DNA from: an uncultured Brachyspira sp.
GTDB taxonomy: Bacteria > Spirochaetota > Brachyspiria > Brachyspirales > Brachyspiraceae
Length of the DNA: 64,000 nucleotides
Assembly: GCF_944388875.1 (NCBI RefSeq)
Contig: NZ_CALXKQ010000003.1
Location: 62,001-126,000 of the forward strand
Direction of reading: 5' to 3'
Shown: piece by piece, positions 1 through 64,000 of the stretch
Numbering within the stretch: the stretch's first letter is position 1
How the letters are laid out: each line of letters begins with the position of its first letter
Position numbers and translations under genes: made by a program
Notes under the pieces: model-generated
Databases searched by the model: none
Seen by the model: the letters and a program-made list of their open reading frames with translations, nothing else
What the model was told of the DNA's origin: nothing

Positions 1-1053
1 GGAAGCGGTATAGGTGTTAATAGTATAGGATATGGAAATAAAAAATGGATTAATACTGTTACTAAACAGCTAAAAACATTACAGCATACTTCAAATCTTT
101 ATTATAACAAACCATACATAGAATTAGCTAAAAAACTATGCACTATGACTAAATACGATAAAGTATTCTTTGCCAATTCAGGTGCTGAGGCTAATGAGTC
201 TGCTATAAAATGTGCAAGAAAATATTCATTTAATAAATACGGAAAGAATGCTGATTATAAAAGATATAATATAGTAACATTAAAAAATTCTTTTCATGGA
301 AGAACTATGGCTACAATTTCTGCAACCGGTCAGGAAGTTTTTCATAATTTCTTTTTCCCATTTTTGGAAGGATTTTTATTTGCTGAAGCTAATAATTATG
401 AAGATACTGTATCAAAGCTCAAAAATAATGCTTGTGCTATAATGATGGAGCTTGTACAGGGAGAAGGAGGAGTTATACCTCTCAATAAGGAGTATGTACA
501 AAATGTAAGAAAATATTGCGAAAAAAATGATATACTTTTTATAATCGATGAAGTTCAAACTGGAGTTGGAAGAACAGGTAAATTTCTGTGTTCGGAACAT
601 TTCAATATCAAACCTGATATAACAACATTAGCAAAAGGTTTAGGCGGAGGACTTCCAATAGGAGCAATGCTCATGAATAAAAAATGCTCTGATGTATTTG
701 TAGCTGGGGATCATGCTTCAACATTCGGTGCTAATCCTGTAGTTTGCAGCGGAGCTTTGGAGGTGCTAAAGATAATAGATAAAAAACTGCTTAAAAGTGT
801 AGAAAAGAAATCTAAATATATAAAAAGCAAATTATTAAAATTAGATAATGTAGTAAGTGTGGACGGAATTGGTTTAATGCTTGGAATCGGTCTTAAAGAG
901 AATTTAAATGCAAGAGAAATAGTAGAAAAATGTATAGAAAAAGGTGTTGTACCTTTAACTGCTAAAAATAAAATAAGACTTCTTCCTCCTCTAACTATTA
1001 CAGATAAAGAATTAAAAAAAGCTGTTGATGTACTTTGCGAATGCATAGGTTAA
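1..1053 (+). CDS. argD: Acetylornithine aminotransferase (5' end outside window)
   Basis: This is a class III PLP-dependent aminotransferase whose reading frame is open from base 1, so the N-terminus lies upstream of the window. ArgD converts N-acetylglutamate semialdehyde to N-acetylornithine in arginine synthesis. Visible family marks are FANSGAEANESAIK (cofactor phosphate binding), SFHGRT, the IIDEVQTGVGRTG block with the PLP-contacting Asp, and the Schiff-base Lys in TLAKGLGGG (codon 634-636). The near C-terminal STFGANPVV block matches ArgD. Ornithine or succinylornithine aminotransferase is possible, because the family is hard to split by motif. A strong hairpin terminator follows directly. 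Confidence 0.85.
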   Translation, partial: GSGIGVNSIGYGNKKWINTVTKQLKTLQHTSNLYYNKPYIELAKKLCTMTKYDKVFFANSGAEANESAIKCARKYSFNKYGKNADYKRYNIVTLKNSFHGRTMATISATGQEVFHNFFFPFLEGFLFAEANNYEDTVSKLKNNACAIMMELVQGEGGVIPLNKEYVQNVRKYCEKNDILFIIDEVQTGVGRTGKFLCSEHFNIKPDITTLAKGLGGGLPIGAMLMNKKCSDVFVAGDHASTFGANPVVCSGALEVLKIIDKKLLKSVEKKSKYIKSKLLKLDNVVSVDGIGLMLGIGLKENLNAREIVEKCIEKGVVPLTAKNKIRLLPPLTITDKELKKAVDVLCECIG

Positions 1054-1071
1054 AATAATTATAAAAATTAC

Positions 1072-1104
1072 GGCTTTGCTTTTAATTAAAAGCAAAGCCT
1101 TTTT
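1072..1104 (+). terminator. Rho-independent terminator after argD
   Basis: A perfect 12-bp stem (1072-1083 with 1088-1099, GGCTTTGCTTTT) has a four-base AATT loop and is followed by TTTTT. It also overlaps the stop codon of the convergent acetyltransferase gene. A-rich sequence on the argD side gives a U-run on the other strand too, so it may work in both directions. Confidence 0.85.
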
Positions 1105-1657
1105 AAATTTCATCATTTAATATAGTCATGTGAATATGATCTTCCCATTTGCCGTTTATTTTTAAATACTTTTTAGCAAGCCCCTCATATTCAAAACCTA
1201 ATCTTTTAACAAGATCTATTGAAGGTTTATTATGCGGCATTATATTAGCCTCTATTCTGTGAAGCTTAATTTCCTTAAATACTATTACTATTGCTGCATG
1301 CAAGGCTTCTGTCATATATCCTTTATGCTGTTCATACTCATCTAATTTATAGCCTACTGTAGATGATAAAAAAGCACCCTTAAAAATATTTGCAAAGTTA
1401 ATCATTCCTATGATTCTATTTTTATCTTCTATTTTGTATATCCAAAATTTTAACATTCTTCCGCATTTAATTTCTTCAAGCTCTCTTTTAATAATATCTC
1501 TATGAGTAGAAACTTTATAAAATGCATCTGCTCTGTAAGGATCAAAATCTATAAAAAAATCTTTATTTCTGCTGTAAAAATTAACTATTTCTTCAGCCAT
1601 ATTAATATTAGGCTGTACAAGAAATAGTCTGTTAGTTTTATAAGTTTTTTTAAGCAT
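1103..1657 (-). CDS. GNAT acetyltransferase, RimJ/RimL type
   Basis: This 184-residue protein has the single-domain GNAT fold of the RimJ/RimL/SpeG group, which moves an acetyl group from acetyl-CoA to a protein N-terminus or small amine. The start KTYKTNRLFLVQP is typical of the family's first strand. The GYKLDEYEQHKGYMTEALHAAI segment fits the acetyl-CoA loop and helix, and NKPSIDLVKRLGFEYEG is the conserved C-terminal block. The substrate cannot be read from sequence. It lies 8 bp after the alkyltransferase gene and looks like the last gene of a four-gene minus-strand set. Confidence 0.8.
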   Translation of the reverse strand: MLKKTYKTNRLFLVQPNINMAEEIVNFYSRNKDFFIDFDPYRADAFYKVSTHRDIIKRELEEIKCGRMLKFWIYKIEDKNRIIGMINFANIFKGAFLSSTVGYKLDEYEQHKGYMTEALHAAIVIVFKEIKLHRIEANIMPHNKPSIDLVKRLGFEYEGLAKKYLKINGKWEDHIHMTILNDEI

Positions 1658-1665
1658 ATAAAAAC

Positions 1666-2193
1666 CTATTTAATTTTAGAATTTATAATATTAAAGCCTT
1701 CATGCCTTAATAAATATTCTTTCTTATCCAATCCGCCTGCATATCCTGTTAATTTTTTATTTGCCCCCACTACCCTATGACAAGGTATTATTATAGCTAT
1801 ATTATTTTTTCCTTCAGCATTTCCAACAGCACGCGATATGCTTCCCCTGCTATCAGAAACTTTTTTGGATATATCAGAATAAGTTACAATATTTCCAAAA
1901 GGTATTTTATAAGTTTCAAGCCAAACATTATATTGAAAATCTGTTCCGTACAATGCTAAAGGAATAGAAAATAGTTTCAATCTTTTTGAAAAATACCCAT
2001 CTAATTCTTTTTTTGCTTTTTTTATAACAGAAGGTTCATCATATAAAATTTTTATATTATCTATTATATGAAAACCTAATGAAGTAATATATTTTGAAGT
2101 ATTATCAACTGAAAGTATCAAATCACCTATTGGGCTTTTATATATATATGCCTTATCATTATCTTCTTTTTTATCAAGCCTTACTATATTCAC
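1666..2193 (-). CDS. ogt: Methylated-DNA--protein-cysteine methyltransferase
   Basis: This 175-residue suicide repair protein takes the alkyl group from O6-alkylguanine onto its own cysteine. The active-site motif is IPCHRVVG with acceptor Cys138. The helix-turn-helix region with PFGNIVTYSDI and the RAVGNAEGKNN arginine-finger segment precede it. The start is GTG (complement of 2191-2193) and overlaps the TGA stop of the upstream nicotinamidase gene as GTGA, with AAAGG upstream, so translation is probably coupled. Ogt and Ada C-domain proteins look alike. There is no Ada N-domain here, hence Ogt. Confidence 0.88.
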   Translation of the reverse strand: MNIVRLDKKEDNDKAYIYKSPIGDLILSVDNTSKYITSLGFHIIDNIKILYDEPSVIKKAKKELDGYFSKRLKLFSIPLALYGTDFQYNVWLETYKIPFGNIVTYSDISKKVSDSRGSISRAVGNAEGKNNIAIIIPCHRVVGANKKLTGYAGGLDKKEYLLRHEGFNIINSKIK

Positions 2194-2831
2194 AGTTTAA
2201 CCTTTTTAAGATTAATAATAGGACAAGATGAATACAAACCTTCTATAGCCTCAGGATTAACAGCAACGGAAGCATATTCAAGAACATTAACACTTACTAA
2301 ATACTCAGCATCAATAGAAGCTACATATTCTGCCGTATCTCTAGCCGTATAAAATACGCAGTAATCAAGAGAAACTCCTACAAAATCTAATATTAATGTT
2401 TCTTTATTTTCTCTGGCGGCATCTATAAATTCTTTATGCATATAAGAAAAACCAGAATTACCCTCATCATCAGGATCAACGCCCTTCTGAACATATATAT
2501 AATCCCTCTTTTTTCTTAAACCATCAACTATTGCAGAACCATAAGTTCTAGCAACGCAATGACGAGGCCATAAAGTTAAAGACTCTTCATCTCCAGTATC
2601 CTGATCTATAACTTTTACCTTAGAAAAAGGTTCTTTTCCATGAGTAGAAGCAAAAGATATATGATTGGACGGATGCCAATCCTGTGTTGCAATTATAGCA
2701 TCATATTCGCCGTTCTTGATAAGATCGTTTATCACTGGAACAAGTTTACTGGCTCCCTTAACGGCCATAGGACCGCCTTCCATATAATCATTTTGCATAT
2801 CTACTATTGTAAGTATTTTTATTCTGCTCAT
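2190..2831 (-). CDS. pncA: Nicotinamidase (isochorismatase family)
   Basis: This 213-residue cysteine hydrolase is predicted to deamidate nicotinamide to nicotinate for NAD salvage. The triad expected of PncA is visible as Asp11 (VDMQNDY), Lys116 (VQKG) and Cys158 (SLDYCV). The metal ligands Asp51, His53 and His91 are in TQDWHPSNH and WPRHC. The GVSLDYCVFYTARD segment contains the cis-peptide region before the catalytic Cys. It sits 26 bp after the HD hydrolase gene and overlaps the next gene by 4 bp. Another isochorismatase-like amidase is the only real alternative, and the metal motif favours PncA. Confidence 0.87.
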   Translation of the reverse strand: MSRIKILTIVDMQNDYMEGGPMAVKGASKLVPVINDLIKNGEYDAIIATQDWHPSNHISFASTHGKEPFSKVKVIDQDTGDEESLTLWPRHCVARTYGSAIVDGLRKKRDYIYVQKGVDPDDEGNSGFSYMHKEFIDAARENKETLILDFVGVSLDYCVFYTARDTAEYVASIDAEYLVSVNVLEYASVAVNPEAIEGLYSSCPIINLKKVKL

Positions 2832-2857
2832 AATTCAATTCCATCAATACTTTAAAT

Positions 2858-3430
2858 TTATGAAATTTTTTTAAGCCCTATACTCTCCTGTACAGGAATA
2901 AGAGCTTCTATAGTTTCTTTTATTAAATCATCAATAGGCACTCCCAACATCTCAGCACCTTTATTTATAACTGTTCTGTCTACCTTTGCTGCAAATGCCT
3001 TATCTTTTAATTTTTTCTTAACCGATTTTACTTCCAAATCATCTAAACTCTTTGAAGGTCTGACTAAAGCACAAGCTGTAATAAAACCTGCAAGCTCATC
3101 AACAGCATATAAAGTTTTCTCCATATTAGTTATAGGCTCTATATCAGTACATAATCCATAGCCATGACTTTGTATAGCCCTTATAAAACCTTCAGGCAGC
3201 CCCTCAGACTCCAGTATCTCTTTAACTTTAATGCAATGCTCATCAGGGTATTTTTCATAATCCATATCATGCAGAAATCCTACCATTCCCCATTCATCCT
3301 CATCTTCTCCGCTCTTTTTAGCAAAATATCTCATAACAGCTTCAACTGATAAAGCATGCTTAAATAAAGAATGTTCATCATTATATTTCTTAAATAACTC
3401 TAATGCTCTTTCTCTATCTATACTAGCCAT
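2858..3430 (-). CDS. HD-domain hydrolase
   Basis: This 190-residue protein is a stand-alone HD phosphohydrolase. An early His lies in LFKHALSVEAVM, the paired HD is in VGFLHDMDYEKYP, and later histidines are in DEHCIKVKEIL and AIQSHGYGL. This layout fits the small 'HDIG-related' hydrolases found widely in clostridia and spirochaetes, whose substrate is unknown (nucleotide or other phosphoester). It is the first gene of the minus-strand set that continues into pncA. The ATG is preceded by AGGAGG (in CCTCCTAAGG read in complement). Confidence 0.75.
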   Translation of the reverse strand: MASIDRERALELFKKYNDEHSLFKHALSVEAVMRYFAKKSGEDEDEWGMVGFLHDMDYEKYPDEHCIKVKEILESEGLPEGFIRAIQSHGYGLCTDIEPITNMEKTLYAVDELAGFITACALVRPSKSLDDLEVKSVKKKLKDKAFAAKVDRTVINKGAEMLGVPIDDLIKETIEALIPVQESIGLKKIS

Positions 3431-3605
3431 TAAAAAACCTCCTAAGGATTAGAATAAGTATATATTATATTTTTCTATTTTTCAATATTTTTAACATTTA
3501 TTTAAAAAATAATAACACTAATTTATCACAAAAAAGTTATAATTATATGGAATATAAAAACGATTATTATATATGATACTATAAAAATAAATAGGATGAT
3601 TAAAA

Positions 3606-4901
3606 ATGACAATAAAAAAAATTATTATATTTACACTTATATTAAATATCATATCAGCATCTATATATGCTGCAACAGAAAATGAAAATAGTATGATATT
3701 AGCAGTGAAATACGGCGACGTAAAAAAAATTCAGGCTCTTCTTAATCAAAATGTAAGTCCTAACATAACAGATGAAAGAGGCTACTCTCTTATACATATA
3801 GCTGCTGAAAATAATAAAATAGATTCTATAAAGGCTTTGAAGAATTCTCCATACACAGATTTTAATATACTTTTACCAAGCAATGCAAAAATGAATATGC
3901 CTAATAATAATTCTATAGATGCTTCATATTACTCTGCTATGGATATTGCAGCTGTAAATAATAACTTTGATATTGTAAAGCTATTAATTGGATACGGAGC
4001 TAATATAAATTTTCAAATGATGAACAAAACAAAAAGTGAATTCATAGCTTCAAAATATTCAAATCCTAGAATTTTAGAATTATACTTAAACAAAAATATA
4101 TATTTGCTTATGAACAGCGAAGATGTTATATCATTAATAAAATCCGCTGTGTTAGGAAATAATGTAGCAAATATAAATTATTTAGTTAAAAACCTAGGTA
4201 TAGATGTTGACACTAAAGATACAAATACAATGATGCATTATGCTGTTGGAGAGGGTTCTGTTGAAGCACTTAATGAACTTATAAAATTAAGGGCAAATGT
4301 TAATAATACAAATTCAAATTTTAAAACTCCTCTGCATTATGCTATAGAGAATAATTCATACAGAATTAAAGAAAGTGTAAATTCTTTACTTATGGCAAGA
4401 GCCAATCCTAATATAAAAGATGAAAACGGCAATACAGCTTTGCATTTGGCTGTAATGAATGCTCATAAATCCAAAGATTATATCAGTATTATAGACAATC
4501 TAATAAGAAATAATGCTGATGTAAATATACTTAATAATGATAATCAGAATGCATTAAATATTGCAGTTGAAAATAATAATACTGATATAGCAAATATACT
4601 CATAAACGCAAAATCAGATTTAGACAATGTTCATAACGGATATGCTCCTATACATATTGCTGTAAAAAATAATAATATATCAATACTTGAAAACCTATTA
4701 TCAAATAATGTATATATAGATATTAAAGATTCAGAAAAAGGATATACACCTTTATGCATGGCTATAGAAAATAATAATTATGAAATATGCAGAATGCTTA
4801 TAACAAATAATGCTTCAATGGATAATAATGCAATAAATTTAGTAAAAAATTCAACTAATGAAAATATTAAAAGATTGCTTGAATCTGGAAGAGTTAATTA
4901 A
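3606..4901 (+). CDS. Secreted ankyrin-repeat protein
   Basis: This 431-residue protein has an N-terminal signal peptide (two Lys, then a hydrophobic run, cleavage likely after SIYAA). The rest is ankyrin repeats with recognisable cores such as GYSLIHIAAENN, SAMDIAAVNNNFDIVKLL, TPLHYAIENN, TALHLAVMNA, APIHIAVKNN and TPLCMAIENN. Ankyrin repeats bind protein partners. Periplasmic or exported ankyrin proteins are abundant in Brachyspira, but the target is unknown. The SD AGGATG lies 6 bases before ATG. It converges on the lipoprotein gene 8 bp downstream. A second protein of the same type lies at 11039-12232. Confidence 0.85.
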   Translation: MTIKKIIIFTLILNIISASIYAATENENSMILAVKYGDVKKIQALLNQNVSPNITDERGYSLIHIAAENNKIDSIKALKNSPYTDFNILLPSNAKMNMPNNNSIDASYYSAMDIAAVNNNFDIVKLLIGYGANINFQMMNKTKSEFIASKYSNPRILELYLNKNIYLLMNSEDVISLIKSAVLGNNVANINYLVKNLGIDVDTKDTNTMMHYAVGEGSVEALNELIKLRANVNNTNSNFKTPLHYAIENNSYRIKESVNSLLMARANPNIKDENGNTALHLAVMNAHKSKDYISIIDNLIRNNADVNILNNDNQNALNIAVENNNTDIANILINAKSDLDNVHNGYAPIHIAVKNNNISILENLLSNNVYIDIKDSEKGYTPLCMAIENNNYEICRMLITNNASMDNNAINLVKNSTNENIKRLLESGRVN

Positions 4902-4909
4902 ATATTAAT

Positions 4910-5377
4910 TTACTTTATAGCTTTACTTTTCATAAGTTCTAAAGATAAAGCCTCTATATTATCATCTTTATTATCACTATATAAAGAATAATTTATATTA
5001 TTAACATTCCAAAATGCAATTGAATTATTTTCATTATTTCTTTTTATTGTAATTTTAATACCAGTTTCTTCATCAGAAATTATTTTATCATCATCATTAA
5101 TATATTCATAAAAAGATAATAATTCATCCAAATTTCTAGCTGCTCTGTAATAATAATTATCATTCATATAATCAAAATTTACCTCTGCTACTGTTTTATT
5201 AACAATTGCATATTTAACATTTAGGGAATTATCAGGAGCTGTAACACAGAATCCCAATACAGAAAAAGATTTTGGAGAATCTACTGGAACAATATCGGAT
5301 TTATTATTATTTTTAGAACATGATGCAGAAAATATAATAATACTAAAAATAAATAAAACAAAAAATATATGTTTCAT
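4910..5377 (-). CDS. Small hypothetical lipoprotein
   Basis: This 155-residue protein has a lipoprotein signal peptide: a basic start, a hydrophobic run VLFIFSIIIF, then the lipobox SASC at residues 17-20. The mature part is Asn/Asp-rich with no motif I recognise. It includes DEETGIKITIKRN and a run of short polar strands, so it is probably a small beta-rich periplasmic or outer-surface protein. It lies 19 bp after the HD-GYP-like gene on the same strand and is probably co-transcribed. Confidence 0.7.
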   Translation of the reverse strand: MKHIFFVLFIFSIIIFSASCSKNNNKSDIVPVDSPKSFSVLGFCVTAPDNSLNVKYAIVNKTVAEVNFDYMNDNYYYRAARNLDELLSFYEYINDDDKIISDEETGIKITIKRNNENNSIAFWNVNNINYSLYSDNKDDNIEALSLELMKSKAIK

Positions 5378-5396
5378 AAATAAAAACCTTTAAAAA

Positions 5397-6800
5397 TTAA
5401 TAATCTTTAAAATCTGTTAAATATTTTTGGAAAATTGTAAATAATATATAATCTATCTTAACTTCATCTTTTAAGAAATTGTCATACATATAATTAACTA
5501 TATCAATATTAGTATTAATCTCATTAAAACAAACTTCATATTTATATTTAAGCAAATCATATATATCTAATATCTCTAAAATTTTAGCAGGATAATACAC
5601 AGATGCAGTTAAATTTAATACATCTTTAGAATCAAAACTGATTAAATACTGATATTCAAAATTAGGTCTTTTAGATTTCATTGCTTCATATAAAGTCATA
5701 GCCAAACCATATCCGTATCCATAATATTCATGATGAACTCCAACAGATAAATTTATATCCTGATTATGAGATATAGAATATTTTAGATAGTTATATGATT
5801 TTATTGAATGCGAATATAATTCATTATTAATATTAAAACTTTCTATAGGCAAATAATTAACTGTTTCAGTTAAAGTAATATCATGCAGTAATGCGGCTAT
5901 TGACATATTGATTATTTCCATATTATCAAACTGTCTTATTCCCAATTTAAATATATTATCTAATTTGCTGATATCTTTAATAAATTTATATTTTTTTGCG
6001 ATTTTAAGATAATAAGGCATAAACTCATTTTTCCATTTTGCTCTTATTTTTGAAAGCATTCCCATATTGATATTTTTATTATAAAATATCATAAATTCCA
6101 TAGTGTTAATAAAAAGTCTATTGCTGTGATCTATTATATTATATCCAGTAAATCCGATAACATCTCTAAATATATTATCCTTTTCATAATTCTTATTAAG
6201 CATAACAAAAACACTTTCAGCCGCACTTCTTATTAAATCTTCATAATTTATATTATATACCTTACTGTCAAATTTAGAATCATTATTAATATCCCCAATA
6301 ACATTTATCCTATTTATCAATCCCAATTTTATTAATATCTCACCTATAATTCCAGCAGCCTTGCATGTAAATTTCTCTCTAGATTCTTCTGCTTCAAGAG
6401 ATTTTATTAACTTCTTTATATGTTCAACTCTTTCATAAGGCGTAATTGATAAAATCTCTTCTATCATTGCACCTTCTTTATCCGAAACTTCCTTTATAGA
6501 ATCTTTGCAGTTTGTGAAAATAGAATAAAAATAATCTTTATTATTAAGTTCTGAAGGATTTATAAAAAATTTTATCATTTCAAGATATGAACTGTATATA
6601 TAATATTTTGAATTATTAAATAAAATATTATTTTGAATGTCATTATCAAAAATAAAGTCTATTTTATTATATGGTATTACACTTATAACACCATTCTCAT
6701 TTTTAGAAATTATTTCTATTTTATCTTTGAAAAATAATTCTTTATAATTTTTAAGTTTTTCTAATTCTATTTCCGAATAATTATCTAAATTTATTTCCAT
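5397..6800 (-). CDS. HD-GYP-like protein, possibly degenerate
   Basis: This is a 467-residue soluble protein. The C-terminal half resembles an HD-GYP domain: His225 in NIIDHSNRLF, the paired HD at 306-307 in IAALLHDIT, His331 in LYSHSIKSYNYL, and His356-His357-Glu358 in GVHHEYYGYGYG. In canonical c-di-GMP phosphodiesterases the last motif reads HHExxxGxGYP. Here the Pro is replaced by Gly, so cyclic-di-GMP hydrolysis is plausible but not certain. The N-terminal 200 residues have no recognised domain. The gene is divergent from the YheO-like regulator and upstream of a lipoprotein gene. Confidence 0.65.
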   Translation of the reverse strand: MEINLDNYSEIELEKLKNYKELFFKDKIEIISKNENGVISVIPYNKIDFIFDNDIQNNILFNNSKYYIYSSYLEMIKFFINPSELNNKDYFYSIFTNCKDSIKEVSDKEGAMIEEILSITPYERVEHIKKLIKSLEAEESREKFTCKAAGIIGEILIKLGLINRINVIGDINNDSKFDSKVYNINYEDLIRSAAESVFVMLNKNYEKDNIFRDVIGFTGYNIIDHSNRLFINTMEFMIFYNKNINMGMLSKIRAKWKNEFMPYYLKIAKKYKFIKDISKLDNIFKLGIRQFDNMEIINMSIAALLHDITLTETVNYLPIESFNINNELYSHSIKSYNYLKYSISHNQDINLSVGVHHEYYGYGYGLAMTLYEAMKSKRPNFEYQYLISFDSKDVLNLTASVYYPAKILEILDIYDLLKYKYEVCFNEINTNIDIVNYMYDNFLKDEVKIDYILFTIFQKYLTDFKDY

Positions 6801-6957
6801 AAATAATCCGTAAATATAATAAATCCATTCTATTTGATATTATATATAATAAATAGAATAAATGAAAGATTTTACAGTAAAAAATGTTGGAAAAACCAAA
6901 AAAATTATTATATTTATAAATATGGATAGTAATATATTTAAAGAAAGCGGAGGAAAG

Positions 6958-7623
6958 ATGGATAACAACTACGAATACACCAAAGAAGATCTTGCTATAC
7001 TTAACTCTTATAAAATATTATCTCAGTCTTTAGCTAGTTATTTAGGTGCAAATGTAGAAATTATCTTATACTCTTTTGAAAATGAACAATGCAGTATTAT
7101 TCATATAGTAAATGAACATCTATCAAATAAAAGAGTCGGCTCTCAAATATCTGATATTGATAAAACCGTAATGCTTGAAATACTATCAAGTAATGAAAAT
7201 TATAAAAACAATTTCATACAATCAGTAACTGGAGAATGCAATAAATTAAATTACACAATAGTAAAAAATAGTTATGGAGTACCTATTGGGATGATGTGCA
7301 TTAATTGGCATTTTGACATATCTGTAATTAATATATTTAATGCATTCATACCAGAAAATATAAGCACAAGTAAAGAGAAATCTAATAATAGATCTGAAGA
7401 AATAATATTAGAAGCTATAAAAAAGGTTATTATAGGAGTAGACAGAGAAGAAGTTGGAGTTTCTGTTTATAATAAAACAATAATAAAAAAATTATTCAGT
7501 CAGGGAATATTTGAGTTTAAAGAAGCTGTGCAGATTGTATCGAATTATTTGCATATATCCCATCACACTGTTTATCTTCATCTTAGAAGTATTAAAAATC
7601 AAAAAAAGTATAAAAATAATTAA
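6958..7623 (+). CDS. YheO/DauR-type transcriptional regulator
   Basis: This is a 221-residue regulator with an N-terminal PAS-like YheO sensor domain (about residues 10-120, SYKILSQSLASYLG to GVPIGMMCINWH). A C-terminal helix-turn-helix of the HTH_22 type follows (EFKEAVQIVSNYLHISHHTVYLHLR). Family members such as DauR control amino-acid use genes. The longer frame opens at 6862, but the ATG at 6958 has GGAGG just upstream and matches where the family's homology begins, so I chose it. It is divergent from the HD-GYP-like gene and may control it or a distant target. Confidence 0.75.
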   Translation: MDNNYEYTKEDLAILNSYKILSQSLASYLGANVEIILYSFENEQCSIIHIVNEHLSNKRVGSQISDIDKTVMLEILSSNENYKNNFIQSVTGECNKLNYTIVKNSYGVPIGMMCINWHFDISVINIFNAFIPENISTSKEKSNNRSEEIILEAIKKVIIGVDREEVGVSVYNKTIIKKLFSQGIFEFKEAVQIVSNYLHISHHTVYLHLRSIKNQKKYKNN

Positions 7624-7629
7624 TTATAC

Positions 7630-8550
7630 TTAATTATTTGAATGAGGATGAAATTTATTATAAACTTCAAATAATCTTGAATTAGTAACATGAGTATATC
7701 TTTGGGTAGTTGCTATTGTTTCATGCCCTAATAATTCCTGAACACCTCTAATTTCAGCATCATTATTAAGCAGATGTGTAGCGAATGTATGTCTTAATGT
7801 ATGAGGAGAAAAATCTATTGATATATTAGAATTTCTAATTAAGCGTTTCATAGATGTTCTTATACTTCTATCACTTATAGGTTTTCCGAATCTGTTTATA
7901 AATATATAATCATTAGTTTCACCATATTCTTTTTGAATCACTCTTCTTTTTTCCATATATATATCCCAATTTTCGTATATTATTGGAAGAAGAGGAATAT
8001 CCCTAACCTTAGAGCCTTTGCCGCATACTCTTAAAGTTTCAGAGCCTTTTTTTATCATACTAAGTCTTAAAGAAGCCAATTCAGATACCCTTAATCCTAT
8101 AGTATACATAAATAACGCCATCATTTTATCTCTTAGCAGCGTAAACTCTCCATTATCATCTATATTTAATATACTATCTATATCTGATATAGATAAAAAT
8201 TTTGCTATATGCTCTTCCCTCTTGGGACTTTTCATATCAACTATTCTTCTTTTGTCAGAAAATCCGTTTCTTATTAAATATTTATAAAACTTCTTTATAG
8301 AAGATAAGTGTCTTGAAGTAGTTGAATTAGTTAATCCTTTATTTTTTAAAAATCTCAAATAATCTCTTACTGCATAATGATCCGCTTCTTCTATTGATAT
8401 ATTCTTAATTTCCAAAAATTTCACATATTCTTTTAAATCTTTATTATAGCTGTTAATAGTATGTGCCGCAAAATTTAAAGTCTGCAAATAATCACAAAAC
8501 TCTTCAAGAAAATCAGAAAATTTGTTTTTAACAGAAGTATCATTATACAT
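7630..8550 (-). CDS. xerC: Tyrosine recombinase XerC/XerD
   Basis: This 306-residue site-specific recombinase would resolve chromosome dimers at dif. The N-terminal SAM-like core-binding domain (FLEEFCDYLQTLNFAAHTINSYNKDL) is followed by the catalytic domain with Arg in TIGLRVSELASLR. The box HTLRHTFATHLL supplies His and Arg, GHETIATTQRYTHV supplies the next His and the Tyr nucleophile, and Lys is in CGKGSKVRDIPL. The length matches XerC/D. No att sites, excisionase or phage genes lie beside it, so a housekeeping role is likelier than an element integrase. XerC and XerD cannot be told apart here. Confidence 0.85.
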   Translation of the reverse strand: MYNDTSVKNKFSDFLEEFCDYLQTLNFAAHTINSYNKDLKEYVKFLEIKNISIEEADHYAVRDYLRFLKNKGLTNSTTSRHLSSIKKFYKYLIRNGFSDKRRIVDMKSPKREEHIAKFLSISDIDSILNIDDNGEFTLLRDKMMALFMYTIGLRVSELASLRLSMIKKGSETLRVCGKGSKVRDIPLLPIIYENWDIYMEKRRVIQKEYGETNDYIFINRFGKPISDRSIRTSMKRLIRNSNISIDFSPHTLRHTFATHLLNNDAEIRGVQELLGHETIATTQRYTHVTNSRLFEVYNKFHPHSNN

Positions 8551-8774
8551 AATAAAGCCTTTGTAAATATATTAAAAATTATATAAGAATATTATCGAAA
8601 GTTTGTATTATAAATTTATTAAGTATGTTAACTAGACATGATTTTTATATATTTTTTTATATGTTTTAATTAAACAATTTTGTATTATAAATAAAAAATA
8701 TATTATTTATAACACAAAAATTATTTAATTATGATATAGAAGAATAGTACTATTAAAGACCAATATAATAAAAA

Positions 8775-9653
8775 TTATCTATAAGCCTCTATATGTATAG
8801 TGGGTTCTATTCCCAATTTAGTTCTTATAGCATTTTCAAAAACTGTAACTTTTTCATGTGCATCAAAAACAGTCATGTCTTTTGGGAAACGCATGTGAAA
8901 AGTTATTTCGCTATGATCTCCGTAAGTATGTATATGAAAGTGATGTAAATTAATAGAATCATTATTAATATTAAGTTCTTTTGCTATATCATTAATATTT
9001 TTAATTACATCTTCTGAAGGATACTCCCCTATAAGAGGTTTTATACTAGACTTTATAACATCAAAAGCAGCATAAAATATTACAAGCGAAACCAATATAC
9101 TTAGAACCCCATCAATCCACCAAAAACTTTTTCCAAACAATATTCCGACTAATATTATTATAGATGTAACACTGTCGCTTCTATGATGCCATCCGTCAGC
9201 ATATAAAGATTTAGAACCTGATTTTCTATAACCCCAAAATGAATACTGAGCTAAGATTTCTTTAATCAAAATAGAAACTATCATAGCAATTATAGCTATC
9301 ATAGTAAATGAAGCTGTTTTTTTATTCATAATATTTTTTACAGCTTCAGAGAAAAAACTGTATCCAATAAATACAAGCATAATACCCACTATAAAGCTAG
9401 TTATCAATTCTATTCTTCCATGTCCAAAAGGATGTTCTTTATCTGGAGGTCTTTTTGAAAAAATACCGCCTATTATAACAATAATGCTGCTTATACAGTC
9501 GCTTAATGAATGCCAAGCATCAGCCATAATAGATAATGAACCTGTCAAAAGTCCTACTATATATTTAAAAGCAAATAATAATACATTTATAATAACAGAT
9601 ACTATTCCTTCTATTATCATATATTTAGATTTTTTTTCATTACTGATATTCAT
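8775..9653 (-). CDS. Cation diffusion facilitator (metal efflux)
   Basis: This 292-residue CDF transporter has about six membrane helices and a cytoplasmic C-terminal domain. Transport-site residues are seen as DAWHSLSDCISS in helix 2 and DGWHHRSDSVTS in helix 5, so the pattern is HxxxD/HxxxD, common in Zn/Mn/Fe exporters. The PFGHGRIE loop is a CDF signature. The C-terminal dimer domain contains LHHFHIHTYGDHSEITFHM, with several possible metal-binding His. It probably expels divalent metal using the proton gradient. The metal cannot be fixed by motif alone. Confidence 0.87.
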   Translation of the reverse strand: MNISNEKKSKYMIIEGIVSVIINVLLFAFKYIVGLLTGSLSIMADAWHSLSDCISSIIVIIGGIFSKRPPDKEHPFGHGRIELITSFIVGIMLVFIGYSFFSEAVKNIMNKKTASFTMIAIIAMIVSILIKEILAQYSFWGYRKSGSKSLYADGWHHRSDSVTSIIILVGILFGKSFWWIDGVLSILVSLVIFYAAFDVIKSSIKPLIGEYPSEDVIKNINDIAKELNINNDSINLHHFHIHTYGDHSEITFHMRFPKDMTVFDAHEKVTVFENAIRTKLGIEPTIHIEAYR

Positions 9654-9893
9654 TTTATTACCCCAAACTATTTAATTTTTACTGCAAAAGGATAATGAAT
9701 TTAAAATAAAATGTCAATCATTCAAATATAAATTGTTGTTTACAGATTAGAATATTGTAACTTTTAATAAAATTATATAACTTATATTCGCTTCATCAAA
9801 ATAAAATTAAATACTTGATAAAACTTAACTTTTTTGTTAATATTCTGTTAACTAAGTTAATTAAAAAATATAGTATAAAAAAGGAGAATAAAT

Positions 9894-10805
9894 ATGTCAA
9901 ATACAGCATTTCTATTTCCAGGTCAAGGTTCTCAATGCGTAGGTATGGGAAAGTCTTTATATGATAATGTATCTGAATCCAAAGCAATATTTGATAAAGC
10001 TGCTAATATTTTAGATGATGTTGATATAAAAGCATTATGTTTTGAAGGCAGCGAAGAAGATCTTAAAAAAACAGAAAATACTCAGCCTGCTCTAGTAACA
10101 GTAGGTATGGCTGCTTATGAGGCATTAAAATCAAAAGGAGTAAAAGGAAATCTATTTGCAGGACATAGTTTAGGAGAAATTACTGCTCTATCTGCTGCAG
10201 GATATATATCATTTGAAGATGCAGTAAAGATTGCAAGAACTAGAGGACTTTTAATGGCTAAAGCAGGTGCGGATGCTCCTTACGGAATGGCCGCAGTACT
10301 TGGATTAAGTTATGATGACGTTGCTAAATGTATGCCTGAAAATAAAGAGGTTGTTGCTGCTAATTACAATTTAAAAGATCAAATAGTTATATCTGGTTTA
10401 TTAAGTGCTATAGAGGCTGTTACTCCAAAACTTCAGGAAGCTGGTGCTAAAAGAGTTATGCCTCTAAAAGTTTCTGGGGCTTTTCACTCTCCATTTATGA
10501 AGCCTGCAGCTGAAAGCCTAAAAGAATTTTTAGAAAAAATAGAGTTTCATAATAATGATAATAAAGTAATGTCTAATGTTACAGCTGAAGTGCATGTGTT
10601 TGATTCAATAAAAGATAATCTATATAAACAAATGTTTTCAACTGTAAGATGGTATGACAGCATGATTAATATGCAAAAACAAGGCATTACAAAAATATAT
10701 GAATGCGGTCCTGGTAAGGTATTAATAGGAATGAGTAAAAAAATAACTCCTGATATTGAAACATTCCCTGTATTCGATATAGATTCTTTAAATGCAGCTT
10801 TATAA
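9894..10805 (+). CDS. fabD: Malonyl-CoA:ACP transacylase
   Basis: This 303-residue enzyme transfers malonyl from CoA to acyl carrier protein to supply fatty-acid elongation. The N-terminal LFPGQGSQ motif, the nucleophile Ser92 in AGHSLGE, a conserved Arg in KIARTRGLLM, and the second catalytic His in GAFHSPFM are all present. The length is typical. The SD AAGGAG stands 7 bases before ATG. No other fatty-acid synthesis gene lies next to it, so fabD appears to be separated from the usual fab cluster. Confidence 0.93.
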   Translation: MSNTAFLFPGQGSQCVGMGKSLYDNVSESKAIFDKAANILDDVDIKALCFEGSEEDLKKTENTQPALVTVGMAAYEALKSKGVKGNLFAGHSLGEITALSAAGYISFEDAVKIARTRGLLMAKAGADAPYGMAAVLGLSYDDVAKCMPENKEVVAANYNLKDQIVISGLLSAIEAVTPKLQEAGAKRVMPLKVSGAFHSPFMKPAAESLKEFLEKIEFHNNDNKVMSNVTAEVHVFDSIKDNLYKQMFSTVRWYDSMINMQKQGITKIYECGPGKVLIGMSKKITPDIETFPVFDIDSLNAAL

Positions 10806-10816
10806 TTAAGGATACT

Positions 10817-10963
10817 AGATTTGTTTCATAATAATATGCAATGTTTGTTATTCTTATAACGATTACACATAGATATTGTATACAGAATAATTTGTATAAA
10901 GCTTCATATCATGGCTAAAAAATTTAAAATATTTACTCAAAAAATTAATTATGAAACAAGTCT
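10817..10963. repeat. Short terminal-inverted-repeat element (copy A)
   Basis: The sequence AGATTTGTTTCATAAT at 10817-10832 is repeated in inverted form at 10948-10963 (one mismatch in 16), enclosing about 115 bp without an ORF. The right end GAAACAAGTCTATTAT also closes the larger elements at 26288-26477 and 56641-56919, so I place it in the same family. It is non-coding and MITE-like, and sits between fabD and an ankyrin gene. Its internal sequence differs from the other two copies. Confidence 0.5.
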
Positions 10964-11038
10964 ATTATACCATATATCCCTATTGATAATTATAAGTTTT
11001 ATGATATTATAATACTCTATATTTTTAAGAGGTTTAAA

Positions 11039-12232
11039 ATGAAAAATAAAATTATAATTATATTATTGACAGTAATTACATCACTATATTCAAATCAAAT
11101 AAATGAAAGCAATAATGACAAAATAAAAGATAATATACAATTAAAAAACACATCAATGACAAATGAAATAAGAATGCCAAGTGATGAATTATCAAAACTA
11201 TTAGAAAAGAATAAAAATAAAACAGGCATCGCTGAGATAATTGAATTAATAAATGACGGCGGTATAAATGCTCAGTCAAAAGATGAAATTCTCATAGGCA
11301 ATATTACACATTATACTAATACAACTCCTTTAATGATAGCCTCATCATATGGGCATTATGATATAGCAAAAGCATTGATTGATAATGGGGCTTTGGTTAA
11401 TTTAAGAGCAGGCGACGGATTTAATGCTTTAATGGAATCTGTAAGAACTGATAATATAGAGATAGCAAAATTATTAATAGAAAATAATTCTGATATAAAT
11501 ATAAAAAATAAAGACGGCAAAAATATGATTATGATTGCATGCGAAAATGGCAATGAAGAAATGTTTAATCTATTACTAGAAAATAATGCAGATATAAATG
11601 AAAAATCGTCTTGGGGAGCATCTGCACTTATTTATGCTTCTGAAAAAGGCAATATTAATATAATGCAATATTTAATAGATAACGGAATAGATGTTAATGG
11701 AAAAGCCGATGATAATGGGGATACTCCATTACTTTGGGCTGTTACAGGACAAAATCCTTATGAAGCTTCAAAACTTTTAATAGAAAATGGTGCCGATGTA
11801 AATGCTACAAATAACAGCGGAGTTGCTCCTGCTACTATACTTGCAGGCTCTGTTCCTAAAGTAGTTAAACTTTTAAAAGATAATGGTGCTGATTTGGATA
11901 CAAAATTTGCTGATGATGATCCTCCTATAGCAATTGCTGCAAGCGTTGGTAATTTAGAAATAGTTAAGGCATTAGTTGAAAATGGTGCTGATGTGAACTA
12001 TTATCCTAATGATATGAACTACACTGCAATATATCATGCTATAGATCAAGGCTCTTATGAAGTTGCTGAATATTTATTTAAAAATGGTGTTGATTTAAAT
12101 ATAAAAATGAAACCTGATAATGACTATGGCAGAAGTATAAAAGAAAGCTACAATGTTTTAGAATATGCTGAAGCTATGCATGATAAAAAAATGATTAATA
12201 TAGTAAAAAAATATTATAAGAAAAAATTATGA
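11039..12232 (+). CDS. Secreted ankyrin-repeat protein
   Basis: This 397-residue protein has an N-terminal signal peptide (KNKIIIILLTVITSLYS, probable cleavage soon after) and a spacer. About eight ankyrin repeats follow: TPLMIASSYGHYDIAKALIDNG, NALMESVRTDNIEIAKLLIENN, SALIYASEKGNINIMQYLIDNG, TPLLWAVTGQ, PPIAIAASVGNLEIVKALVENG and AIYHAIDQGSYEVAEYLFKNG. The consensus is better preserved than in the protein at 3606-4901. The role is presumably protein binding outside the cytoplasm. The 3' end overlaps the convergent dynamin-like gene by 6 bp. Confidence 0.87.
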   Translation: MKNKIIIILLTVITSLYSNQINESNNDKIKDNIQLKNTSMTNEIRMPSDELSKLLEKNKNKTGIAEIIELINDGGINAQSKDEILIGNITHYTNTTPLMIASSYGHYDIAKALIDNGALVNLRAGDGFNALMESVRTDNIEIAKLLIENNSDINIKNKDGKNMIMIACENGNEEMFNLLLENNADINEKSSWGASALIYASEKGNINIMQYLIDNGIDVNGKADDNGDTPLLWAVTGQNPYEASKLLIENGADVNATNNSGVAPATILAGSVPKVVKLLKDNGADLDTKFADDDPPIAIAASVGNLEIVKALVENGADVNYYPNDMNYTAIYHAIDQGSYEVAEYLFKNGVDLNIKMKPDNDYGRSIKESYNVLEYAEAMHDKKMINIVKKYYKKKL

Positions 12233-14164
12233 TTTAATAGAAAATATATTATTTATACATTTTATTATATCATAATAAATTTTATAGGAATTATTTATAT
12301 ACAATTCATACTCTTTAATTTTATTTTCTACATTTTTTTTGATATTATTAATATTTTCATTAATATCTTTAGTGTTTTCTCTAATATTAGTGTCAATGCC
12401 TTTATCATTTTTTATACGTTCATAAGGAACTAAACCTCTATATTTAGAAACTAAACTTTTTACATAAGACATATTTGATATATATTTATTATTCACAGAT
12501 AATAATTCCTTTTTATAATTATTTAATATTTCTATATCATATTGAAATTTCTCTCTATAATTAATAAAAATATTATCAATATTGTTTTTAATAGATTCAT
12601 ATTTATCATTATTTTTTTTATTTAAATCTTTCAAAAAATCAGGTAATGATATACCATATTTAAAATTATGGTAATAATGCTCATTGGATTCTAATTTCTT
12701 ATAATGCGAAGTATAAGGTGATATTCCTACAACGCTTATTTTATGCTTTTGTAATTCTTTATCAACTTGATTACATATTTCTTTTATTTGTTTATCATCT
12801 CTAGTATCAGAACGGTTAATAATAATAAACATTTTAATTTTAGGATTAATAGATAATATTTCTTTTAAAAACTGTATATCAGTTTTTGTTATAGTTCCTT
12901 CTGTTACATTTATCAGCCATATAAGTGTATTTGTATTTACAATATGTTTTTTAGATATTTCTCTATCTTCTTTAGATTCATTGGGAGGATTATATCCTGG
13001 TGTATCAACAAAACATATATTACGTACACTCACTTTAAGTTTATCATTAATATAAAAATACTTTATCACATTTTTAGGATTAAAACTGGTTTCAATATTT
13101 TCACTTACGCTATTTTTTACAGATATAAAATCAAATATAGATTTATCAACCTTTGATTTTTTATTATCTAAAGTTAAACACTCTATATAGCTTTCTTCAC
13201 TGTGAATTATATATGCAGGTATAGAAGTAACAGGAACATCTCCTGTAGGTAAAGTAAAATAATTACCATTGCTAAACAGTGTATTTATAAATGATGATTT
13301 ACCTGAACTAAAAGCCCCTCCTATAGAAACTATATTTCTTGTATATAAAATAGGATTTTTTGCTATCTCATCTAATTCATTTTCTATATCTTTTAATTCA
13401 TAAAATAGCAAACCCATATTTTTATAATCAGGTTTTGCAATTAGATTTCTAAACTCATTTAAGTATTTATTCTCTTCTGATTTGGAATTCAAAATACTTA
13501 ATACAGATTTAAATATATTTCCAATACTCTCTTTTTCTTTCTTTTCTTCTGTTAATTCATCTTTGGTATCGTCTAACTCTCTCTCTGCCTTCTTTAATTT
13601 TTCATCAAAAGATTGTTTTTCTGTATCTAATTCTGAAATTTTGCTATTTAATTCTTTAACATTTTTTTTATACTTATTTTTTTCATTCTCCAAATCTTCT
13701 AAATCTTCATTCAGCTGATGAATACTTTTCTTTTTATTTTCTAATTCCTCATTTAAATCATTAATCTCTTTATCTTTATTTTCTAAACTGGAATTAAGAT
13801 TAGCAATATCCTGACTTTTATTTTCTATATCAGCATTTAAATTACTAATCTCTTTATCTTTATTTTCTAAATTGGAATTAAGATTAGCAATGTCCTGACT
13901 TTTATTTTCTATATCAGCATTTAAATCACTAATCTCTTTATTCTTGCTTTCCAAATTAGCATTAAGATTAGCAATATCCTGACTTTTATTTTCTATATCA
14001 GCATTTAAATTACTAATCTCTTTATTTTTAGTTTCTAAATCATTATTTAATTGAGATATTAAATTATTCAAATATGATAATTTTCTCATCTTCAATGAAA
14101 AAAATACCAATAATATTAACAAAAATATTATTACAGCAGAAAATATATATATTATATTATTCAT
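12227..14164 (-). CDS. Membrane-anchored dynamin-like GTPase with coiled-coil repeats
   Basis: This is a 645-residue protein. Residues 1-25 form one membrane helix. Residues about 30-215 are a long coiled coil that includes a 28-residue repeat (NLNADIENKSQDIANLN-type). A dynamin-family G domain follows: P-loop GGAFSSGKSSFIN, switch II VDTPGYN and NRSD as the base-specificity motif. A helical C-terminal stalk completes it. Dynamin-like proteins remodel membranes or seal membrane damage; the closest genetic parallel is multi-gene bacterial sets such as LeoABC. It is the last of three GTPase genes on this strand, 17 bp after the previous one. Confidence 0.8.
   Translation of the reverse strand: MNNIIYIFSAVIIFLLILLVFFSLKMRKLSYLNNLISQLNNDLETKNKEISNLNADIENKSQDIANLNANLESKNKEISDLNADIENKSQDIANLNSNLENKDKEISNLNADIENKSQDIANLNSSLENKDKEINDLNEELENKKKSIHQLNEDLEDLENEKNKYKKNVKELNSKISELDTEKQSFDEKLKKAERELDDTKDELTEEKKEKESIGNIFKSVLSILNSKSEENKYLNEFRNLIAKPDYKNMGLLFYELKDIENELDEIAKNPILYTRNIVSIGGAFSSGKSSFINTLFSNGNYFTLPTGDVPVTSIPAYIIHSEESYIECLTLDNKKSKVDKSIFDFISVKNSVSENIETSFNPKNVIKYFYINDKLKVSVRNICFVDTPGYNPPNESKEDREISKKHIVNTNTLIWLINVTEGTITKTDIQFLKEILSINPKIKMFIIINRSDTRDDKQIKEICNQVDKELQKHKISVVGISPYTSHYKKLESNEHYYHNFKYGISLPDFLKDLNKKNNDKYESIKNNIDNIFINYREKFQYDIEILNNYKKELLSVNNKYISNMSYVKSLVSKYRGLVPYERIKNDKGIDTNIRENTKDINENINNIKKNVENKIKEYELYINNSYKIYYDIIKCINNIFSIKS
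13717..14035 (-). repeat. 84-bp tandem repeat inside the dynamin-like gene
   Basis: Three full copies and a partial copy of an 84-base unit encode the 28-residue coiled-coil repeat. The marker GCAATRTCCTGAC on the plus strand starts at 13803, 13887 and 13971, exactly 84 bases apart. Each unit itself divides into two similar 14-residue halves. The copies are nearly identical in DNA, so copy number could change by slippage or recombination while staying in frame. Confidence 0.85.
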
Positions 14165-14181
14165 ATATAGAGTATCCTAAT

Positions 14182-16392
14182 TTAAAATAATTTTACTATT
14201 TCAGATTTTATTATAATCCACTTTTCTTCGGCTCTTTTTTTATTTTGAACCTCATCTTTTTTAGTTTCCAATTCAGACTTTTGTTTTTCTAAAGTTTCTT
14301 TACCAAAATCAATGGATTTTAATTTATTAGCCAAACTGCTGATATTTTCATCAGCAAATACAGTTCTGAAATCTTCTCTCATTTTCTGCAAATATCTGTC
14401 AGCTTCAGCTATAAATTGCTCTGCAGAATATCCTGATACAGTTCCATTTGGAGCAAGAGGCGTATTTTCAGTATATGTAACTTTTTTATCTAAATATTCA
14501 TTGATTATAGCACTTACAGATCTGGATATATCACTTTCTCTCATTTCCAAACCATTATCTGCAAAAACATTGTATATCTTACTTATAATTAACTCTCTAA
14601 ACTCAATATACATATTACCTAAAGTTATATACATCTGCTCATTAAATTTATTTTTATATAGGTTTATAGAATTAATTACCTGATTTGTATTAACAGTTGC
14701 ATATGTATCATAATGAGTTTTTTTCCACCACAAGATACCAGTAGTCCATGATCTAGTTTCTTCTCCTTTAGCACCTTCTATTTTACCGCTTGCCTCATTA
14801 AAAAAATCATTTAATATTCTTAATCCGTTGTCAATAGCTTCGTATTTCCAAGTATCAATAGTATTTTTAGCCACATAATTTATATCTGATTCTAAGTTTA
14901 CGCATTTTTTTTCTAAATCTCTTATCTGCTTAGATAATACATCTATATCCATAGTATTTAATCTTCTTTCTCTTGTTTTAACATATTCTTTTAATTCTGA
15001 TTTTATCTCTTCAGCATTATTCATATATTTTTCTTCAAACTTATCTAAAGCAGCCTTTAATATATCTTCTTTTCTATCTGCAACTGATTTTAATATAGAT
15101 TTTACTTTATCAATATTTGCTAAATAATTAAGCCAATGTATGCTTGTTTCTTTTTCAGATTTGCTAAAATAATCTGGATAAGACTCTGAAAAATTTTTAA
15201 AAACAGTATCTTCATTTTGAGACCAATTACCCCATTTTTTTACAAGACTGTCGCATATACCTGAAGAATATAATACTCTGTTTTCAATATCTTTTATTAT
15301 ACAGTCAAAAGTATCATTATTATTTGCTGCCATATCTTTAAAATTCTTTTTTATATACTGATACTGACTTGTAAGCAGAGATTTTACCGCTTTTTCTAAA
15401 TCACCGTTTGCCTTATATGAATTATCGGAACCATTTAAAGTATCATCTATCTTGCTTAAAATAACATATATTTCCTGTATACCCTCTTTTTTTAATATCT
15501 TATTAATTACATCTTTATCTGTAGCTGTAAATGCTTGTGTGGAAGGCATTAATATAAATATTACTTCGCATTTTTGCAGAAGTTCTGACGCTTTTCTATT
15601 TCTTGATTCAACAGGATCATTGAAACCCGGAGTATCAAGAACACTCACCTCTTTTAACTCTTCTATCTTTATATGCAAATTTAAACTTTTTACAAAATGC
15701 GTATATTTACCAGCCACCCCTACATAATCCTGAAGTTTTCCTGCTATATCCTCAACATTATTAAAATCAATTTTTTCAACCCCTTTAGATAAAACTTCAT
15801 TATATATACTTTTACTTGTATTTGCTATATCATTATAATTATCATACCCTGATGCCAAATATCCATTCTCTTGCATAAGTTCTTCTCTGGCTCTTTCCTC
15901 AATATTAGTTTCATCAGAAGAATAACTATTTGAAATATAATTTTGATTAAATTCATTTTTTAATTTATTGATTCTATCTTTAAGCAGCTCTTCAAATTTA
16001 TCATGCACTTTTTTATAGTTTTTAATATCATCTTCTGTAACAAATTCCACTTCAATATAATTTTTATCAGAATACTGCATATATGTAAGAGCTGCTGTCA
16101 TAGGAGTAGCTGCTTTAGGTAAAATATCTTTTCCGTCAAATAATAAAGAATTAAGAAGAGATGACTTACCTGCTTTTACTCTTCCTACAATACCTACTCT
16201 TAAAGTTCTATCCATATTAACTGTATCATTAAAATCATTCTCTATAGATTCTATACTTCCAAATTTACATTCATTTGCTATATTTTTTATAGTATCTACG
16301 AACTCTATGTCATCACTATGCTTATCAGCCAATTTATCTATTGCCTTCTTAATATCTATAATTTTATTTTTTGCTTGAATAATATCATTCAT
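14182..16392 (-). CDS. Dynamin-like GTPase, soluble
   Basis: This 736-residue protein has a near N-terminal G domain: P-loop GRVKAGKSSLLNSLL (about residue 70), G2-like TPMTAALT, G3 VLDTPGFNDP and G4 LSKIDD. An alpha-helical region with coiled coil near residues 460-510 and 690-720 follows. There is no clear membrane helix. It belongs to the bacterial dynamin-like group that acts at membranes or in stress and defence. It is the middle gene of the three-GTPase operon, with 20-bp and 17-bp gaps. The three proteins differ enough to suggest a hetero-oligomeric machine rather than recent copies. Confidence 0.8.
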   Translation of the reverse strand: MNDIIQAKNKIIDIKKAIDKLADKHSDDIEFVDTIKNIANECKFGSIESIENDFNDTVNMDRTLRVGIVGRVKAGKSSLLNSLLFDGKDILPKAATPMTAALTYMQYSDKNYIEVEFVTEDDIKNYKKVHDKFEELLKDRINKLKNEFNQNYISNSYSSDETNIEERAREELMQENGYLASGYDNYNDIANTSKSIYNEVLSKGVEKIDFNNVEDIAGKLQDYVGVAGKYTHFVKSLNLHIKIEELKEVSVLDTPGFNDPVESRNRKASELLQKCEVIFILMPSTQAFTATDKDVINKILKKEGIQEIYVILSKIDDTLNGSDNSYKANGDLEKAVKSLLTSQYQYIKKNFKDMAANNNDTFDCIIKDIENRVLYSSGICDSLVKKWGNWSQNEDTVFKNFSESYPDYFSKSEKETSIHWLNYLANIDKVKSILKSVADRKEDILKAALDKFEEKYMNNAEEIKSELKEYVKTRERRLNTMDIDVLSKQIRDLEKKCVNLESDINYVAKNTIDTWKYEAIDNGLRILNDFFNEASGKIEGAKGEETRSWTTGILWWKKTHYDTYATVNTNQVINSINLYKNKFNEQMYITLGNMYIEFRELIISKIYNVFADNGLEMRESDISRSVSAIINEYLDKKVTYTENTPLAPNGTVSGYSAEQFIAEADRYLQKMREDFRTVFADENISSLANKLKSIDFGKETLEKQKSELETKKDEVQNKKRAEEKWIIIKSEIVKLF

Positions 16393-16412
16393 AATATTAA
16401 CTCCTAATTTTT

Positions 16413-18079
16413 TTATTCATTATATAATACATTTGATACTTCATCTATTTTTTTCAAATTATCCTGAAGTTTAGATATTAAAGCATCTAAATCTTTTTTA
16501 CTTGATAATTCTTCCTGAGCTTGTTCTATTTCTTCTTTTTTCTTATTTAATTCTTCATCAAAAGATTCTGATATAGCCTCTATAGATTTTGAAGCATTTT
16601 CTTTAAATATCTGTGTTATCTGTACTTTAAGCTCTCTTTTTATATGTGTAATCTGACTTATAATCTGATTTTTAATTTCTTCTTTTTGCTGTCTTTCTTT
16701 TAAAAATCCAAAGCACACATTGATTATTTCTGGTAAAAATACTACTAAAATCTCTATAATCGGATTTACAACACTTGTTAATATTGCTGCAGTAGTCATA
16801 ACAGTTTTATATACGGTATTTGAACTTGTGCCTGTGTTTTTTAATTTAGGAATTTTTATTTTATCTTTGTATTTCTCTATATTGTATTCTATTTTCTGAA
16901 TAAAATTAGGTATATTATATTCTGATAATATAGAATCTAAACTTTTAACATCTGCTGAAATTTCTCTGCTTATATTAACATTAATATTATCCAAAGCAAT
17001 ATTTGTTTTTTCTATAATAATAGGCTGTATTATATTAAGCATCTCTTCTTTTAAACCTTCTGAATCTCCTCTCATAGCAGCATTAACCAATGAATCCAAA
17101 TTATTATTAAGTTCTTTTCCTACTTCCTGCACTATACTATTTACTTCAGAATCATAGTTTTTATTTTTTTCATCTTCTATCAATCTTGCCCTTTTCAATT
17201 CTATTTTATTTATAGCCTCTTTTAAATCATCTATAATTTTATCATTTGCTTTTTTATCTTTTTTCAAAGCTGATATTCTAACATTAATTGAAGATTTTAA
17301 TTCATATATTAACTCTTTTATTGAATCAATATAAATAGATTTACATATATTTTCAGGGTCTAATTTAGTAATAACTTCATTAAATAAATTTATATCCTTA
17401 CTGCTTATACTATATATATCTTTATCATAAGAAACCTGTTTTAAAGTTTTTATCATTTCTTCTTTAATAGAATTAAAATCTTCTTTACTTCTAAGTTCTG
17501 ATTTAGTTATAAACATTGAGAAATCTTTTTTAAATCCTCTAATATTTTTTATCTGCGTCATCAATGATTTGCTTATAGTACCAGCATCTATAGCTGAAAG
17601 CACCGTATAATAAACACCTTTATCTAAATAACTCATTATAGATTTATTGTGATTTTCTAAAGGAGAATCAAACCCCGGCATATCTACCAATATAATAGGA
17701 TCTATTTTTTCAAATTATCACTATTTATATATCTTCTTACATAAGAATATTTCTGTATATTCTCGGTACTTAGATCATCTATTTCTATTTCATTACCATC
17801 TTTATCAACAGCAATATTGTATTCTCTTTCACTATAATATAGTTCAGCAGGAATAGAAGTTTCTGGCAATACATTAACAGCCAATATATTTTTACCTATA
17901 AATTTATTTAAAAGAGTACTTTTACCTGAACTAAAATCACCTACAACAGGTATTAATAATTTCGTTTCTCTTATAATATTTTCTAAAGATTCTATATTTG
18001 AACTATCAATCTCAGATTCTTCTGATATAACTTTTAAATCAATCATAAGGTTTATAAATTTTTCCTGTATATTTAACAT
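16413..18079 (-). pseudogene. Dynamin-like GTPase split by a -1 frame change
   Basis: Two ORFs together make one G protein of about 555 residues. The first (start ATG at 18079 after AGGAG; an earlier GTG at 18088 is less likely) carries the P-loop VGDFSSGKSTLLN and stops at TAG, 17702-17704. The second continues in the -1 frame with DPIILVDMPGFDSP (G3), TKSE (G4), stalk helices, a hydrophobic segment (TVMTTAAILTSVVNPIIEILVVFLP) and a C-terminal coiled coil. The break lies at TTG AAA AAA TAG. One extra A, or -1 slippage on AAA AAA, restores NLKKIDPIILVDMPGF. It is a broken gene, a slippage-controlled gene or a base-call error. Confidence 0.8.
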
Positions 18080-18172
18080 AAAAAACACTCCTAAAAAATA
18101 TAATAGTTTTTAATACTAACATATTAATGCATTTTATTCAATATCATTAAATAATAAATTATATAAACCATA

Positions 18173-18206
18173 AAAAAACCGACAGTTTAAAATTAATTAA
18201 ACTATC
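18173..18206 (-). terminator. Hairpin terminator upstream of the GTPase operon
   Basis: On the minus strand, GATAGTTTAA pairs with TTAAACTGTC (10 bp with one G-U, six-base loop) followed by GG and seven T. It would end transcripts arriving from the remnant ORF at 18234-18607, so the GTPase operon needs its own promoter in the roughly 90 bp that follow. Confidence 0.65.
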
Positions 18207-18233
18207 ATATAATTAATAGTTTATTAAAACTTT

Positions 18234-18607
18234 TTATTTAAAATCTCTATCAAAAATTATATCTATTGCATCCATATCATAATCAGGTATATAATCATCT
18301 CCATATCTTTTGTCAGAAGATTTATAATAATCATTATTTTGCAAAGCATCTCCAAAAAATTCCCATATATCATAGCTGTTTTCTATAGAAGAAATTAACT
18401 CTTCTTCATTACAATAATAAACTATACTATTTATCTTTTCTATAATATAAGATAATTGATCAATTACAAGAGATATATCTTGATATATAGAGTCAATCTC
18501 AAAATTATCATCTAATTCTTCTAAATCATTTTGATCTATATAATCATATTGGCAGAGAAAGTAAATACTTCAGAAATATTTTTATAATTTTTATTTTTTA
18601 TATTCAT
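18234..18607 (-). pseudogene. Broken small acidic protein gene
   Basis: On the minus strand an ATG at 18607 opens MNIKNKNYKNISEVFTF and meets a TAG after about 23 codons. The neighbouring frame is open from 18569 to a TAA at 18234 and gives an acidic, Tyr/Asp-rich protein of about 110 residues (segments NDLEELDDNFE, SYDIWEFFGDAL, RYGDDYIPDYDMDAID). A frameshift near 18545-18560 would join them into about 123 residues. I recognise no family. The well-kept codon pattern of the 3' part suggests it was coding recently. Confidence 0.45.
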
Positions 18608-18661
18608 TAAATTATAAAGCAGTCATTATAAAAAATATAATATCTAAAAATAGATTTTTAT

Positions 18662-19590
18662 TTAAAATAGTATAAACAAAAAAATAAAATTATTATCAGC
18701 GGACATTATATCTTTAAATGTAAATTCCGAGGAAGGCATAAGAACACTAAGAATGCCTATAATCAAAAATAGAGAAAAAGTTATAAATGTATTTTTTTAT
18801 TATTCAAATTAAATAATAAACTAAAAAACATTAATATTCTTGATAAATATATAGAAATATTAATTTTAATCTTCCTATTAATATATATACAGCAAAAAAG
18901 AAAATATTGAACTTAAAAAAGATATTAATAATTAAGAATATAATATCATCATATGATCTACCAATAGTAAATTTGATAAAAAATACAATTATTGCTATAT
19001 ATTTTCCAAATGATCTTAATAGTATAACTAATATTAAAATAGAAAATATAGATATATTAGCAGAAAAGGCAAAAAACTCTGAAATGCTTTTGGAATTTAA
19101 TACTTGAAAACCATTATATGATAAAGCCATTATTATAAAAAATGTGATAACAGAAAATATATATTTTATATTATAAAACTGCGAATATGCATATATGTAT
19201 CCAATATTAAAAATTGTAACATAAAATAAATCAAATAAAACAGTGCCTAAAATGATAAAAAAAGATAAAATATTATAAAAATATTTTTTTAATTAAACTT
19301 TGAATTAATATTGAATATCAAACTAAAATAGAAAAAATAAAATGTATAAAAGCAAAACCTAATTATAAAATTACTAAAAAATTAATATTATTAATTAAGT
19401 TAACAATCTTTATAAAAGAATATGTATTAATTGATAATGCTGCAGCAAAACCTATAGCAATAATAATTAAATTTGATATTAAATTATTTTCTAATATTTT
19501 GTCTATTTTACTGTTTATATTATTTATTAAATTTATTTTCTCATTCGTATTATTATTTTGAATACTATAATAATAATCTCATAAACCCCA
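18662..19590 (-). pseudogene. Decayed membrane-protein gene
   Basis: The minus strand holds consecutive short frames that read like one hydrophobic protein broken by at least three frameshifts. They are a coiled-coil-like start (NEKINLINNINSKIDKILENN) running into IIIAIGFAAALSI, then ILGTVLFDLFYVTIFNIGYIYAY into the 99-residue frame at 18831-19130, and finally LFLIIGILSVLMPSSEFTFKDI ending in TAA at 18662. No intact frame covers it and no family is recognised. It is probably a transmembrane protein lost to drift. The rest of 19591-19684 shows nothing I can support. Confidence 0.5.
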
Positions 19591-19680
19591 TTATAGTAAA
19601 TTATAAAATTGTTATTTATTATAAATTCAATAAATATAAAAGTCAATTATTATAAACTTATATATAGTTTTAATAACAAT

Positions 19681-19720
19681 AAAAAAGCCAATAGCTTAAT
19701 ATTAATTAAACTATCGGCTT
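19681..19720 (-). terminator. Terminator after pckG
   Basis: The arms 19685-19699 and 19706-19720 pair over about 15 bp with two mismatches or wobbles (AAGCCGATAGTTTAA type on the minus strand) and are followed by a run of six T. It lies 31 bp past the pckG stop codon. Confidence 0.7.
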
Positions 19721-19751
19721 ATATTCTTTTAAGAAAAACTATTAACTAAAA

Positions 19752-21545
19752 TTATTTGCTTAATCTAGCTCTTAATTCTTCTAATTGTTTTTTAAGTCTA
19801 GCTGGAAGTCTTGAACCGAATTTAGCATAATGATCTTCTATTTGTTTAGCCTGATCTTTCCAAGCTTCAACATCAACTCTCATAAGTTCTTTGAAATCAG
19901 CTTCAGGAATATCTAAACCAGTAAGGTCTAAATCGCCTTCTTTAGGCATTTTACCAATAGGAGTGTCAACAGCATCAATTTTACCTTCAACTCTTTCACA
20001 CATCCATTTTAATACTCTTGAGTTATCACCGAATCCAGGCCATAACCATTTACCATCAGCATCTTTTCTGAACCAGTTTACATAGAAGATTCTAGGAGCT
20101 TTATTACCTAATTTATCTCCCATTTCAAGCCAGTGATTCATATAATCGCCCATATTGTATCCAGCAAATGGAAGCATAGCAAATGGATCAAATCTTAAAG
20201 CACCAACAGCACCGATATTAGCAGCAGTAGTTTCACTAGCAGCAGTAGAACCCATAAATACACCATGGTCCCAGTTATAAGATTCATGTACTAAAGGCAT
20301 AACAGAAGCTCTTCTTCCTCCGAAGATGAATATATCTATAGGTACACCTTTAGGGTCTTCCCAATCTGGACAAATTACAGGACATTGTCTAGCAGGAGCA
20401 GTAAATCTAGCATTAGGGTGAGCACCTTTTTCTCCGCTTTCTGGACTCCAGTCATTACCTTTCCAATCTATACCATGTTTAGGTGCTGGTCCCATACCTT
20501 CCCACCATACATCACCGTTATCTGTTTCTACACAGTTAGTAAATATTGTATTTTCTTTTATAGATTCCATAGCCATAGGGTTAGAATCATAAGAAGTACC
20601 AGGTGCTACTCCGAAGAAACCAGCTTCTGGGTTAATAGCATAAAGTCTTCCGTCATCTGGATTAATTTTCATCCAAGCAATATCATCACCTATAGTTTCA
20701 CATTTCCAACCTTTGATTGTAGGCTGCAACATTGCAAGGTTAGTTTTACCGCAGGCACTTGGGAATGCAGCAGCGATATGGAATCTTTTACCTTCTGGGT
20801 TAGTAAGACGTAAGATAAGCATGTGTTCTGCCATCCATCCTTCTCTTCTAGCCATAGCAGAAGCTATACGTAAAGCAAAACATTTTTTACCAAGCAAAGC
20901 GTTTCCGCCGTAACCAGAACCATAAGACCAAATTAAATTCTCATCAGGGAAGTGAGAAATATATTTTTTCTCTATTGGAGCACAAGGCCATTTAGTATCT
21001 TTTTGACCGTCAGCTAGAGGAGCACCTACAGAGTGTAAGCAAGGTATAAACTCGCCGTTAGAACCTAATACTTCTAATACTTTAGTACCTACTCTAGTCA
21101 TTATATGCATATTACAAACAACATAAGGGCTGTCAGTAATTTCTACACCTATTTTAGCAATAGGAGAACCAACAGGTCCCATAGAGAAAGGAATTACATA
21201 CATAGTTCTGTTTTTCATACAGCCTTTGTATAATTCTTTCATAGTGCCTTTTAATTCATCTGGAGCCATCCAGTGATTAGTAGGACCTGCATCTTCTTTA
21301 TCTGGATAACTGATAAAAGTTCTATCTTCAACACGTGCTACGTCAGAAGGATCGCTTCTGAAAGAGTGGCTATGAGGTCTTTTAGTTAAAGGTTTTGCTA
21401 AACCTAATTCTACTAAGCCGTTCATGCAGCTGTCATATTCTTCTTTAGTTCCGTCACATACATATATATCTTTTGGCTGACACATATCTGCTACTTCTTT
21501 AATCCAAGCTTTTAGCTTCTCATGTTTTAAATCTTCAACCTTCAT
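19752..21545 (-). CDS. pckG: Phosphoenolpyruvate carboxykinase (GTP)
   Basis: This 597-residue enzyme interconverts oxaloacetate plus GTP with phosphoenolpyruvate, CO2 and GDP in gluconeogenesis or anaplerosis. GTP-type marks are the P-loop-like [12 protein letters not shown] carrying the reactive Cys, the metal site [13 protein letters not shown], the substrate Arg segment near the N-terminus ([18 protein letters not shown]), and [12 protein letters not shown]. The length agrees with GTP-dependent PEPCK (about 600) rather than the ATP type (about 530). AAGGAG stands 9 bases before ATG. Codon use is more GC-balanced than in its neighbours, as expected for a highly expressed gene. Confidence 0.95.
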
Positions 21546-21822
21546 GAATATTACTCCTTATAAAAATTTGTTGCAAATATTATACAATAAAATGATTTTT
21601 TAGTAAATGATTTTTATAAATTTATTCTTTATTTTATAAATATAACAAAATATCTATTTTTATCAGCAAAAAAATACAAAAAATTAATATTAATAAAAAA
21701 GAATATTAATCGTAATATATATAATAATGCCTATACACATAATATAACTTTTCTTTAATATGCTATTAACATTATAGAAAAATAATATACAATATAAATA
21801 ATTACTAATATCAGGATTAAAA

Positions 21823-21918
21823 ATGTTAAAAACTATTACTTATATAATATCAATTTCAGCTTTAATTTTAAGCATAATAAATTTAATTATGATTATAAAA
21901 ACATCTAAGCAAAAATAA
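21823..21918 (+). CDS. 31-residue single-helix membrane peptide
   Basis: A short ORF with AGGA 8 bases before ATG encodes a peptide that is almost one transmembrane helix: LKTITYIISISALILSIINL, then MIIKTSKQK with a basic tail. No family is recognised. It is the first of three similar tiny membrane peptides in the 21.8-22.6 kb cluster. Type I toxins and small membrane regulators have this form, but function is inference only. Confidence 0.5.
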   Translation: MLKTITYIISISALILSIINLIMIIKTSKQK

Positions 21919-21940
21919 CGATATAAATGAAGGTCAATAT

Positions 21941-22039
21941 ATGAATAACAAAATAATTGAGAATATAAGATTTGCTAGTTTTATTATATTATCTTTATCT
22001 GTAATAATTTTATCAGTAGCTTTTATAATTAAAGGATAA
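21941..22039 (+). CDS. 32-residue single-helix membrane peptide
   Basis: The ORF follows GAAGGTCAATAT and starts MNNKIIENIRFASF, then a hydrophobic helix IILSLSVIILSVAFII and a KG end. Only 4 bp separate its stop from the ribbon-helix-helix gene, whose own SD (AAAGGA) lies inside this ORF. The leader AGGTCAATAT and the start residues resemble those of the peptide at 22266, which suggests that the peptide plus DNA-binding-protein pair was duplicated. Confidence 0.55.
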   Translation: MNNKIIENIRFASFIILSLSVIILSVAFIIKG

Positions 22040-22043
22040 TATT

Positions 22044-22247
22044 ATGTCAAGAGGCGGAGCAAGAGAGGGTGCAGGACGTAAAAAAATTGCCCCTGAAAAT
22101 AAAGCTAAACCAATATCAAAAGTAGTTTATGTAAGATTAGAAAATGAACTATATGATAAATTAGAAAATATTGCTGAAAGCGAAAATCAAACTATAAGCC
22201 AATATTTAAAGCAAATGATAATAAATAGAATAGAAAGCAAAGAATAA
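22044..22247 (+). CDS. Ribbon-helix-helix protein with GGARxGAGRKK start
   Basis: This is a 67-residue basic protein. The start SRGGAREGAGRKK is a Gly/Arg motif often seen at the N-terminus of small phage and plasmid proteins. Then comes a strand (KVVYVRLENELYDK) and two helices (LENIAESENQTISQYLKQMIINRI) in the layout of an Arc/CopG ribbon-helix-helix domain. Such proteins bind operators as dimers and often act as antitoxins or copy-number repressors. The gene is tightly linked to a membrane peptide on each side. Confidence 0.7.
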   Translation: MSRGGAREGAGRKKIAPENKAKPISKVVYVRLENELYDKLENIAESENQTISQYLKQMIINRIESKE

Positions 22248-22265
22248 AAAATTATGGAGGTCAAT

Positions 22266-22379
22266 ATGTATAACAAAGAAAACTCAAAAAAATTGCATAT
22301 CATTTGTGATTTAATAATATCTATTAGTCAGTTAATTATTGCTGTATCATTAATTATATGGGTGATAAAAAATGGATAA
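22266..22379 (+). CDS. 37-residue single-helix membrane peptide
   Basis: The ORF has GGAGGTCAAT before ATG and encodes MYNKENSKKLHIICDL, then a helix IIISISQLIIAVSLIIWVI-like run and a KNG end. Its TAA lies inside the next gene: the ATG of the following ribbon-helix-helix gene at 22372 overlaps it by 8 bases, so translation of the two is probably coupled. It resembles the peptide at 21941 in leader and layout. No family is recognised. Confidence 0.6.
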   Translation: MYNKENSKKLHIICDLIISISQLIIAVSLIIWVIKNG

Positions 22380-22590
22380 TGAAGTAAAAAACACGCACGG
22401 CGGTGCTAGAGCAGGTGCTGGCAGAAAGAAAAAAGAGAACAAAAAAAATACTCATGTTATATTTTTTAGAATAAGCGATGAAGAAAATGAGCTTTTAAAA
22501 AAACATGCTCAGGAAAATGATATGAGTGTTGGGTTATATTCAAAAAAAATCGTACTTGATAAAATAACAGATATGGAAGAAAATAAATAA
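22372..22590 (+). CDS. Second ribbon-helix-helix protein with GGARxGAGRKK start
   Basis: This 72-residue protein is a paralogue of the one at 22044. It shares HGGARAGAGRKKK, then a strand (HVIFFRISDEENELL) and helices (KKHAQENDMSVGLYSKKIVLDKI). The fold call ribbon-helix-helix is from pattern, not from a database match. Its start overlaps the preceding membrane peptide. It is the last gene of the compact cluster, which has no transposase or integrase beside it. Confidence 0.7.
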   Translation: MDNEVKNTHGGARAGAGRKKKENKKNTHVIFFRISDEENELLKKHAQENDMSVGLYSKKIVLDKITDMEENK

Positions 22591-22654
22591 AAAAATTATG
22601 AAATAGTACATTTTTATAGATTAAATAAAAAAGTCTAAAAAAACTTAAAAAGAA

Positions 22655-22745
22655 CTAGAACAGGAGGACGCATATCCCCTCCATCGCAGTACTTGAAAGT
22701 CAAGTAAGCGGCAGTCGAGCACGATTTTCTACCATTCGTACTAAC
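22655..22745. ncRNA. GC-rich structured patch, identity unknown
   Basis: In otherwise AT-rich DNA this stretch is clearly GC-richer and contains two hairpins: GGAGG with CCTCC (22661-22680 region) and the 7-bp palindrome TACTTGA-AAG-TCAAGTA. Further GC-rich sequence follows (GCGGCAGTCGAGCACG). It is not a recognisable tRNA on either strand: no T-arm consensus and no closing acceptor stem. It could be a small RNA for the cluster upstream, or an inserted element end. Confidence 0.3.
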
Positions 22746-22819
22746 TCTATATATTTAGTTTAACAAAGTTTTATGATAAGTCAATACAAAAGTAAAAAAA
22801 TATTAAACAGCGATAAACT

Positions 22820-22866
22820 AACTATAGTATAAATCTTTTTTCATTGTTTGATTTTATACTGTAGTT
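22820..22866. repeat. Inverted repeat before a broken ORF
   Basis: AACTATAGTATAAA at 22820-22833 pairs with TTTATACTGTAGTT at 22853-22866, with one mismatch in 14. There is no T-run after either arm, so it is not a standard terminator. The ATG of the broken ORF begins right after the second arm, so an operator or translation-blocking hairpin is possible. Confidence 0.45.
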
Positions 22867-23135
22867 ATGCTTAGCTTATTTGATACAGCAAAAAGAATAT
22901 TAAAATATTTCTTTGCCGAAAGGCACCTTGCCTACGGAACGCAGAGCGTCGGTGAAAATAATTTATTCAGCATTGATAATATTTTGTCAAATACGCCATA
23001 GGAGTGCCTTCGGTAAAAATTGAGGCACTTGTCAGAGCAATAGACAAAGGCATAAAAAAAGATTATGACAAAGTATTGATAATAAATGAGAGGAAGCAAG
23101 CTAATGAAAAAACGATAAAAAATTACCATGATTAA
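22867..23135 (+). pseudogene. Broken ORF with GC-rich insertions
   Basis: The frame starts MLSLFDTAKRILKYFF, passes through a GC-rich patch (GCCGAAAGGCAC to GCGTCGGTG), continues with ENNLFSIDNILSNTP and hits TAG at about 23000. In a shifted frame it resumes VKIEALVRAIDKGIKKDYDKVLIINERKQ and ends at 23135. The junction holds a second GC-rich bit, GAGTGCCTTCGG, that is inverse to GCCGAAAGGCAC. It looks like a small gene interrupted by a palindromic REP-like element. The family is not recognised. Confidence 0.5.
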
Positions 23136-23165
23136 AGCTTTAACCTAACTCATAATAATGATAAC

Positions 23166-24706
23166 AATACTAATTACAAAAGCATACCCGCCCTAGCTTT
23201 TATTAAATTTTGAATTTTCATTAACGCACGCTGAACTCAGTTTTTAATATAAATAAATTTGAATTGCAAATAATTATATATTTTTAACTTTATTCTGCGT
23301 GCGGTGAGTTGGCTATAAATTTAAAAAATGCTTGGGTGGGCAATGCTATAACTATTTTTAACCAAAAATAAAAATAACACATAAATTACAGATTAAGGCA
23401 GAAAATATAAAGGGTGGGAAAATGTAAGTAAATTTTTTGAATTTGGTTACATACCCAACCCTTATAAATTTCTTGCTTCTACTAAAAGTCGCATTATAAT
23501 TAATTTTACTGCCTAATTACAAAAGCACACCATCCCTAGCTTTTATTAAATTTTGAATTTTCATTAACGCACGCTGAACTTAGTTTTTAATATAAATAAA
23601 TTTGAATTGCAAATAATTATATATTTTTAACTTTATTCTGCGTGCGGTTAGTTAACTATAAATTAAAAAAACGCTTGGGTGGGTAGTGCTTTAACTATTT
23701 TTAACCAAAAATAAAAATAACTCAGAAATTACAGATTAAAGCAGAAAATATAAAGGGTGGGAAAATGTAAGTAAATTTTTTGAATTTGGTTACATACCCA
23801 ACCCTTATAAATTTCTTGCTTCTACTAAAAGTCGCATTATAATTAATTTTACTGCCTAATTACAAAAGCACACCATCCCTAGCTTTTATTAAATTTTGAA
23901 TTTTCATTAACGCACGATAAACCAAATTTTTAATATAACATAAATTTGAATTGAAAATAATTATATATTTTTAACTTCGTTCTGCGTGCGTGGAGTTAGC
24001 AATAAATTTAAAAAATACTTGGGTGGGTAGTGCTATAACTATTTTAAACTAAAAATAAAAAGAACTCAGAAATTACAGATTAAAGCAGAAAATATAAAGG
24101 GTGGGAAATTAAATTCAAAATTTATTTAACGCACGGTAAATACACTTTATACATAAATAAAATTCTAATAATTAATTCATTCATAATCACAAATAAATTA
24201 ATCGTGCGGTGAGTTGACAATAAATTTAAAAAATTCTTGGGTGGGTAGTGCTATAACTATTTTTAACTAAAAAGAAAAATACCACAGAAATAACAAATTA
24301 GATTTTAAATCTCAAGGGTGGGGAATGTAAGTAAATTAAAAATTTATATAACGCATGGTTAATACCGCTTCATGTATAGGCAAAATTATACTACTCAATT
24401 CATAATCACAAATCAATTAAGCGTGTGGTGAGTTGATAATAAATTAAAAAAATGCTTGGGCGGGCAGTGCTATGACTATTTTAACCCAAAAGAAAAATAA
24501 TACAGAAATAAGATATTAAAGCAGAAAATATAGAGTATGGGAAAATGAAAATAAATTTTAAAATCTTATAACATACCCCGCCCTTATAAATTCCCTGCTT
24601 TTATTAAAAATAGAATTCTAATTAATTTTACTGCCTAATTACAAAAGCACACCCACCCTAGCTTTTATTAAATTTATAATTTTTATTAACGCACGATTAT
24701 AAATTC
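23166..24706. repeat. Non-coding array of nested inverted repeats
   Basis: No ORF of note occurs here. The marker CTTGGGTGGG (last copy CTTGGGCGGG) appears at 23331, 23674, 24018, 24236 and 24455, so the steps are 343, 344, 218 and 219 bases: long units followed by shortened ones. Each unit contains an arm AGCAC..ACCCTAGC..AACGCACG and its inverse CGTGCG..GCTTGGGTGGGTAGTGCT about 150 bp later. A second hairpin uses AAAGGGTGGGAAAATGTAA against TTACATACCCAACCCTT. The array ends in an isolated left arm at about 24650-24700. Long units 1 and 2 are almost identical, and the later ones have diverged. Confidence 0.85.
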
Positions 24707-24734
24707 GCAGTATGATAAAACTTGTACTATAAAA

Positions 24735-25679
24735 TTAATAATAATATCCTCCGCTTTTTTCCAAAACTTCAGCATATTTTTTTACACCAGTATTAACATT
24801 CATAAAAGGCTTATCATATCCCATATCTTTTAATTTTTTCAAATCAGCCTGTGTAAATTTCTGATACTTTCCTTTTAAAGCATCAGGAAACTCTATATAT
24901 TCTATCTCAGCAGAAGTATAAACCTCTTTCAAAGCCTTAGCTATCTCAACAAAACTTTCAGCCTTACCAGTACCGCAGTTAAATATTCCTGACTTATTTT
25001 CATTATTAAAAAAGAAATTATTAACAGATACAACATCATCAATATGTATAAAATCCCTTAAAAAATTCTCACTTCCTTCAAATATTTTCATTTTTTCACC
25101 AGCTTTTATTTGATTAAATAAATGAAAAGCAACTGATGCCATTCTTCCTTTATGATTTTCCTGAGGACCATAAACATTAAAATATCTAAGCCCAACTACT
25201 TGGCTCTTAATCCTATTTTCTCTAAATAATTTATTAACATATCTGTCAAACTGATACTTAGAAAAAGCATACACATTAAGAGGATACTCATTTTTTTCAT
25301 TTTCCTCAAAACCATTTTCTCCGTTTCCATATACAGAAGCACTTGAAGCATATAAAAATCTTATCTTCCTATCCAAACAAAAATGAAAAAGATTTTTTGT
25401 ATATTCATAATTATTTTTCATCATGTACTTACCATCCATTTCCATAGTATCAGAACATGCACCTTGATGAAATACAGCATCTGCTTTCATATCTTTAATA
25501 ATCTCTAAATTGAAATCTTCTTTATCTATATAATCTTTAAAATTAATTCTATTTAAATTTTTATGTTTAGAAGCGTTTTTCAAATTATCAACTATTAATA
25601 TATCATCAATACCTAAATTATTTAATCCCCTAACTATATTAGAACCTATAAAACCAGCTCCTCCAGTTACAATAATCAT
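24735..25679 (-). CDS. hldD: ADP-L-glycero-D-manno-heptose 6-epimerase
   Basis: This 314-residue short-chain dehydrogenase/epimerase has the N-terminal NADP-binding motif [12 protein letters not shown]. The opening [18 protein letters not shown] and the [21 protein letters not shown] block are specific to HldD. The catalytic Tyr-xxx-Lys is in YAFSKYQFD, and the SSASVYG segment carries the Ser/Thr. It converts ADP-D,D-heptose to ADP-L,D-heptose for the LPS/LOS inner core. It is downstream of, and 15 bp from, the heptose adenylyltransferase gene, so the two last steps are co-encoded. Confidence 0.92.
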
Positions 25680-25694
25680 ATAAAACTCCTAAAT

Positions 25695-26153
25695 TTAATT
25701 ATTTATCTTTTTTATTATATTGGTAGTAGAATATCCATCTACAAAATCAATTAATACCGTTTCTTTGGAATATTCTCTTCCAACCACATCCTCTATTTTA
25801 TAATCTCCGCCTTTAACTAAAATGTCAGGCTTAACTATCTTTATTAATTCAAGCGGAGTATCTTCATCAAATATAGATATATAAGTAATGCATTCTAAAG
25901 CAGATAATACAATGGCTCTGTCAATTTCATTATTGATAGGTCTGCCATTTCCTTTTAATCTTTTTACAGAAGAATCGCTGTTTAATCCTAGAATCAACAA
26001 GTCCCCCAATTCTCTAGCCTTTTGCAAATACTCAACATGTCCGCGATGAAGTATATCAAAACATCCATTTGTAAATACTATTATTTTCTTGTTTTTTCTA
26101 AAATCATCCAATATAATATTTAATTCATCTCTATTTTTTAATTTCTTATACAT
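25695..26153 (-). CDS. hldE2: D-glycero-beta-D-manno-heptose 1-phosphate adenylyltransferase
   Basis: This protein of about 152 residues corresponds to the C-terminal half of HldE (RfaE domain II). The nucleotidyltransferase motif is FTNGCFDILHRGHVEYL, and the ATP site is completed by VKGGDYKIEDVVGRE and DGYSTTNII. The kinase domain (HldE1) is not present in the window, so the two activities are separate genes here. An upstream in-frame ATG exists at 26165. A promoter -10 lies directly against it, so the ATG at 26153, where the family's homology also begins, is the better start. Confidence 0.9.
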   Translation of the reverse strand: MYKKLKNRDELNIILDDFRKNKKIIVFTNGCFDILHRGHVEYLQKARELGDLLILGLNSDSSVKRLKGNGRPINNEIDRAIVLSALECITYISIFDEDTPLELIKIVKPDILVKGGDYKIEDVVGREYSKETVLIDFVDGYSTTNIIKKINN

Positions 26154-26168
26154 AATTAATCCCATTAT

Positions 26169-26196
26169 ATTATATCATAAATTTTATTAATAACAA
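26169..26196 (-). promoter_or_regulatory. Sigma-70-type promoter for hldE2-hldD
   Basis: On the minus strand TTGTTA (26191-26196) and TATAAT (26169-26174) are separated by 16 bases. Initiation about 7 bases further gives a very short leader before the ATG at 26153. A second TATAAT overlaps at 26164-26169 but would give 21-base spacing. Confidence 0.5.
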
Positions 26197-26287
26197 TTTA
26201 ATTTTTATAACTTTCAATTTTACCAAATATAATCAGACTATAATTATGTAGGAAATGAACAAGTATAATGTACATACAGTTCATTAA

Positions 26288-26477
26288 CTTGTTTTAAAAC
26301 TAATTTTATTTATTATTGATGGCACTAGCCAGTCGTTCCACAAAAAGAAGCCCTCAGTCTGTGCGTGAAGGACGGCATGTTTATATACTGAAATAATAAT
26401 TTATACAACATATAAAATGTTACATTTATAATTTTAAATAATTTTTATATAATATGTAAAATACTTTTGAAACAAGT
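26288..26477. repeat. Terminal-inverted-repeat element (copy B)
   Basis: The 190-bp element starts ACTTGTTTTAAAACTAATTT and ends CTTTTGAAACAAGT, inverse to the start. Internal sequence such as GAAATAATAATTTATACAACATATAAAA and the CTAGCC block is shared with the copy at 56641-56919. It has no ORF. A modest GC-rich centre (CAGTCTGTGCGTGAAGGACGGCATG) contrasts with AT-rich flanks. It fills the gap between the OLD-type gene and hldE2. The rest of 26478-26589 shows nothing I can support. Confidence 0.65.
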
Positions 26478-26589
26478 ATAATACTAAAATTATAAAGCAA
26501 ATAAAAATAAAGAATACAAACATTAAAAAATAACTACTACACTTTCACAACATCAATATTAACAATATAAATAATATTTGCGATTAATT

Positions 26590-28794
26590 TTAATTTATAT
26601 TAATATTTTTATCTTTATCATCTTCATTTTTCTTATCATTTTGCTTATTTGAATCATTTTGCTTATTATTTTGTTTATTTTGAATATTATGATTGTTATA
26701 ACTATTCCTATTATATTTCAAAAAATAATCAAATATCTTATAGAAATTATTTTTTGTTTCTAAATCTATATTGTCTTTATTTTGAATAATTGTATTTTTT
26801 AATAAAGACGAAGCCCTCAAAAGTTTATTTCCTATATTACTATTATTATTTTTATCATTATCTGAAAATAAATCTTCTATTATTTTTACACCATCAATTA
26901 TTTCACTTAATTGAATAGAAATTAAATTATAATTAGTATTCAATTCATTAAATTTTTCCCCTGCATAATCCCCATCTGTAAGTATAACAGCATTTTTGAA
27001 CTTAGATAATTTTTTTATTGTATTTTTCATAAGTTTTACATAATTATCAGATTCTTTTTTCTTTTCCTTTCCAAGTCCATTTATAGGTAAGAAAACTAAA
27101 TTAATATTTCTATTTTCTTCATATTCCCTAAGTATTTTAAATGCAGTCAAATAATTATAATCTGTAATTCCTTCAACAAATATAACTTTATTATTAGGAT
27201 TTGTAATTATATCCCTATGAAGAACACCAAATCCATTTATAATATCTTCCAATGTATCTACTTTATCGATATCTTCTCTAGAATTACTTATAGAAGTAAA
27301 TTCATTGATTATCTCTACTCCAACCCCTTTTTCCTTATGCTTTATTATTCTTATCTCATCTAAAAAATTAACATCTATAAGCGAAGGATTATGAGTAGCT
27401 ACAACAAATGTAACGCCATGCAGTCTTGCAAAATCCTTTAAAAACTTCCTTAAATCTCTTCTTGCAGGAAGCGATAAATGTGCATCTGGTTCATCCATTA
27501 AAACTATATCACCTGCATTGAGTAAATCTTTATGCAGGAAATTAAAAAATAAATTAAAGAACCATTTAAAACCTAAAGACTGCTTATCCAAATCTATAGC
27601 CTGCTTTTCATCATCTATATATTTATATGTATATAGAGAAACATCTATATCACCTAACGCTATATTAAAACAATATATCTGATTATTCTTATCTAAATTA
27701 TAATATAACTCATTAAATTTTTTATTAACTACATTTTTTATTTTTTCATTGATTCTATTTTGATATTGTTCTCTTATAGCAGGATTTCTTTTTGATTTTT
27801 CATAAGCATCATTTATAATATCTATTTCTTCATCTATAGAATTCAATAAAGATTTGAAAAATTCTGACTTTGCTATATCTTCTTTTTTTACTGTTAAATC
27901 TTCTTTTTTTATAATATTATCTTTATAATAAAATATATTAGGAATCATATTTATACCATATTTTTCCTTAATATAATTTTTTATTTCTTCGCCATTTGAA
28001 TTATATTTAGTACTAACTTCTTTATCATTTAATTTTTTATTATTTTCAATATCAATTTTATCTAAATCCTTAAAATCGAACGTTAAAGTAATTTGATGAC
28101 AATAAATATTTTGTAAAAATACATTAATGTCATCATATATTTGTTTTAAAGAAGAATAAATATCTTTTATTTCAGAATACTTAGCAACCTCATCCTTATT
28201 TGAAGATATTAAATCATTATAGTCTTTTTCTATATTTTCAATTTTTTTAATATATTCTTCTGGCAGTATTTTAAAAAGACTGTTTCTGTTTATTTCATGC
28301 CTAATATAACCTAATTTATTTTTTACTTCTTGAATAGATAAGTTCAATACATCATATTTGATTTCTTTTTCAACATTATTTTCATTAGTATTTTTACTAT
28401 CTTTTGGAATACAATCAATGTCTGGTTTTGTATTTACTTTATCATTATCAAGCTTTAATCTATAAAAATATTCTTTATCAAATTGTATCTTATCTTTTGA
28501 AGAATTTTTATGCTCATTTTCTCTGTATACTAACTGTATTTCAGGCAATTCATTATCATAATCTATAAAATCAGGAATATCATTTAATAATTTTTCAGAT
28601 TTAAATCTTTCAATTAAATCAAGTATATTGGATTTTCCTACATTATTTTCACCGACAATAATTATCAATTCACCCATATCTTTTTTATCAAGAGAATTAT
28701 TTAAATATAATAATTGTTCTTGTTCTTTAGATTGAGATTTATCAGATATTCCTATATTCCTAAAATTTTTTATTTTAATATATCTTCTATTCAT
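26590..28794 (-). CDS. OLD-type ATPase with TOPRIM domain
   Basis: This is a 734-residue protein. The N-terminal RecF/SMC-like ATPase has Walker A GENNVGKSNILDLI (about residue 50), a long coiled insert, then Walker B IVLMDEPDAHLSLPARRDL and the H-loop VATHNPSLI. A C-terminal TOPRIM nuclease domain follows, with Glu in IFVEGITDYNYL and the DxD of ILTDGDYAGEKF. This order defines the overcoming-lysogenization-defect (OLD) class, which includes phage-defence and repair nucleases. The last 40 residues are Asn/Gln/Lys-rich low complexity. No UvrD-like gabija partner is adjacent, so it appears solitary (class 1). Confidence 0.85.
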   Translation of the reverse strand: MNRRYIKIKNFRNIGISDKSQSKEQEQLLYLNNSLDKKDMGELIIIVGENNVGKSNILDLIERFKSEKLLNDIPDFIDYDNELPEIQLVYRENEHKNSSKDKIQFDKEYFYRLKLDNDKVNTKPDIDCIPKDSKNTNENNVEKEIKYDVLNLSIQEVKNKLGYIRHEINRNSLFKILPEEYIKKIENIEKDYNDLISSNKDEVAKYSEIKDIYSSLKQIYDDINVFLQNIYCHQITLTFDFKDLDKIDIENNKKLNDKEVSTKYNSNGEEIKNYIKEKYGINMIPNIFYYKDNIIKKEDLTVKKEDIAKSEFFKSLLNSIDEEIDIINDAYEKSKRNPAIREQYQNRINEKIKNVVNKKFNELYYNLDKNNQIYCFNIALGDIDVSLYTYKYIDDEKQAIDLDKQSLGFKWFFNLFFNFLHKDLLNAGDIVLMDEPDAHLSLPARRDLRKFLKDFARLHGVTFVVATHNPSLIDVNFLDEIRIIKHKEKGVGVEIINEFTSISNSREDIDKVDTLEDIINGFGVLHRDIITNPNNKVIFVEGITDYNYLTAFKILREYEENRNINLVFLPINGLGKEKKKESDNYVKLMKNTIKKLSKFKNAVILTDGDYAGEKFNELNTNYNLISIQLSEIIDGVKIIEDLFSDNDKNNNSNIGNKLLRASSLLKNTIIQNKDNIDLETKNNFYKIFDYFLKYNRNSYNNHNIQNKQNNKQNDSNKQNDKKNEDDKDKNININ

Positions 28795-28924
28795 AAATTT
28801 TCCTTTTTATTTTATAGATGTTATTATACATTATAGTAATTTTAATATTAAATTGCAAATAAAATAATATATATTAATAATATTTTTATTATTTTTCTAA
28901 TTATTAATTAAATATAAAATTATT

Positions 28925-30676
28925 TTAACCTATAGTAACTTCGCTTGTAGGTAAATCTATTATACCATATTTACCCTGATCTATAGAGCCTATACTCATA
29001 AATAATGTAAGATAGCCTACACGTCCTATAAACATTAAAACTATAAGTATTAATTTACTCCATACTGTAACAGTAGGCGTTATTCCTAAAGTAAGACCAA
29101 CCGTACTTATAGCAGATATAACCTCAAATAATATAGGAAGCATGCTTGCAGATTTTTCTATATAAAAAATAATAAATGCAGATAAAACAGAAATAAATAT
29201 GGCAAGAGTAACTATAGCAACAGATTTATTAACTGTAATATCCTTTATCTTCCTGCCATTCACTACAATATACGGTCTATTCAAAATTGCTGTTATAACC
29301 GAGAACACAAATACAAACAATGTAGTAGTCTTTACTCCGCCTCCTGTACTGTTAGGAGAGGCCCCAACAAACATTAAAAATATTACTACTCCTATTGTAA
29401 CACTGCTCATAGAATTGTACGCTATTGTTTCAAATCCAGCTGTTCTAGGGCTTACACTCTGAAACAAGGAAGCTAATATCTTTTCCTTCAATGTTAAATC
29501 TTTTAAAGCATTGGAATATTCATTGAAAAATATGAATACGCTTCCTACTATAATAAGCAAAACACTTGTATATATAACTATTCTAGCCTGAACATCAAAT
29601 ACATATCTTTTACCCTTTATTTTATTAATAAAAGCCCTTGATACTGTAAGCATTACAGGATAGCCTATACCTCCTAATATTATAAGAAGCATGATAGTAA
29701 CATTAATCGTAATATTTCCTGAATATCTATGGAGGCTGTCGGTATAAAGTGAAAATCCAGCATTACAAAAAGCACTTATAGAGTGAAACACAGAAGAGAA
29801 TATACGCATCGACAATTTATCATTAGTATCCATAACTATAAAAAGAGAAACAGCTCCAAGCAGTTCTATAATAAATGTAGATAAAAAAATGACTTTTACA
29901 GTAGATTGTATAATATCCTTGTTCTGAGTATTAAACATCTCTAAAGTTCTAACCCTATCCTGAACGCTTCCCTTATTCACAGAAAATAAAAGCACTATAG
30001 CCGAAATGGACATAATGCCTAGTCCTCCTATCTGTATAAGCGTTATCAATACTATCTGCCCAAATAGAGTAAACTCTTTAGATATATCTATAACGCTAAG
30101 CCCTGTAACACATACAGCACTTGTAGCTGTAAATAAAGCATCAACAAAAGATAGTCTTCCTCCTACAGTACTTAAAGGAAGATACAAAAGCAAGCTGCCC
30201 AATGTTATTACAAATATAAATGATGCTATAATCATCTGATATAACGTAAATTTAGAATATGACAATCTAAGCCAGTTTATAACTATAATCAAAAAGAATA
30301 GTATTGATCCTGATATTGTCCATATTATCCTATGTGAATATAAATCATAATATTTTTTACTGAAAAAATTAAGAAGCAGAAGACCTACTATTTGTATTAT
30401 TGGAACTATTATGTATAATTTTCTTGGTGCTATCCTTATTTGGTCTATAAGAATAAGTACGAAAAATACTGTTATTACATTTATAATTTTATCATAATTA
30501 TATATGTAAAAATTATAAATGCTTATTTGTCTTATCTGCATAAGAAGAACGAATATTGCAAATATGGAGCCTGCTATAGCCACCAAATTTGATATTCTCC
30601 TAAGTAATTCATCTATAGCCTGTATAATCGATTTATTAGGATTATTAACATTGATTTTATTAAAAATATTTTTCAT
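28925..30676 (-). CDS. ktrB: Potassium uptake protein, KtrB/TrkH type
   Basis: This 583-residue membrane protein has four pore repeats whose filter loops are visible as TATSAVCVTGLSV, HSISAFCNAGFSL, QSVSPRTAGFETI and ISAISTVGLTLG. Each keeps the key Gly. About 150 N-terminal residues with four or five extra helices precede the first pore repeat, so it is longer than B. subtilis KtrB. It would carry K+ (possibly with Na+) inward and needs a KtrA/TrkA regulator, which is not in this window. It ends in polar SEVTIG. Confidence 0.88.
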   Translation of the reverse strand: MKNIFNKINVNNPNKSIIQAIDELLRRISNLVAIAGSIFAIFVLLMQIRQISIYNFYIYNYDKIINVITVFFVLILIDQIRIAPRKLYIIVPIIQIVGLLLLNFFSKKYYDLYSHRIIWTISGSILFFLIIVINWLRLSYSKFTLYQMIIASFIFVITLGSLLLYLPLSTVGGRLSFVDALFTATSAVCVTGLSVIDISKEFTLFGQIVLITLIQIGGLGIMSISAIVLLFSVNKGSVQDRVRTLEMFNTQNKDIIQSTVKVIFLSTFIIELLGAVSLFIVMDTNDKLSMRIFSSVFHSISAFCNAGFSLYTDSLHRYSGNITINVTIMLLIILGGIGYPVMLTVSRAFINKIKGKRYVFDVQARIVIYTSVLLIIVGSVFIFFNEYSNALKDLTLKEKILASLFQSVSPRTAGFETIAYNSMSSVTIGVVIFLMFVGASPNSTGGGVKTTTLFVFVFSVITAILNRPYIVVNGRKIKDITVNKSVAIVTLAIFISVLSAFIIFYIEKSASMLPILFEVISAISTVGLTLGITPTVTVWSKLILIVLMFIGRVGYLTLFMSIGSIDQGKYGIIDLPTSEVTIG

Positions 30677-30862
30677 AATTAATCTTACCCCCTATTAGAT
30701 AAATATTTTAATATAAATTAAGCTATATGTAAATATATAATTTTATTTTATTTTTACAAATATATGTTATTATATAAAAATACAAAAATATTTTTTATTA
30801 CTGTATTTTTAAATATTTCCGTTAATACTCATAAGGATTATAATATATGGCGGACAATTTAT

Positions 30863-32458
30863 ATGGCAACTAAAAAAACAAAAATAGATACAAAAACAAA
30901 TGAAAAAAAAACTAAAACGGATGATGCTAAAATGGGAAGAATATCATACAAAGAATTATCTGAAGAGTTAAAATTAAAATTGCAGCAGTCTGAAGAAAAG
31001 ATTGCAGAACTTAATCAAAAATATAAAAAAGTAGTAGATATACAAAAGAAAAAAATAGAAGATAAATATAAAAAAATTATAGAAGATTTAGAATCAAAAA
31101 AATCAATCCCAGCAAAAACATCATCAGCATCCAATAATGCAGAAATTACTAAACTTCAAAAAAGATTAGAAAAATTAGAGAAAACTAATCAAAAATTGGA
31201 AGAAGAAAAAAGAAAAATAGAATTAAAAAATGAAGAATTAAAACAAAAAACAAAAGAAGCATTAAAAGCCAAAAATGAAAGCACTGCTAAAACTATTAAA
31301 ACTGATAAAGAATCATTAAAAGAAATAAAAGAATTAAAACAGCAGTTATTAGAATCAGAGCAGGAAAAGAAAGAATTAAAAGCAAAATTAAAAGAAGCTG
31401 TAGCAGATTTAAAAAATGCTCAAAAAAATACTAACAAATTGTCAAAAGAAGATAAAGAACAATACAAAGAAAATTTAAGAATATTAAAACAAATAGAAAA
31501 AGAATCAAAAGCATTAGATAAAAAAAGAGAACTCTTAAAAAAAGAGGAAGAAAAGTTAAAAGAAATAAGAGGCGATATAAAAAGTTCTGCTAAAGATATA
31601 GCATCAACAATGAAAAAGAGCTATGTTGCTTCTGATGATGATGATATTGAATCAGAATCCGGAGGCGATTTGCTTTCTAATATGGATGCCAAAACAGAAG
31701 AAGGCATAACAAAATTGGCTACTCTTTTATGTGCGGCTATGGATGATTACAGAGAACAGAAAGAAAAAGAAAGAGAAGAATTAGAAAAAGCTAATGAAGC
31801 AGATGAAGAAGTAGAAGCTGAAGTAAAACCTATAATTTCTGAAGGCGAAGACAGATTAAATAAAGCATCCGAACAATTAGAAAACTTAGTTGAAAACAGA
31901 TTGGAAGATTCTGACAGTACAAAAGATGAAAATTTAGGAAAAAGACCATTTACTATTATTGATAAAATAGAAAACAGCCGCGTAGAAATTAATGAAGGCT
32001 ACACTCCTCCAGCAGGCGGTCAAACTATAGCTGCAGCCCCTCAGGATGCACAGCAAACACCTCAGCAGGCTCAAGGACAGCAGCCTAATATAACTGTAAA
32101 AGTAGAAGCTCCTAAAGAAAGTGCTAAATTGGCTAAACCTGAAACTCAATTAAAACCTGCAAGCGAAACTCCTACTATGAGAATGAAGCTCTTAGATGAT
32201 ATTGATGATTATGAGAAGAAACTTGTTATCACTTACGGTTTTGATAATATGCCTGAAAATACTTATTACTCTAAATATAAAAAGATACTAAGAAATGCCG
32301 CTAGAATAAGTTTATTCGGCAACCTTCAGGAAGGACTTGAAATGTTTAAACTTATAAGAGATCAAAATATACCTGATGAATACAAACAAATGATAGATAA
32401 AAATATACAGGATATTACTTACTACTTAAGAGGTTTGCATAGAGTTAGAATGGAATAA
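30863..32458 (+). CDS. Large coiled-coil protein
   Basis: This protein of about 531 residues is very rich in Lys and Glu. Residues about 25-260 are one long coiled coil (LEKLEKTNQKLEEEKRKIELKN-like heptads). A Gln/Pro-rich linker (QDAQQTPQQAQGQQ) and a folded C-terminal part follow (DDIDDYEKKLVITYGFDNMPENTYYSKY to YYLRGLHRVRM). The frame opens at 30764 with a hydrophobic stretch, but ATG at 30863 begins the hydrophilic protein and seems the likelier start. The family is not recognised. It is 28 bp from the next gene, so probably first in a four-gene operon. Confidence 0.65.
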   Translation: MATKKTKIDTKTNEKKTKTDDAKMGRISYKELSEELKLKLQQSEEKIAELNQKYKKVVDIQKKKIEDKYKKIIEDLESKKSIPAKTSSASNNAEITKLQKRLEKLEKTNQKLEEEKRKIELKNEELKQKTKEALKAKNESTAKTIKTDKESLKEIKELKQQLLESEQEKKELKAKLKEAVADLKNAQKNTNKLSKEDKEQYKENLRILKQIEKESKALDKKRELLKKEEEKLKEIRGDIKSSAKDIASTMKKSYVASDDDDIESESGGDLLSNMDAKTEEGITKLATLLCAAMDDYREQKEKEREELEKANEADEEVEAEVKPIISEGEDRLNKASEQLENLVENRLEDSDSTKDENLGKRPFTIIDKIENSRVEINEGYTPPAGGQTIAAAPQDAQQTPQQAQGQQPNITVKVEAPKESAKLAKPETQLKPASETPTMRMKLLDDIDDYEKKLVITYGFDNMPENTYYSKYKKILRNAARISLFGNLQEGLEMFKLIRDQNIPDEYKQMIDKNIQDITYYLRGLHRVRME

Positions 32459-32486
32459 TAATTATTGCAGGACAGTAAATATTATA

Positions 32487-35243
32487 ATGAAAAGTTTTAT
32501 AAAAATAGTATGCATATTAATGATAATACCTATTTTATCATGCTCAAAAAAGAAAATAACAGATATAGAAATTGAAGCTGTTTATGATAAAAGTGATAAT
32601 TCATATACTATTTCATATCCTGAATATAACAAGCAGTATCCTAAATTTATAAAACTTAAATATGGGAAAGCTGTAAAAGTAGATAACGGCATATCACTCA
32701 CATACAACATAGATACTGATAATATACCTATGCAGCTAAATATAGAAACAGAAGAAAATAATGTAAAAAAAAGATTAACAATAGAAAATCCTTTAGTTAA
32801 TAGAAATATAAATCTTACATTATATGCTACAAACTTTAATCCGCCTTTGGAAAAAAATAAAATAAGAGAATTATCTATAAGTATAGAAACTGTTGGGAAT
32901 GCTGATACAAAAGATACTGTAAAAGTGGCTATTTCTGAATATGTAGAAAGAAATAGGATGAGAGAAAATATAGCATTGATACTTCCAGAAAGCGGACATA
33001 CAGCTAAAAGCAATCCTCCTTTTATTATGATAAATAAAAAATCTCCATTAGTTAGAGTATCAATATCAAAAGAACCCTCATTTACATCAAGATATGAATA
33101 TACATTAAGAAACAGCAGTTTCTTTTCTATGACAAATGAATTAGAAAACGGAAAATGGTATATTGCTTTTGATGAAAATGGAGATACAAACTTAAGAAGA
33201 GTATTTAATTTCTTTATAAATAATTCCAGTACAAAAATAATACCTATTACAAATAAAACGTTTAATATAAAAAGACCTTTTGTATTTATAGATAAACAGA
33301 CATTTGAAATTTTATATAATTTACTATACTCACAAAACAGACTTCAGGCATCAACTCTGCTTAGAAATATAAATGCATTCAAATTGTACACTTCATCAAA
33401 TATGGGAAAATGGTCTATTAATAATATAGCATATACAAATACTGATGATACTAATAAATTATATTTTGAAAATCTGCCTTCTCATAGCATGCTTATGTCT
33501 TTGAAAGGTGCATTTGAACCAAATAATAATTTACTAAAATATGAAATAAAACAGATGATAAGAGATATAGTAGAATTAGATGAAACAAATATAGAAAATT
33601 ACAGCCATATTGAAGCTGTTAATATACTTGCTAATTCATTGTTAATGCCTTTTGATTTGATGTATGATGAATTTTCTCCTGAAGAAATAGTACTTATGAA
33701 GCAAAAATTCATAAAATACGGAGAGGTTTTATATAATTATATAATAGAAAATCCTTCAGAATATAAAAACAAAAGCAGCATTAAATATATAACAACATTA
33801 GGCTTAATAGCCATTAATATGCTTAATGAAAATGTAAATCAAGACCAAATACTAAATTGGCATTATTTCTCAATGAATTATGCAAATGGAATGATATTCT
33901 CTATGTTTGAAAAAGACGGAAGTTTTAAATCTTCAATAAGCGAAGCATTTGATACTATACTTCCTATAATGACTTATGCTTTATCATTAAGAAATGTAGG
34001 CATATTCGATGCATTTAGTTTGGAATCATTTTCAAATATAGGAAAATATTTATCTGTGGTAGGTTATCCTTCAGGATATACTTTGCCTATAGGATATACA
34101 GCTATATACAACAGAAGCAAACTTAGATTTGATACTGGTGCTAGAAATGCTGTTATGGAATTATTAAGTAAAATTTATATGAATCCGCTTTATAAAAATT
34201 ATGCAGTATTTGCTCAAAGCGAGGCTGTTAATACTAAATATTTGCCTTATGTTTTAATTTGGAACAATTATTATCTTAGAGATAATGTACCTTCTAACCC
34301 TACTTTCCAATTTGAAACATGCTTATTTAAGAAAATACAAACAGCTATTTATAATGAAAATATAAAAACTTTAAATGAACCTTATATTGCAGTATATGCT
34401 AAAGGCTTAAATGCTCATTCATCTTTTGGGCTAAATCATAATGACAGAATGAGTTTCGTATACTATAATTATGGGGATTTCATTATAGATGAATTAGGAT
34501 ATAATTTTGATACTAATGAATATAATGCATTTGCTGATTCTGATTTTCATAATAATATTTCTATAGATAATTATAAAATAGAAGAAAGTGCAGGCAGTTA
34601 TTCTTATATAGCAAGTACGACAAACTATTATAAAATGTTTTATGCTCATGCTCAGGCAAATCAAAAATATACATATTCTTTAACATTAAAAAACTATGAC
34701 AGAAGATTCTATTATCTTAAGCCTAATATATTAATAATAAAAGAGGATATAGAGGCTCTTCCAGATATAACAAAAGAATATCATATTTACGGATATAAAT
34801 ATAAATGGAATGTGAACTCTAAACTTCCAATTACATTCGACAGTGAAAATAATCAATTTATAATAGATGGAAATTATTCATATACATATATAAACGTTTT
34901 ATCAAAGGATGAACTTTATTATAATATAATTCAAACTAATATAGGACAAACTGCTCTTTACAGTGCTGAAGTTACTACAAAAGAAAATATCAAGAAATTT
35001 GAACCTTGGATTATGATAACTACTATTCCTAAAAATAATGTTCCTATTGGTATGAAAAGAAATATTATAAATACTAATATATCTGTAAATAACTTTACAA
35101 GTACTAACTTGAATTTTACATCTGGATACAAACAATACTACATTAATATAAATAACAACACAGATAATGATGACAGCACAAATAAAATAAACAATATAGT
35201 ATATACAGAAAATAGGGAAAATGTTATAATAAGTTCGGATTAA
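32487..35243 (+). CDS. Lipoprotein with heparinase II/III-like features
   Basis: This 918-residue protein has a lipoprotein signal (hydrophobic IVCILMIIPI, lipobox ILSC). A beta-rich N-terminal part comes first. A helical central region (about 260-560) resembles the alpha/alpha toroid of polysaccharide lyases, and a C-terminal beta region follows with SSFGLNHNDRMSFVYYNYGDFIIDELGY and SDFHNNISIDNYK, similar to the heparinase II/III metal and His motifs. The assignment is by pattern and length only. It would sit on the outer surface or in the periplasm, and the amino-sugar genes immediately downstream fit a glycan-related role. Confidence 0.55.
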   Translation: MKSFIKIVCILMIIPILSCSKKKITDIEIEAVYDKSDNSYTISYPEYNKQYPKFIKLKYGKAVKVDNGISLTYNIDTDNIPMQLNIETEENNVKKRLTIENPLVNRNINLTLYATNFNPPLEKNKIRELSISIETVGNADTKDTVKVAISEYVERNRMRENIALILPESGHTAKSNPPFIMINKKSPLVRVSISKEPSFTSRYEYTLRNSSFFSMTNELENGKWYIAFDENGDTNLRRVFNFFINNSSTKIIPITNKTFNIKRPFVFIDKQTFEILYNLLYSQNRLQASTLLRNINAFKLYTSSNMGKWSINNIAYTNTDDTNKLYFENLPSHSMLMSLKGAFEPNNNLLKYEIKQMIRDIVELDETNIENYSHIEAVNILANSLLMPFDLMYDEFSPEEIVLMKQKFIKYGEVLYNYIIENPSEYKNKSSIKYITTLGLIAINMLNENVNQDQILNWHYFSMNYANGMIFSMFEKDGSFKSSISEAFDTILPIMTYALSLRNVGIFDAFSLESFSNIGKYLSVVGYPSGYTLPIGYTAIYNRSKLRFDTGARNAVMELLSKIYMNPLYKNYAVFAQSEAVNTKYLPYVLIWNNYYLRDNVPSNPTFQFETCLFKKIQTAIYNENIKTLNEPYIAVYAKGLNAHSSFGLNHNDRMSFVYYNYGDFIIDELGYNFDTNEYNAFADSDFHNNISIDNYKIEESAGSYSYIASTTNYYKMFYAHAQANQKYTYSLTLKNYDRRFYYLKPNILIIKEDIEALPDITKEYHIYGYKYKWNVNSKLPITFDSENNQFIIDGNYSYTYINVLSKDELYYNIIQTNIGQTALYSAEVTTKENIKKFEPWIMITTIPKNNVPIGMKRNIINTNISVNNFTSTNLNFTSGYKQYYININNNTDNDDSTNKINNIVYTENRENVIISSD

Positions 35244-35264
35244 TTTAGTTTAAGGACTTATTTA

Positions 35265-36038
35265 ATGAATATATATATTGCCGATTCATATAAAGACTAT
35301 ACTTCTTTTACAGCTAATCATATTCTTCGTTTCTTGGAAAAAAAACAGGAAATGAAGGACAAATTATATATATCTGTTTCAAGTGAATACGATACAAAAG
35401 ATATTTATAAAGCTATAATAGAAAACATAAAAAATTATAAAATTAATTTTAAAAACATATTTATATTTCAGCAGTCAGAATATATAGGTCTTACTCAAAA
35501 TAATATAAATAGTAAAGCATACTTCCTAAAAGAAAATTTAATTTCAAAGATTGATATACCAGAAGAAAATATATTTCTATTTGACGGAAGCAAAGATGAA
35601 TCCCAAATGCAGAAACAACAGGATATCATAAACAATATAGGAAGATTTGATGTTATATGGTATTCTCTTACAGCAGACTCTACTTCAGCAGGCAATGAAA
35701 GAATGTCATCATTATCATCATTATTCAGAATAAAAACATTAAGCGAACACACTATAAGCGAGATAAAAAGCAGATTTGAAAATAATAATGATGAAGTACC
35801 TACAACTGTATTTAGTATGGGAATGGGATTTATTGATATAGTTGATACGGTATTATTAACATCATCTGGAATAGAGAAGTCTTGTTCTTTAAGAGATTGT
35901 TTAGAACATGGTATAAGCAACTCATCGCCTTTAAGTAAATTACAAAAGCATAGAGATGTTACTGTAATAGCTGATTATGAATCATCCTTGAGATTATCAA
36001 GTCAAACAGTATTTATGAAGATACAAAAGAACATATAA
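35265..36038 (+). CDS. NagB-like protein lacking catalytic residues
   Basis: This 257-residue protein aligns along its whole length with glucosamine-6-phosphate deaminase: SEYIGL for DEYVGL, KIDIPEENIFLFDG, FSMGMGFIDIVDTVLL for the GVGT region, SLRDCLEHGISNSSPLSKLQKH and VIADYES for the C-terminal block. The general-base Asp of DEY is Ser, and the catalytic GxxDGHIAFNEP loop is replaced by SLTADSTSAGNE, with no His. Deaminase activity is therefore unlikely. A regulatory or sugar-binding role, or partnership with the fusion protein downstream (18 bp away), is possible. The SD AAGGA precedes ATG. Confidence 0.7.
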   Translation: MNIYIADSYKDYTSFTANHILRFLEKKQEMKDKLYISVSSEYDTKDIYKAIIENIKNYKINFKNIFIFQQSEYIGLTQNNINSKAYFLKENLISKIDIPEENIFLFDGSKDESQMQKQQDIINNIGRFDVIWYSLTADSTSAGNERMSSLSSLFRIKTLSEHTISEIKSRFENNNDEVPTTVFSMGMGFIDIVDTVLLTSSGIEKSCSLRDCLEHGISNSSPLSKLQKHRDVTVIADYESSLRLSSQTVFMKIQKNI

Positions 36039-36056
36039 AAATATAGGAGAATATAC

Positions 36057-38018
36057 ATGAGAATAATTATTACAAATGAAAGCGTTTATGAATGGGCAGC
36101 ATATTATACAGTAAAATGTATATTGGATTATTCAGATAACAAGCCGTTTGTACTGTCTTTTCCTTTAAGACATGTAAATAAAACATATTATCAAAAGCTA
36201 CTATCTTTTTATAATGACAATATAGTATCATTTAAAAATATACATATAGTATCATCAGGAGAATATATAGATTCAAATATATCCCAGAAATATTTAGAGG
36301 ATAATTTCTTAAAATATATAGATATACCAAAAGAGAATATACATTTATTTGACGGAAATGTAGCAAATAGAAAGGAAGAAGCTAGGAGAATGTCTAATAT
36401 AATAAAAGAATTGGGAAATATAACATTATTAATAGATACATTGGCTGAAGACGGAAGTTTCTTACTTAACACACCAAGCTCATCATTAGATGGAAGCGTA
36501 AGAGATAAAAAGATAAGCGAAATTATAAGAAGCTATGAGTCAAAAAAATTTAATATGCCTATAGAGATGTTCCCAAAAGAAGGATTTACATTAGGCTTTG
36601 AAGAGGCATTCAATGCCAAATACGTACTTGTAATGGCTAACGGATATGATGTATCGGATGCTTTGGCACATTGTGTGGAAGGAGCTATAAGTCAATTCTA
36701 CCCTACTTCTGTACTTCAGGAACATAAAAAACTTATAATTGTTGCCGATGAAGAGTCCAGCAGCGATTTAAAAGTAAAAACCTATAAATATGCTAAAAGT
36801 TTGGAAAGCAAAAGTCTTCATCCTAAAGAACTTATTAAAGGGCTTTATAAATCTTATTATGCACTTACTAACATTAAAATATTTGACGGTGAAAAGTTTA
36901 TAGACGGACATTGTATTGTTATAGAAAATAATGTTATTAAAAGCGTTGAAAAAGAAATAGATGTTGATGCTGTTATTACAAGAATAGATTTAGGAGGAAA
37001 AATAGTTGCCCCTGGATACATAGATTTGCAGGTTAACGGTATAGGCGGATATGATATTAATGCAACTCCTACAGTAGAAACATTAAAAAATATGAATGAA
37101 GTTTGTCAAAGATACGGATGCACTTCATATTTGCCTACAGTAATTACAAACAGCGATGAATATATGATAAAAATCATAGATTTATTTAATAATATAGAAG
37201 ATTTATCAGTAATAGGTGTTCTTGGAATACATTTTGAAGGTCCTTATATTTCTCATGAAAAAAGAGGCATACACAATGAAAAGTTTATAAGAGAACCTAA
37301 TAAAGATATGATAGAAAAAATCAATGCCTCAAAATGCGTAATGGTTACAGTTGCTCCTGAAATGGTATCAGGAGAGGTTATAGAGGATTTTGCTATGGCT
37401 GGAAAAGTAGTGTCTGTAGGTCATACTAATGGAACATACAATGAGATAAAAGAGAAAATACCTTATGGAATAACTTTTGCCACACACTTATTTAATGCTA
37501 TGCGTCCTTGGGGTTCAAGAGAGCCTGGTGCTGTTGGAGCGGTACTTGAAACTAAAGACATGTATGCTGGTTTAATATGCGACGGAGTACATTGCGATTT
37601 TGCTTCGGTGGAGCTTGCATACAAATTGAAAACAGGTCATATATGCATAGTTACTGATGCCATAGCTCCTGCTGCTGCACCAGAGATAAAAGAGTATATT
37701 TGGGCTGGAAAAAAAATACATAGGGACGGCAACAGACTTATCGATGATAATGGAACTTTAGGAGGCTCAGCAATAACTATGAGTCAGTCAGTTAGAAATG
37801 TGGTTAATCAGGTTGGTGCTGCTGTAGAAGAGGCTTTGAAAATGGCATCACTCTACCCTGCTCAGGTCATGGGGATAGATGATAAATACGGCAGAATAAA
37901 AGAAGGATATATTGCTGACTTAGTTATACTAGATGAAAACCTAATAGTAAAAGGTGTGGTATTTAAAGGAAACTACAAAGAGTATAATTATGACCATGAA
38001 TGGGTAACACATGCTTAA
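36057..38018 (+). CDS. nagA: NagB-like/NagA fusion: N-acetylglucosamine-6-phosphate deacetylase
   Basis: This is a 653-residue two-domain protein. Residues 1-260 resemble NagB (SGEYIDSN, YIDIPKENIHLFDG, LAEDGSFLLNTPSSSL, LAHCVEGAISQFYPTSVLQEHK), but the Asp before EY is Gly and the catalytic His is Ser. Residues about 270-650 are NagA, an amidohydrolase that removes acetate from GlcNAc-6-P: APGYIDLQVNG, metal Glu in IHFEGPYIS, His in VSVGHTNGT and FATHLFNAMRPW, and Asp in IVTDAIAPA. The NagA half looks fully active, the NagB half does not. AGGAG precedes ATG, and a strong terminator follows. Confidence 0.88.
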   Translation: MRIIITNESVYEWAAYYTVKCILDYSDNKPFVLSFPLRHVNKTYYQKLLSFYNDNIVSFKNIHIVSSGEYIDSNISQKYLEDNFLKYIDIPKENIHLFDGNVANRKEEARRMSNIIKELGNITLLIDTLAEDGSFLLNTPSSSLDGSVRDKKISEIIRSYESKKFNMPIEMFPKEGFTLGFEEAFNAKYVLVMANGYDVSDALAHCVEGAISQFYPTSVLQEHKKLIIVADEESSSDLKVKTYKYAKSLESKSLHPKELIKGLYKSYYALTNIKIFDGEKFIDGHCIVIENNVIKSVEKEIDVDAVITRIDLGGKIVAPGYIDLQVNGIGGYDINATPTVETLKNMNEVCQRYGCTSYLPTVITNSDEYMIKIIDLFNNIEDLSVIGVLGIHFEGPYISHEKRGIHNEKFIREPNKDMIEKINASKCVMVTVAPEMVSGEVIEDFAMAGKVVSVGHTNGTYNEIKEKIPYGITFATHLFNAMRPWGSREPGAVGAVLETKDMYAGLICDGVHCDFASVELAYKLKTGHICIVTDAIAPAAAPEIKEYIWAGKKIHRDGNRLIDDNGTLGGSAITMSQSVRNVVNQVGAAVEEALKMASLYPAQVMGIDDKYGRIKEGYIADLVILDENLIVKGVVFKGNYKEYNYDHEWVTHA

Positions 38019-38037
38019 TTATTAATTTGTGAAATAA

Positions 38038-38075
38038 AAAGCGGTAATATATCTACAAAAATATATTACCGCTTT
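38038..38075. terminator. Bidirectional terminator between nagA and the GTPase array
   Basis: A perfect 15-bp stem AAAGCGGTAATATAT (38038-38052) pairs with 38061-38075 around an eight-base loop. A-rich sequence on the left and T-rich sequence on the right let it end both the plus-strand nag operon and the minus-strand GTPase array. Confidence 0.85.
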
Positions 38076-38098
38076 AATTTTATAAAAAGTATTATTAA

Positions 38099-39208
38099 TT
38101 ATTCTGGTAATTTATAATCATCTTTATCTTTTTTGGCTTCAATAGATTCTTTAGCATATTTAAATACTATATCAGCAAATGATTTTACTTGTTCCTCAAT
38201 ATCAGTATTACCATTAAGTATAGCTTCATATAATTTATAACATGCAGCACTAACAGCCTCCCCTAAAGCAGAAGTTAATAAAGAAGCTACACTTCCATTA
38301 ATAACTCCTCCAAAGATATTTAACCCCGGTATAAATTTTAACAACTGACCTACAGCTGATTTTCCTAATACAGTCATTATTTGTCCTATAATTCCTCCGC
38401 CTGTACCAGAAGTAAGAATATTTTCTAAACCTTTTAAATCATAAATATATAATATTCTAGCTATCATTCCCATTTGATTAAGAACTAAAGCAGGAGCATC
38501 CGCAAAAGGCACAGGAATAAATCCAACCCCAAATGCCAAACCTAAATGCTGTAATATAACTCCATGTGCTCTGTTCCATTTTTCTTTTAATGAAACTTTT
38601 TGTGCTGATATAAAGCCGTCCTGTAATATGTCAGGCAATTTTTTTATTGAATCAGTAATAAGCTTATTAAGTTCATTTTTAAATAAACTGTCATTAGATA
38701 TTGAAGAAGTTTCATATATATTGATATTCTCGATTTCTTTATTTACTGTTTCTTTTAATTTTAAAATAGTATCTTCTGAAACTAAATCGCATTTTGTAAA
38801 TAAAATACTTACTATTAAACCATTTTCTCTAAATCTTTTAATAGTATTAATATCAAAATCAGTTACTTTATGACCTGAAGAAGCTATACAATACCAAACT
38901 AAATGAATATTTTCTTTTGTATTAATAACATCATCTTCAAATTTTTTTGCTTTTTCAGTGCCTACTTCATAACCCGGACTGTCAAACAATACAACACCAG
39001 CATCATAATCTTCATACTTCTCTATAGAATCAGTTACAGGCTTTCCCATTCCTGTTTTTGCTAATTCTTGACCAAATATTTTATTTATTAAGCTGCTTTT
39101 ACCTACGCCAGTACCGCCTGCCAAAAGTATATTAGGCTTTTTAACACCTTTCTTAAACTTTTCAAATTCTTCTAAAATTTTTTGATTAATTTGTTCTTCT
39201 ATTGACAT
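38099..39208 (-). CDS. Small GTPase with C-terminal membrane-associated domain
   Basis: This is a 369-residue protein. The N-terminal Era-like G domain has P-loop GGTGVGKSSLINKIFG, then VTDSIEKYE, G3 FDSPGYEVG and G4 TKCD. The C-terminal half has Gly/Ala-rich hydrophobic helices (FGVGFIPVPFADAPALVLNQMGM, GTGGGIIGQIMTVLG, IFGGVINGSVASLLTSALG) of the DUF697 kind found in GTPases linked to membranes. It is the last and most divergent member of a four-gene array, 4 bp after its neighbour, with AAAGGAG before ATG. The function is not known. Confidence 0.75.
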   Translation of the reverse strand: MSIEEQINQKILEEFEKFKKGVKKPNILLAGGTGVGKSSLINKIFGQELAKTGMGKPVTDSIEKYEDYDAGVVLFDSPGYEVGTEKAKKFEDDVINTKENIHLVWYCIASSGHKVTDFDINTIKRFRENGLIVSILFTKCDLVSEDTILKLKETVNKEIENINIYETSSISNDSLFKNELNKLITDSIKKLPDILQDGFISAQKVSLKEKWNRAHGVILQHLGLAFGVGFIPVPFADAPALVLNQMGMIARILYIYDLKGLENILTSGTGGGIIGQIMTVLGKSAVGQLLKFIPGLNIFGGVINGSVASLLTSALGEAVSAACYKLYEAILNGNTDIEEQVKSFADIVFKYAKESIEAKKDKDDYKLPE

Positions 39209-39212
39209 AATA

Positions 39213-40895
39213 TTACTCCTTTTTATTATTTTCTAATCTATTTTTAAGTTCTTCGTCTGATTTTTCTAAAATTTCATTAATTGCATCTCTCAAATTATTT
39301 TCAAATTTTTTATTTTCTTCACTTGAGATATTTTCTATAATGCCGTCAGCAACCCTATCTATAAAATAATTAATATCTTCTTTTTTTCCAGATAAATTAT
39401 AATGAATCAGCCTTCCTATATCAAATAAACCTCCAATCACCGTAGCAAGAATTACAACAGGAGATACGATGATTGTTGCTAAAATGCTTCCTATTACATC
39501 CCCTATATCAATAACTACATCACTAATAAGAAGATGAGAAAATAAATCAACAACAAAAGAATAAAAACCATAAATTTCATGATCATTTCCAGAAAATATA
39601 TCAATATCTTTATTTATACTATATAATGTTTCCGAAACCTTATAATATTTTTGTATGCTTGTTTTAACATATTCTTGCATATTATTTTTTACTAATGTAT
39701 CAAATTCTTCTTTTATAGAATCAGATAATTTTTTCAAATCATTTTCTTTAAAATCTTTCTTTTTTAATTCATCTCTTTTTTTATTTATATCAATTTTTAT
39801 CTTTTCTATTATATGCAAAGGTATTCTGTCAATAAATATTTTTCTCCAAGAGGCTAATATTGAATATTTGTACTCTTCTAATCCGAAAGGCTTAGGAGTT
39901 TCTTTCATACCTCTTTTTATTTCAGGTGCTGCCCCTACGGCTATAACAGTTTCAACACCTGTTTCATTTTTGATTATTTCAATAAACTCTTTCTCTTTCT
40001 CTTCACTTAGCTGATCTGCCTTTGTGAGAGCTACTATAACATTATATTTATCTTCTAAAAACTGTTTAATAATATTTATATCAAAATCCTGTATCTTAGC
40101 TCCTCCAGCCTGTATACAGTAAGTTACACTATGATACCAGTCTTTCATATCTTTGTCTACAGAACGGTATTTTAATTCTTCTTTTATCATATTATACCAT
40201 TTATCAGATTTACCTACTTCAAGTCCCCAGCTGTCGTATATTACTACATCTTTTCCATCTATAGTTTCTTCATGAGGAAATATACCTTCAGGAGTACAAG
40301 GTTTTCCAATGCCTGTTTCTTCTATTTTCTTACCTACTAAAGCATTAAGTAAAGAACTTTTTCCTACACCTGTCTGTCCTAAAACCAATAAATTTAATTC
40401 TATATAATTTTCTGTATTATTTCTTTTGAATGCTCTAAATACTGCTTTTTTATATTCTTCAACGCCGAAATAATTATTTGCTTCAATATTTGATATTGTA
40501 ACTATTCTGTAACATTTTGTTTTTTCTTTTATATTTTTTACCAATTCCGTTAATTGTTCTTTTACTGATAAATCTGATTTAGTTAATGCTATTATAACAC
40601 TATATTCATCAATGATAATTTTTTTTATCATTGATGCATCTTCATCAGATATTCCTATTGAATTTGAAGATACACAGTAAGTAATAACAAATGAATTTTT
40701 ATCAGCACTTTCCAAAAAGATTTGAAAATTTGTATTACTTTCAAATATAACAACATCTCTATTATCAACTTTTACTTCTATAGGATTATCTGAAGCCTTA
40801 ATATTATTTCCAACAAAAGAATTAATCAATGCACTTTTACCTGAAGCATGTTGACCTAAAATTAATAAATTTAATTTTTGATTATTTTCCGACAT
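39213..40895 (-). CDS. Tandem-G-domain GTPase, first domain degenerate
   Basis: This is a 560-residue protein. The first G-domain-like part (1-165) keeps a P-loop-like GQHASGKSALINSFVG and TKSD, but its switch region (DVVIFESNTNFQIFLE) has lost the DxxG motif and is shortened. The second (about 170-370) is complete: GQTGVGKSSLLNALVGKK, TPEGIFPHEE, YDSWGLEVG and TKAD. The C-terminus has membrane-like segments (VVIDIGDVIGSILATIIVSPVVILATVIGG). It belongs to the same array as its neighbours. The pattern suggests domain duplication followed by decay of one copy, perhaps to a regulatory half. Confidence 0.78.
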   Translation of the reverse strand: MSENNQKLNLLILGQHASGKSALINSFVGNNIKASDNPIEVKVDNRDVVIFESNTNFQIFLESADKNSFVITYCVSSNSIGISDEDASMIKKIIIDEYSVIIALTKSDLSVKEQLTELVKNIKEKTKCYRIVTISNIEANNYFGVEEYKKAVFRAFKRNNTENYIELNLLVLGQTGVGKSSLLNALVGKKIEETGIGKPCTPEGIFPHEETIDGKDVVIYDSWGLEVGKSDKWYNMIKEELKYRSVDKDMKDWYHSVTYCIQAGGAKIQDFDINIIKQFLEDKYNVIVALTKADQLSEEKEKEFIEIIKNETGVETVIAVGAAPEIKRGMKETPKPFGLEEYKYSILASWRKIFIDRIPLHIIEKIKIDINKKRDELKKKDFKENDLKKLSDSIKEEFDTLVKNNMQEYVKTSIQKYYKVSETLYSINKDIDIFSGNDHEIYGFYSFVVDLFSHLLISDVVIDIGDVIGSILATIIVSPVVILATVIGGLFDIGRLIHYNLSGKKEDINYFIDRVADGIIENISSEENKKFENNLRDAINEILEKSDEELKNRLENNKKE

Positions 40896-40912
40896 ATTTA
40901 ATTCCTTTTATG

Positions 40913-42664
40913 TTAATTTTGAGAATATTCAGAAAGTTTTTTATCTGTTTCTTCTAAACATTTTATAATTGCATTCTTAATATTCAAAATATAATCTTTC
41001 CCAACAATTTGATATTTAAGTTTATCTATAAGCTCATTAATGAATTTCTCTCTCTGAGCTTCTTTTATTTTTCCTCCAAATATAGTAAATATTCCTCCTA
41101 CTATTGCTAAAGGCAATCCTATGAATGGCAAAAATATACCAAGTGTAAATAAAAATTTAAAAAATCCAATATTAAATAATAAATCAAAAATATTTTCAAA
41201 ATCCATATTAAAAAAATTATCTTTGTAAAAACTATATTGATGAAAATTATATCTAGCATTATTAATTAACATACCGCTGTTAAGAGATACTATATCTATT
41301 TGAATATTATAATATGCTTTTATAGTATCTTTAATATATAGTAAAATTTCATCTTTAAAAAACTGCTCTATCTCTTCAGTAATACTGCTTTTTAATACAT
41401 TATCATTTAGATTGTATTTTTTATATTTATTAATAAGTTCATATCTTTTATTTTCTAAATCATTTTTTATTTTTTCAGATATATAAATAGGAACTCTCTC
41501 AATGAACATCTGTTTCCAAGATTCTAATACAGCAATTTGATAATCATCAAGTCCCAAAGGAGAAGGAGTTTCTGTCATACCTCTTAATTTATCTGGAGAA
41601 GCTGCAATTGGTATTACTTTTTTAACCCCTGTTACATTTTTGATTATTTCAATAAACTCTTTTTCTTTATCTTCACTAATCTGATCTGCTTTTGTCAATG
41701 CTATTACAACATCATATTTCTCTTCAATAAACTGTTTAATAATGTTTATATCGAAATCTTGTATTTTATCTCCTCCAGCATTTATACAATAAGTTACACT
41801 ATGAAACCAGTCTTTTATATCTTTATCTACCCCTCTTCGCTTCAGTTCATCTTTGATTATTTGTTCCCATTCTTTATCCTTTCCAACTTCAAGCCCCCAA
41901 CTGTCATATATTACAACATCTTTTCCATTAATAGAAGTTTCATGCGGAAATATACCTCTTTTAGTTATAGGTTTTCCAACACCTGTTTTTTCAACTTCAT
42001 ACCCTACCAAAACATTTATTAAACTGCTTTTTCCTACTCCTGTTTGTCCAAGTATAAGCATATTTAATTCAATATAATTTTCTAATGCATTACGTTTACA
42101 TATTCTGAAAATTGTTCTTTTATACTCTTCCAAACCAAAAGGAGAAGGAGTTTCTGTCATACCTCTTAATTTATCTGGAGAAGCTGCAATTGGTATTACT
42201 TGTTCAACACCTGTTTCTTCTTTTATTATATCAATGAATTCTTTTCTAAGAGATTCTTCTATTTGATCTGCCTTTGTCAATGCTATTACAACATCATATT
42301 GATTTTCTATAAATTGTTTAATAATTTTTATATCAAAATACTGTATTTTAAATCCTCCGGCCTGTATACAATAGGTAACGCTATGAAATCTATCTTTAAT
42401 GTCATTACATCTTATATATAATTCATTTCTTATTATTCTTTCCCATTCTTCGATTTTATCTACTTCAAGCCCATAACTGTTATATATTACAACATCTTTA
42501 CCGTCAATAGAAGTTTCATACGGAAATATACCTCTTGCAGCTATAGGTTTTCCCGTACCAGTTATTTCAACTTCATGACCTACTAAAGCATTTATTAAAC
42601 TGCTTTTTCCAACTCCTCTTTGTCCCAAAATTAGTAAATTAAACTTCTGATTATTTTCCGACAT
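40913..42664 (-). CDS. Tandem-G-domain GTPase, both domains complete
   Basis: This 583-residue protein has two closely related G domains: GQRGVGKSSLINALVG, YNSYGLEVD and TKAD in the first, then GQTGVGKSSLINVLVG, YDSWGLEVG and TKAD in the second. Both are followed by the marker SPDKLRGMTETPSP. The C-terminal region has a hydrophobic hairpin (FFKFLFTLGIFLPFIGLPLAIVG). The second domain's DNA is nearly identical in places to the neighbouring gene at 42682-43791, so the duplication is recent or maintained by gene conversion. Membrane-linked homodimeric or intramolecular G-domain pairing is plausible. Confidence 0.8.
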   Translation of the reverse strand: MSENNQKFNLLILGQRGVGKSSLINALVGHEVEITGTGKPIAARGIFPYETSIDGKDVVIYNSYGLEVDKIEEWERIIRNELYIRCNDIKDRFHSVTYCIQAGGFKIQYFDIKIIKQFIENQYDVVIALTKADQIEESLRKEFIDIIKEETGVEQVIPIAASPDKLRGMTETPSPFGLEEYKRTIFRICKRNALENYIELNMLILGQTGVGKSSLINVLVGYEVEKTGVGKPITKRGIFPHETSINGKDVVIYDSWGLEVGKDKEWEQIIKDELKRRGVDKDIKDWFHSVTYCINAGGDKIQDFDINIIKQFIEEKYDVVIALTKADQISEDKEKEFIEIIKNVTGVKKVIPIAASPDKLRGMTETPSPLGLDDYQIAVLESWKQMFIERVPIYISEKIKNDLENKRYELINKYKKYNLNDNVLKSSITEEIEQFFKDEILLYIKDTIKAYYNIQIDIVSLNSGMLINNARYNFHQYSFYKDNFFNMDFENIFDLLFNIGFFKFLFTLGIFLPFIGLPLAIVGGIFTIFGGKIKEAQREKFINELIDKLKYQIVGKDYILNIKNAIIKCLEETDKKLSEYSQN

Positions 42665-42681
42665 ATTTTATTCCTAAATAT

Positions 42682-43791
42682 TTATTGATTATTTAAAGTT
42701 ATATTGTCTATATCATCTAATACCTTATTTAAAGTTTCTCTTATATAATTTTCTCTATCTTTATCAGATAATTTTTCATATAATAATTTTGCAATTTCTT
42801 CGATTGTATCTTCTTTAATTTTTTTAGCGAATAAAGATCTTACTTGCTGTGCTATAAGCTTAAAAAGAATATCAGCAATAGTAGGAGCAGTAATAGTAGT
42901 AGCTATTAAAACACCAACAGTAGGAAAAGGCATGAATGGAAACGCCATTTTTGGATGATAGGTTCTGAAAAGATGAACATTTAAAGACATTATATCAACG
43001 TATATGTTATAATATTTGCCTATATATTCCTGTAAGTATCTATTAGCTTCTTCTTCAATTAATTTTTGAAATTCATTTAATACAATATCTTGAAAATTAT
43101 CGCCTATGGTATTACAGTCTTTAAATTTATAATTTAATTCGAATTTTCCCTTATCCATTACATATTTTTTCAATCTTTCAATTATAGAAATAGGTACTCT
43201 GTCAAGAAATATTTTTTTCCAAGATGCTAATATAGCATCTTGATATTCTGAAAGACCAAAAGGTTCAGGAGTTTCTGTCATAAATCTTGTTTTTTCAGGA
43301 GCTGCACTAACAGATATGACAGTTTCTACATTTGTTTCTTTTTTAATGATATTAATAAATTCTATAGTCTTTTCTTCACTAATTTGATCAGATTTAGTTA
43401 ATGCTATAACGACATTATATTTTTTATCAGTAAACTGTTTAATAATTTTTTTATCAAAATCTTCTATTCTATTTCCTCCAGCCTGTATGCAGTAAGTAAC
43501 ACTATGGAACCAATCTTTTATATCTTTATCTACCCCTCTTTGTTCCAATTCATTTTTGATTATTTTTTCCCATTCTTGAGATTTATCTACTTCAAGTCCC
43601 CAGCTATCGTATATTACAACATCTTTACCTCCAATAGAAGTTTCATGCGGAAAAATTCCTCTTTTTGTTACTGGTTTGCCTATTCCTGTTTCCTCTACCT
43701 GCTTACCTACTAATGAATTAAGCAAACTGCTTTTACCTGTACCTGTTTTTCCCAAAATTAATAAATTTAATTTTATTTCATCATTATTCAT
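42682..43791 (-). CDS. Single-G-domain GTPase heading the array
   Basis: This 369-residue protein has P-loop GKTGTGKSSLLNSLVGKQ, then KPVTKRGIFPHETSI, G3 YDSWGLEVD, G4 TKSD and the array marker APEKTRFMTETPEP. A helical part follows, with a hydrophobic stretch (AFPFMPFPTVGVLIATTITAPTIADILF). It is the first gene of the minus-strand array and probably represents the ancestral one-domain layout. Resemblance to interferon-inducible IRG-type and YeeP/YfjP-type GTPases is by motif only. Confidence 0.78.
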   Translation of the reverse strand: MNNDEIKLNLLILGKTGTGKSSLLNSLVGKQVEETGIGKPVTKRGIFPHETSIGGKDVVIYDSWGLEVDKSQEWEKIIKNELEQRGVDKDIKDWFHSVTYCIQAGGNRIEDFDKKIIKQFTDKKYNVVIALTKSDQISEEKTIEFINIIKKETNVETVISVSAAPEKTRFMTETPEPFGLSEYQDAILASWKKIFLDRVPISIIERLKKYVMDKGKFELNYKFKDCNTIGDNFQDIVLNEFQKLIEEEANRYLQEYIGKYYNIYVDIMSLNVHLFRTYHPKMAFPFMPFPTVGVLIATTITAPTIADILFKLIAQQVRSLFAKKIKEDTIEEIAKLLYEKLSDKDRENYIRETLNKVLDDIDNITLNNQ

Positions 43792-43986
43792 TATACTCTA
43801 TTCCTTTAATAAAATTATAAAAAAGATGTAATTAAAAAAATATATCACATAATTTTAGCATAATATAGATTTTAAATTCATAAATAACAATCTTAATTTA
43901 ATTATAAACAAATGCTAAGAAAAATCAATATTATTATGCCTTTTTTAATATAAAAACATATAGTATAAAATTAATAATATATATGC

Positions 43987-44015
43987 TTGACTAAAAATAA
44001 TATTTATGTTATCAT
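43987..44015 (+). promoter_or_regulatory. Sigma-70 promoter for tRNA-Ser and fliO
   Basis: TTGACT at 43987-43992 and TATCAT at 44010-44015 are separated by exactly 17 bases. Initiation would fall at about 44022, some 23 bases before the tRNA. Confidence 0.65.
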
Positions 44016-44044
44016 AACCAAACTATTTGAAAAAATATATAATT

Positions 44045-44130
44045 GGAGAGATGCCCGAGAGGCCGAAGGGAGCAGTTTGCTAAACTGTCGTAGGCAACCC
44101 CTACCGCGGGTTCGAATCCCGCTCTCTCCG
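44045..44130 (+). tRNA. tRNA-Ser(GCU)
   Basis: The 86-base cloverleaf has acceptor stem GGAGAGA with TCTCTCC and discriminator G. The anticodon stem-loop CAGTTTGCTAAACTG carries GCT, so it reads AGC and AGU. A long variable arm (TCGTAGGCAACCCCTACCGC region) is typical of class II serine tRNA, and the T-arm is CGGGTTCGAATCCCG. CCA is not encoded. Confidence 0.97.
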
Positions 44131-44144
44131 TATTCGGTTTATAT

Positions 44145-44822
44145 ATGATAAAAAAACTTTTTCTTATATCTTTAATCATATTTAATATAGCTTTTACTCA
44201 AGAAACAAACAATACAGAAATAACTAATACAAATACTATAAATAATACAGCAAATGAAGAAAATACAGCAACTAACTTTTTTAATGCTCAATTAGAAAAT
44301 ACTAATAATATAAATGAGCCTGCTATACTTCAGGATATAAGAAATATTGAAAACAGAGCAGAAGTAAGTAATGGCTGGATGTTTTTTAAAGCTATTATAG
44401 GTTTTATTGTTACTTTAGTAGGCATATATTTAGTATTTATGTACTTAAAAAACAAATCAAGAAAAGTATCAGGTTCAAGCGAAATTATAAATGTACTTGC
44501 CACCACTCCTGTTGCTGCTAACAGATATATCTCTATAATAGAAATTGTTGATGACATGTATTTGATTTCTATATCAGATCATAATATTAATTTGCTTTCA
44601 AAAATAGAAGATAAAGAAACAAAAGATCAAATAAAAATGATGTATATCAATTCAAAAAATAATATTGTAGATGATAGTTTCAAAAATATTTTAAATCAAA
44701 CTCTTTCTGTATTCAAACAGCCAAAAATGAAAGAGAAAGACCCTTTAAAAACTACTTCTGAAATCAGAGAAAGACTGCATGAATTAAATAACCCTAATAA
44801 TAAAGAAAATGATAATCAATAA
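44145..44822 (+). CDS. fliO: Flagellar biosynthesis protein FliO-like
   Basis: This 225-residue protein has a signal-like N-terminal helix, an Asn/Thr-rich exported stretch, then one membrane helix (FKAIIGFIVTLVGIYLVFMYL). A small cytoplasmic domain follows with INVLATTPVAANRYISIIEIVDDMYLISISDHNINLLSKI, the FliO signature. FliO helps assemble the FliP/FliQ/FliR export gate of the flagellar type III system. It starts only 14 bases after the tRNA and has no clear SD, so its mRNA 5' end may be made by tRNA 3' processing. No other fli gene is adjacent in this window. Confidence 0.8.
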   Translation: MIKKLFLISLIIFNIAFTQETNNTEITNTNTINNTANEENTATNFFNAQLENTNNINEPAILQDIRNIENRAEVSNGWMFFKAIIGFIVTLVGIYLVFMYLKNKSRKVSGSSEIINVLATTPVAANRYISIIEIVDDMYLISISDHNINLLSKIEDKETKDQIKMMYINSKNNIVDDSFKNILNQTLSVFKQPKMKEKDPLKTTSEIRERLHELNNPNNKENDNQ

Positions 44823-44860
44823 AAAAGAGATACTTTCAATTTATAAAAGCATCTCTTTAT
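44822..44860. terminator. Weak hairpin between fliO and the CBM48 lipoprotein gene
   Basis: AAAGAGAT pairs with ATCTCTTT (8 bp) around a loop of about 19 bases, with A-rich and T-rich flanks. It lies between two convergent genes and could serve both. Confidence 0.5.
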
Positions 44861-44880
44861 TTCTATTTATGTATTTTTAA

Positions 44881-45627
44881 TTAATATTTTACTCTGTTAG
44901 TTTGATTGTAATTTATCATAGTATATGAATGAAGTCTGCCGTCATTTCCTTTATAAACATTCATATTAAGAGGATCAACCTCCCATATTCTATCAACTAC
45001 AAAATTGTAATAATAATTACCTTCTTCAGCCCTTAAAGTAATAACCCACAAATTATTAGAGTATGTCATAGGATATCTTAAACTGTCAAAACCTAATTTA
45101 TCAGAAGTAAACATTACCTCTTTAGCATTATTATTACTGTAGAAGAAAGTAACAGTACCGTCAGAATTATATATAGGATTTTTCTCATAAAAACCAATAT
45201 CATTAGTTAATACAAAGTAGCTTACAGCCTGATTATTATTATCATAATCTACATCCAAATTCAAAGGATCATTAATCCAAACTCCGTTAACCCTGTATCT
45301 ATATGAATATTTACCTGCTTTCAAAGGAGTCTGCCATAAATAGTAAAAAACGCCATAAGAGCTTTTAATCAAAGGTATGCTGTCTTCCCAATTATTAAAA
45401 TCTCCTGAAACCTCTACAGAATCATAATTCTCAGCAAATGTAAATAACACTCCGTCATCCACTACACGCGGAGCCATAACATCCTGTATATTATAATAAT
45501 TAAGAATCTCCATGCGGTTCATTCTAGCTTCATACTGTTCCATAGTTTCATAATCTTTATTTCCGCATGATATAAGAACAGCAAATAAAGCTGCAAAAAA
45601 TAATATTAATTTACTTACTCTTTTCAT
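44881..45627 (-). CDS. Lipoprotein with CBM48/glycogen-binding-like domains
   Basis: This 248-residue protein has a lipoprotein signal (LILFFAALFAVLISC). The mature part contains an early-set carbohydrate-binding module of the AMPK/isoamylase kind: VEVSGDFNNWEDSIPL, then PLKAGKYSYRYRVNGVWINDPLN. A second, weaker copy follows (VMFTSDKLGFDSL, RAEEGNYYYNFVVDRIWEVDPLN). Such modules bind alpha-glucans, and here it would be on the cell envelope. It lies 9 bp after fliS on the same strand. No catalytic domain is present. Confidence 0.75.
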   Translation of the reverse strand: MKRVSKLILFFAALFAVLISCGNKDYETMEQYEARMNRMEILNYYNIQDVMAPRVVDDGVLFTFAENYDSVEVSGDFNNWEDSIPLIKSSYGVFYYLWQTPLKAGKYSYRYRVNGVWINDPLNLDVDYDNNNQAVSYFVLTNDIGFYEKNPIYNSDGTVTFFYSNNNAKEVMFTSDKLGFDSLRYPMTYSNNLWVITLRAEEGNYYYNFVVDRIWEVDPLNMNVYKGNDGRLHSYTMINYNQTNRVKY

Positions 45628-45636
45628 TATAGTTAC

Positions 45637-46092
45637 TTAACCTGTTATATTTAATTTACTTTCTGTATTTGAAGAATCTTCATCTTTTTTAGGAGCTGAT
45701 GCTGAAGTATTACCCTTAGACAACTGAGCTTCCACACCTTCCCAAGCTGTTTTAAGTTCTTTAAGATATCTTATAACTTCTAATAGAGGCGGTTTGGTTT
45801 TAGATATATTACCTTCTGTAAGTTTTTGATTCATATATGTGTATATAGATGCTAATCTGTCAGCTATTTCTCCAGCTTCATAATTTAATGATGCTAACAG
45901 TTCATATATTATCTCTTGTGCTTTCAATATATTATTATGTGCCTCTTCAGTACCATGTTTTTTATCCATAGCAGAACAAGCTGTTTCTAAAAATTTAATA
46001 GCACCGTCATACAGCATAATAATAAGTTTATTTTGTGAGGCTGTGCTTACATCAACCTTTTTATATTTTTCGTAACCATTGCTAATAGCCAA
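45637..46092 (-). CDS. fliS: Flagellin export chaperone FliS
   Basis: This 151-residue helical chaperone binds the C-terminus of flagellin and prevents premature assembly in the cytoplasm. Typical FliS features are NGYEKYKKVDVSTASQNKLIIMLYDGAIKFLE and the later YMNQKLTEGNISKTKPPLLEVIRYLKELKTAWEGV. The start codon is TTG (complement of 46090-46092) with GGGGG just upstream. The family begins at exactly this point and no in-frame ATG lies nearby, so the TTG start is well supported. The C-terminal tail is polar. Confidence 0.88.
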   Translation of the reverse strand: MAISNGYEKYKKVDVSTASQNKLIIMLYDGAIKFLETACSAMDKKHGTEEAHNNILKAQEIIYELLASLNYEAGEIADRLASIYTYMNQKLTEGNISKTKPPLLEVIRYLKELKTAWEGVEAQLSKGNTSASAPKKDEDSSNTESKLNITG

Positions 46093-46300
46093 TTGAAACC
46101 CCCAAATATAATATTATGTTAATTATATAAATATTATCGGAAAATGGTAAAAACAATAAAACATTTTTTGTTATCCCCATAACTATTATACATTATATAA
46201 AATAAAAAAATAGTATGATAATGATAAATTAATTTAGAATTTTTTATAAATTTTATATATAATTAGTAAAACAATACTATTGATAAAAGGATAGATAAAT

Positions 46301-47122
46301 ATGATTAAGCTTAAATTTAATAATTCAGTAGAAATGCCTATATTAGGACTTGGCATATACAAGATGACTGACAGAGAAGAGCTTGAAAATGCTGTAAAAT
46401 GGGCAATAGATGCTGGATATAGAAAATTTGATACTGCACAATTCTATGATAATGAGGAAGAACTTGGCAATGCTATAAGAAAAACAGGCATAAAAAGAGA
46501 GGAAATATTTATAACAACTAAAATATGGAATACAAAACAGGGATACAATTCTACAAGAAAATCATTTGAAGAAAGTCTTAAAAAACTTAATATGGATTAC
46601 GTGGATCTGCTTTTAATTCATTGGCCTGGTCAAAATAAAGAAAGATATTTAGACACATATAGGGCATTAGAAAATATATGCCAAAGTAAAAAAGCTGTAT
46701 CTATAGGATTAAGTAATTTTGAAATAAAACATCTAAATGATATATTTGCTCATTGTAATATAGCACCTGTTTTAAATCAAATAGAAAGACATCCTAATCT
46801 AATTAGAAAAGAACTGATAGAATTTTGTCAAAAACATAATATGGTTGTAGAGGCATGGTCCCCGCTTGCCAGAGGAAAATTATTAAATAATGAAACAATA
46901 AAAAAAATCGCTGAAAAATATAATAAAACACCATCTCAAATTATATTAAGATGGAATATAGAAAGTAATATATCAGTCATTCCAAAATCTAAAACTAAAG
47001 AAAGAATAGAAGAAAACATAAATATATTCGATTTCAAACTTGATAGAGAGGATATTGAAAATATAAATAATTTGGAAAATGGAGATAGAATAGGAAGCGA
47101 TCCATTAACTTTTGATTTTTGA
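46301..47122 (+). CDS. Aldo/keto reductase
   Basis: This 273-residue NADPH-dependent reductase has the AKR (alpha/beta)8 fold. It has GLGIYKM near the start, catalytic Asp and Tyr in RKFDTAQFYDNEEELG, Lys in TTKIW, and His in LIHWPG. SIGLSNFE and IPKSKTKERIEENINIFDF form the cofactor end. It resembles the 2,5-diketogluconate reductase/YvgN group that reduces small aldehydes such as methylglyoxal. The exact substrate is unknown. AGGAT precedes ATG, and a perfect terminator follows. Confidence 0.88.
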   Translation: MIKLKFNNSVEMPILGLGIYKMTDREELENAVKWAIDAGYRKFDTAQFYDNEEELGNAIRKTGIKREEIFITTKIWNTKQGYNSTRKSFEESLKKLNMDYVDLLLIHWPGQNKERYLDTYRALENICQSKKAVSIGLSNFEIKHLNDIFAHCNIAPVLNQIERHPNLIRKELIEFCQKHNMVVEAWSPLARGKLLNNETIKKIAEKYNKTPSQIILRWNIESNISVIPKSKTKERIEENINIFDFKLDREDIENINNLENGDRIGSDPLTFDF

Positions 47123-47132
47123 TAAAAATAAA

Positions 47133-47160
47133 AAAGCTATCACGTTAAAGTGATAGCTTT
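47133..47160. terminator. Terminator after the aldo/keto reductase gene
   Basis: AAAGCTATCAC (47133-47143) pairs perfectly with GTGATAGCTTT (47150-47160) around a six-base loop, and five A precede the stem. It lies between convergent genes and could act in both directions. Confidence 0.8.
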
Positions 47161-47189
47161 AATGTTAATAAAACTTTTCAATTTATGAA

Positions 47190-47885
47190 TTATCTATAAA
47201 TATATTTCTTATTATAGAAAGGCTGATAACGATTCTCTTTATCTAAAAAAGAATTCTGATATGAAGGATATAAAACAACCGTACCATCTTCATTTACATG
47301 ACCAACAGGATCATATTCATAAAAAGGAAGAAGTGAATTTTTATAATAAACAGTATCTGAAGGTCCCCATTTCAAAGGCACTTCAACTCCAAATACTTTA
47401 TCCTCCTCTACTGGAACACCATATATATATACATATTTTGTACGTGTATCTATTGCCACCAAAGTATTATCTAATGATATTATTCCGCCGCCTTTTCCTG
47501 TAAATCTATAGAAGTAAAAACGTTTTATAGCATCAGCATTTTCTCTGTTCCTTTTTTTGGTATATAAAGGATTATATCCTCTGTATTGATAATACTGCAT
47601 GCTTGATATAAAAAATATACCAGCATTCGAATTTTTACCTTTATAAGTATACTCTTTAGTTTCAGAATTTTTTAATTCCCAATATTTATCTTCAGTCTTC
47701 TCTATAAATTTAAAACTAGGAATATTGTTTCCATCAAAAGAAGCCACTAAAAGCCAATTATTAAATTTTGAAGCACTGAAATTAGGGTTATCTGATGCTC
47801 TCTCTACACCATTTTCTGAAAATAAAGGAGTAATGCTAAATAATACTGATATAACTAATGTGTAAAAAATAAATCTATTAATCAT
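47190..47885 (-). CDS. Exported hypothetical protein
   Basis: This protein of about 231 residues has a signal peptide (INRFIFYTLVISVLFSITPLFS, cleavage about residue 23). The mature part is rich in Tyr, Asn and Gly (SSMQYYQYRGYNPLY, RFYFYRFTGKGGGIISLD, YVYIYGVPVEEDKV), suggesting a beta-rich periplasmic or outer-membrane protein. The family is not recognised. A GTG at 47891 also opens the frame, but the ATG at 47885 is better placed after AGAAG. Confidence 0.6.
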   Translation of the reverse strand: MINRFIFYTLVISVLFSITPLFSENGVERASDNPNFSASKFNNWLLVASFDGNNIPSFKFIEKTEDKYWELKNSETKEYTYKGKNSNAGIFFISSMQYYQYRGYNPLYTKKRNRENADAIKRFYFYRFTGKGGGIISLDNTLVAIDTRTKYVYIYGVPVEEDKVFGVEVPLKWGPSDTVYYKNSLLPFYEYDPVGHVNEDGTVVLYPSYQNSFLDKENRYQPFYNKKYIYR

Positions 47886-48119
47886 AAGCACATCTTCTAA
47901 TATTTTATTATTAATATTAATAATATATTAAAAAACATATAAGTAAATATGCTGTTTTATAGTTTAATAATAAATTTACGTTAAATTAATAAAAAATGAG
48001 CTACTCTATTAAATTTAAACAACATTTTATACAAATTTAACAACATTTTATAATTATTGTTGCTTAATTAATGAACATTTTAATTATTATGTCTTCTTAT
48101 GATTATGTAAGAAATCATT

Positions 48120-49178
48120 TTAATTTGAATTGTTATTATCTGTATTATCTGTATTTTCTATATTGTTTTTATTTTCTGTATCATCTGCATTATATTCATT
48201 GTATTTATTAGAATTTTCACTATCTGTTAATTCAGCAGGTTTTGTATCATCACTTATACCCTCATCATTAGAATTATCAATCTTATTTCTGCATCTTATT
48301 TTTCTATATAGTACTGCAAATATAAAATAATAAACTATACATACTATTACAGATGATAAACCATAAGGAACTAATGCCATCTCTGTATTATAAACTGTAT
48401 TGAATAAATAATTATATCCATAAGGAAACCCTATATATATAAGCAGAAGCATAGGAATTGTAAGAAGAAGCCATAATCTATTTTTACAAACCTTATCTCC
48501 AAATGCATAAGAAACTATTATTGTTAGTATTGATATTGCTGTAAGATACGACACTGTACCTCTATCCAGCTTAGCATTAGCAAAATCCAATTCCAGAAAA
48601 TTCATTAATATTATTCCAGAAACTGAAGTTAAAAATATACCTATCATAGTTAAAAGTATAGAAAAGAAAATTTTTAGTAAAAAAACCCTATTTGAAAATT
48701 CCTTTTCTCTATGAGGTAAAAGCTCTGCAATCCATAATATTATAGAAAAACTAAGAGTTTGTAAAAGCAATTCTGGTAAGTTTATAAGATGAAACTCTAT
48801 TGGAAGCTGAGTATATATAATACCCTCTATAGACGAAGGTGCTGCGGCAGGTGATGATATTATACCAATACATACAAATATAAGCCATAATATAAACCAT
48901 CCAAATCTAGTTGCTATAATTTTTCTCATCGGATACAAAGCTATAGCTATAAATATTGACCTTATAGGCTGTAAAAACGGACCTATAACAGTTAATGGAG
49001 ATTCAAAACCTCTCATAAAATTTGAAACAATACTATTGCTGTAAATGGTACTGTAATCTAAGAAATTTGAAAATATAATACCAAAAATTATATAAGTAAA
49101 AGTATGAATAACTGCAACTTCAATATAGAATATTATAAAATGCCTAATAAATATTCTAGGACTATTATTATCATCCAT
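48120..49178 (-). CDS. Multi-pass membrane protein
   Basis: This 352-residue protein has about eight predicted membrane helices (for example HFIIFYIEVAVIHTFTYIIFGIIF, WFILWLIFVCIGIISSPAA, LLTIPMLLLIYIGFPYGYNYLF, SSVIVCIVYYFIFAVLYRKI). A hydrophilic Asn/Asp/Thr-rich tail of about 55 residues includes NTDNTDNNNSN. No transporter signature is recognised. It is 18 bp after ymdB on the same strand and may be co-transcribed with rny-ymdB. Confidence 0.65.
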   Translation of the reverse strand: MDDNNSPRIFIRHFIIFYIEVAVIHTFTYIIFGIIFSNFLDYSTIYSNSIVSNFMRGFESPLTVIGPFLQPIRSIFIAIALYPMRKIIATRFGWFILWLIFVCIGIISSPAAAPSSIEGIIYTQLPIEFHLINLPELLLQTLSFSIILWIAELLPHREKEFSNRVFLLKIFFSILLTMIGIFLTSVSGIILMNFLELDFANAKLDRGTVSYLTAISILTIIVSYAFGDKVCKNRLWLLLTIPMLLLIYIGFPYGYNYLFNTVYNTEMALVPYGLSSVIVCIVYYFIFAVLYRKIRCRNKIDNSNDEGISDDTKPAELTDSENSNKYNEYNADDTENKNNIENTDNTDNNNSN

Positions 49179-49196
49179 AATTATAAACTCTGAAAA

Positions 49197-50012
49197 CTAT
49201 TTTTCCTGTCTTTCTACCTGATCATTATGATATACTATATTTATTCTTTTTATAGAACTAGCCTTTCCTGTAGCACTATCCACCTGAACAACTATACCAT
49301 TAATCATAGGGCTTGTAGTTTCCACTTCAAATCTATGAGGCATTCTTGTAACAAATCTTGCTATAGCAGGCTCTTTTTTCATTCCTATAACAGAATTATA
49401 GCTTCCGCACATACCTAAATCAGATATATAAGCCGTATGAGATGACAATACCTTCTCATCTGCAGTCTGAACATGTGTATGAGTACCGAATATGCATGAA
49501 ACCTGACCTTCAAGATAATATGAAAATGCTATTTTTTCAGCTGTAGCTTCTGCATGAAAATCTATAAATATAATATTCGTTCTTTCTTTAATATGCTTAA
49601 TTGCAAGATTAGCCTTTTTAAAAGGACAGTCCAAAGGATCCATAAAAGTTCTGCCCATAAGATTTAAAACTCCAATCTTACAATCCAACATATCATATAT
49701 ATAATATCCAAGTCCAGGAGCATCATTAGGATAATTATATGGTCTAATAAGCCTATGTTCATTGCCTATTAGAGCAAAAACATCTCTATTATTCCATATA
49801 TGATTGCCTGAAGTGAGTACATCTATTCCAGAATCAAACAATTCATTTGCTGTATCTCTAGTGATACCTATACCGTTAGCAGCATTCTCCCCATTAGCTA
49901 TAACAAAATCTATATCATTCTCTAATTTTATCTCTTCTAAATGCCTTCTTACAGCATAACGGCCAGTAACTCCGACTATATCACCAAGACACAAGATATT
50001 CTTTATAGACAT
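49197..50012 (-). CDS. ymdB: Metallophosphoesterase YmdB
   Basis: This 271-residue calcineurin-like phosphoesterase of the TIGR00282/YmdB family hydrolyses 2',3'-cAMP and other phosphoesters in characterised members. Metal ligands are Asp in CLGDIVGVTGR, Asn in ANGENAANGIGIT, Asn-His in TSGNHIWNNRD, His in IDFHAEATAEK and GTHTHVQTAD. The length is typical. It lies directly after rny, the same pairing seen in Firmicutes and many spirochaetes, which points to RNA decay or stress signalling. Confidence 0.9.
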   Translation of the reverse strand: MSIKNILCLGDIVGVTGRYAVRRHLEEIKLENDIDFVIANGENAANGIGITRDTANELFDSGIDVLTSGNHIWNNRDVFALIGNEHRLIRPYNYPNDAPGLGYYIYDMLDCKIGVLNLMGRTFMDPLDCPFKKANLAIKHIKERTNIIFIDFHAEATAEKIAFSYYLEGQVSCIFGTHTHVQTADEKVLSSHTAYISDLGMCGSYNSVIGMKKEPAIARFVTRMPHRFEVETTSPMINGIVVQVDSATGKASSIKRINIVYHNDQVERQEK

Positions 50013-50038
50013 TTTTCACATTTACCCTTTAAAATAAA

Positions 50039-51568
50039 TTATCTAGCAACCTCAACTGCTCTAGTTTCTCTAATAACAGTAACTCTTATTATTCCCGGAT
50101 ATTTAAGTTCATCTTCTATTCTCTTAGCAATATCTCTAGCTATTTGTTTAGCCTGAACATCATCTACTATATCGCTTTTAGCCATAACCCTAAGTTCTCT
50201 GCCAGCCTGTATTGCAAATGATTTTTCAACCCCTTCAATACTATCAGCAATTTTTTCTAAATTATCCAAACGTTTTATATAGCTTTCAAAAGATTCTCTT
50301 CTAGCACCAGGTCTTGCCGCACTAATAGCATCGGCAGCTTTAACTATAACAGCCTCAACTGTCTGAGTATCAACATCATTATGATGAGCTCTTATAGCAT
50401 TTACAACTTCTTCTTTTTCTCCGCATCTTTTGGCCAAATCGGCACCGCTCATAGCATGAGATCCTTCACCCTCTGTTTCTATAGCCTTTCCTATATCATG
50501 CAAAAATGCACTTCTTTTGGCTAAATCAACATTAGCACCTATCTCAGCAGCTATCATTGCCGCAATATTAGCAACCTCTTTACTATGAAGAAGCATATTT
50601 TGACCATAACTAGTTCTATATTGAAGCCTTCCCATGTGCCTTATAAGTTCATGATGCATAGTAGTTAGATTTAAATCTACAATAGCATTTTCTCCAGCTT
50701 CCATTATAGAATCTTCTACTTCCCTTCTAGTTCTTTCAACAACTTCCTCTATTCTAGCAGGATGTATTCTTCCATCCAAAATAAGTTTCTCTAATGAAAC
50801 TTTTGCTATATGCTTTCTAACAGGATCAAAACAAGATATTACAACTGCTTCAGGAGTATCATCTATAATGATATCAACCCCTGTAAGTGTTTCAAGCATT
50901 CTAATGTTTCTTCCCTCTCTGCCTATGATTCTGCCTTTCATTTCCTCACTAGGCAAAGACACTGATGTAACAGAAGATTCCTGAGCTACCTCGCTGGAAA
51001 GACGCTGTATAGTTTGCACTATAATTTCTCTTGCTTTTCTTTCCCCTGTTTCTATGGCATTCTTCTCTATATTGTCAACTATTTTAGCAGCAGATTTCTT
51101 AGCATCTTCCTCTATATCGCTTATTAAATTAGATTTCGCTTCCTCTTTTGTAAGTCCAGCTATTCTCTCTAACTCTTTTTCCTCTTCCTCTATAAGATGC
51201 TCTAATTTCTCTTCCTGCTCTTTTATCTTTTTCATCTTATTCTCAATATTATGTTCTTTATTTTCCAAATATTGAGATTTTTTATCAAGATTAGCCTCTC
51301 GTTGTAGCACTCTATTTTCTAATTTCTGAATTTCAGCCTTTCTATCTCTATTCTCACTTTCTAATCTATTACGCTCTTTTTGTATTTCAGAATTAGCCTC
51401 AGAAAGCATAGTTTTCCTCTCATTATCTGCCTGTTCTCTTGCACTCTGAAGCAACTTATGTGTTATTATTTCCGTAGAGTTAAGCTTTATCTTAGCTATA
51501 ACAAAACGGGTTATATATCCAAAAACAAAAGCAACTACAACGGAGATGATTGTTATACCTATATTCAT
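50039..51568 (-). CDS. rny: Ribonuclease Y
   Basis: This 509-residue endoribonuclease starts mRNA decay at the inner membrane. Residues 1-20 form a membrane helix. Residues 30-200 are a coiled coil rich in Glu and Lys. The KH domain has [19 protein letters not shown], and the HD domain has [27 protein letters not shown]. The C-terminus matches the family ([20 protein letters not shown]-like end). The length agrees with other RNase Y proteins (about 510-520). Confidence 0.95.
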
Positions 51569-51699
51569 TATTCACCCCGTTATTCAGTATTAAATATTTA
51601 ACAAAACAATACTTATGTATTAACATAACATAATTTCATTATAAAGTCAATAACATTATTTATAAAAGAATAAATAAAATTTGTAGTTTTATAATTTAA

Positions 51700-52239
51700 T
51701 TAATATTTTTGGAACATCTTACCCGAACCGCCGCAAGTTTCACATGTATCAGGAGCTTTATCCCTGTATATATTACCGCAGCTTGGGCAAAGATAAAAAG
51801 TAACTTCTCCATCTTTATTTAAGAAATTATCTATTATATCCTGAAACAACTTTGCATGTTCTGTTTCAACTTTTCCCAATGAATTTACTGTATCGCTGAC
51901 TAATTTATTTTTCTGCTCTACTGCAACTTGTGCCAATTGAGGATAAAGTATTGTAGATTCATAAACCTCACCCTTTATACCTGCTTCTAGATTATCTCTG
52001 TCGCTTCCAGGTGTTACAGGATTTATCTCTGGTACAAATTTATTCATGTCTAATCCGCTTCTTAAAGCAAGTTTTCTCATTTTTTCAGCATGTATTTTCT
52101 CAGCTAATGATGTAGTAGAAAAAACTTTTTGAATAGCTTTATTATTAGATGCTTTTCCAAACATACTATATCTATTTGCAGCATTTGATTCACCTTGAAA
52201 TATTGAATATAAAACTTCTTCTAATGTTTTAGCAGCCAT
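51700..52239 (-). CDS. Rubrerythrin
   Basis: This is a 179-residue non-haem iron peroxidase that removes hydrogen peroxide in anaerobes. A ferritin-like diiron domain (GESNAANRYSMFG, SLAEKIHAEKMRKL, GEVYESTILYPQ, KVETEHAKLFQ) is followed by a rubredoxin-like FeS4 domain: CPSCGNIY and CETCGGSG. The long frame begins at 52338, but the ATG at 52239 follows GGAGGG and begins the family homology. Its own peroxide-detoxifying role fits an oxygen-tolerant anaerobic spirochaete. Confidence 0.9.
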   Translation of the reverse strand: MAAKTLEEVLYSIFQGESNAANRYSMFGKASNNKAIQKVFSTTSLAEKIHAEKMRKLALRSGLDMNKFVPEINPVTPGSDRDNLEAGIKGEVYESTILYPQLAQVAVEQKNKLVSDTVNSLGKVETEHAKLFQDIIDNFLNKDGEVTFYLCPSCGNIYRDKAPDTCETCGGSGKMFQKY

Positions 52240-52487
52240 AATTATCCCTCCAATTAATAATAATTTTTTAATGTTCAAAATAAAAATTAAAGAAATCTCA
52301 ATAAATATGATTTTACTAACAATTATTATTATAAACAATAATAATAATTATGACTAAATAATATCAATTTGTTAAAAAAAAATCAAACTATTTTTTAAAA
52401 AACTATCAAAATATGTAAACATAATTGTATAGACTAAATTTTTTTTTATATTATAATAAAAAATTATATATTAATTGCGGTAAAAAT

Positions 52488-53108
52488 ATGAGCAGAAAAA
52501 TTATAACTATTAGCAGACAATATGGAAGCGGAGGCAGGTTTATTGGAGAAATGCTGGCAAAAAAATTAAATATTAATTTCTATGATAAGGAATTAATAGA
52601 TGTTGTTGCTGAAAAAACTGGAATAAATAAAGAGTATCTTGAGGCAAAAGAAGAAAAATTTACAAGTGATAATCTATTTTTCAGTGCATTCCATAAAGAT
52701 CATTTTTCAAGCCCATTTTCATCTAAAGCTACATATTCTACGTTGGATAAGATGTTTGAAATTCAAAGCGAAGTAATAAAAAACATAGCCTCCAAAGAAG
52801 AATGCGTAATAATAGGAAGATGTGCTAGTTTTGTATTAAAAGATTTATATAATTGTTTTAATATTTTTGTACATGCCCCAGATAAAAGCAGAATAGAAAG
52901 AATAACTAGTCAGTATGGAGTTAAATTGGATCAGGCAGAAACTGTGTTAAAAAATACTGATAAATACAGAGCTAATTATTATAAATATTATACTGGAGAA
53001 GATTGGGGAAATATGACAAATTATAATCTTACATTAGACAGCGGATATTTTACAGATGAGGATATATGCCAAATAATAATAGAGGCAATAGGACATAAAA
53101 AAAAATAA
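52488..53108 (+). CDS. Cytidylate kinase-like protein
   Basis: This 206-residue P-loop protein has the start SRKIITISRQYGSGGRFIGEMLAKKL, typical of the cytidylate-kinase-like family (PF13189-type) often found in anaerobes. Further marks are NFYDKELIDVVAEKTG, IIGRCASFVLKD and HAPDKSRIERI. Its exact phosphate acceptor is unknown. The true CMP kinase would be another gene. The upstream frame opens at 52425, but ATG at 52488 begins the conserved part. Confidence 0.82.
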   Translation: MSRKIITISRQYGSGGRFIGEMLAKKLNINFYDKELIDVVAEKTGINKEYLEAKEEKFTSDNLFFSAFHKDHFSSPFSSKATYSTLDKMFEIQSEVIKNIASKEECVIIGRCASFVLKDLYNCFNIFVHAPDKSRIERITSQYGVKLDQAETVLKNTDKYRANYYKYYTGEDWGNMTNYNLTLDSGYFTDEDICQIIIEAIGHKKK

Positions 53109-53182
53109 TAATATGTTGAAAATTACGAAATATATTATTATATTTATAATGAATTAATAATTTCAAATTGCGAAGGTATTTT

Positions 53183-53683
53183 ATGAACGACAAAAATATA
53201 AAAGATTTCTATGAAAATGACTATTTTTCTTATGAATCGCATTGTGATTTATGGGGAGATGAAAAAATATTGCTATTAATAGATTTTGGAGATGTAGAAA
53301 ATAAATCAGAAAAATTGTTAAAACATTTAGATAAAATAAATGAAATATTAAAATGGATTGAGGGGCATAAAAAAAATATTTCAGAATTTCTTATTTCAAA
53401 ACAGTGTCTGACTTTAGCAGAGGAATGGGTTATAACATGTGAAGAGTTAGAAGAAAATACATATAAAAATCAATTAGGGGAAATAATAAATATTCCTATA
53501 AAAGAAGAAGAATTCTTTGATGCTATGTATATAGATACATTATTAATAGACTTTGATGAAGATGAAAGCAGACCAGATACAACCATGCATATACTGTTTG
53601 AGCCTGATTACTTTAAACATCATTCCTTAATAGTTTATGTTGACGGAGAAACAAATATAGAATACGGAGATATAGCAGGATAA
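53183..53683 (+). CDS. Hypothetical acidic protein
   Basis: This 166-residue soluble, strongly acidic protein ends HHSLIVYVDGETNIEYGDIAG, which resembles the end of the DUF2262 family. This is by memory of the pattern, not a search. The ATG at 53183 follows AAGG; a TTG 15 bases upstream is less likely. It lies between the kinase-like gene and rsmH on the same strand, 33 bp before rsmH. The role is unknown. Confidence 0.65.
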   Translation: MNDKNIKDFYENDYFSYESHCDLWGDEKILLLIDFGDVENKSEKLLKHLDKINEILKWIEGHKKNISEFLISKQCLTLAEEWVITCEELEENTYKNQLGEIINIPIKEEEFFDAMYIDTLLIDFDEDESRPDTTMHILFEPDYFKHHSLIVYVDGETNIEYGDIAG

Positions 53684-53716
53684 TTTTAGTAAATCATTAT
53701 TCCGATAATATTACAG

Positions 53717-54622
53717 ATGATTTGCGGTGATGATGAATTAGAAATAGTACATACTCCTGTTATGTTAAAAGAAGTTTTAAGATTCATTCCTAATGATGCC
53801 AAAATAGCCATTGATGCCACTTTAGGAGAAGGCGGACATACAAAGGCTATGCTGGATTTAAATCTTGAGGTTCATAGTTTTGAAAGAGATAAAACTATAT
53901 TAGAAATTGCCAAAAAAAGATTAAATAAATACAGCAATTTTCACTATTATAATAATACATACAATAAAATGCTGGAATCTCTTGATAAAAGCATAATAGG
54001 AAATGCAGATTTTATTCTATATGATTTAGGAGTTTCTTTATTTCATTTTAAAAAAGCTGAAAGAGGTTTTTCGTTTAAAGATAATACAAAACTAGATATG
54101 AGGCTTGGAATAAATGAAAAAAGTGCTTATGATGTTATTAATTCTTACAGTGAAAAAGAACTGGAGAGGGTATTTAAAGAATACGGTGAAATTCATAATG
54201 CTGCCAAAATTGCCAATATAATAGTAAAAGAGAGAAACAAAAAAAATATAGAAACATCAAGAGAATTGGAAAATATAATATTTCATAATACTGATAAATC
54301 AAAAAGATATGGAAAAATTCATCCTGCAACATTGGTGTTTCAAGCTGTAAGAATAGAAGTTAATGATGAACTTAATATACTTAAAGATTCTATATCTAAG
54401 ATACCGAATATATTAAAACATAATGGAGTTGCTGTTATAATAAGCTATCATTCATTAGAAGACAGAATAGTAAAAAAATTTTTCAAAGAGAATGAAAATA
54501 CAAAAAATAAAAAAGGAATATTTAAACTGCTAAATTCTAAAGTTATAACTCCGACAAATGAAGAAATAAAATCAAACCCAGCAAGCAGAAGTGCTAAAAT
54601 GAGAACAGCTCAATTAATATAA
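53717..54622 (+). CDS. rsmH: 16S rRNA (cytosine-1402-N4)-methyltransferase
   Basis: This 301-residue SAM-dependent enzyme (MraW) methylates N4 of C1402 in the ribosomal decoding centre. HTPVMLKEVL near the start, the SAM-site DATLGEGGHTKAML, and FILYDLGVSLFHFKKAERGFSF are visible. So are YGKIHPATLVFQAVRIEVNDEL, SYHSLEDRIVKKFF and the end NPASRSAKMRTAQ. The length agrees with RsmH. It starts the short dcw-type set rsmH-ftsL-murE, the ancestral cluster order. Confidence 0.94.
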   Translation: MICGDDELEIVHTPVMLKEVLRFIPNDAKIAIDATLGEGGHTKAMLDLNLEVHSFERDKTILEIAKKRLNKYSNFHYYNNTYNKMLESLDKSIIGNADFILYDLGVSLFHFKKAERGFSFKDNTKLDMRLGINEKSAYDVINSYSEKELERVFKEYGEIHNAAKIANIIVKERNKKNIETSRELENIIFHNTDKSKRYGKIHPATLVFQAVRIEVNDELNILKDSISKIPNILKHNGVAVIISYHSLEDRIVKKFFKENENTKNKKGIFKLLNSKVITPTNEEIKSNPASRSAKMRTAQLI

Positions 54623-54650
54623 ACTATTTTTTATTTTTATGGAGAAGATT

Positions 54651-54980
54651 ATGGATAATCATAAAGAAAAAAATACATACTCTATCGGATCATTATTTAT
54701 TATTATGGTTTTGTTTGTAATTGTTATATGCATATTCACCTTTGCAAGAAATGTTAAAGCAAATGAAATACTTGTTGAAATATCTAAATTGGATAAAGAA
54801 ATAGAACGTTTGGAAAAAGAGGTAAAAGTATTGAGTGCAGAAGAGGCAGAATATTCATCTCCGAATAGATTCATAGAAACTGCTATAATGAACGGTTTTA
54901 CATCAGCAGGAGATAATAACAATAACGATATTTTATATTTAAAAATAGAATCTAAAAATAATAAAGAAGCAAAAAATTAA
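54651..54980 (+). CDS. ftsL: FtsL-like cell division protein
   Basis: This 109-residue protein has a short cytoplasmic start, one membrane helix (SLFIIMVLFVIVICIFTFA) and an extracytoplasmic leucine-rich coiled coil (ILVEISKLDKEIERLEKEVKVL), which is the FtsL/DivIC layout. FtsL connects the divisome to septal peptidoglycan synthesis. The position right after rsmH supports the call. GGAGAAG precedes the ATG at 54651; an earlier ATG at 54639 overlaps that SD and is unlikely. Confidence 0.75.
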   Translation: MDNHKEKNTYSIGSLFIIMVLFVIVICIFTFARNVKANEILVEISKLDKEIERLEKEVKVLSAEEAEYSSPNRFIETAIMNGFTSAGDNNNNDILYLKIESKNNKEAKN

Positions 54981-55053
54981 TAATATCTTTTACCATTAAT
55001 ATTATTTTTAGTATATAATATGTACATGAAAAATAACAAAATGGAATAAAAAG

Positions 55054-56574
55054 ATGAAACTTTTTAAAGAACTTATAAAAAATTATAAAACTCAAAAACC
55101 ATTAACAAAAGAATGTCTTAATACTGCAGTTAAAGGAATAGCCTATAATTCAAGGTTAATAAAAAAAGATTATATATTTGTTGCCATAAAAGGCTTAAAA
55201 GATGATGGGCATAAATATATAGAAAGTGCAATTAACAATAAAGCTATTATAATAATATATGATATTTCTGCTGATAAAAACTTTATAAAGGAATTAGAAA
55301 ACAAATATAATAATATATATTTTGCAGCAGTTAAAAATCCTAGAGAATGTTTAGCTTATATATCAGCCAATTTTTATGATGAGCCTACTAAAAAAATAAA
55401 TACTATAGGAATAACTGGAACTAATGGAAAAACTACAACTACATATTTATTAAAATCTGTATTAGAAGCTAATAAAAATAAAACAGCTCTAATAGGTACA
55501 ATAAAAAATATGATAGGAAAAACAGAAATTAAAACAAATTTAACTACTCCTGAATCAATAGATTTGGAAAACATATTTGATAAATCATTAAATAAAAATG
55601 TATCGCATATTGTAATGGAGGCATCATCTCAGGCACTTGCTATGAACAGATGCGATTATATTCAATATGACACTGCTATTTTTACTAATATAACTGAAGA
55701 TCATCTTGATTATCATGGTGATATGAATACTTATCTTAAAGCAAAATTAAAGCTATTCTCTCTTTTAAAAGACAGCTGCAAAAAGAAAAAGCTTGCAATA
55801 ATAAATATAGATACTGATAATTTCAAAAAAATATCTAATTATATAAAAAAACTTGATATAAAAATGGTTACTTACGGATTAAATGAAAAAGCTGATTATT
55901 ACGGAAAAATAATTTCTTTAAACTCAAAGAATACAGAATATGAATTCTATGCTAAGGGCAAATTTATATCAAAAGTAAAATTATCAATGCTCGGAAGATT
56001 TAATATATTAAATTCATTATCAGTTTTAGCCTATTGTTATGAATACAAACTAGATATAGAAAAATCTATAAAAGCAATGAAAAAAGTTCAGGTAGCAGGA
56101 AGATTTGAAATAGTAACAAAAGAAAAACATCCATTTATAGTCGCTGTTGATTATTCTCATACCCCAGACAGTTTGGAGAATATACTAGTAGAAGCTAGAA
56201 AACTAAATCCTAATAGAGTTATAGTTGTATTCGGATGCGGAGGCGACAGAGATAGAAAAAAACGTCCTATAATGGCTGCCATTGCAGAAAAATACTCTGA
56301 TAAAGCTATACTTACAACAGATAATCAAAGAACTGAAGATATTAATCAAATAATGAATGATATTGAAAAAGGATTTAAAAACAATAATTATAAAAAAATA
56401 ATAGACAGAAAAGATGCTATATTTGAAGCTGTAAAAGAGGCCAAAGAAAATGATATAGTTATAATAGCAGGGAAAGGGCATGAAACATATCAGATATTCC
56501 CTGATAAAACTATACATTTTGATGACAGAGAAATTGCAAGAGAGGCTTTAAAAGAATTTTATAAAGATATATAA
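55054..56574 (+). CDS. murE: UDP-MurNAc-tripeptide synthetase
   Basis: This 506-residue Mur ligase adds the third residue of the peptidoglycan stem. The ATP site GITGTNGKTTTTYLL, LTTPESIDL, MEASSQAL, FTNITEDHLDYHGDM with its carbamylated-Lys region, VAVDYSHTPDSLEN and VFGCGGDRDRKKRP are all present. The amino-acid-selecting motif, DNPR in meso-DAP enzymes, is DNQR here, so the third residue (DAP, ornithine or other) is uncertain. ftsI, usual between ftsL and murE, is absent. Confidence 0.93.
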   Translation: MKLFKELIKNYKTQKPLTKECLNTAVKGIAYNSRLIKKDYIFVAIKGLKDDGHKYIESAINNKAIIIIYDISADKNFIKELENKYNNIYFAAVKNPRECLAYISANFYDEPTKKINTIGITGTNGKTTTTYLLKSVLEANKNKTALIGTIKNMIGKTEIKTNLTTPESIDLENIFDKSLNKNVSHIVMEASSQALAMNRCDYIQYDTAIFTNITEDHLDYHGDMNTYLKAKLKLFSLLKDSCKKKKLAIINIDTDNFKKISNYIKKLDIKMVTYGLNEKADYYGKIISLNSKNTEYEFYAKGKFISKVKLSMLGRFNILNSLSVLAYCYEYKLDIEKSIKAMKKVQVAGRFEIVTKEKHPFIVAVDYSHTPDSLENILVEARKLNPNRVIVVFGCGGDRDRKKRPIMAAIAEKYSDKAILTTDNQRTEDINQIMNDIEKGFKNNNYKKIIDRKDAIFEAVKEAKENDIVIIAGKGHETYQIFPDKTIHFDDREIAREALKEFYKDI

Positions 56575-56584
56575 AAACACAAAA

Positions 56585-56620
56585 TAAAAAAGAGCAAGCT
56601 ATATAAAAGCATTCTCTTTT
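56585..56620 (+). terminator. Terminator after murE
   Basis: AAAAAGAG pairs with CTCTTTTT (8 bp) and an inner GCT/AGC stem narrows the loop. A run of five T closes it. It lies about 10 bp past the murE stop. Confidence 0.55.
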
Positions 56621-56640
56621 TATTATATATAAATTATTAA

Positions 56641-56919
56641 ACTTGTTTCAAAACTAATTTTATTTATTAATTGTGGGGACTAGCCTGCGAAGCACACAGT
56701 CGTGCCCGCTCTGCGTGCCTTCGGCAACCCCCACTTCTTTTGCCGTCAAGGCACCTACTCGGTGGTGCCCCATACGAAGTACGCCTGCGGCGAGAAGCAA
56801 AAGGACTGCATATTTACACACTAAAATAATAATTTATGCGACATATAAAACATTACTTTTATAATTTATAAATTACTAAAATTTCATATATAATCTTGTC
56901 AAGTACTTTTGAAATAAGT
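56641..56919. repeat. Terminal-inverted-repeat element (copy C) with GC-rich core
   Basis: The 279-bp element starts ACTTGTTTCAAAACTAATTT and ends CTTTTGAAATAAGT, inverse to the start. The flanks of its interior match copy B (26288-26477). The centre (about 56683-56810) is far GC-richer than the genome, with palindromic bits such as GTGCCTTCGGCA, AAGGCACC, GGTGGTGCC and CGCCTGCGGCG. The ORF that crosses it in one frame has no protein-like pattern. It fills the gap between murE and the MlaE gene. Confidence 0.65.
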
Positions 56920-56931
56920 CTATTATAAATA

Positions 56932-57738
56932 TTACATTCCAAACATACCAAGTATTGAAACCAATAAATAGTCAGTTATAAGTATTATCATGAAGCTGTA
57001 AACAACGCTTGTAGTAGTAGCTTTTCCTACACCTTCAGCACCGCCTGAAGTTCTAAATCCATAGAAACAAGATATAAGCATAACTTCAGCACCGAATATA
57101 GTTGATTTAATCAAACTTCCTATAAAATCCCCTACAGTGATAACTGCAATTGCCCTGTCAAAATAATGCATAGGATCGCTATGCAAAACAAATACTGTAA
57201 CTATTGCTCCTCCCAAAACACCTATAACATCGGCAGAAACAGTAAGCATAGGAAGAGATATAACAGCAGCCCAAAACCTAGGCACAGCAACATACTCTAT
57301 AGGGTTAGTATACAGAGTTTTCAAAGCATCCAGCTGTTCACTTACCTGCATAGTTCCAATTTCAGCTGTAACAGAACTTCCTACCCTGCCCGCAAATATT
57401 AAAGCAAGAAGCATAGGAGATAACTCTTTAACCATAGCCTTACCAACCATAGAACCTACAAACTGAGAAATACCCTTTAATACACTGTCGAGAACTACAG
57501 CTATCTGCAAAGACATAACCATACCAGTACAAAGAACCGTAACACCAGCTACAATAAAAGAATCTACACCCATTCTTACAATTTGCTCTTTTAAAAGTTT
57601 AAAAGAAAAATTAGGTCTGAAAGTATATTTTAATATTTCTATTTGCAAACTGGCAAATTCTCCTAATGTTGCTAAGAAATAATTAATTTTATTCTTTATA
57701 CCTTTGCATAATTCTATTTTTACATCAAATAGTTCCAT
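56932..57738 (-). CDS. mlaE: MlaE-family ABC transporter permease
   Basis: This 268-residue membrane protein has five or six helices and the family marks GVDSFIVAGVTVLCTGMVMSLQ, MVKELSPMLLALIFAGRVGSSVTAEIGTMQVSEQLDAL and GAEVMLISCFYGFRTSGGAEGVGKATT. MlaE works with an MlaF ATPase and an MCE protein to move phospholipids between membranes. No partner is next to it in this window. Start ATG 57738 is chosen because GAAGGAG stands before it; it follows dnaB by 7 bp. Confidence 0.9.
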   Translation of the reverse strand: MELFDVKIELCKGIKNKINYFLATLGEFASLQIEILKYTFRPNFSFKLLKEQIVRMGVDSFIVAGVTVLCTGMVMSLQIAVVLDSVLKGISQFVGSMVGKAMVKELSPMLLALIFAGRVGSSVTAEIGTMQVSEQLDALKTLYTNPIEYVAVPRFWAAVISLPMLTVSADVIGVLGGAIVTVFVLHSDPMHYFDRAIAVITVGDFIGSLIKSTIFGAEVMLISCFYGFRTSGGAEGVGKATTTSVVYSFMIILITDYLLVSILGMFGM

Positions 57739-57745
57739 AATAAAA

Positions 57746-59146
57746 TTACTCCTTCTCATAAGGTTTTATATTTTCAAATCTAGTTTGATCTGCTATAAAA
57801 TTAAGAGGCAGTCCATCAAGTATAGCACCATTTCTATGTTTTGCAAGTATAACCTCTACCTGATTCGTTCTGTCATCTATAACTTCATCCTCTTTATTTT
57901 CTTTATTTGGTCTTTGTCTATGAAGAAACATAACGATATCAGCATCCTGCTCTATAGAACCAGACTCTCTAAGATCAGAAAGTCTAGGCTTATCCTGTCT
58001 TTGCTCAACAGCCCTTGAAAGCTGTGCTAAAGATATAACTGGTACATTAAGCTCTTTAGCCAAAGCCTTAAGCCCTCTTGAAATATCTGCTATCTCCTGC
58101 TCTCTAGTACCGTTTCTTCTGCTTTGTGTACCTGAATGTATTAACTGCAAATAATCCACAACTACAAGTTTTAAATCAATATTTTTTCCTGAAGTCTTAC
58201 TAAGTTCGGCAAATTTATATTTCATCTGCCTAGCTTTTCCGCGTATCTCCATTATAGTTAATTGGCTGGAATCATCTATTAAAAGATTAGCCTGAGATAA
58301 GCTATTAAATGTCTGTCCTAGTTTAACCCATTCCTGTTTTTCTAAATTACCAGACCTTATTCTTGATAAATCTATTCTAGCCTTGCTTGCTATTAATCTT
58401 TCAACAAGCTGCATTCTGCTCATCTCAAGAGAAAAAAATCCTATTCCAAATCCTGCAGTTTCAATATTAGTGATAACATGCTCCACTATATTAAGAGCAA
58501 AACTTGTTTTACCTACAGAAGGTCTTGCAGCAAGTATTATCAAATCCGAAGGCTGAAATCCGTGAGTTACTTTATCCAATCCTATAAAACCAGAAGGAAC
58601 TCCTGTAACAGTACCTTTATGTTTCTTTCTGCTTTCTATAGTAGTTAAAGCCTCATAAAGCAAGTCGCGGATATGTATAAAATCATTATCTAATCTTCTT
58701 TGAGTAATCTCAAAAATCTTTTTTTCAGCAAAATCAGCTATTTCTTTTGTTTCAGCATCTTTAGCTTCATAGGCTGATTTTTGTATATCCTGAGTTGCAG
58801 TTATTAAATCTCTAAGCAATGATTTTTCAGCAATTATTTCAGCATAATATTTTGCATTCTGATGAAAAGGCGTACCGTCTATAATACGCATCAAATATGC
58901 TTCATCATTTTGAATAATTTTTTCAAATAAATTATTCTCTTTAAGATATCTTAAAGTTGTTTCTGCATTTACCGCTATTCCTCTATTATGCATTTCTATT
59001 ATGCTTTCATAGAGCATGCGATTTCTTTCGCTGTAAAAATCAGCGGATTTTATTTTTGAGAGAGATACGGATATAGCTTGTGAGTTTTGAAGCATTGCAC
59101 CCAATAGAGACTCTTCAGCCTCTATTGAGCATGGTGTATTATTCAT
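57746..59146 (-). CDS. dnaB: Replicative DNA helicase
   Basis: This 466-residue hexameric helicase unwinds DNA at the replication fork. The N-terminal collar domain begins TPCSIEAEESLLGAML. The RecA-like domain has Walker A AARPSVGKTSFALN and Walker B LVVVDYLQL, then SLAQLSRAVEQRQDKPRLSDLRESGSIEQDAD and an arginine-finger end ILAKHRNG. The length matches DnaB. It lies 34 bp after rplI on the same strand, a linkage known from many bacteria. Confidence 0.96.
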   Translation of the reverse strand: MNNTPCSIEAEESLLGAMLQNSQAISVSLSKIKSADFYSERNRMLYESIIEMHNRGIAVNAETTLRYLKENNLFEKIIQNDEAYLMRIIDGTPFHQNAKYYAEIIAEKSLLRDLITATQDIQKSAYEAKDAETKEIADFAEKKIFEITQRRLDNDFIHIRDLLYEALTTIESRKKHKGTVTGVPSGFIGLDKVTHGFQPSDLIILAARPSVGKTSFALNIVEHVITNIETAGFGIGFFSLEMSRMQLVERLIASKARIDLSRIRSGNLEKQEWVKLGQTFNSLSQANLLIDDSSQLTIMEIRGKARQMKYKFAELSKTSGKNIDLKLVVVDYLQLIHSGTQSRRNGTREQEIADISRGLKALAKELNVPVISLAQLSRAVEQRQDKPRLSDLRESGSIEQDADIVMFLHRQRPNKENKEDEVIDDRTNQVEVILAKHRNGAILDGLPLNFIADQTRFENIKPYEKE

Positions 59147-59180
59147 TGAATATTATGCCTATTATTAAGTATTTGGATAA

Positions 59181-59681
59181 TTATTGTTCCTGACTAACTT
59201 CTGCATTTTCTTCTTTTACTACTTCTTCTGCAGCAGCGTCCATATTAACAACTTTAATTTTGATATTAGCATTAACGCTATGATATAATTTTATTTCAAC
59301 ATCAAATTCGCCAAGTTCTTTAATATGTTTTTCCATGTGAACATCGCGTTTATTTATGTCAATTTCTTTTTCTTTTAAAGCATCAACTATAGTTTGCTGA
59401 CTAACAGAACCATATAATTTACCGTTTTCAGCTACTTTCATAGGTATAACTACACTGATATCAACTATTTTACCTTTAAGTATTTCAGCTTCCATTTTTC
59501 TTTTAGCTCTTTTTTTCTCTAAACTTTTCTGCATTTGAGCTAAAGTTCTTAAATTAGCAGCATTTTTGATTACTGCTATATTTCTTGGAATAAGGTAATT
59601 TCTTGCATAGCCGTCTTTTACTTTACATATATCACCTTCATAACCTAATGATATAAAATCTTTTTTTAAGATAACTTCCAT
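59181..59681 (-). CDS. rplI: 50S ribosomal protein L9
   Basis: This 166-residue protein starts MEVILKKDFISLGYEGDICKVKDGYARNYLIPRNIA, the classic L9 N-domain with its Gly-rich rRNA-binding loop. It continues through the long connecting helix to a C-domain (GKLYGSVSQQTIVDAL). The tail of about 18 residues is Glu/Ala-rich. AAGGAG precedes ATG. It is first gene of the rplI-dnaB-mlaE run. Confidence 0.96.
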   Translation of the reverse strand: MEVILKKDFISLGYEGDICKVKDGYARNYLIPRNIAVIKNAANLRTLAQMQKSLEKKRAKRKMEAEILKGKIVDISVVIPMKVAENGKLYGSVSQQTIVDALKEKEIDINKRDVHMEKHIKELGEFDVEIKLYHSVNANIKIKVVNMDAAAEEVVKEENAEVSQEQ

Positions 59682-59879
59682 TTGCCTTCTCCTTGATATA
59701 ATACTCTATTAAAAATAAATTAATTGCTAGTTTACAATTTGTTTATTATAACATAATATTCATATAATAGCAAGTATTTTAAACCTATAAAAAATACATT
59801 ATACGGTAATATAGTATATTGCAATTATTTATAAAAATGTTATAATTTATTAGATTAATCTAACAAAGGAGAAATTAAA

Positions 59880-60395
59880 ATGAAATATTCTATTGTATAT
59901 ACAAGTAAAAGCGGCAATACTGAAAAATTGGCTTTAGCTATAAAAGAATCTGCTAATGGAGAATGTTTACAATGCGTTAAAGCTGATTCTGCCGACAATG
60001 CCAAAATTAATGAATCTGATTTGGTATTTGTAGGAGCTGGAAGCTATAAAGGAACATGCGATGAAGCTGCAGGAAAATTCATGCAGACATTAAAAAATAA
60101 AAAAGTATTCTTATTTATGACCGTAGGCTATGGAGATAATCAGACTTATTATGATAAAATGCTTAATCCTGTAAAAACATTCTTAGACTCTTCTAATACT
60201 TTAGTTGGAACTTATGCTTGTCAAGGTCAATGGATAGAAGGTCAGAAGAAAAACTTAGAAAATATGCTTGAAAAAGCTGCTTCTGAAGATGAGAAAAAAG
60301 TTATACAATCTAAATTAGCAAATCATGGAAATGCTATGGGACACCCTAATGCAGATGATTTAAATAAATTAAAAGAAATTGTGAAAGCATTATAA
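59880..60395 (+). CDS. Flavodoxin family protein
   Basis: This 171-residue FMN-binding electron carrier or reductase has the phosphate loop YTSKSGNTEKLA at the N-terminus, then FVGAGSYKGTCDEAAGKFM and VFLFMTVGYGDNQTYY as isoalloxazine loops. The C-terminal half, with GTYACQGQWIEGQKKNLENML, is longer than in a bare flavodoxin and resembles flavodoxin-like proteins of gut anaerobes. The redox partner is unknown. AAAGGAG stands 8 bases before ATG, and a strong terminator follows. Confidence 0.85.
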   Translation: MKYSIVYTSKSGNTEKLALAIKESANGECLQCVKADSADNAKINESDLVFVGAGSYKGTCDEAAGKFMQTLKNKKVFLFMTVGYGDNQTYYDKMLNPVKTFLDSSNTLVGTYACQGQWIEGQKKNLENMLEKAASEDEKKVIQSKLANHGNAMGHPNADDLNKLKEIVKAL

Positions 60396-60419
60396 CTTCA
60401 TTAGTCATTTAATTAATGG

Positions 60420-60453
60420 AACTCTCTGTAATTATTATTACAGAGAGTTTTTT
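60420..60453 (+). terminator. Terminator after the flavodoxin gene
   Basis: AACTCTCTGTAAT (60420-60432) pairs perfectly with ATTACAGAGAGTT (60437-60449) around TATT, followed by six T. It stands between convergent genes. Confidence 0.9.
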
Positions 60454-60464
60454 ATTTTATCAAA

Positions 60465-61277
60465 TTAAATTCTATTTAAATCTATAGGCAGTTCTAAAAC
60501 CCTTACAGTATTTTCTAAAGCAGTTCTCATAATATCTTCAGAACTTTCTCCTCTTACATCGGCAAGAACCTCCACAGTATATGGTATAAAAGCAGGCTCA
60601 TTGGCTCTTCCTCTTACCTTTTGCGGAGTTAGATACGGAGCATCAGTTTCTATTGTAAACATATCCTTAGGCACATATTTGGCTGCCTCTCTTATAAAAT
60701 CGTTTTTCATATATGTAGAAGAACCTGAAAAAGAGAGAATATATCCCAAATCCAAAGCATTTTTTGCATCTTCAACATTACCGCTGAAGCAATGTATTAT
60801 TCCTCTTTTTGGTATATCAGCTTCTCTCAATATTCTAAAAGTATCCTTAAAAGCATCTCTTGTATGTATTAATACAGGCAAATCAGTATTCTTTGCTGCC
60901 TCGCATAAAGCACTGAAAAACTCTTTTTGCTCATTCTTATTCGAATCATCATGATTATAATCAAGCCCTATTTCACCTACAGCATATAAAGTTTTATTTT
61001 TATTTTTTAAAGTTTTTTTATTTAGATTTTTTATTTTTAATTCAAAAGCCTTTATAGTATCCTCATCATTTTCATTAGCATAATCGGGATAGTAGCCTAT
61101 ACTAAAAAAAACACCCTCCGCATCTGATAGTATAAACATACGCTCATCCAAATCATTAGGATGAACGCCTATATCAATAAAATAAAATATACCAGCTTTA
61201 TTAGCTCGCTCCAAAACTTCGCTTAATTCCTTACTCTTCTTCGATATATATGTAAGATGGCAATGACTGTCTATCAT
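60465..61277 (-). CDS. tatD: TatD family metal-dependent hydrolase
   Basis: This is a 270-residue TIM-barrel nuclease. Metal ligands are His-x-His in IDSHCHLTY, Glu in VGEIGLDYNHD, His in LIHTRDA, His in GIIHCFSGN and Asp in IETDAPYLTP. Family members act as 3'-5' DNA/RNA exonucleases or D-aminoacyl-tRNA-related hydrolases. The end NEPAFIPYTVEVLADVRGES is usual. It is followed on the same strand by no close gene, and HIT lies upstream 35 bp away. Confidence 0.9.
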   Translation of the reverse strand: MIDSHCHLTYISKKSKELSEVLERANKAGIFYFIDIGVHPNDLDERMFILSDAEGVFFSIGYYPDYANENDEDTIKAFELKIKNLNKKTLKNKNKTLYAVGEIGLDYNHDDSNKNEQKEFFSALCEAAKNTDLPVLIHTRDAFKDTFRILREADIPKRGIIHCFSGNVEDAKNALDLGYILSFSGSSTYMKNDFIREAAKYVPKDMFTIETDAPYLTPQKVRGRANEPAFIPYTVEVLADVRGESSEDIMRTALENTVRVLELPIDLNRI

Positions 61278-61312
61278 TATGTTAACTCCAAAATAATTAT
61301 TTTTTATAATTT

Positions 61313-61663
61313 TTATTCTTCTAAATTATCATCATGCAGTAAATGAAAATGCACATGAAATACTGTCTGACCTGCACCTTTTCCGCAATTATTTATAACT
61401 CTAAATGAATCTAATCCCTGCTCTTTTGCTGTTTCTTTTATAGTTTCTAAAACTTTGCCCATTAAAAAATCATCTATCTCTAATATATTTTTAACATGAG
61501 GCTTAGGAACAACAAGTAAATGTACTTTAGCTTTAGGATTTAAATCTGCAAATACTACGCAGTATTCATTTTCTTTTATAAATTTGGAAGGAATTTCTCC
61601 CTTTATTATTTTACAAAATATACAGTCTTTATCAAAATATTTATCTTCACTATAATTACTCAT
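61313..61663 (-). CDS. HIT family nucleotide hydrolase
   Basis: This 116-residue HinT-like protein has the CIFCKIIKGEIPSKFI start and the histidine triad HVHFHLL near the end. The PKAKVHLLVVPKPHVKNI strand lies between them. HinT enzymes cleave purine nucleoside phosphoramidates and AMP-lysine. It probably forms a pair with tatD on the same strand. Confidence 0.92.
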   Translation of the reverse strand: MSNYSEDKYFDKDCIFCKIIKGEIPSKFIKENEYCVVFADLNPKAKVHLLVVPKPHVKNILEIDDFLMGKVLETIKETAKEQGLDSFRVINNCGKGAGQTVFHVHFHLLHDDNLEE

Positions 61664-61870
61664 AATAAAAATCTCCTATTCCTGAACAAAAAATTATTTG
61701 AATAATATAAACTAAAACAAAAAATTAATCCATATATATTATAATTTATTTAAAAAATAATCAAATATTATTAACAATTATTACTAATAAGTATTAAAAT
61801 TATCATATTGAAATTACTATAATAGAATATATAATTGATGATAAAAAATAATACTAAAAAGGCTAAATAA

Positions 61871-62677
61871 ATGACAGAAAATTTATCACCAGTTGCATTA
61901 GCATTATTAGGAGGCGGCATAACATTTTCTTTTACAGCATTAGGCTCAGCACTTGTATTTTTCTTTGCTAAAGAAGTAAAATCTAAAGTGCTTTCATCTA
62001 TGTATGGATTTGCCGCTGGTGTTATGACAGCTGCATGTTTCTGGTCATTGCTTGCACCTTCAATAGAACTATCAAAAAATATAAATCTGCCTAATTGGAT
62101 TATACCAGCTGCAGGATTTTTATTCGGTTCATTTTTTATATGGGTGCTAGATAGAATACTTCCTCACATGCATATAATAAACGGAAGCGAACAAAAAGAA
62201 GGAACAGATACCAAACTTTCAAAAAATATACTGTTATTTCTAGCCGTTACTTTGCATAATATACCAGAAGGCTTATCTGTAGGAATAACATTCGGAGCAT
62301 TTTCAATAGGAAACAGCGGAGTTACATTCAATGCCGCTTTGGTGCTTGCATTAGCCATAGGCTTGCAGAACTTTCCTGAAGGGGCTGCTGTATCTCTTCC
62401 GCTTAAAACAAATGGTGTATCAAATTTTAAATCTTTCTTATTCGGAGCTGTATCAGGTATAGTAGAGCCTATTGCTGCCGTTATTGGTGCTTTAGCTGTT
62501 ACAGAACTTACATTTATACTTCCTGCTGCTTTATCTTTTTCTGCGGGTGCTATGATATATGTTGTTATAGAAGAACTTGTACCTGAAGCTGTTGCTGATG
62601 AACATAATCATTTCGGAGTATTCGGATTTATATTAGGCTTTGTAGTAATGATGGTTCTTGATGTAGCTTTAGTATAA
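61871..62677 (+). CDS. ZIP family metal transporter
   Basis: This 268-residue membrane protein has about eight helices. The transport site is shown by AVTLHNIPEGLSVGITFG in helix 4 and GLQNFPEGAAVSLPL in helix 5, the conserved HNxPEG and QNxPEG metal motifs. A short loop after helix 3 (MHIINGSEQKEG) takes the place of the longer His-rich loop seen in other ZIPs. It would import Zn2+ or another divalent metal, opposite in role to the CDF exporter at 8775. Confidence 0.9.
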   Translation: MTENLSPVALALLGGGITFSFTALGSALVFFFAKEVKSKVLSSMYGFAAGVMTAACFWSLLAPSIELSKNINLPNWIIPAAGFLFGSFFIWVLDRILPHMHIINGSEQKEGTDTKLSKNILLFLAVTLHNIPEGLSVGITFGAFSIGNSGVTFNAALVLALAIGLQNFPEGAAVSLPLKTNGVSNFKSFLFGAVSGIVEPIAAVIGALAVTELTFILPAALSFSAGAMIYVVIEELVPEAVADEHNHFGVFGFILGFVVMMVLDVALV

Positions 62678-62694
62678 AAAATATAAATAAAGCA

Positions 62695-63534
62695 TTACAT
62701 AGTAAAAGATTCGCCTAAATAAACTTTACGTGCTAATGGATTGTTAACTATCTCTTCAGGAGTTCCTTTTACCAATATCTGTCCATTGCCCATAATATAT
62801 GCTCTGTCTGTAATTCTTAAAGTTTCGCGTACATTATGGTCAGTAATTAATATGCCTAATCCCTTTTCTTTTAATGATGCTATAATATTTTGTATATCAA
62901 TAACGGCTATAGGGTCAACTCCTGCAAACGGCTCATCCAATAATATAAACTTAGGATTAACAGTTAATGCTCTTGCTATTTCGCATCTTCTTCTTTCACC
63001 GCCAGAAAGCGTATATCCTTTTTGCTTTCTTACATGAGTAATATTAAACTCTGCAAGAAGCATATCAGTTATATCCATTCTGTCTTTTTGAGTAAGATTT
63101 TTATTATATTCGAGTATAGCAAGAAGATTATCCTCAACTGAAAGTTTTCTGAATATAGATGCCTCCTGAGGTAAATAACCTATACCAAGTGTAGCTCTCT
63201 CATGCATGTGAAGTTTTGTTATATCCAAATCGTTCAAGTATACATTTCCTGAAGTTGCAGTAACGAATCCTACTGTGATATAAAAACTAGTAGTTTTTCC
63301 AGCACCATTAGGACCTAAAAGCCCTACAACCTCTCCCTGCTTAACGCTATAGGAAATATCGCCTATAATCTTTCTCTTGCCGTAATATTTTGTGAGATTA
63401 ACAGCACGTATTTCATAAGGATTTGATTTGTCATAATTAAAGAAATTTTCTGCTGTTATTTTTTCTTCAGGGGGTATATTATCAGTATTTATCTTTTCGT
63501 TTTTTTTGAAAATATTTAAAAATTTACCAATCAT
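62695..63534 (-). CDS. lptB: LPS export ABC transporter ATPase
   Basis: This 279-residue ATPase would power LptFG to extract lipopolysaccharide or lipooligosaccharide from the inner membrane. An extra N-terminal segment of about 40 residues precedes the ABC domain. Walker A is GLLGPNGAGKTTSFY, the Q-loop is GYLPQEASIFRKLSVEDNL, the signature is YTLSGGERRRCEIARAL, Walker B is FILLDEPFAGVDP and the switch His is in ITDHNVRETL. This combination is typical of LptB. It fits the heptose genes at 24.7-26.2 kb in showing that the organism makes an outer-membrane glycolipid. Confidence 0.9.
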   Translation of the reverse strand: MIGKFLNIFKKNEKINTDNIPPEEKITAENFFNYDKSNPYEIRAVNLTKYYGKRKIIGDISYSVKQGEVVGLLGPNGAGKTTSFYITVGFVTATSGNVYLNDLDITKLHMHERATLGIGYLPQEASIFRKLSVEDNLLAILEYNKNLTQKDRMDITDMLLAEFNITHVRKQKGYTLSGGERRRCEIARALTVNPKFILLDEPFAGVDPIAVIDIQNIIASLKEKGLGILITDHNVRETLRITDRAYIMGNGQILVKGTPEEIVNNPLARKVYLGESFTM

Positions 63535-63566
63535 ATACCCTCTCTATATAATATATTTTTTATCAA

Positions 63567-64000
63567 TTATAAACTTATGCTGCTTGCATGTTTTTCAGTA
63601 TCTAAATTGCCTATAGCTTTATCAAATGTATAAAGATTTCTGCCATTCAAATCGCCTAAAATTTTAATCTTATCAAGTATATCATTAAATAACTCTTCTT
63701 CTTCAAGCTGCTCTTGTATAAACCAATCTAAGAACCTTAAAGTAATATAGTCTTTTTTATCCATAGCATTTCCAACTAATTCATTTATACATGATGTTAC
63801 ATACTGTTCATGCTTAAGTATAGTTTCAAATAAATCTTCAGCAGATTTAAAATCACTTTGAGGAGCCTGAATATCGCTAATTACAGCTTGTCCGCCTACT
63901 TTATTAATAAAATCTCTAAATTTTTCAAAATGTTCTATTTCTTCCTTGTAGTGTCCATATAAAAATTTACTGCATCCTTTTAATCCTTGTTTATCACACC
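63567..64000 (-). CDS. Ferritin (5' end outside window)
   Basis: The frame is open from the window end to the stop at 63567, giving the last 144 residues. The iron-site segments are YGHYKEEIEHFEKFRDF and FLDWFIQEQLEEEELFNDIL, and the C-terminus ends in TEKHASSISL. These agree with bacterial non-haem ferritin (FtnA), which stores iron as a 24-mer. An internal ATG at 63764 is not the real start, because homology continues upstream in frame. Confidence 0.88.
   Translation of the reverse strand, partial: CDKQGLKGCSKFLYGHYKEEIEHFEKFRDFINKVGGQAVISDIQAPQSDFKSAEDLFETILKHEQYVTSCINELVGNAMDKKDYITLRFLDWFIQEQLEEEELFNDILDKIKILGDLNGRNLYTFDKAIGNLDTEKHASSISL

Follow-up and report, generated by a model that had tools for sequence, protein, structure and literature searches.

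In hok/sok, AapA/IsoA and similar type I toxin-antitoxin systems, long-range pairing within the toxin mRNA blocks translation, the toxin is a hydrophobic single-helix peptide, and an antisense RNA faces it. The closest precedent for the locus described here is yonT/SR6/yoyJ of the B. subtilis prophage SPbeta, whose antisense RNA begins within the 5' part of a second, weak toxin gene and reaches into the 3' end of the first toxin gene (PMC5848175). According to a 2025 paper, type I toxin-antitoxin systems had previously come only from Proteobacteria, Firmicutes and Tenericutes, to which Cyanobacteria are now added (PMC12390103). In the part of the literature that was searched, no spirochaetal type I system was found, nor any description of a type I-like unit coupled to a ribbon-helix-helix (RHH) protein and defence cargo.

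The locus lies beside a PEPCK gene in a window of 64,000 nucleotides (the whole stretch of DNA that was analysed) from an uncultured Brachyspira sp. As an earlier note on this DNA had described, its open reading frames comprise three single-helix peptides of 31 to 37 residues and two RHH proteins, all on the forward strand: pep1 (21823-21918, 31 aa), which resembles the pepB-type peptide MLEKITW... of two other loci (L067, L083); pep2 (21941-22039, 32 aa); RHH1 (22044-22247, 67 aa), with the N-terminal motif GGARxGAGRKK; pep3 (22266-22379, 37 aa), with relatives in genomes G002 and G015; and RHH2 (22372-22590, 72 aa). Both pep2 and pep3 are of the pepB type defined below. The overlap of 8 nt between the stop of pep3 and the start of RHH2, also noted earlier, is confirmed by the ORF coordinates. 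A candidate sigma-70 promoter of pep1 (TTAACA-N16-TACAAT; 21766..21793, forward strand) was recognized from its sequence, and a TTAA-type -35 with TACAAT or TATAAT is also found upstream of pep1 at the syntenic loci in G008, G010 and G015.

The RHH family is present in 20 of 26 Brachyspira genomes. RHH2 passes the gathering cut-off of RHH_7 (PF16777; 30.1 bits, cut-off 27) and is also above the Pfam gathering score for DUF6290, and RHH1 falls narrowly under the former (25.1 bits). A profile built from twelve family members matches the solved structures of Arc, NikA, AvtR and AtaR (PDB). The AlphaFold2 model of RHH1 (pLDDT 81), whose best structural matches are Arc, CopASO, ParG and CopG, superposes on Arc with a TM-score of 0.85 by target and an rmsd of 1.0; it is consistent with a strand-helix-helix fold, with helices predicted at residues 34-46 and 51-66 and the strand, whose pairing requires the dimer, unassigned in the monomer model. 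A same-family RHH protein at L076 (4389-5015; 208 aa) carries a C-terminal extension of ~130 residues and still has a peptide and the antisense promoter motif upstream. In a class with the motif GGARNGAGRK there are no adjacent upstream peptides (L002, 1486-1716; L033, 1501-1692; L016, 1486-1677), and the RHH gene ends just 2-4 nt before a cargo gene in L002 (HNH/CTD10) and L033. A separate RHH-like protein of 42 aa (MKKRLIVCRF...) is encoded directly beside the prophage integrase at L073 (8218-8346), L072 (10691-10819), L064 (5409-5537) and L008 (15721-15849), and is possibly an excisionase or integrase regulator.

The earlier note had proposed to look for a hydrophobic ORF recurring upstream of RHH genes across genomes, and such an ORF does recur. 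In non-redundant Brachyspira loci, a hydrophobic ORF preceded by a Shine-Dalgarno sequence adjoins 8 of 13 RHH genes versus 3 of 146 control genes (Fisher p 2e-8); the same script, strict enough to overlook some true pairs (L017, for example), finds one at 17/34 RHH loci versus 3/23 controls in other Spirochaetota (p 0.004). Most RHH genes have upstream a hydrophobic ORF of 26-37 residues that ends within ~20 nt of the RHH start. Outside Brachyspira, roughly half of the RHH loci of Spirochaetota are without peptides, which indicates that RHH proteins with GGARPGAGR form a family wider than the peptide unit. Adjacent peptides were not found at the GGxRxGAGR RHH loci checked in Bacillus, Paenibacillus, Prevotella, Desulforamulus and Acinetobacter, and a tblastn search of a phage database with RHH2 gave no match. 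Among matches in viral contigs, the one spirochaetal match (L138) has peptides, its RHH protein and peptides being those of the G002:C5 prophage locus, and the remaining seven have no adjacent peptide.

Nei-Gojobori estimates of dN/dS, based on small counts, are ~0.25 for pep1 (against G008, G010 and G015), 0.13-0.38 for pep2 (among G000, G002, G015 and G024) and 0.07-0.17 for RHH1. Because these ratios are low, the peptides and RHH proteins are most likely translated and under purifying selection. Chance ORFs in AT-rich DNA are ruled out as an explanation by the controls, by the selection, and by the occurrence of the pairing in spirochaetal genomes of ~50% GC. Three hydrophobic peptides in a row upstream of an RHH gene were also seen at L034 (1127-1490) and L067 (4810-5181), where they begin MEALEF/MEDLNF, MNIENLNTW/MDIENLNTW and MSTAVF/MNIQVL.

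The intact order in other prophages is a consensus promoter, a first peptide gene (pepA), a hairpin, an antisense promoter, a second peptide gene (pepB) and the RHH gene, often followed by variable anti-phage cargo. When 12 Brachyspira prophage loci were picked by RHH alone and their upstream DNA was aligned, a near-invariant sense TTGACA...TATAAT, a Shine-Dalgarno sequence, pepA and a hairpin interval were found, and then ATTATA...TGTCAA before pepB. On the opposite strand the last element reads TTGACA-N16/17-TATAAT, and this antisense -10/-35 pair is present in most of the 12 loci; in an alignment of 11 loci, its core positions are invariant at 12 of 12, compared with 32 of 193 positions elsewhere. 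The leader AGGTCAATAT consists of the Shine-Dalgarno sequence and the -35 of this conserved antisense promoter. No clear antisense terminator was identified. A candidate RHH operator, TTGA...TCAA around the -35, was noticed on visual inspection of several loci, where its spacing is uneven.

The product of pepA has a single hydrophobic segment and is 24-34 aa long in 16 distinct Brachyspira ORFs and 31-41 aa long in most other Spirochaetota; it is always hydrophobic and membrane-like, though its classes differ in sequence, and a consensus Shine-Dalgarno sequence precedes it in all of them. PepA, which is absent from the window, thereby has the character of the small hydrophobic toxins (under ~60 aa) of type I systems, and profile searches found no toxin family match for it. 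Its dN/dS is mostly low, a value to which constraint of codons by the RNA fold may also contribute. Modelled from sequence alone, the pepA element has 32 matches at E <= 1.7e-7, in 19 of the 26 Brachyspira genomes. For 31 of the 32, an RHH match follows on that strand within ~400 nt, the exception being G002:C12:9369, and the partner RHH of the match in G020:C135 is degraded. Just upstream of 19 of the 21 distinct matches examined, in sequence that the model does not cover, lies a promoter that agrees with the consensus at 10 or more of 12 bases. At loci of other Spirochaetota (L107, L108, L110, L113, L115, L117, L172, L173 and others) the order is promoter, pepA, a hairpin directly after the pepA stop, pepB and RHH. 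GTCAA is found at the start of pepB in these loci whether it falls in the leader or within codons 1-3, with a -10-like hexamer 17-18 nt away on the antisense strand that is weaker at several of them; its conservation both in untranslated sequence and in frame argues for a signal at the DNA level.

Sixteen distinct pepA transcripts, found via the promoter pattern (which means that the sense promoter cannot count as independent evidence for these 16), were folded individually. RNAalifold had given only local helices on the plain alignment, because that alignment was sequence-based. The fold z-scores are -8.1 to -11.1 in 13 of the 16 and -3.0 to -4.7 in the other three. Pairing of the start-codon region with the 3' end, an mRNA structure of the kind known in many though not all type I systems, is predicted in the same 13 of 16, against 1.45 of 16 expected with shuffled 3' UTRs, and the pairs flanking the AUG show compensating changes between classes. 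The start codon is unsequestered in the predicted folds of L104, L044 and L058, which represent the classes of the window's own pep2 and pep3. The pepA-type fold is absent from the window together with pepA, and neither the window region nor 8 loci gave an above-chance match in Rfam.

Because the window copy has neither pepA nor the mRNA fold nor the antisense -10, it is interpreted from its sequence as a rearranged remnant of the prophage unit, consisting of a pepB-type peptide with an RHH protein twice, plus a lone pepB-type peptide. A rearrangement junction was placed at 21919..21940 (forward strand): rightward from ~21921 the sequence matches G024, G002, G020 and G021, the upstream sequence differs, and the pepA, hairpin and antisense -10 of those four genomes are absent (compare L104 and L044). 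The same pep2 in G024 and G021 still has pepA, a hairpin and TTGACC-N16-TATAAT ahead of it. The leaders upstream of pep2 (AAGGTCAATAT) and pep3 (GAGGTCAATAT) are each accompanied by a GTCAA that represents a remnant antisense -35 on the reverse strand (TTGAC); the -10 belonging to the first (21933..21937) is lost in the window, L104 having TTGACC-N16-TATAAT, and for the second (22260..22264, in the pep3 leader) a relative in L058 retains TTGACC-N17-TATACT. A broken gene remnant downstream (MLSLFDTAKRILK...KIEALVRAIDKGIKKDYDKVL; 22867-23135, forward strand) is intact beside phage genes in G015 and G024 (L059, 158-790; L057, 12791-13684).

The module had been described in the earlier note as duplicated, on the strength of a shared leader and layout, and this description did not hold. 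RHH1 and RHH2 are only 33% identical, yet each has a near-identical relative elsewhere: copies of RHH1 are 94% identical in G024 and 89% in G002, and the RHH2 region has 92% DNA identity to G002:C1:418320-418552. In G002 the RHH2-like copy lies 9 kb from the RHH1-like copy, with a terminase and other phage genes between them. Recent tandem duplication is therefore ruled out, and the leader is no mark of it, being the Shine-Dalgarno sequence and antisense -35 common to most of the family. At the syntenic loci next to PEPCK, decay has reached different stages in G010, G008 and G015. G010 retains an intact pep1, its pep2 and RHH1 being broken; pep3 is intact in G015, where RHH2 carries an in-frame TAG; and G008 has an intact pep2-like peptide and an RHH gene that is frameshifted and broken after 20 codons, with the provisos that G008 and G015 are draft assemblies and that a sequencing error is possible in the A-run of G008. 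Peptide classes and RHH classes also recombine: L004 and L005 have near-identical RHH proteins (dN 0.013) with diverged peptides (dN 0.35), and L030 joins a peptide of one class to an RHH protein of another.

In Brachyspira prophages the large terminase gene (PF03354/PF20441) often lies ~0.5 kb to one side of the unit, with the integrase within a few kb on the other. Cargo genes on the same strand begin 0-200 nt after RHH in many loci. This cargo includes a C5 methyltransferase with GmrSD/NsnA-like genes, LmuA/LmuB-like genes, PDC-M68, PDC-M30 (DUF5131) and PDC-M19 (the PDC names of PADLOC being predictions), as well as ABC-3C CTD10 with HNH, and GHKL-type ATPase genes. In the window itself, RHH2 is followed by a conserved, modestly structured non-coding element of ~150 nt (22640..22790, no strand assigned; GGAGGACGC...CCTCC...GCGGCAGTCGAGC...), which recurs with 76-89% identity at several further loci, some of these linked to prophages, and has zero matches in an Rfam search. 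Tandem non-coding repeats at 23170-24700, spaced by ~343 and 218 nt, contain GGGTGGG and inverted CCCACCC parts. Farther away are two clusters of large P-loop GTPase-like genes with GKSS/GKST motifs (12227-18088 and 38099-43791), the second of which holds near-duplicate copies; both resemble expanded dynamin- or GTPase-like families.

Genes, pairing, selection, promoter conservation, genomic context and a predicted RNA fold can be read from these sequences, and from them we infer the toxicity of the peptides, the existence and action of the antisense RNA and the targets of the RHH protein. By analogy with yonT/SR6/yoyJ of SPbeta, the evidence leans somewhat towards the intact unit being a type I-like toxin-antitoxin locus with an added DNA-binding protein, of which the window would hold the downstream half. 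Transcription of pepA, whose hydrophobic product has 24-34 residues in Brachyspira, would be driven by a near-perfect sigma-70 promoter. In most classes the resulting mRNA would fold on itself, pairing the start codon with its own 3' end and blocking translation. The antisense promoter just downstream, which overlaps the pepB leader, would fire back through the hairpin and pepA to yield an antisense RNA, and pepB may be under the same antisense RNA as pepA. Read-through would give pepB, the second membrane peptide, and RHH, often translationally coupled; the facing promoters are most likely under autoregulation by RHH, and variable anti-phage cargo often follows the unit in Brachyspira prophages. 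Upon loss of the prophage, the antisense RNA would disappear and the membrane peptide would be freed. The predicted antisense RNA appears to be a better candidate for the antitoxin than the RHH protein.

The earlier note likened the membrane peptide and its DNA-binding partner to a toxin-antitoxin pair, a proposal assessed here as a type II-like protein pair in which the RHH-adjacent membrane peptide is the toxin and RHH is both antitoxin and autorepressor. The recurring adjacency and the start/stop overlap agree with such a pair, as does the RHH fold, which is common to antitoxins such as CopASO and AtaR, but the intact pep3 of G015 and pep2-like peptide of G008 beside broken RHH genes argue against RHH as an indispensable antitoxin, and so do the L078 class of RHH proteins, which has no adjacent peptide, and the recombination between peptide and RHH classes. 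A protein pair of this type is accordingly judged improbable. What survives of the proposal is a recurring, prophage-borne and most likely translated peptide/RHH unit resembling a toxin-antitoxin module; RHH as the obligatory antitoxin is not supported, nor is the pair as the whole unit, to which intact copies add an upstream pepA with a start-sequestering fold and an antisense promoter.

If pepA and its folded RNA were an attenuator or leader-peptide control rather than a toxin, sensing ribosome stalling or RNA processing and switching read-through into pepB, RHH and cargo, the structured leader with a short ORF and hairpin directly upstream of other genes, and the tight linkage to RHH and same-strand cargo, would be expected; the invariant antisense promoter, however, would have no role, most classes bury the start codon itself, and pepA is hydrophobic in all classes despite their differences in sequence, so that this explanation seems unlikely. 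Small single-helix peptides are common in phages, and the prophage location, often close to the large terminase gene, would suit peptides with a phage function (holin-like, superinfection exclusion or membrane anchor) accompanied by a phage RHH repressor, the RNA fold merely tuning expression. The conserved antisense promoter and sequestered start, the several different peptide classes within one genome and the retention of peptides in decayed copies make such a function hard to credit. Least credible of all is a folded pepA RNA that is itself the product, as a phage structural or packaging-type RNA with an incidental ORF: the fold is very strong and terminase genes are close by, but a consensus Shine-Dalgarno sequence and an open hydrophobic ORF occur in all classes, and the mostly low dN/dS of pepA, with the reservation about codons given above, also speaks against it.

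The type I-like reading can be extended to a more tentative proposal, possible but on the doubtful side, in which these loci form a new Spirochaetota family with two membrane peptides facing a predicted antisense RNA and with an RHH regulator of their own, as the fixed head of swappable prophage defence cassettes and possibly as an addiction guard. If true, such a family would widen the range of type I systems and add a form that brings with it a second peptide and a DNA-binding protein. Its position before swappable defence genes would make it testable whether prophages guard or regulate these cassettes through an RNA-controlled peptide. Genes of 24-40 residues in these prophages, easily overlooked by annotation, are under selection.

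Among known families, the putative holin-like toxin Hol_Tox (PF16935) is likewise a hydrophobic peptide of ~30 residues; pep1 matches it weakly (E 0.09; 13.1 bits, under the curated cut-off of 23.3), and the window's other peptides and the pepA peptides tested do not match it. RHH2 and the RHH1 model place these proteins with the CopG/Arc/NikA-type regulators, from which they differ in the GGARxGAGRKK N-terminal extension and the coupling to membrane peptides. With hok/sok and AapA/IsoA (the H. pylori case in PMC6733600) the spirochaetal unit has in common a folded toxin mRNA, a hydrophobic peptide and, as predicted here, an antisense RNA, and it differs in phylum, in having no family match, and in the added second peptide and RHH protein. 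The unit shares with yonT/SR6/yoyJ a prophage location, a polycistronic mRNA and two consecutive small toxin-like peptides (PMC5848175), whereas YonT has 58 aa and no recognised sequence relation to the spirochaetal peptides; in the spirochaetal unit the antisense RNA is a predicted one, in most classes the 3' end of the pepA mRNA would bury its start codon, and downstream come an RHH gene and defence cargo.

What the first reader, a model, noticed from the sequence alone, without database searches (positions are those of the whole stretch)
38099..43791. Array of four paralogous GTPases with domain duplication and decay
The order along the strand shows a one-domain protein (42682), a two-domain protein with both G domains complete (40913), a two-domain protein whose first G domain has lost the DxxG switch (39213), and a more divergent one-domain protein with a DUF697-like tail (38099). 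Nearly identical DNA blocks between the first two suggest recent duplication or gene conversion. All end in hydrophobic segments. Pairing of an active with an inactive G domain recalls regulated GTPases at membranes.
Basis: partly seen in the sequence, partly recalled or inferred. Interest (0 to 1): 0.7.

Follow-up and report, generated by a model that had tools for sequence, protein, structure and literature searches.

The report
Immune-like GTPase array in swap site
Four neighbouring bacterial genes make membrane-linked molecular switches that look like animal immunity GTPases; three of them grew by recent duplication, and related bacteria keep a DNA-cutting phage-defence gene or nothing at the same spot, so the array is probably an undescribed phage-defence module.

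Summary
The four genes are real and form one operon (42682 > 38099, minus strand). A, B and C carry five G domains of one septin/AIG1(GIMAP)-like family that multiplied inside this lineage. B is a two-domain gene, C is its copy, and C's first G domain has lost switch I and DxxG but keeps an open frame. The fourth gene, D, is not a recent paralogue. It belongs to an old, widespread sister family (G domain + DUF697-like tail) whose predicted fold matches animal immunity-related GTPases (IRG) over about 290 residues, although its helical half shows no sequence homology to them.

A-type and D-type genes also pair in other phyla and on an Acinetobacter plasmid; D-type genes ride plasmids and viral contigs. 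B relatives and full-length D genes occur in 2 of 26 same-genus genomes. The array fills an exact slot between nagA and the tRNA-Ser promoter. In 13 other genomes that slot holds a type IIG-like restriction enzyme (7), an AAA ATPase pair (2), a PLP enzyme (1) or nothing (3).

Best reading: an undescribed membrane-acting immunity GTPase module with duplicated regulatory or decoy pseudo-domains. Anti-phage function is inferred, not tested.

The parts
42682..43791 (-). A: one G domain (GKTGTGKS, DSWG, TKSD) of septin/AIG1 type plus helical tail with a weak hydrophobic segment; first gene of the operon
   Evidence: (AIG1 33.8 bits, cut-off 27)
40913..42664 (-). B: two A-type G domains (G3 of the first is NSYG, second intact) plus a tail with a strong hydrophobic stretch at residues 492-533
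42083..42664 (-). B1: first G domain of B (residues 1-194), G3 Asp replaced by Asn
41474..42082 (-). B2: second G domain of B (residues 195-397), all motifs present
39213..40895 (-). C: copy of the two-domain layout; first G domain degenerate, second intact; tail with hydrophobic stretches at 444-498
40413..40895 (-). C1: degenerate G domain (residues 1-161), P-loop and TKSD kept, switch I and DxxG lost, frame open
38099..39208 (-). D: G domain (GGTGVGKS, DSPGYE, TKCD) plus DUF697-like helical domain; predicted IRG-like fold; last gene of the operon
38038..38075 (-). Terminator-like inverted repeat (17 pairs plus T-rich tail) after D
43862..43928 (-). Promoter-like consensus matches upstream of A (no more than chance over the region)
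38019..43970 (.). The slot: homology with same-genus genomes stops at about 38018-38052 (after nagA) and resumes at about 43941-43978, just before the tRNA-Ser promoter
43987..44131 (+). tRNA-Ser(GCT) at 44044-44131 with promoter-like TTGACT-17-TATCAT at 43987-44015: conserved right edge of the slot

Best explanation
A horizontally mobile immunity-type module of membrane-acting GTPases, most likely anti-phage. Its core is a pair: a septin/GIMAP-like GTPase with a hydrophobic tail (A-type) and an IRG-like GTPase with a DUF697 helical domain (D-type). Shown: the gene order, the pairing in other lineages, the lineage-specific amplification of the A-type partner (A, B, C), the loss of G3 in B1 and C1 with open frames kept, the patchy distribution, and the swap with a restriction enzyme in the same slot. 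Inferred: GTP-bound A- and D-type domains dimerise or oligomerise through their G faces at the inner membrane when infection disturbs it, and wall off, vesiculate or permeabilise that membrane, limiting phage production or release. Also inferred: B1 and C1 act as built-in regulatory or decoy partners, as proposed for tandem and quasi IRGs.
For: Slot swap: of 14 same-genus genomes with both flanks within 6.2 kb, one has this array, 7 a type IIG-like restriction gene, 2 an AAA_15 ATPase with a 198-aa partner, 1 a PLP enzyme, 3 nothing. Patchiness: B relatives in 2 of 26 genomes; full-length D-type genes in the same 2 of 26. Mobility: D relatives on 72 of 72,556 plasmid records, including a 7.6-kb Acinetobacter plasmid with an adjacent D-A pair and 5-kb plasmids, and on 27 viral contigs. 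Co-inheritance: A and D distances correlate over 13 pairs (r 0.59, 0 of 10000 permutations; r 0.42, 18 of 10000 without G001). Kinship: Septin over cut-off in all four proteins and AIG1 over cut-off in A, B and C; D model against IRG structures Z 16.0-18.6 over 277-298 residues. D-type neighbours include Dynamin_N proteins: 7 of 95 near, at most 1 of 95 far.
Against: No experiment. No strong match to any PADLOC model: best 41.9 bits (LeoBC) over about 130 residues of G001's D. PADLOC families at E 1e-25 were not visibly more common near than far from D-type genes. The slot also holds a metabolic PLP enzyme in one genome. The D helical domain has no sequence match to IRG or any solved protein. 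Z for IRG ties with G-domain-only matches such as YsxC 18.2. Only 8 of 48 named-genome loci with D have an adjacent A, so D often acts without it.
Confidence: 0.5

Rival explanations
1. A membrane-maintenance or vesicle-release module, like LeoABC or stress dynamins, without a primary role against phage.
For: LeoA/LeoBC are the best PADLOC matches; LeoABC is reported to promote vesicle secretion (PMC4159319, abstract and passages); hydrophobic tails.
Against: Presence in only 2 of 26 related genomes and exchange with a restriction enzyme or an empty site in the same slot do not fit a maintenance need; carriage by small plasmids and viral contigs.
Confidence: 0.2
2. A weapon between mobile elements: superinfection exclusion or anti-defence cargo of prophages, phage-plasmids and plasmids, captured in chromosomes.
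For: D-type genes lie as a lone opposite-strand gene in the nucleotide-metabolism region of a 112-kb Klebsiella plasmid with phage genes and between lysis and baseplate-like genes in viral contigs such as L193.
Against: D-type loci were also found in 48 named-genome loci across many phyla; by eye the slot in the window shows no phage or integrase gene. This rival overlaps with defence in effect.
Confidence: 0.15
3. A bacterial septin-like scaffold with a structural role in cell shape or division.
For: Pfam Septin is over its cut-off in all four proteins and septins are the best sequence matches in the PDB.
Against: Matches stop before the end of the septin model, and 24 of 26 relatives lack the genes.
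Confidence: 0.08

Closest known systems
Immunity-related GTPases (IRG; Irga6/IIGP1, Irgb6, Irgb10)
   Same: Predicted D fold aligns over 277-298 residues, the only family in the list that covers both G and helical domains; hydrophobic residue after DxxG; tandem and quasi-GTPase forms proposed to regulate partners (PMC1297648 passages).
   Different: No sequence homology of the helical half; Pfam IIGP matches 14 of 43 D-type members at E 0.01 or better, best 1.8e-5, and not D itself; bacterial.
GIMAP/AIG1, Toc and septin GTPases (paraseptins)
   Same: A-type G domains: AIG1 over cut-off in A, B, C; Septin over cut-off in all; fold matches to Toc34, GIMAP2/5/7, septins; TKxD in G4.
   Different: Tail differs; two-domain fusion with a degenerate domain; operon with an IRG-like partner.
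Eleos (LeoA/LeoBC) defence system and ETEC LeoABC
   Same: Operon of unlike membrane GTPases; weak PADLOC matches. That Eleos is linked to human GIMAPs is recalled; [quoted passage not shown]
   Different: Proteins are shorter and only about 130 residues align to the 559- and 601-position models; no dynamin trunk.
DynA, dynamin-like anti-phage protein of Bacillus subtilis
   Same: Membrane GTPase that delays lysis on infection (PMC8844932 abstract): a working model for the effect.
   Different: Different family; core chromosomal gene rather than slot cargo (the latter recalled).
iSTAND ternary and DO-GTPase conflict systems
   Same: Prokaryotic conflict systems with AIG/GIMAP-type GTPase effectors and with paired GTPases (PMC7159879 passages).
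   Different: By eye, no MoxR, vWA, iSTAND or GAP1 gene next to this array.

Membership tests
IRG (D protein) | G domain plus IRG helical fold | tested here: met
   AlphaFold model pLDDT 84.8; 15 of 50 rows shown are IRG-type (Gm4951 counted so from recall), aligned 277-298 residues, Z 16.0-18.6, rmsd 4.9-5.7; the other 35 align 180 residues or fewer. Predicted model only; helical part has lower confidence.
IRG (D protein) | Sequence homology in the helical domain | tested here: not met
   Profile of 41 D-type helical domains found no IRG in the PDB up to E 10
IRG (D protein) | Pfam IIGP match over gathering score | tested here: not met
   Not listed for D; 14 of 43 D-type members at E<=0.01, best 1.8e-5
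IRG (D protein) | Interferon-induced expression in vertebrates | not testable with these tools
   bacterial gene
AIG1/GIMAP (A, B, C) | Pfam AIG1 over gathering score (27) | tested here: met
   A 33.8, B 36.7, C 29.1; D 24.2 fails
Septin | Pfam Septin over cut-off (26.2) | tested here: met
   D 43.9, C 58.2, B 65.5, A 29.5
Septin | Septin-specific C-terminal part of the domain (last third of the model) | tested here: not met
   best stretches end at model positions 173-197 of 280
Dynamin | Whole dynamin G domain (Dynamin_N) plus trunk | tested here: not met
   Dynamin_N best stretches cover 31-36 residues at the P-loop only
Eleos | Full-length LeoA and LeoBC matches | tested here: not met
   40 bits or less over parts of the models in the array; 41.9 bits over model positions 56-186 of 601 for the G001 D
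Anti-phage defence system | Protection from phage when expressed | not tested
   needs the bench
Defence hotspot cargo | Same slot holds known defence genes in relatives | tested here: met
   7 of 13 other genomes hold a 1039-1084 aa gene; the one scanned (L146) is PADLOC type IIG at E 1.9e-295; the other six judged by near-identical starts

The most novel reading that the evidence does not exclude
Bacteria carry a mobile two-part immune system that joins a GIMAP/septin-like GTPase with a true relative of IRGs, the fold evidence that Bekpen and colleagues asked for in 2005; and in this lineage the GIMAP-like part has grown into an array whose inactive G domains act as decoys or regulators against phage inhibitors, in parallel with tandem and quasi IRGs of vertebrates.
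Probability: 0.25. Interest if true: 0.88.

Novelty: new variant of a known kind. Interest (0 to 1): 0.62.

Why it matters
If true, two families of vertebrate cell-autonomous immunity GTPases, IRG and GIMAP, would have paired bacterial counterparts in one operon, and the question of whether bacterial IRG-like GTPases share the IRG fold (left open in PMC1297648) becomes directly testable with one crystal or cryo-EM structure. It would also give a natural example of a pseudo-GTPase domain arising in a defence array, and a candidate defence system that current databases miss.

Tried and rejected
Recent duplication of all four genes: rejected for D. Gene conversion between A and B: rejected; only B1/B2 shows a tract (A/C1 had a 21-nt run reached by 22 of 5000 shuffles, weak, and ten pairs were tested). 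Dead pseudodomain for C1: rejected by the open frame, although the flat identity by codon position (0.52, 0.67, 0.57 against B1) shows loosened constraint.

A decayed G domain at the start of the Kurthia A-type proteins (L093, L107) looked likely by eye, but profile comparison gave probability 0.3 and E 0.18; not claimed.

Defence neighbours by PADLOC: 95 of 199 near proteins sampled at random and all 95 far ones; no clear difference. The tool gives a tally per family, not per protein, so this is inconclusive. Dynamin_N 7 of 95 near against at most 1 of 95 far was noticed after looking.

The B model (pLDDT 70.3, pTM 0.62, 12 sequences) is too weak to say how B1 and B2 pack. A first genome-contig scan with A1 found nothing. 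Phage-record searches gave 2 of 50,697 records for D and none for the Cronobacter D. Integration at the tRNA 3' end: rejected, since the slot lies on the 5' side. Literature: the Eleos/GIMAP study itself was not in the held library; no paper joining DUF697 GTPases with phage defence turned up (listings only), which covers open-access PMC only.
Full report
SETTING. The window is G000:C3:62001-126000 of a 3.1-Mb, 27% GC genome (GC is that of the window). From gene content I take it to be Brachyspira; this is recalled judgement, not a named hit. The genus set has 26 genomes.

OBSERVATION. The four ORFs are complete and lie in one direction with gaps of 17, 17 and 4 nt. A strong terminator-like repeat follows D at 38038-38075. 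G motifs: A intact; B1 has NSYG in place of DxxG; B2 intact; C1 has a P-loop and TKSD but neither switch I nor DxxG; C2 intact; D intact. All G4 motifs read TKxD.

DUPLICATION. In a 28-row maximum-likelihood tree of G domains, A, B1, B2, C1, C2 and the A-type domain of genome G001 form one group (100/99), and D groups with D-type genes of other phyla (100/98 for the A/D split; D with G001's D 100/98). C1 is a long branch, so its exact place inside the group is unsure. B and C share the two-domain layout and both linkers. B1 and B2 share a 64-nt identical run (codons for QVIPIAASPDKLRGMTETPSPF), reached by 0 of 5000 codon shuffles, against a mean of 24: a local conversion tract or strong local constraint. 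The C1 frame stayed open through 197 of 477 nt differences from B1; 2 of 20000 unconstrained simulations did so.

FAMILIES. Pfam puts all four over the Septin cut-off and A, B, C over AIG1. Profiles of both types match septins best in the PDB, then Der, Toc33/34 and GIMAP7 (A-type) or IRG proteins (D-type). DUF697 matches 39 of 43 D-type proteins and IIGP 14 of 43 at E 0.01. The D model (pLDDT 84.8, pTM 0.85) has IRG chains as its top Foldseek hits, E 5.9e-9 onward, with TM 0.41-0.55 among the first 20. By VIA-align 15 of 50 rows are IRG-type and alone cover G and helical domains (277-298 residues, Z 16.0-18.6, rmsd 4.9-5.7), while the other 35 align 180 residues or fewer; the top G-domain-only rows have about the same Z. 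By sequence, the helical domain of 41 D-type proteins matches no solved structure. So the fold relation is predicted, and common descent of the helical half is open. Bekpen et al. wrote that bacterial GTPases reminiscent of IRG exist, and that a stronger case would follow from structural evidence of the IRG fold (PMC1297648 passages). D-type proteins share the hydrophobic residue after DxxG that they mention (42 of 43 rows show D-x-x-G followed by a residue other than Q; one row missed the pattern).

PAIRING. D-A neighbours occur in genomes G001, G320 (one D, two A), G238 and G352 of the same phylum, in 8 of 48 named-genome loci with a full-length D (Exiguobacterium, two Pseudomonas, Synergistales, Succinivibrio, Oscillospiraceae, Bacteroidales, Kurthia), and on an Acinetobacter plasmid and two Klebsiella plasmids, where the A-type partner is only 233 aa, next to sul2. 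4 of 48 loci have a second adjacent D. Distances of A and D over 13 pairs correlate (r 0.59, 0 of 10000; without G001 r 0.42, 18 of 10000), as expected for joint transfer. In the phylum search 7 of 392 genomes gave matches to the A-type profile at E 3.3e-15 or better; 185 matched at 1e-3, most of them weakly.

THE SLOT. nagA (36057-38018) and the fliO-like gene (44145; both names from recall) occur in 26 of 26 genomes. By their coordinates they lie within 6.2 kb of each other in 14. In 13 other genomes homology to the window stops at 38018-38052 and resumes at 43941-43978, ahead of the tRNA-Ser promoter. Contents: a 1039-1084 aa gene in 7 (G005, G006, G008, G010, G022, G024, G025), of which the one scanned is type IIG in PADLOC (E 1.9e-295) and carries Type_ISP_C and N6_Mtase; an AAA_15 ATPase with a 198-aa protein in 2 (G004, G016; split in G016), the one scanned being closest to PD-T4-4_A and AriA; a PLP enzyme in G002; nothing in G007, G009, G018. 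G005 and G006 hold small further ORFs beside the restriction gene. The other 12 genomes have the flanks apart or on separate contigs and were not read. In G001 the D-A pair sits in another place whose flanking genes (82% and 72% identical) enclose a different GTPase cluster in G000:C10, so modules of this kind are exchanged at two sites.

MOBILITY. D relatives: 72 of 72,556 plasmid records, 2 of 50,697 phage records, 27 IMG/VR contigs, 24 of them scoring 250 bits or more, none with an adjacent A-type gene. By simple patterns I placed 4 of the 27 near lysis/baseplate-like genes, 5 near the exonuclease set seen on Klebsiella plasmids and 4 near serine recombinases; 14 stayed unplaced.

FUNCTION. 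The case for immunity rests on position, distribution, mobility and family, not on experiment. B. subtilis DynA delays lysis of infected cells from the membrane (PMC8844932 abstract), and AIG/GIMAP-type GTPases occur as effectors in prokaryotic conflict systems (PMC7159879 passages). I propose that A- and D-type proteins form GTP-dependent mixed assemblies at the membrane, with B1 and C1 as non-switching partners. Against this: PADLOC near/far counts do not differ clearly, D is often without an adjacent A (40 of 48), and one slot occupant is metabolic.

VERDICT. New variant of a known kind (membrane immunity-type GTPase modules).

Noticed in passing
window 12227-18079: A three-gene dynamin-like operon; homologous trios lie at G000:C18 (L053) and G000:C27 (L054). 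The G domain of the third gene is split over two overlapping frames near 17705-17714, while L053 and L054 homologues are intact.
   Followed up: partly
L052 (G000:C10:24000-36500) and L046 (G001): Same chromosomal site, different GTPase modules: a D-type gene with a second GTPase, an HTH + P-loop protein and two HPr-domain proteins in G000; a D-A pair in G001.
   Followed up: partly
L046 8155-9984: The A-type protein of G001 has a long N-terminal part with an internal repeat (MTEEQKKKCEEI twice) before a single G domain.
   Followed up: no
L147 (G016) 296-1608: The AAA ATPase at the slot is split in two ORFs here but intact in G004.
   Followed up: no
L107 6667-7782: In Kurthia massiliensis a TnpB-like gene (recalled from its sequence) separates the A-type and D-type genes, which are adjacent in Kurthia sp. 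3B1D.
   Followed up: no
L193, L195, L197, L198: D-type GTPase gene between lysis-like and baseplate-like genes of P2-like viral contigs (phage labels recalled), a likely accessory-gene site.
   Followed up: partly
L178 11944-13050: D-type GTPase is an opposite-strand gene in a run of nucleotide-metabolism and replication genes on a 112-kb Klebsiella oxytoca plasmid that looks like a phage-plasmid.
   Followed up: no
L103 and L109, 4241-7644: Pseudomonas D-type genes follow a pair of GTPase-like genes shared by both loci; Dynamin_N was found in 7 of 95 near neighbours overall.
   Followed up: partly
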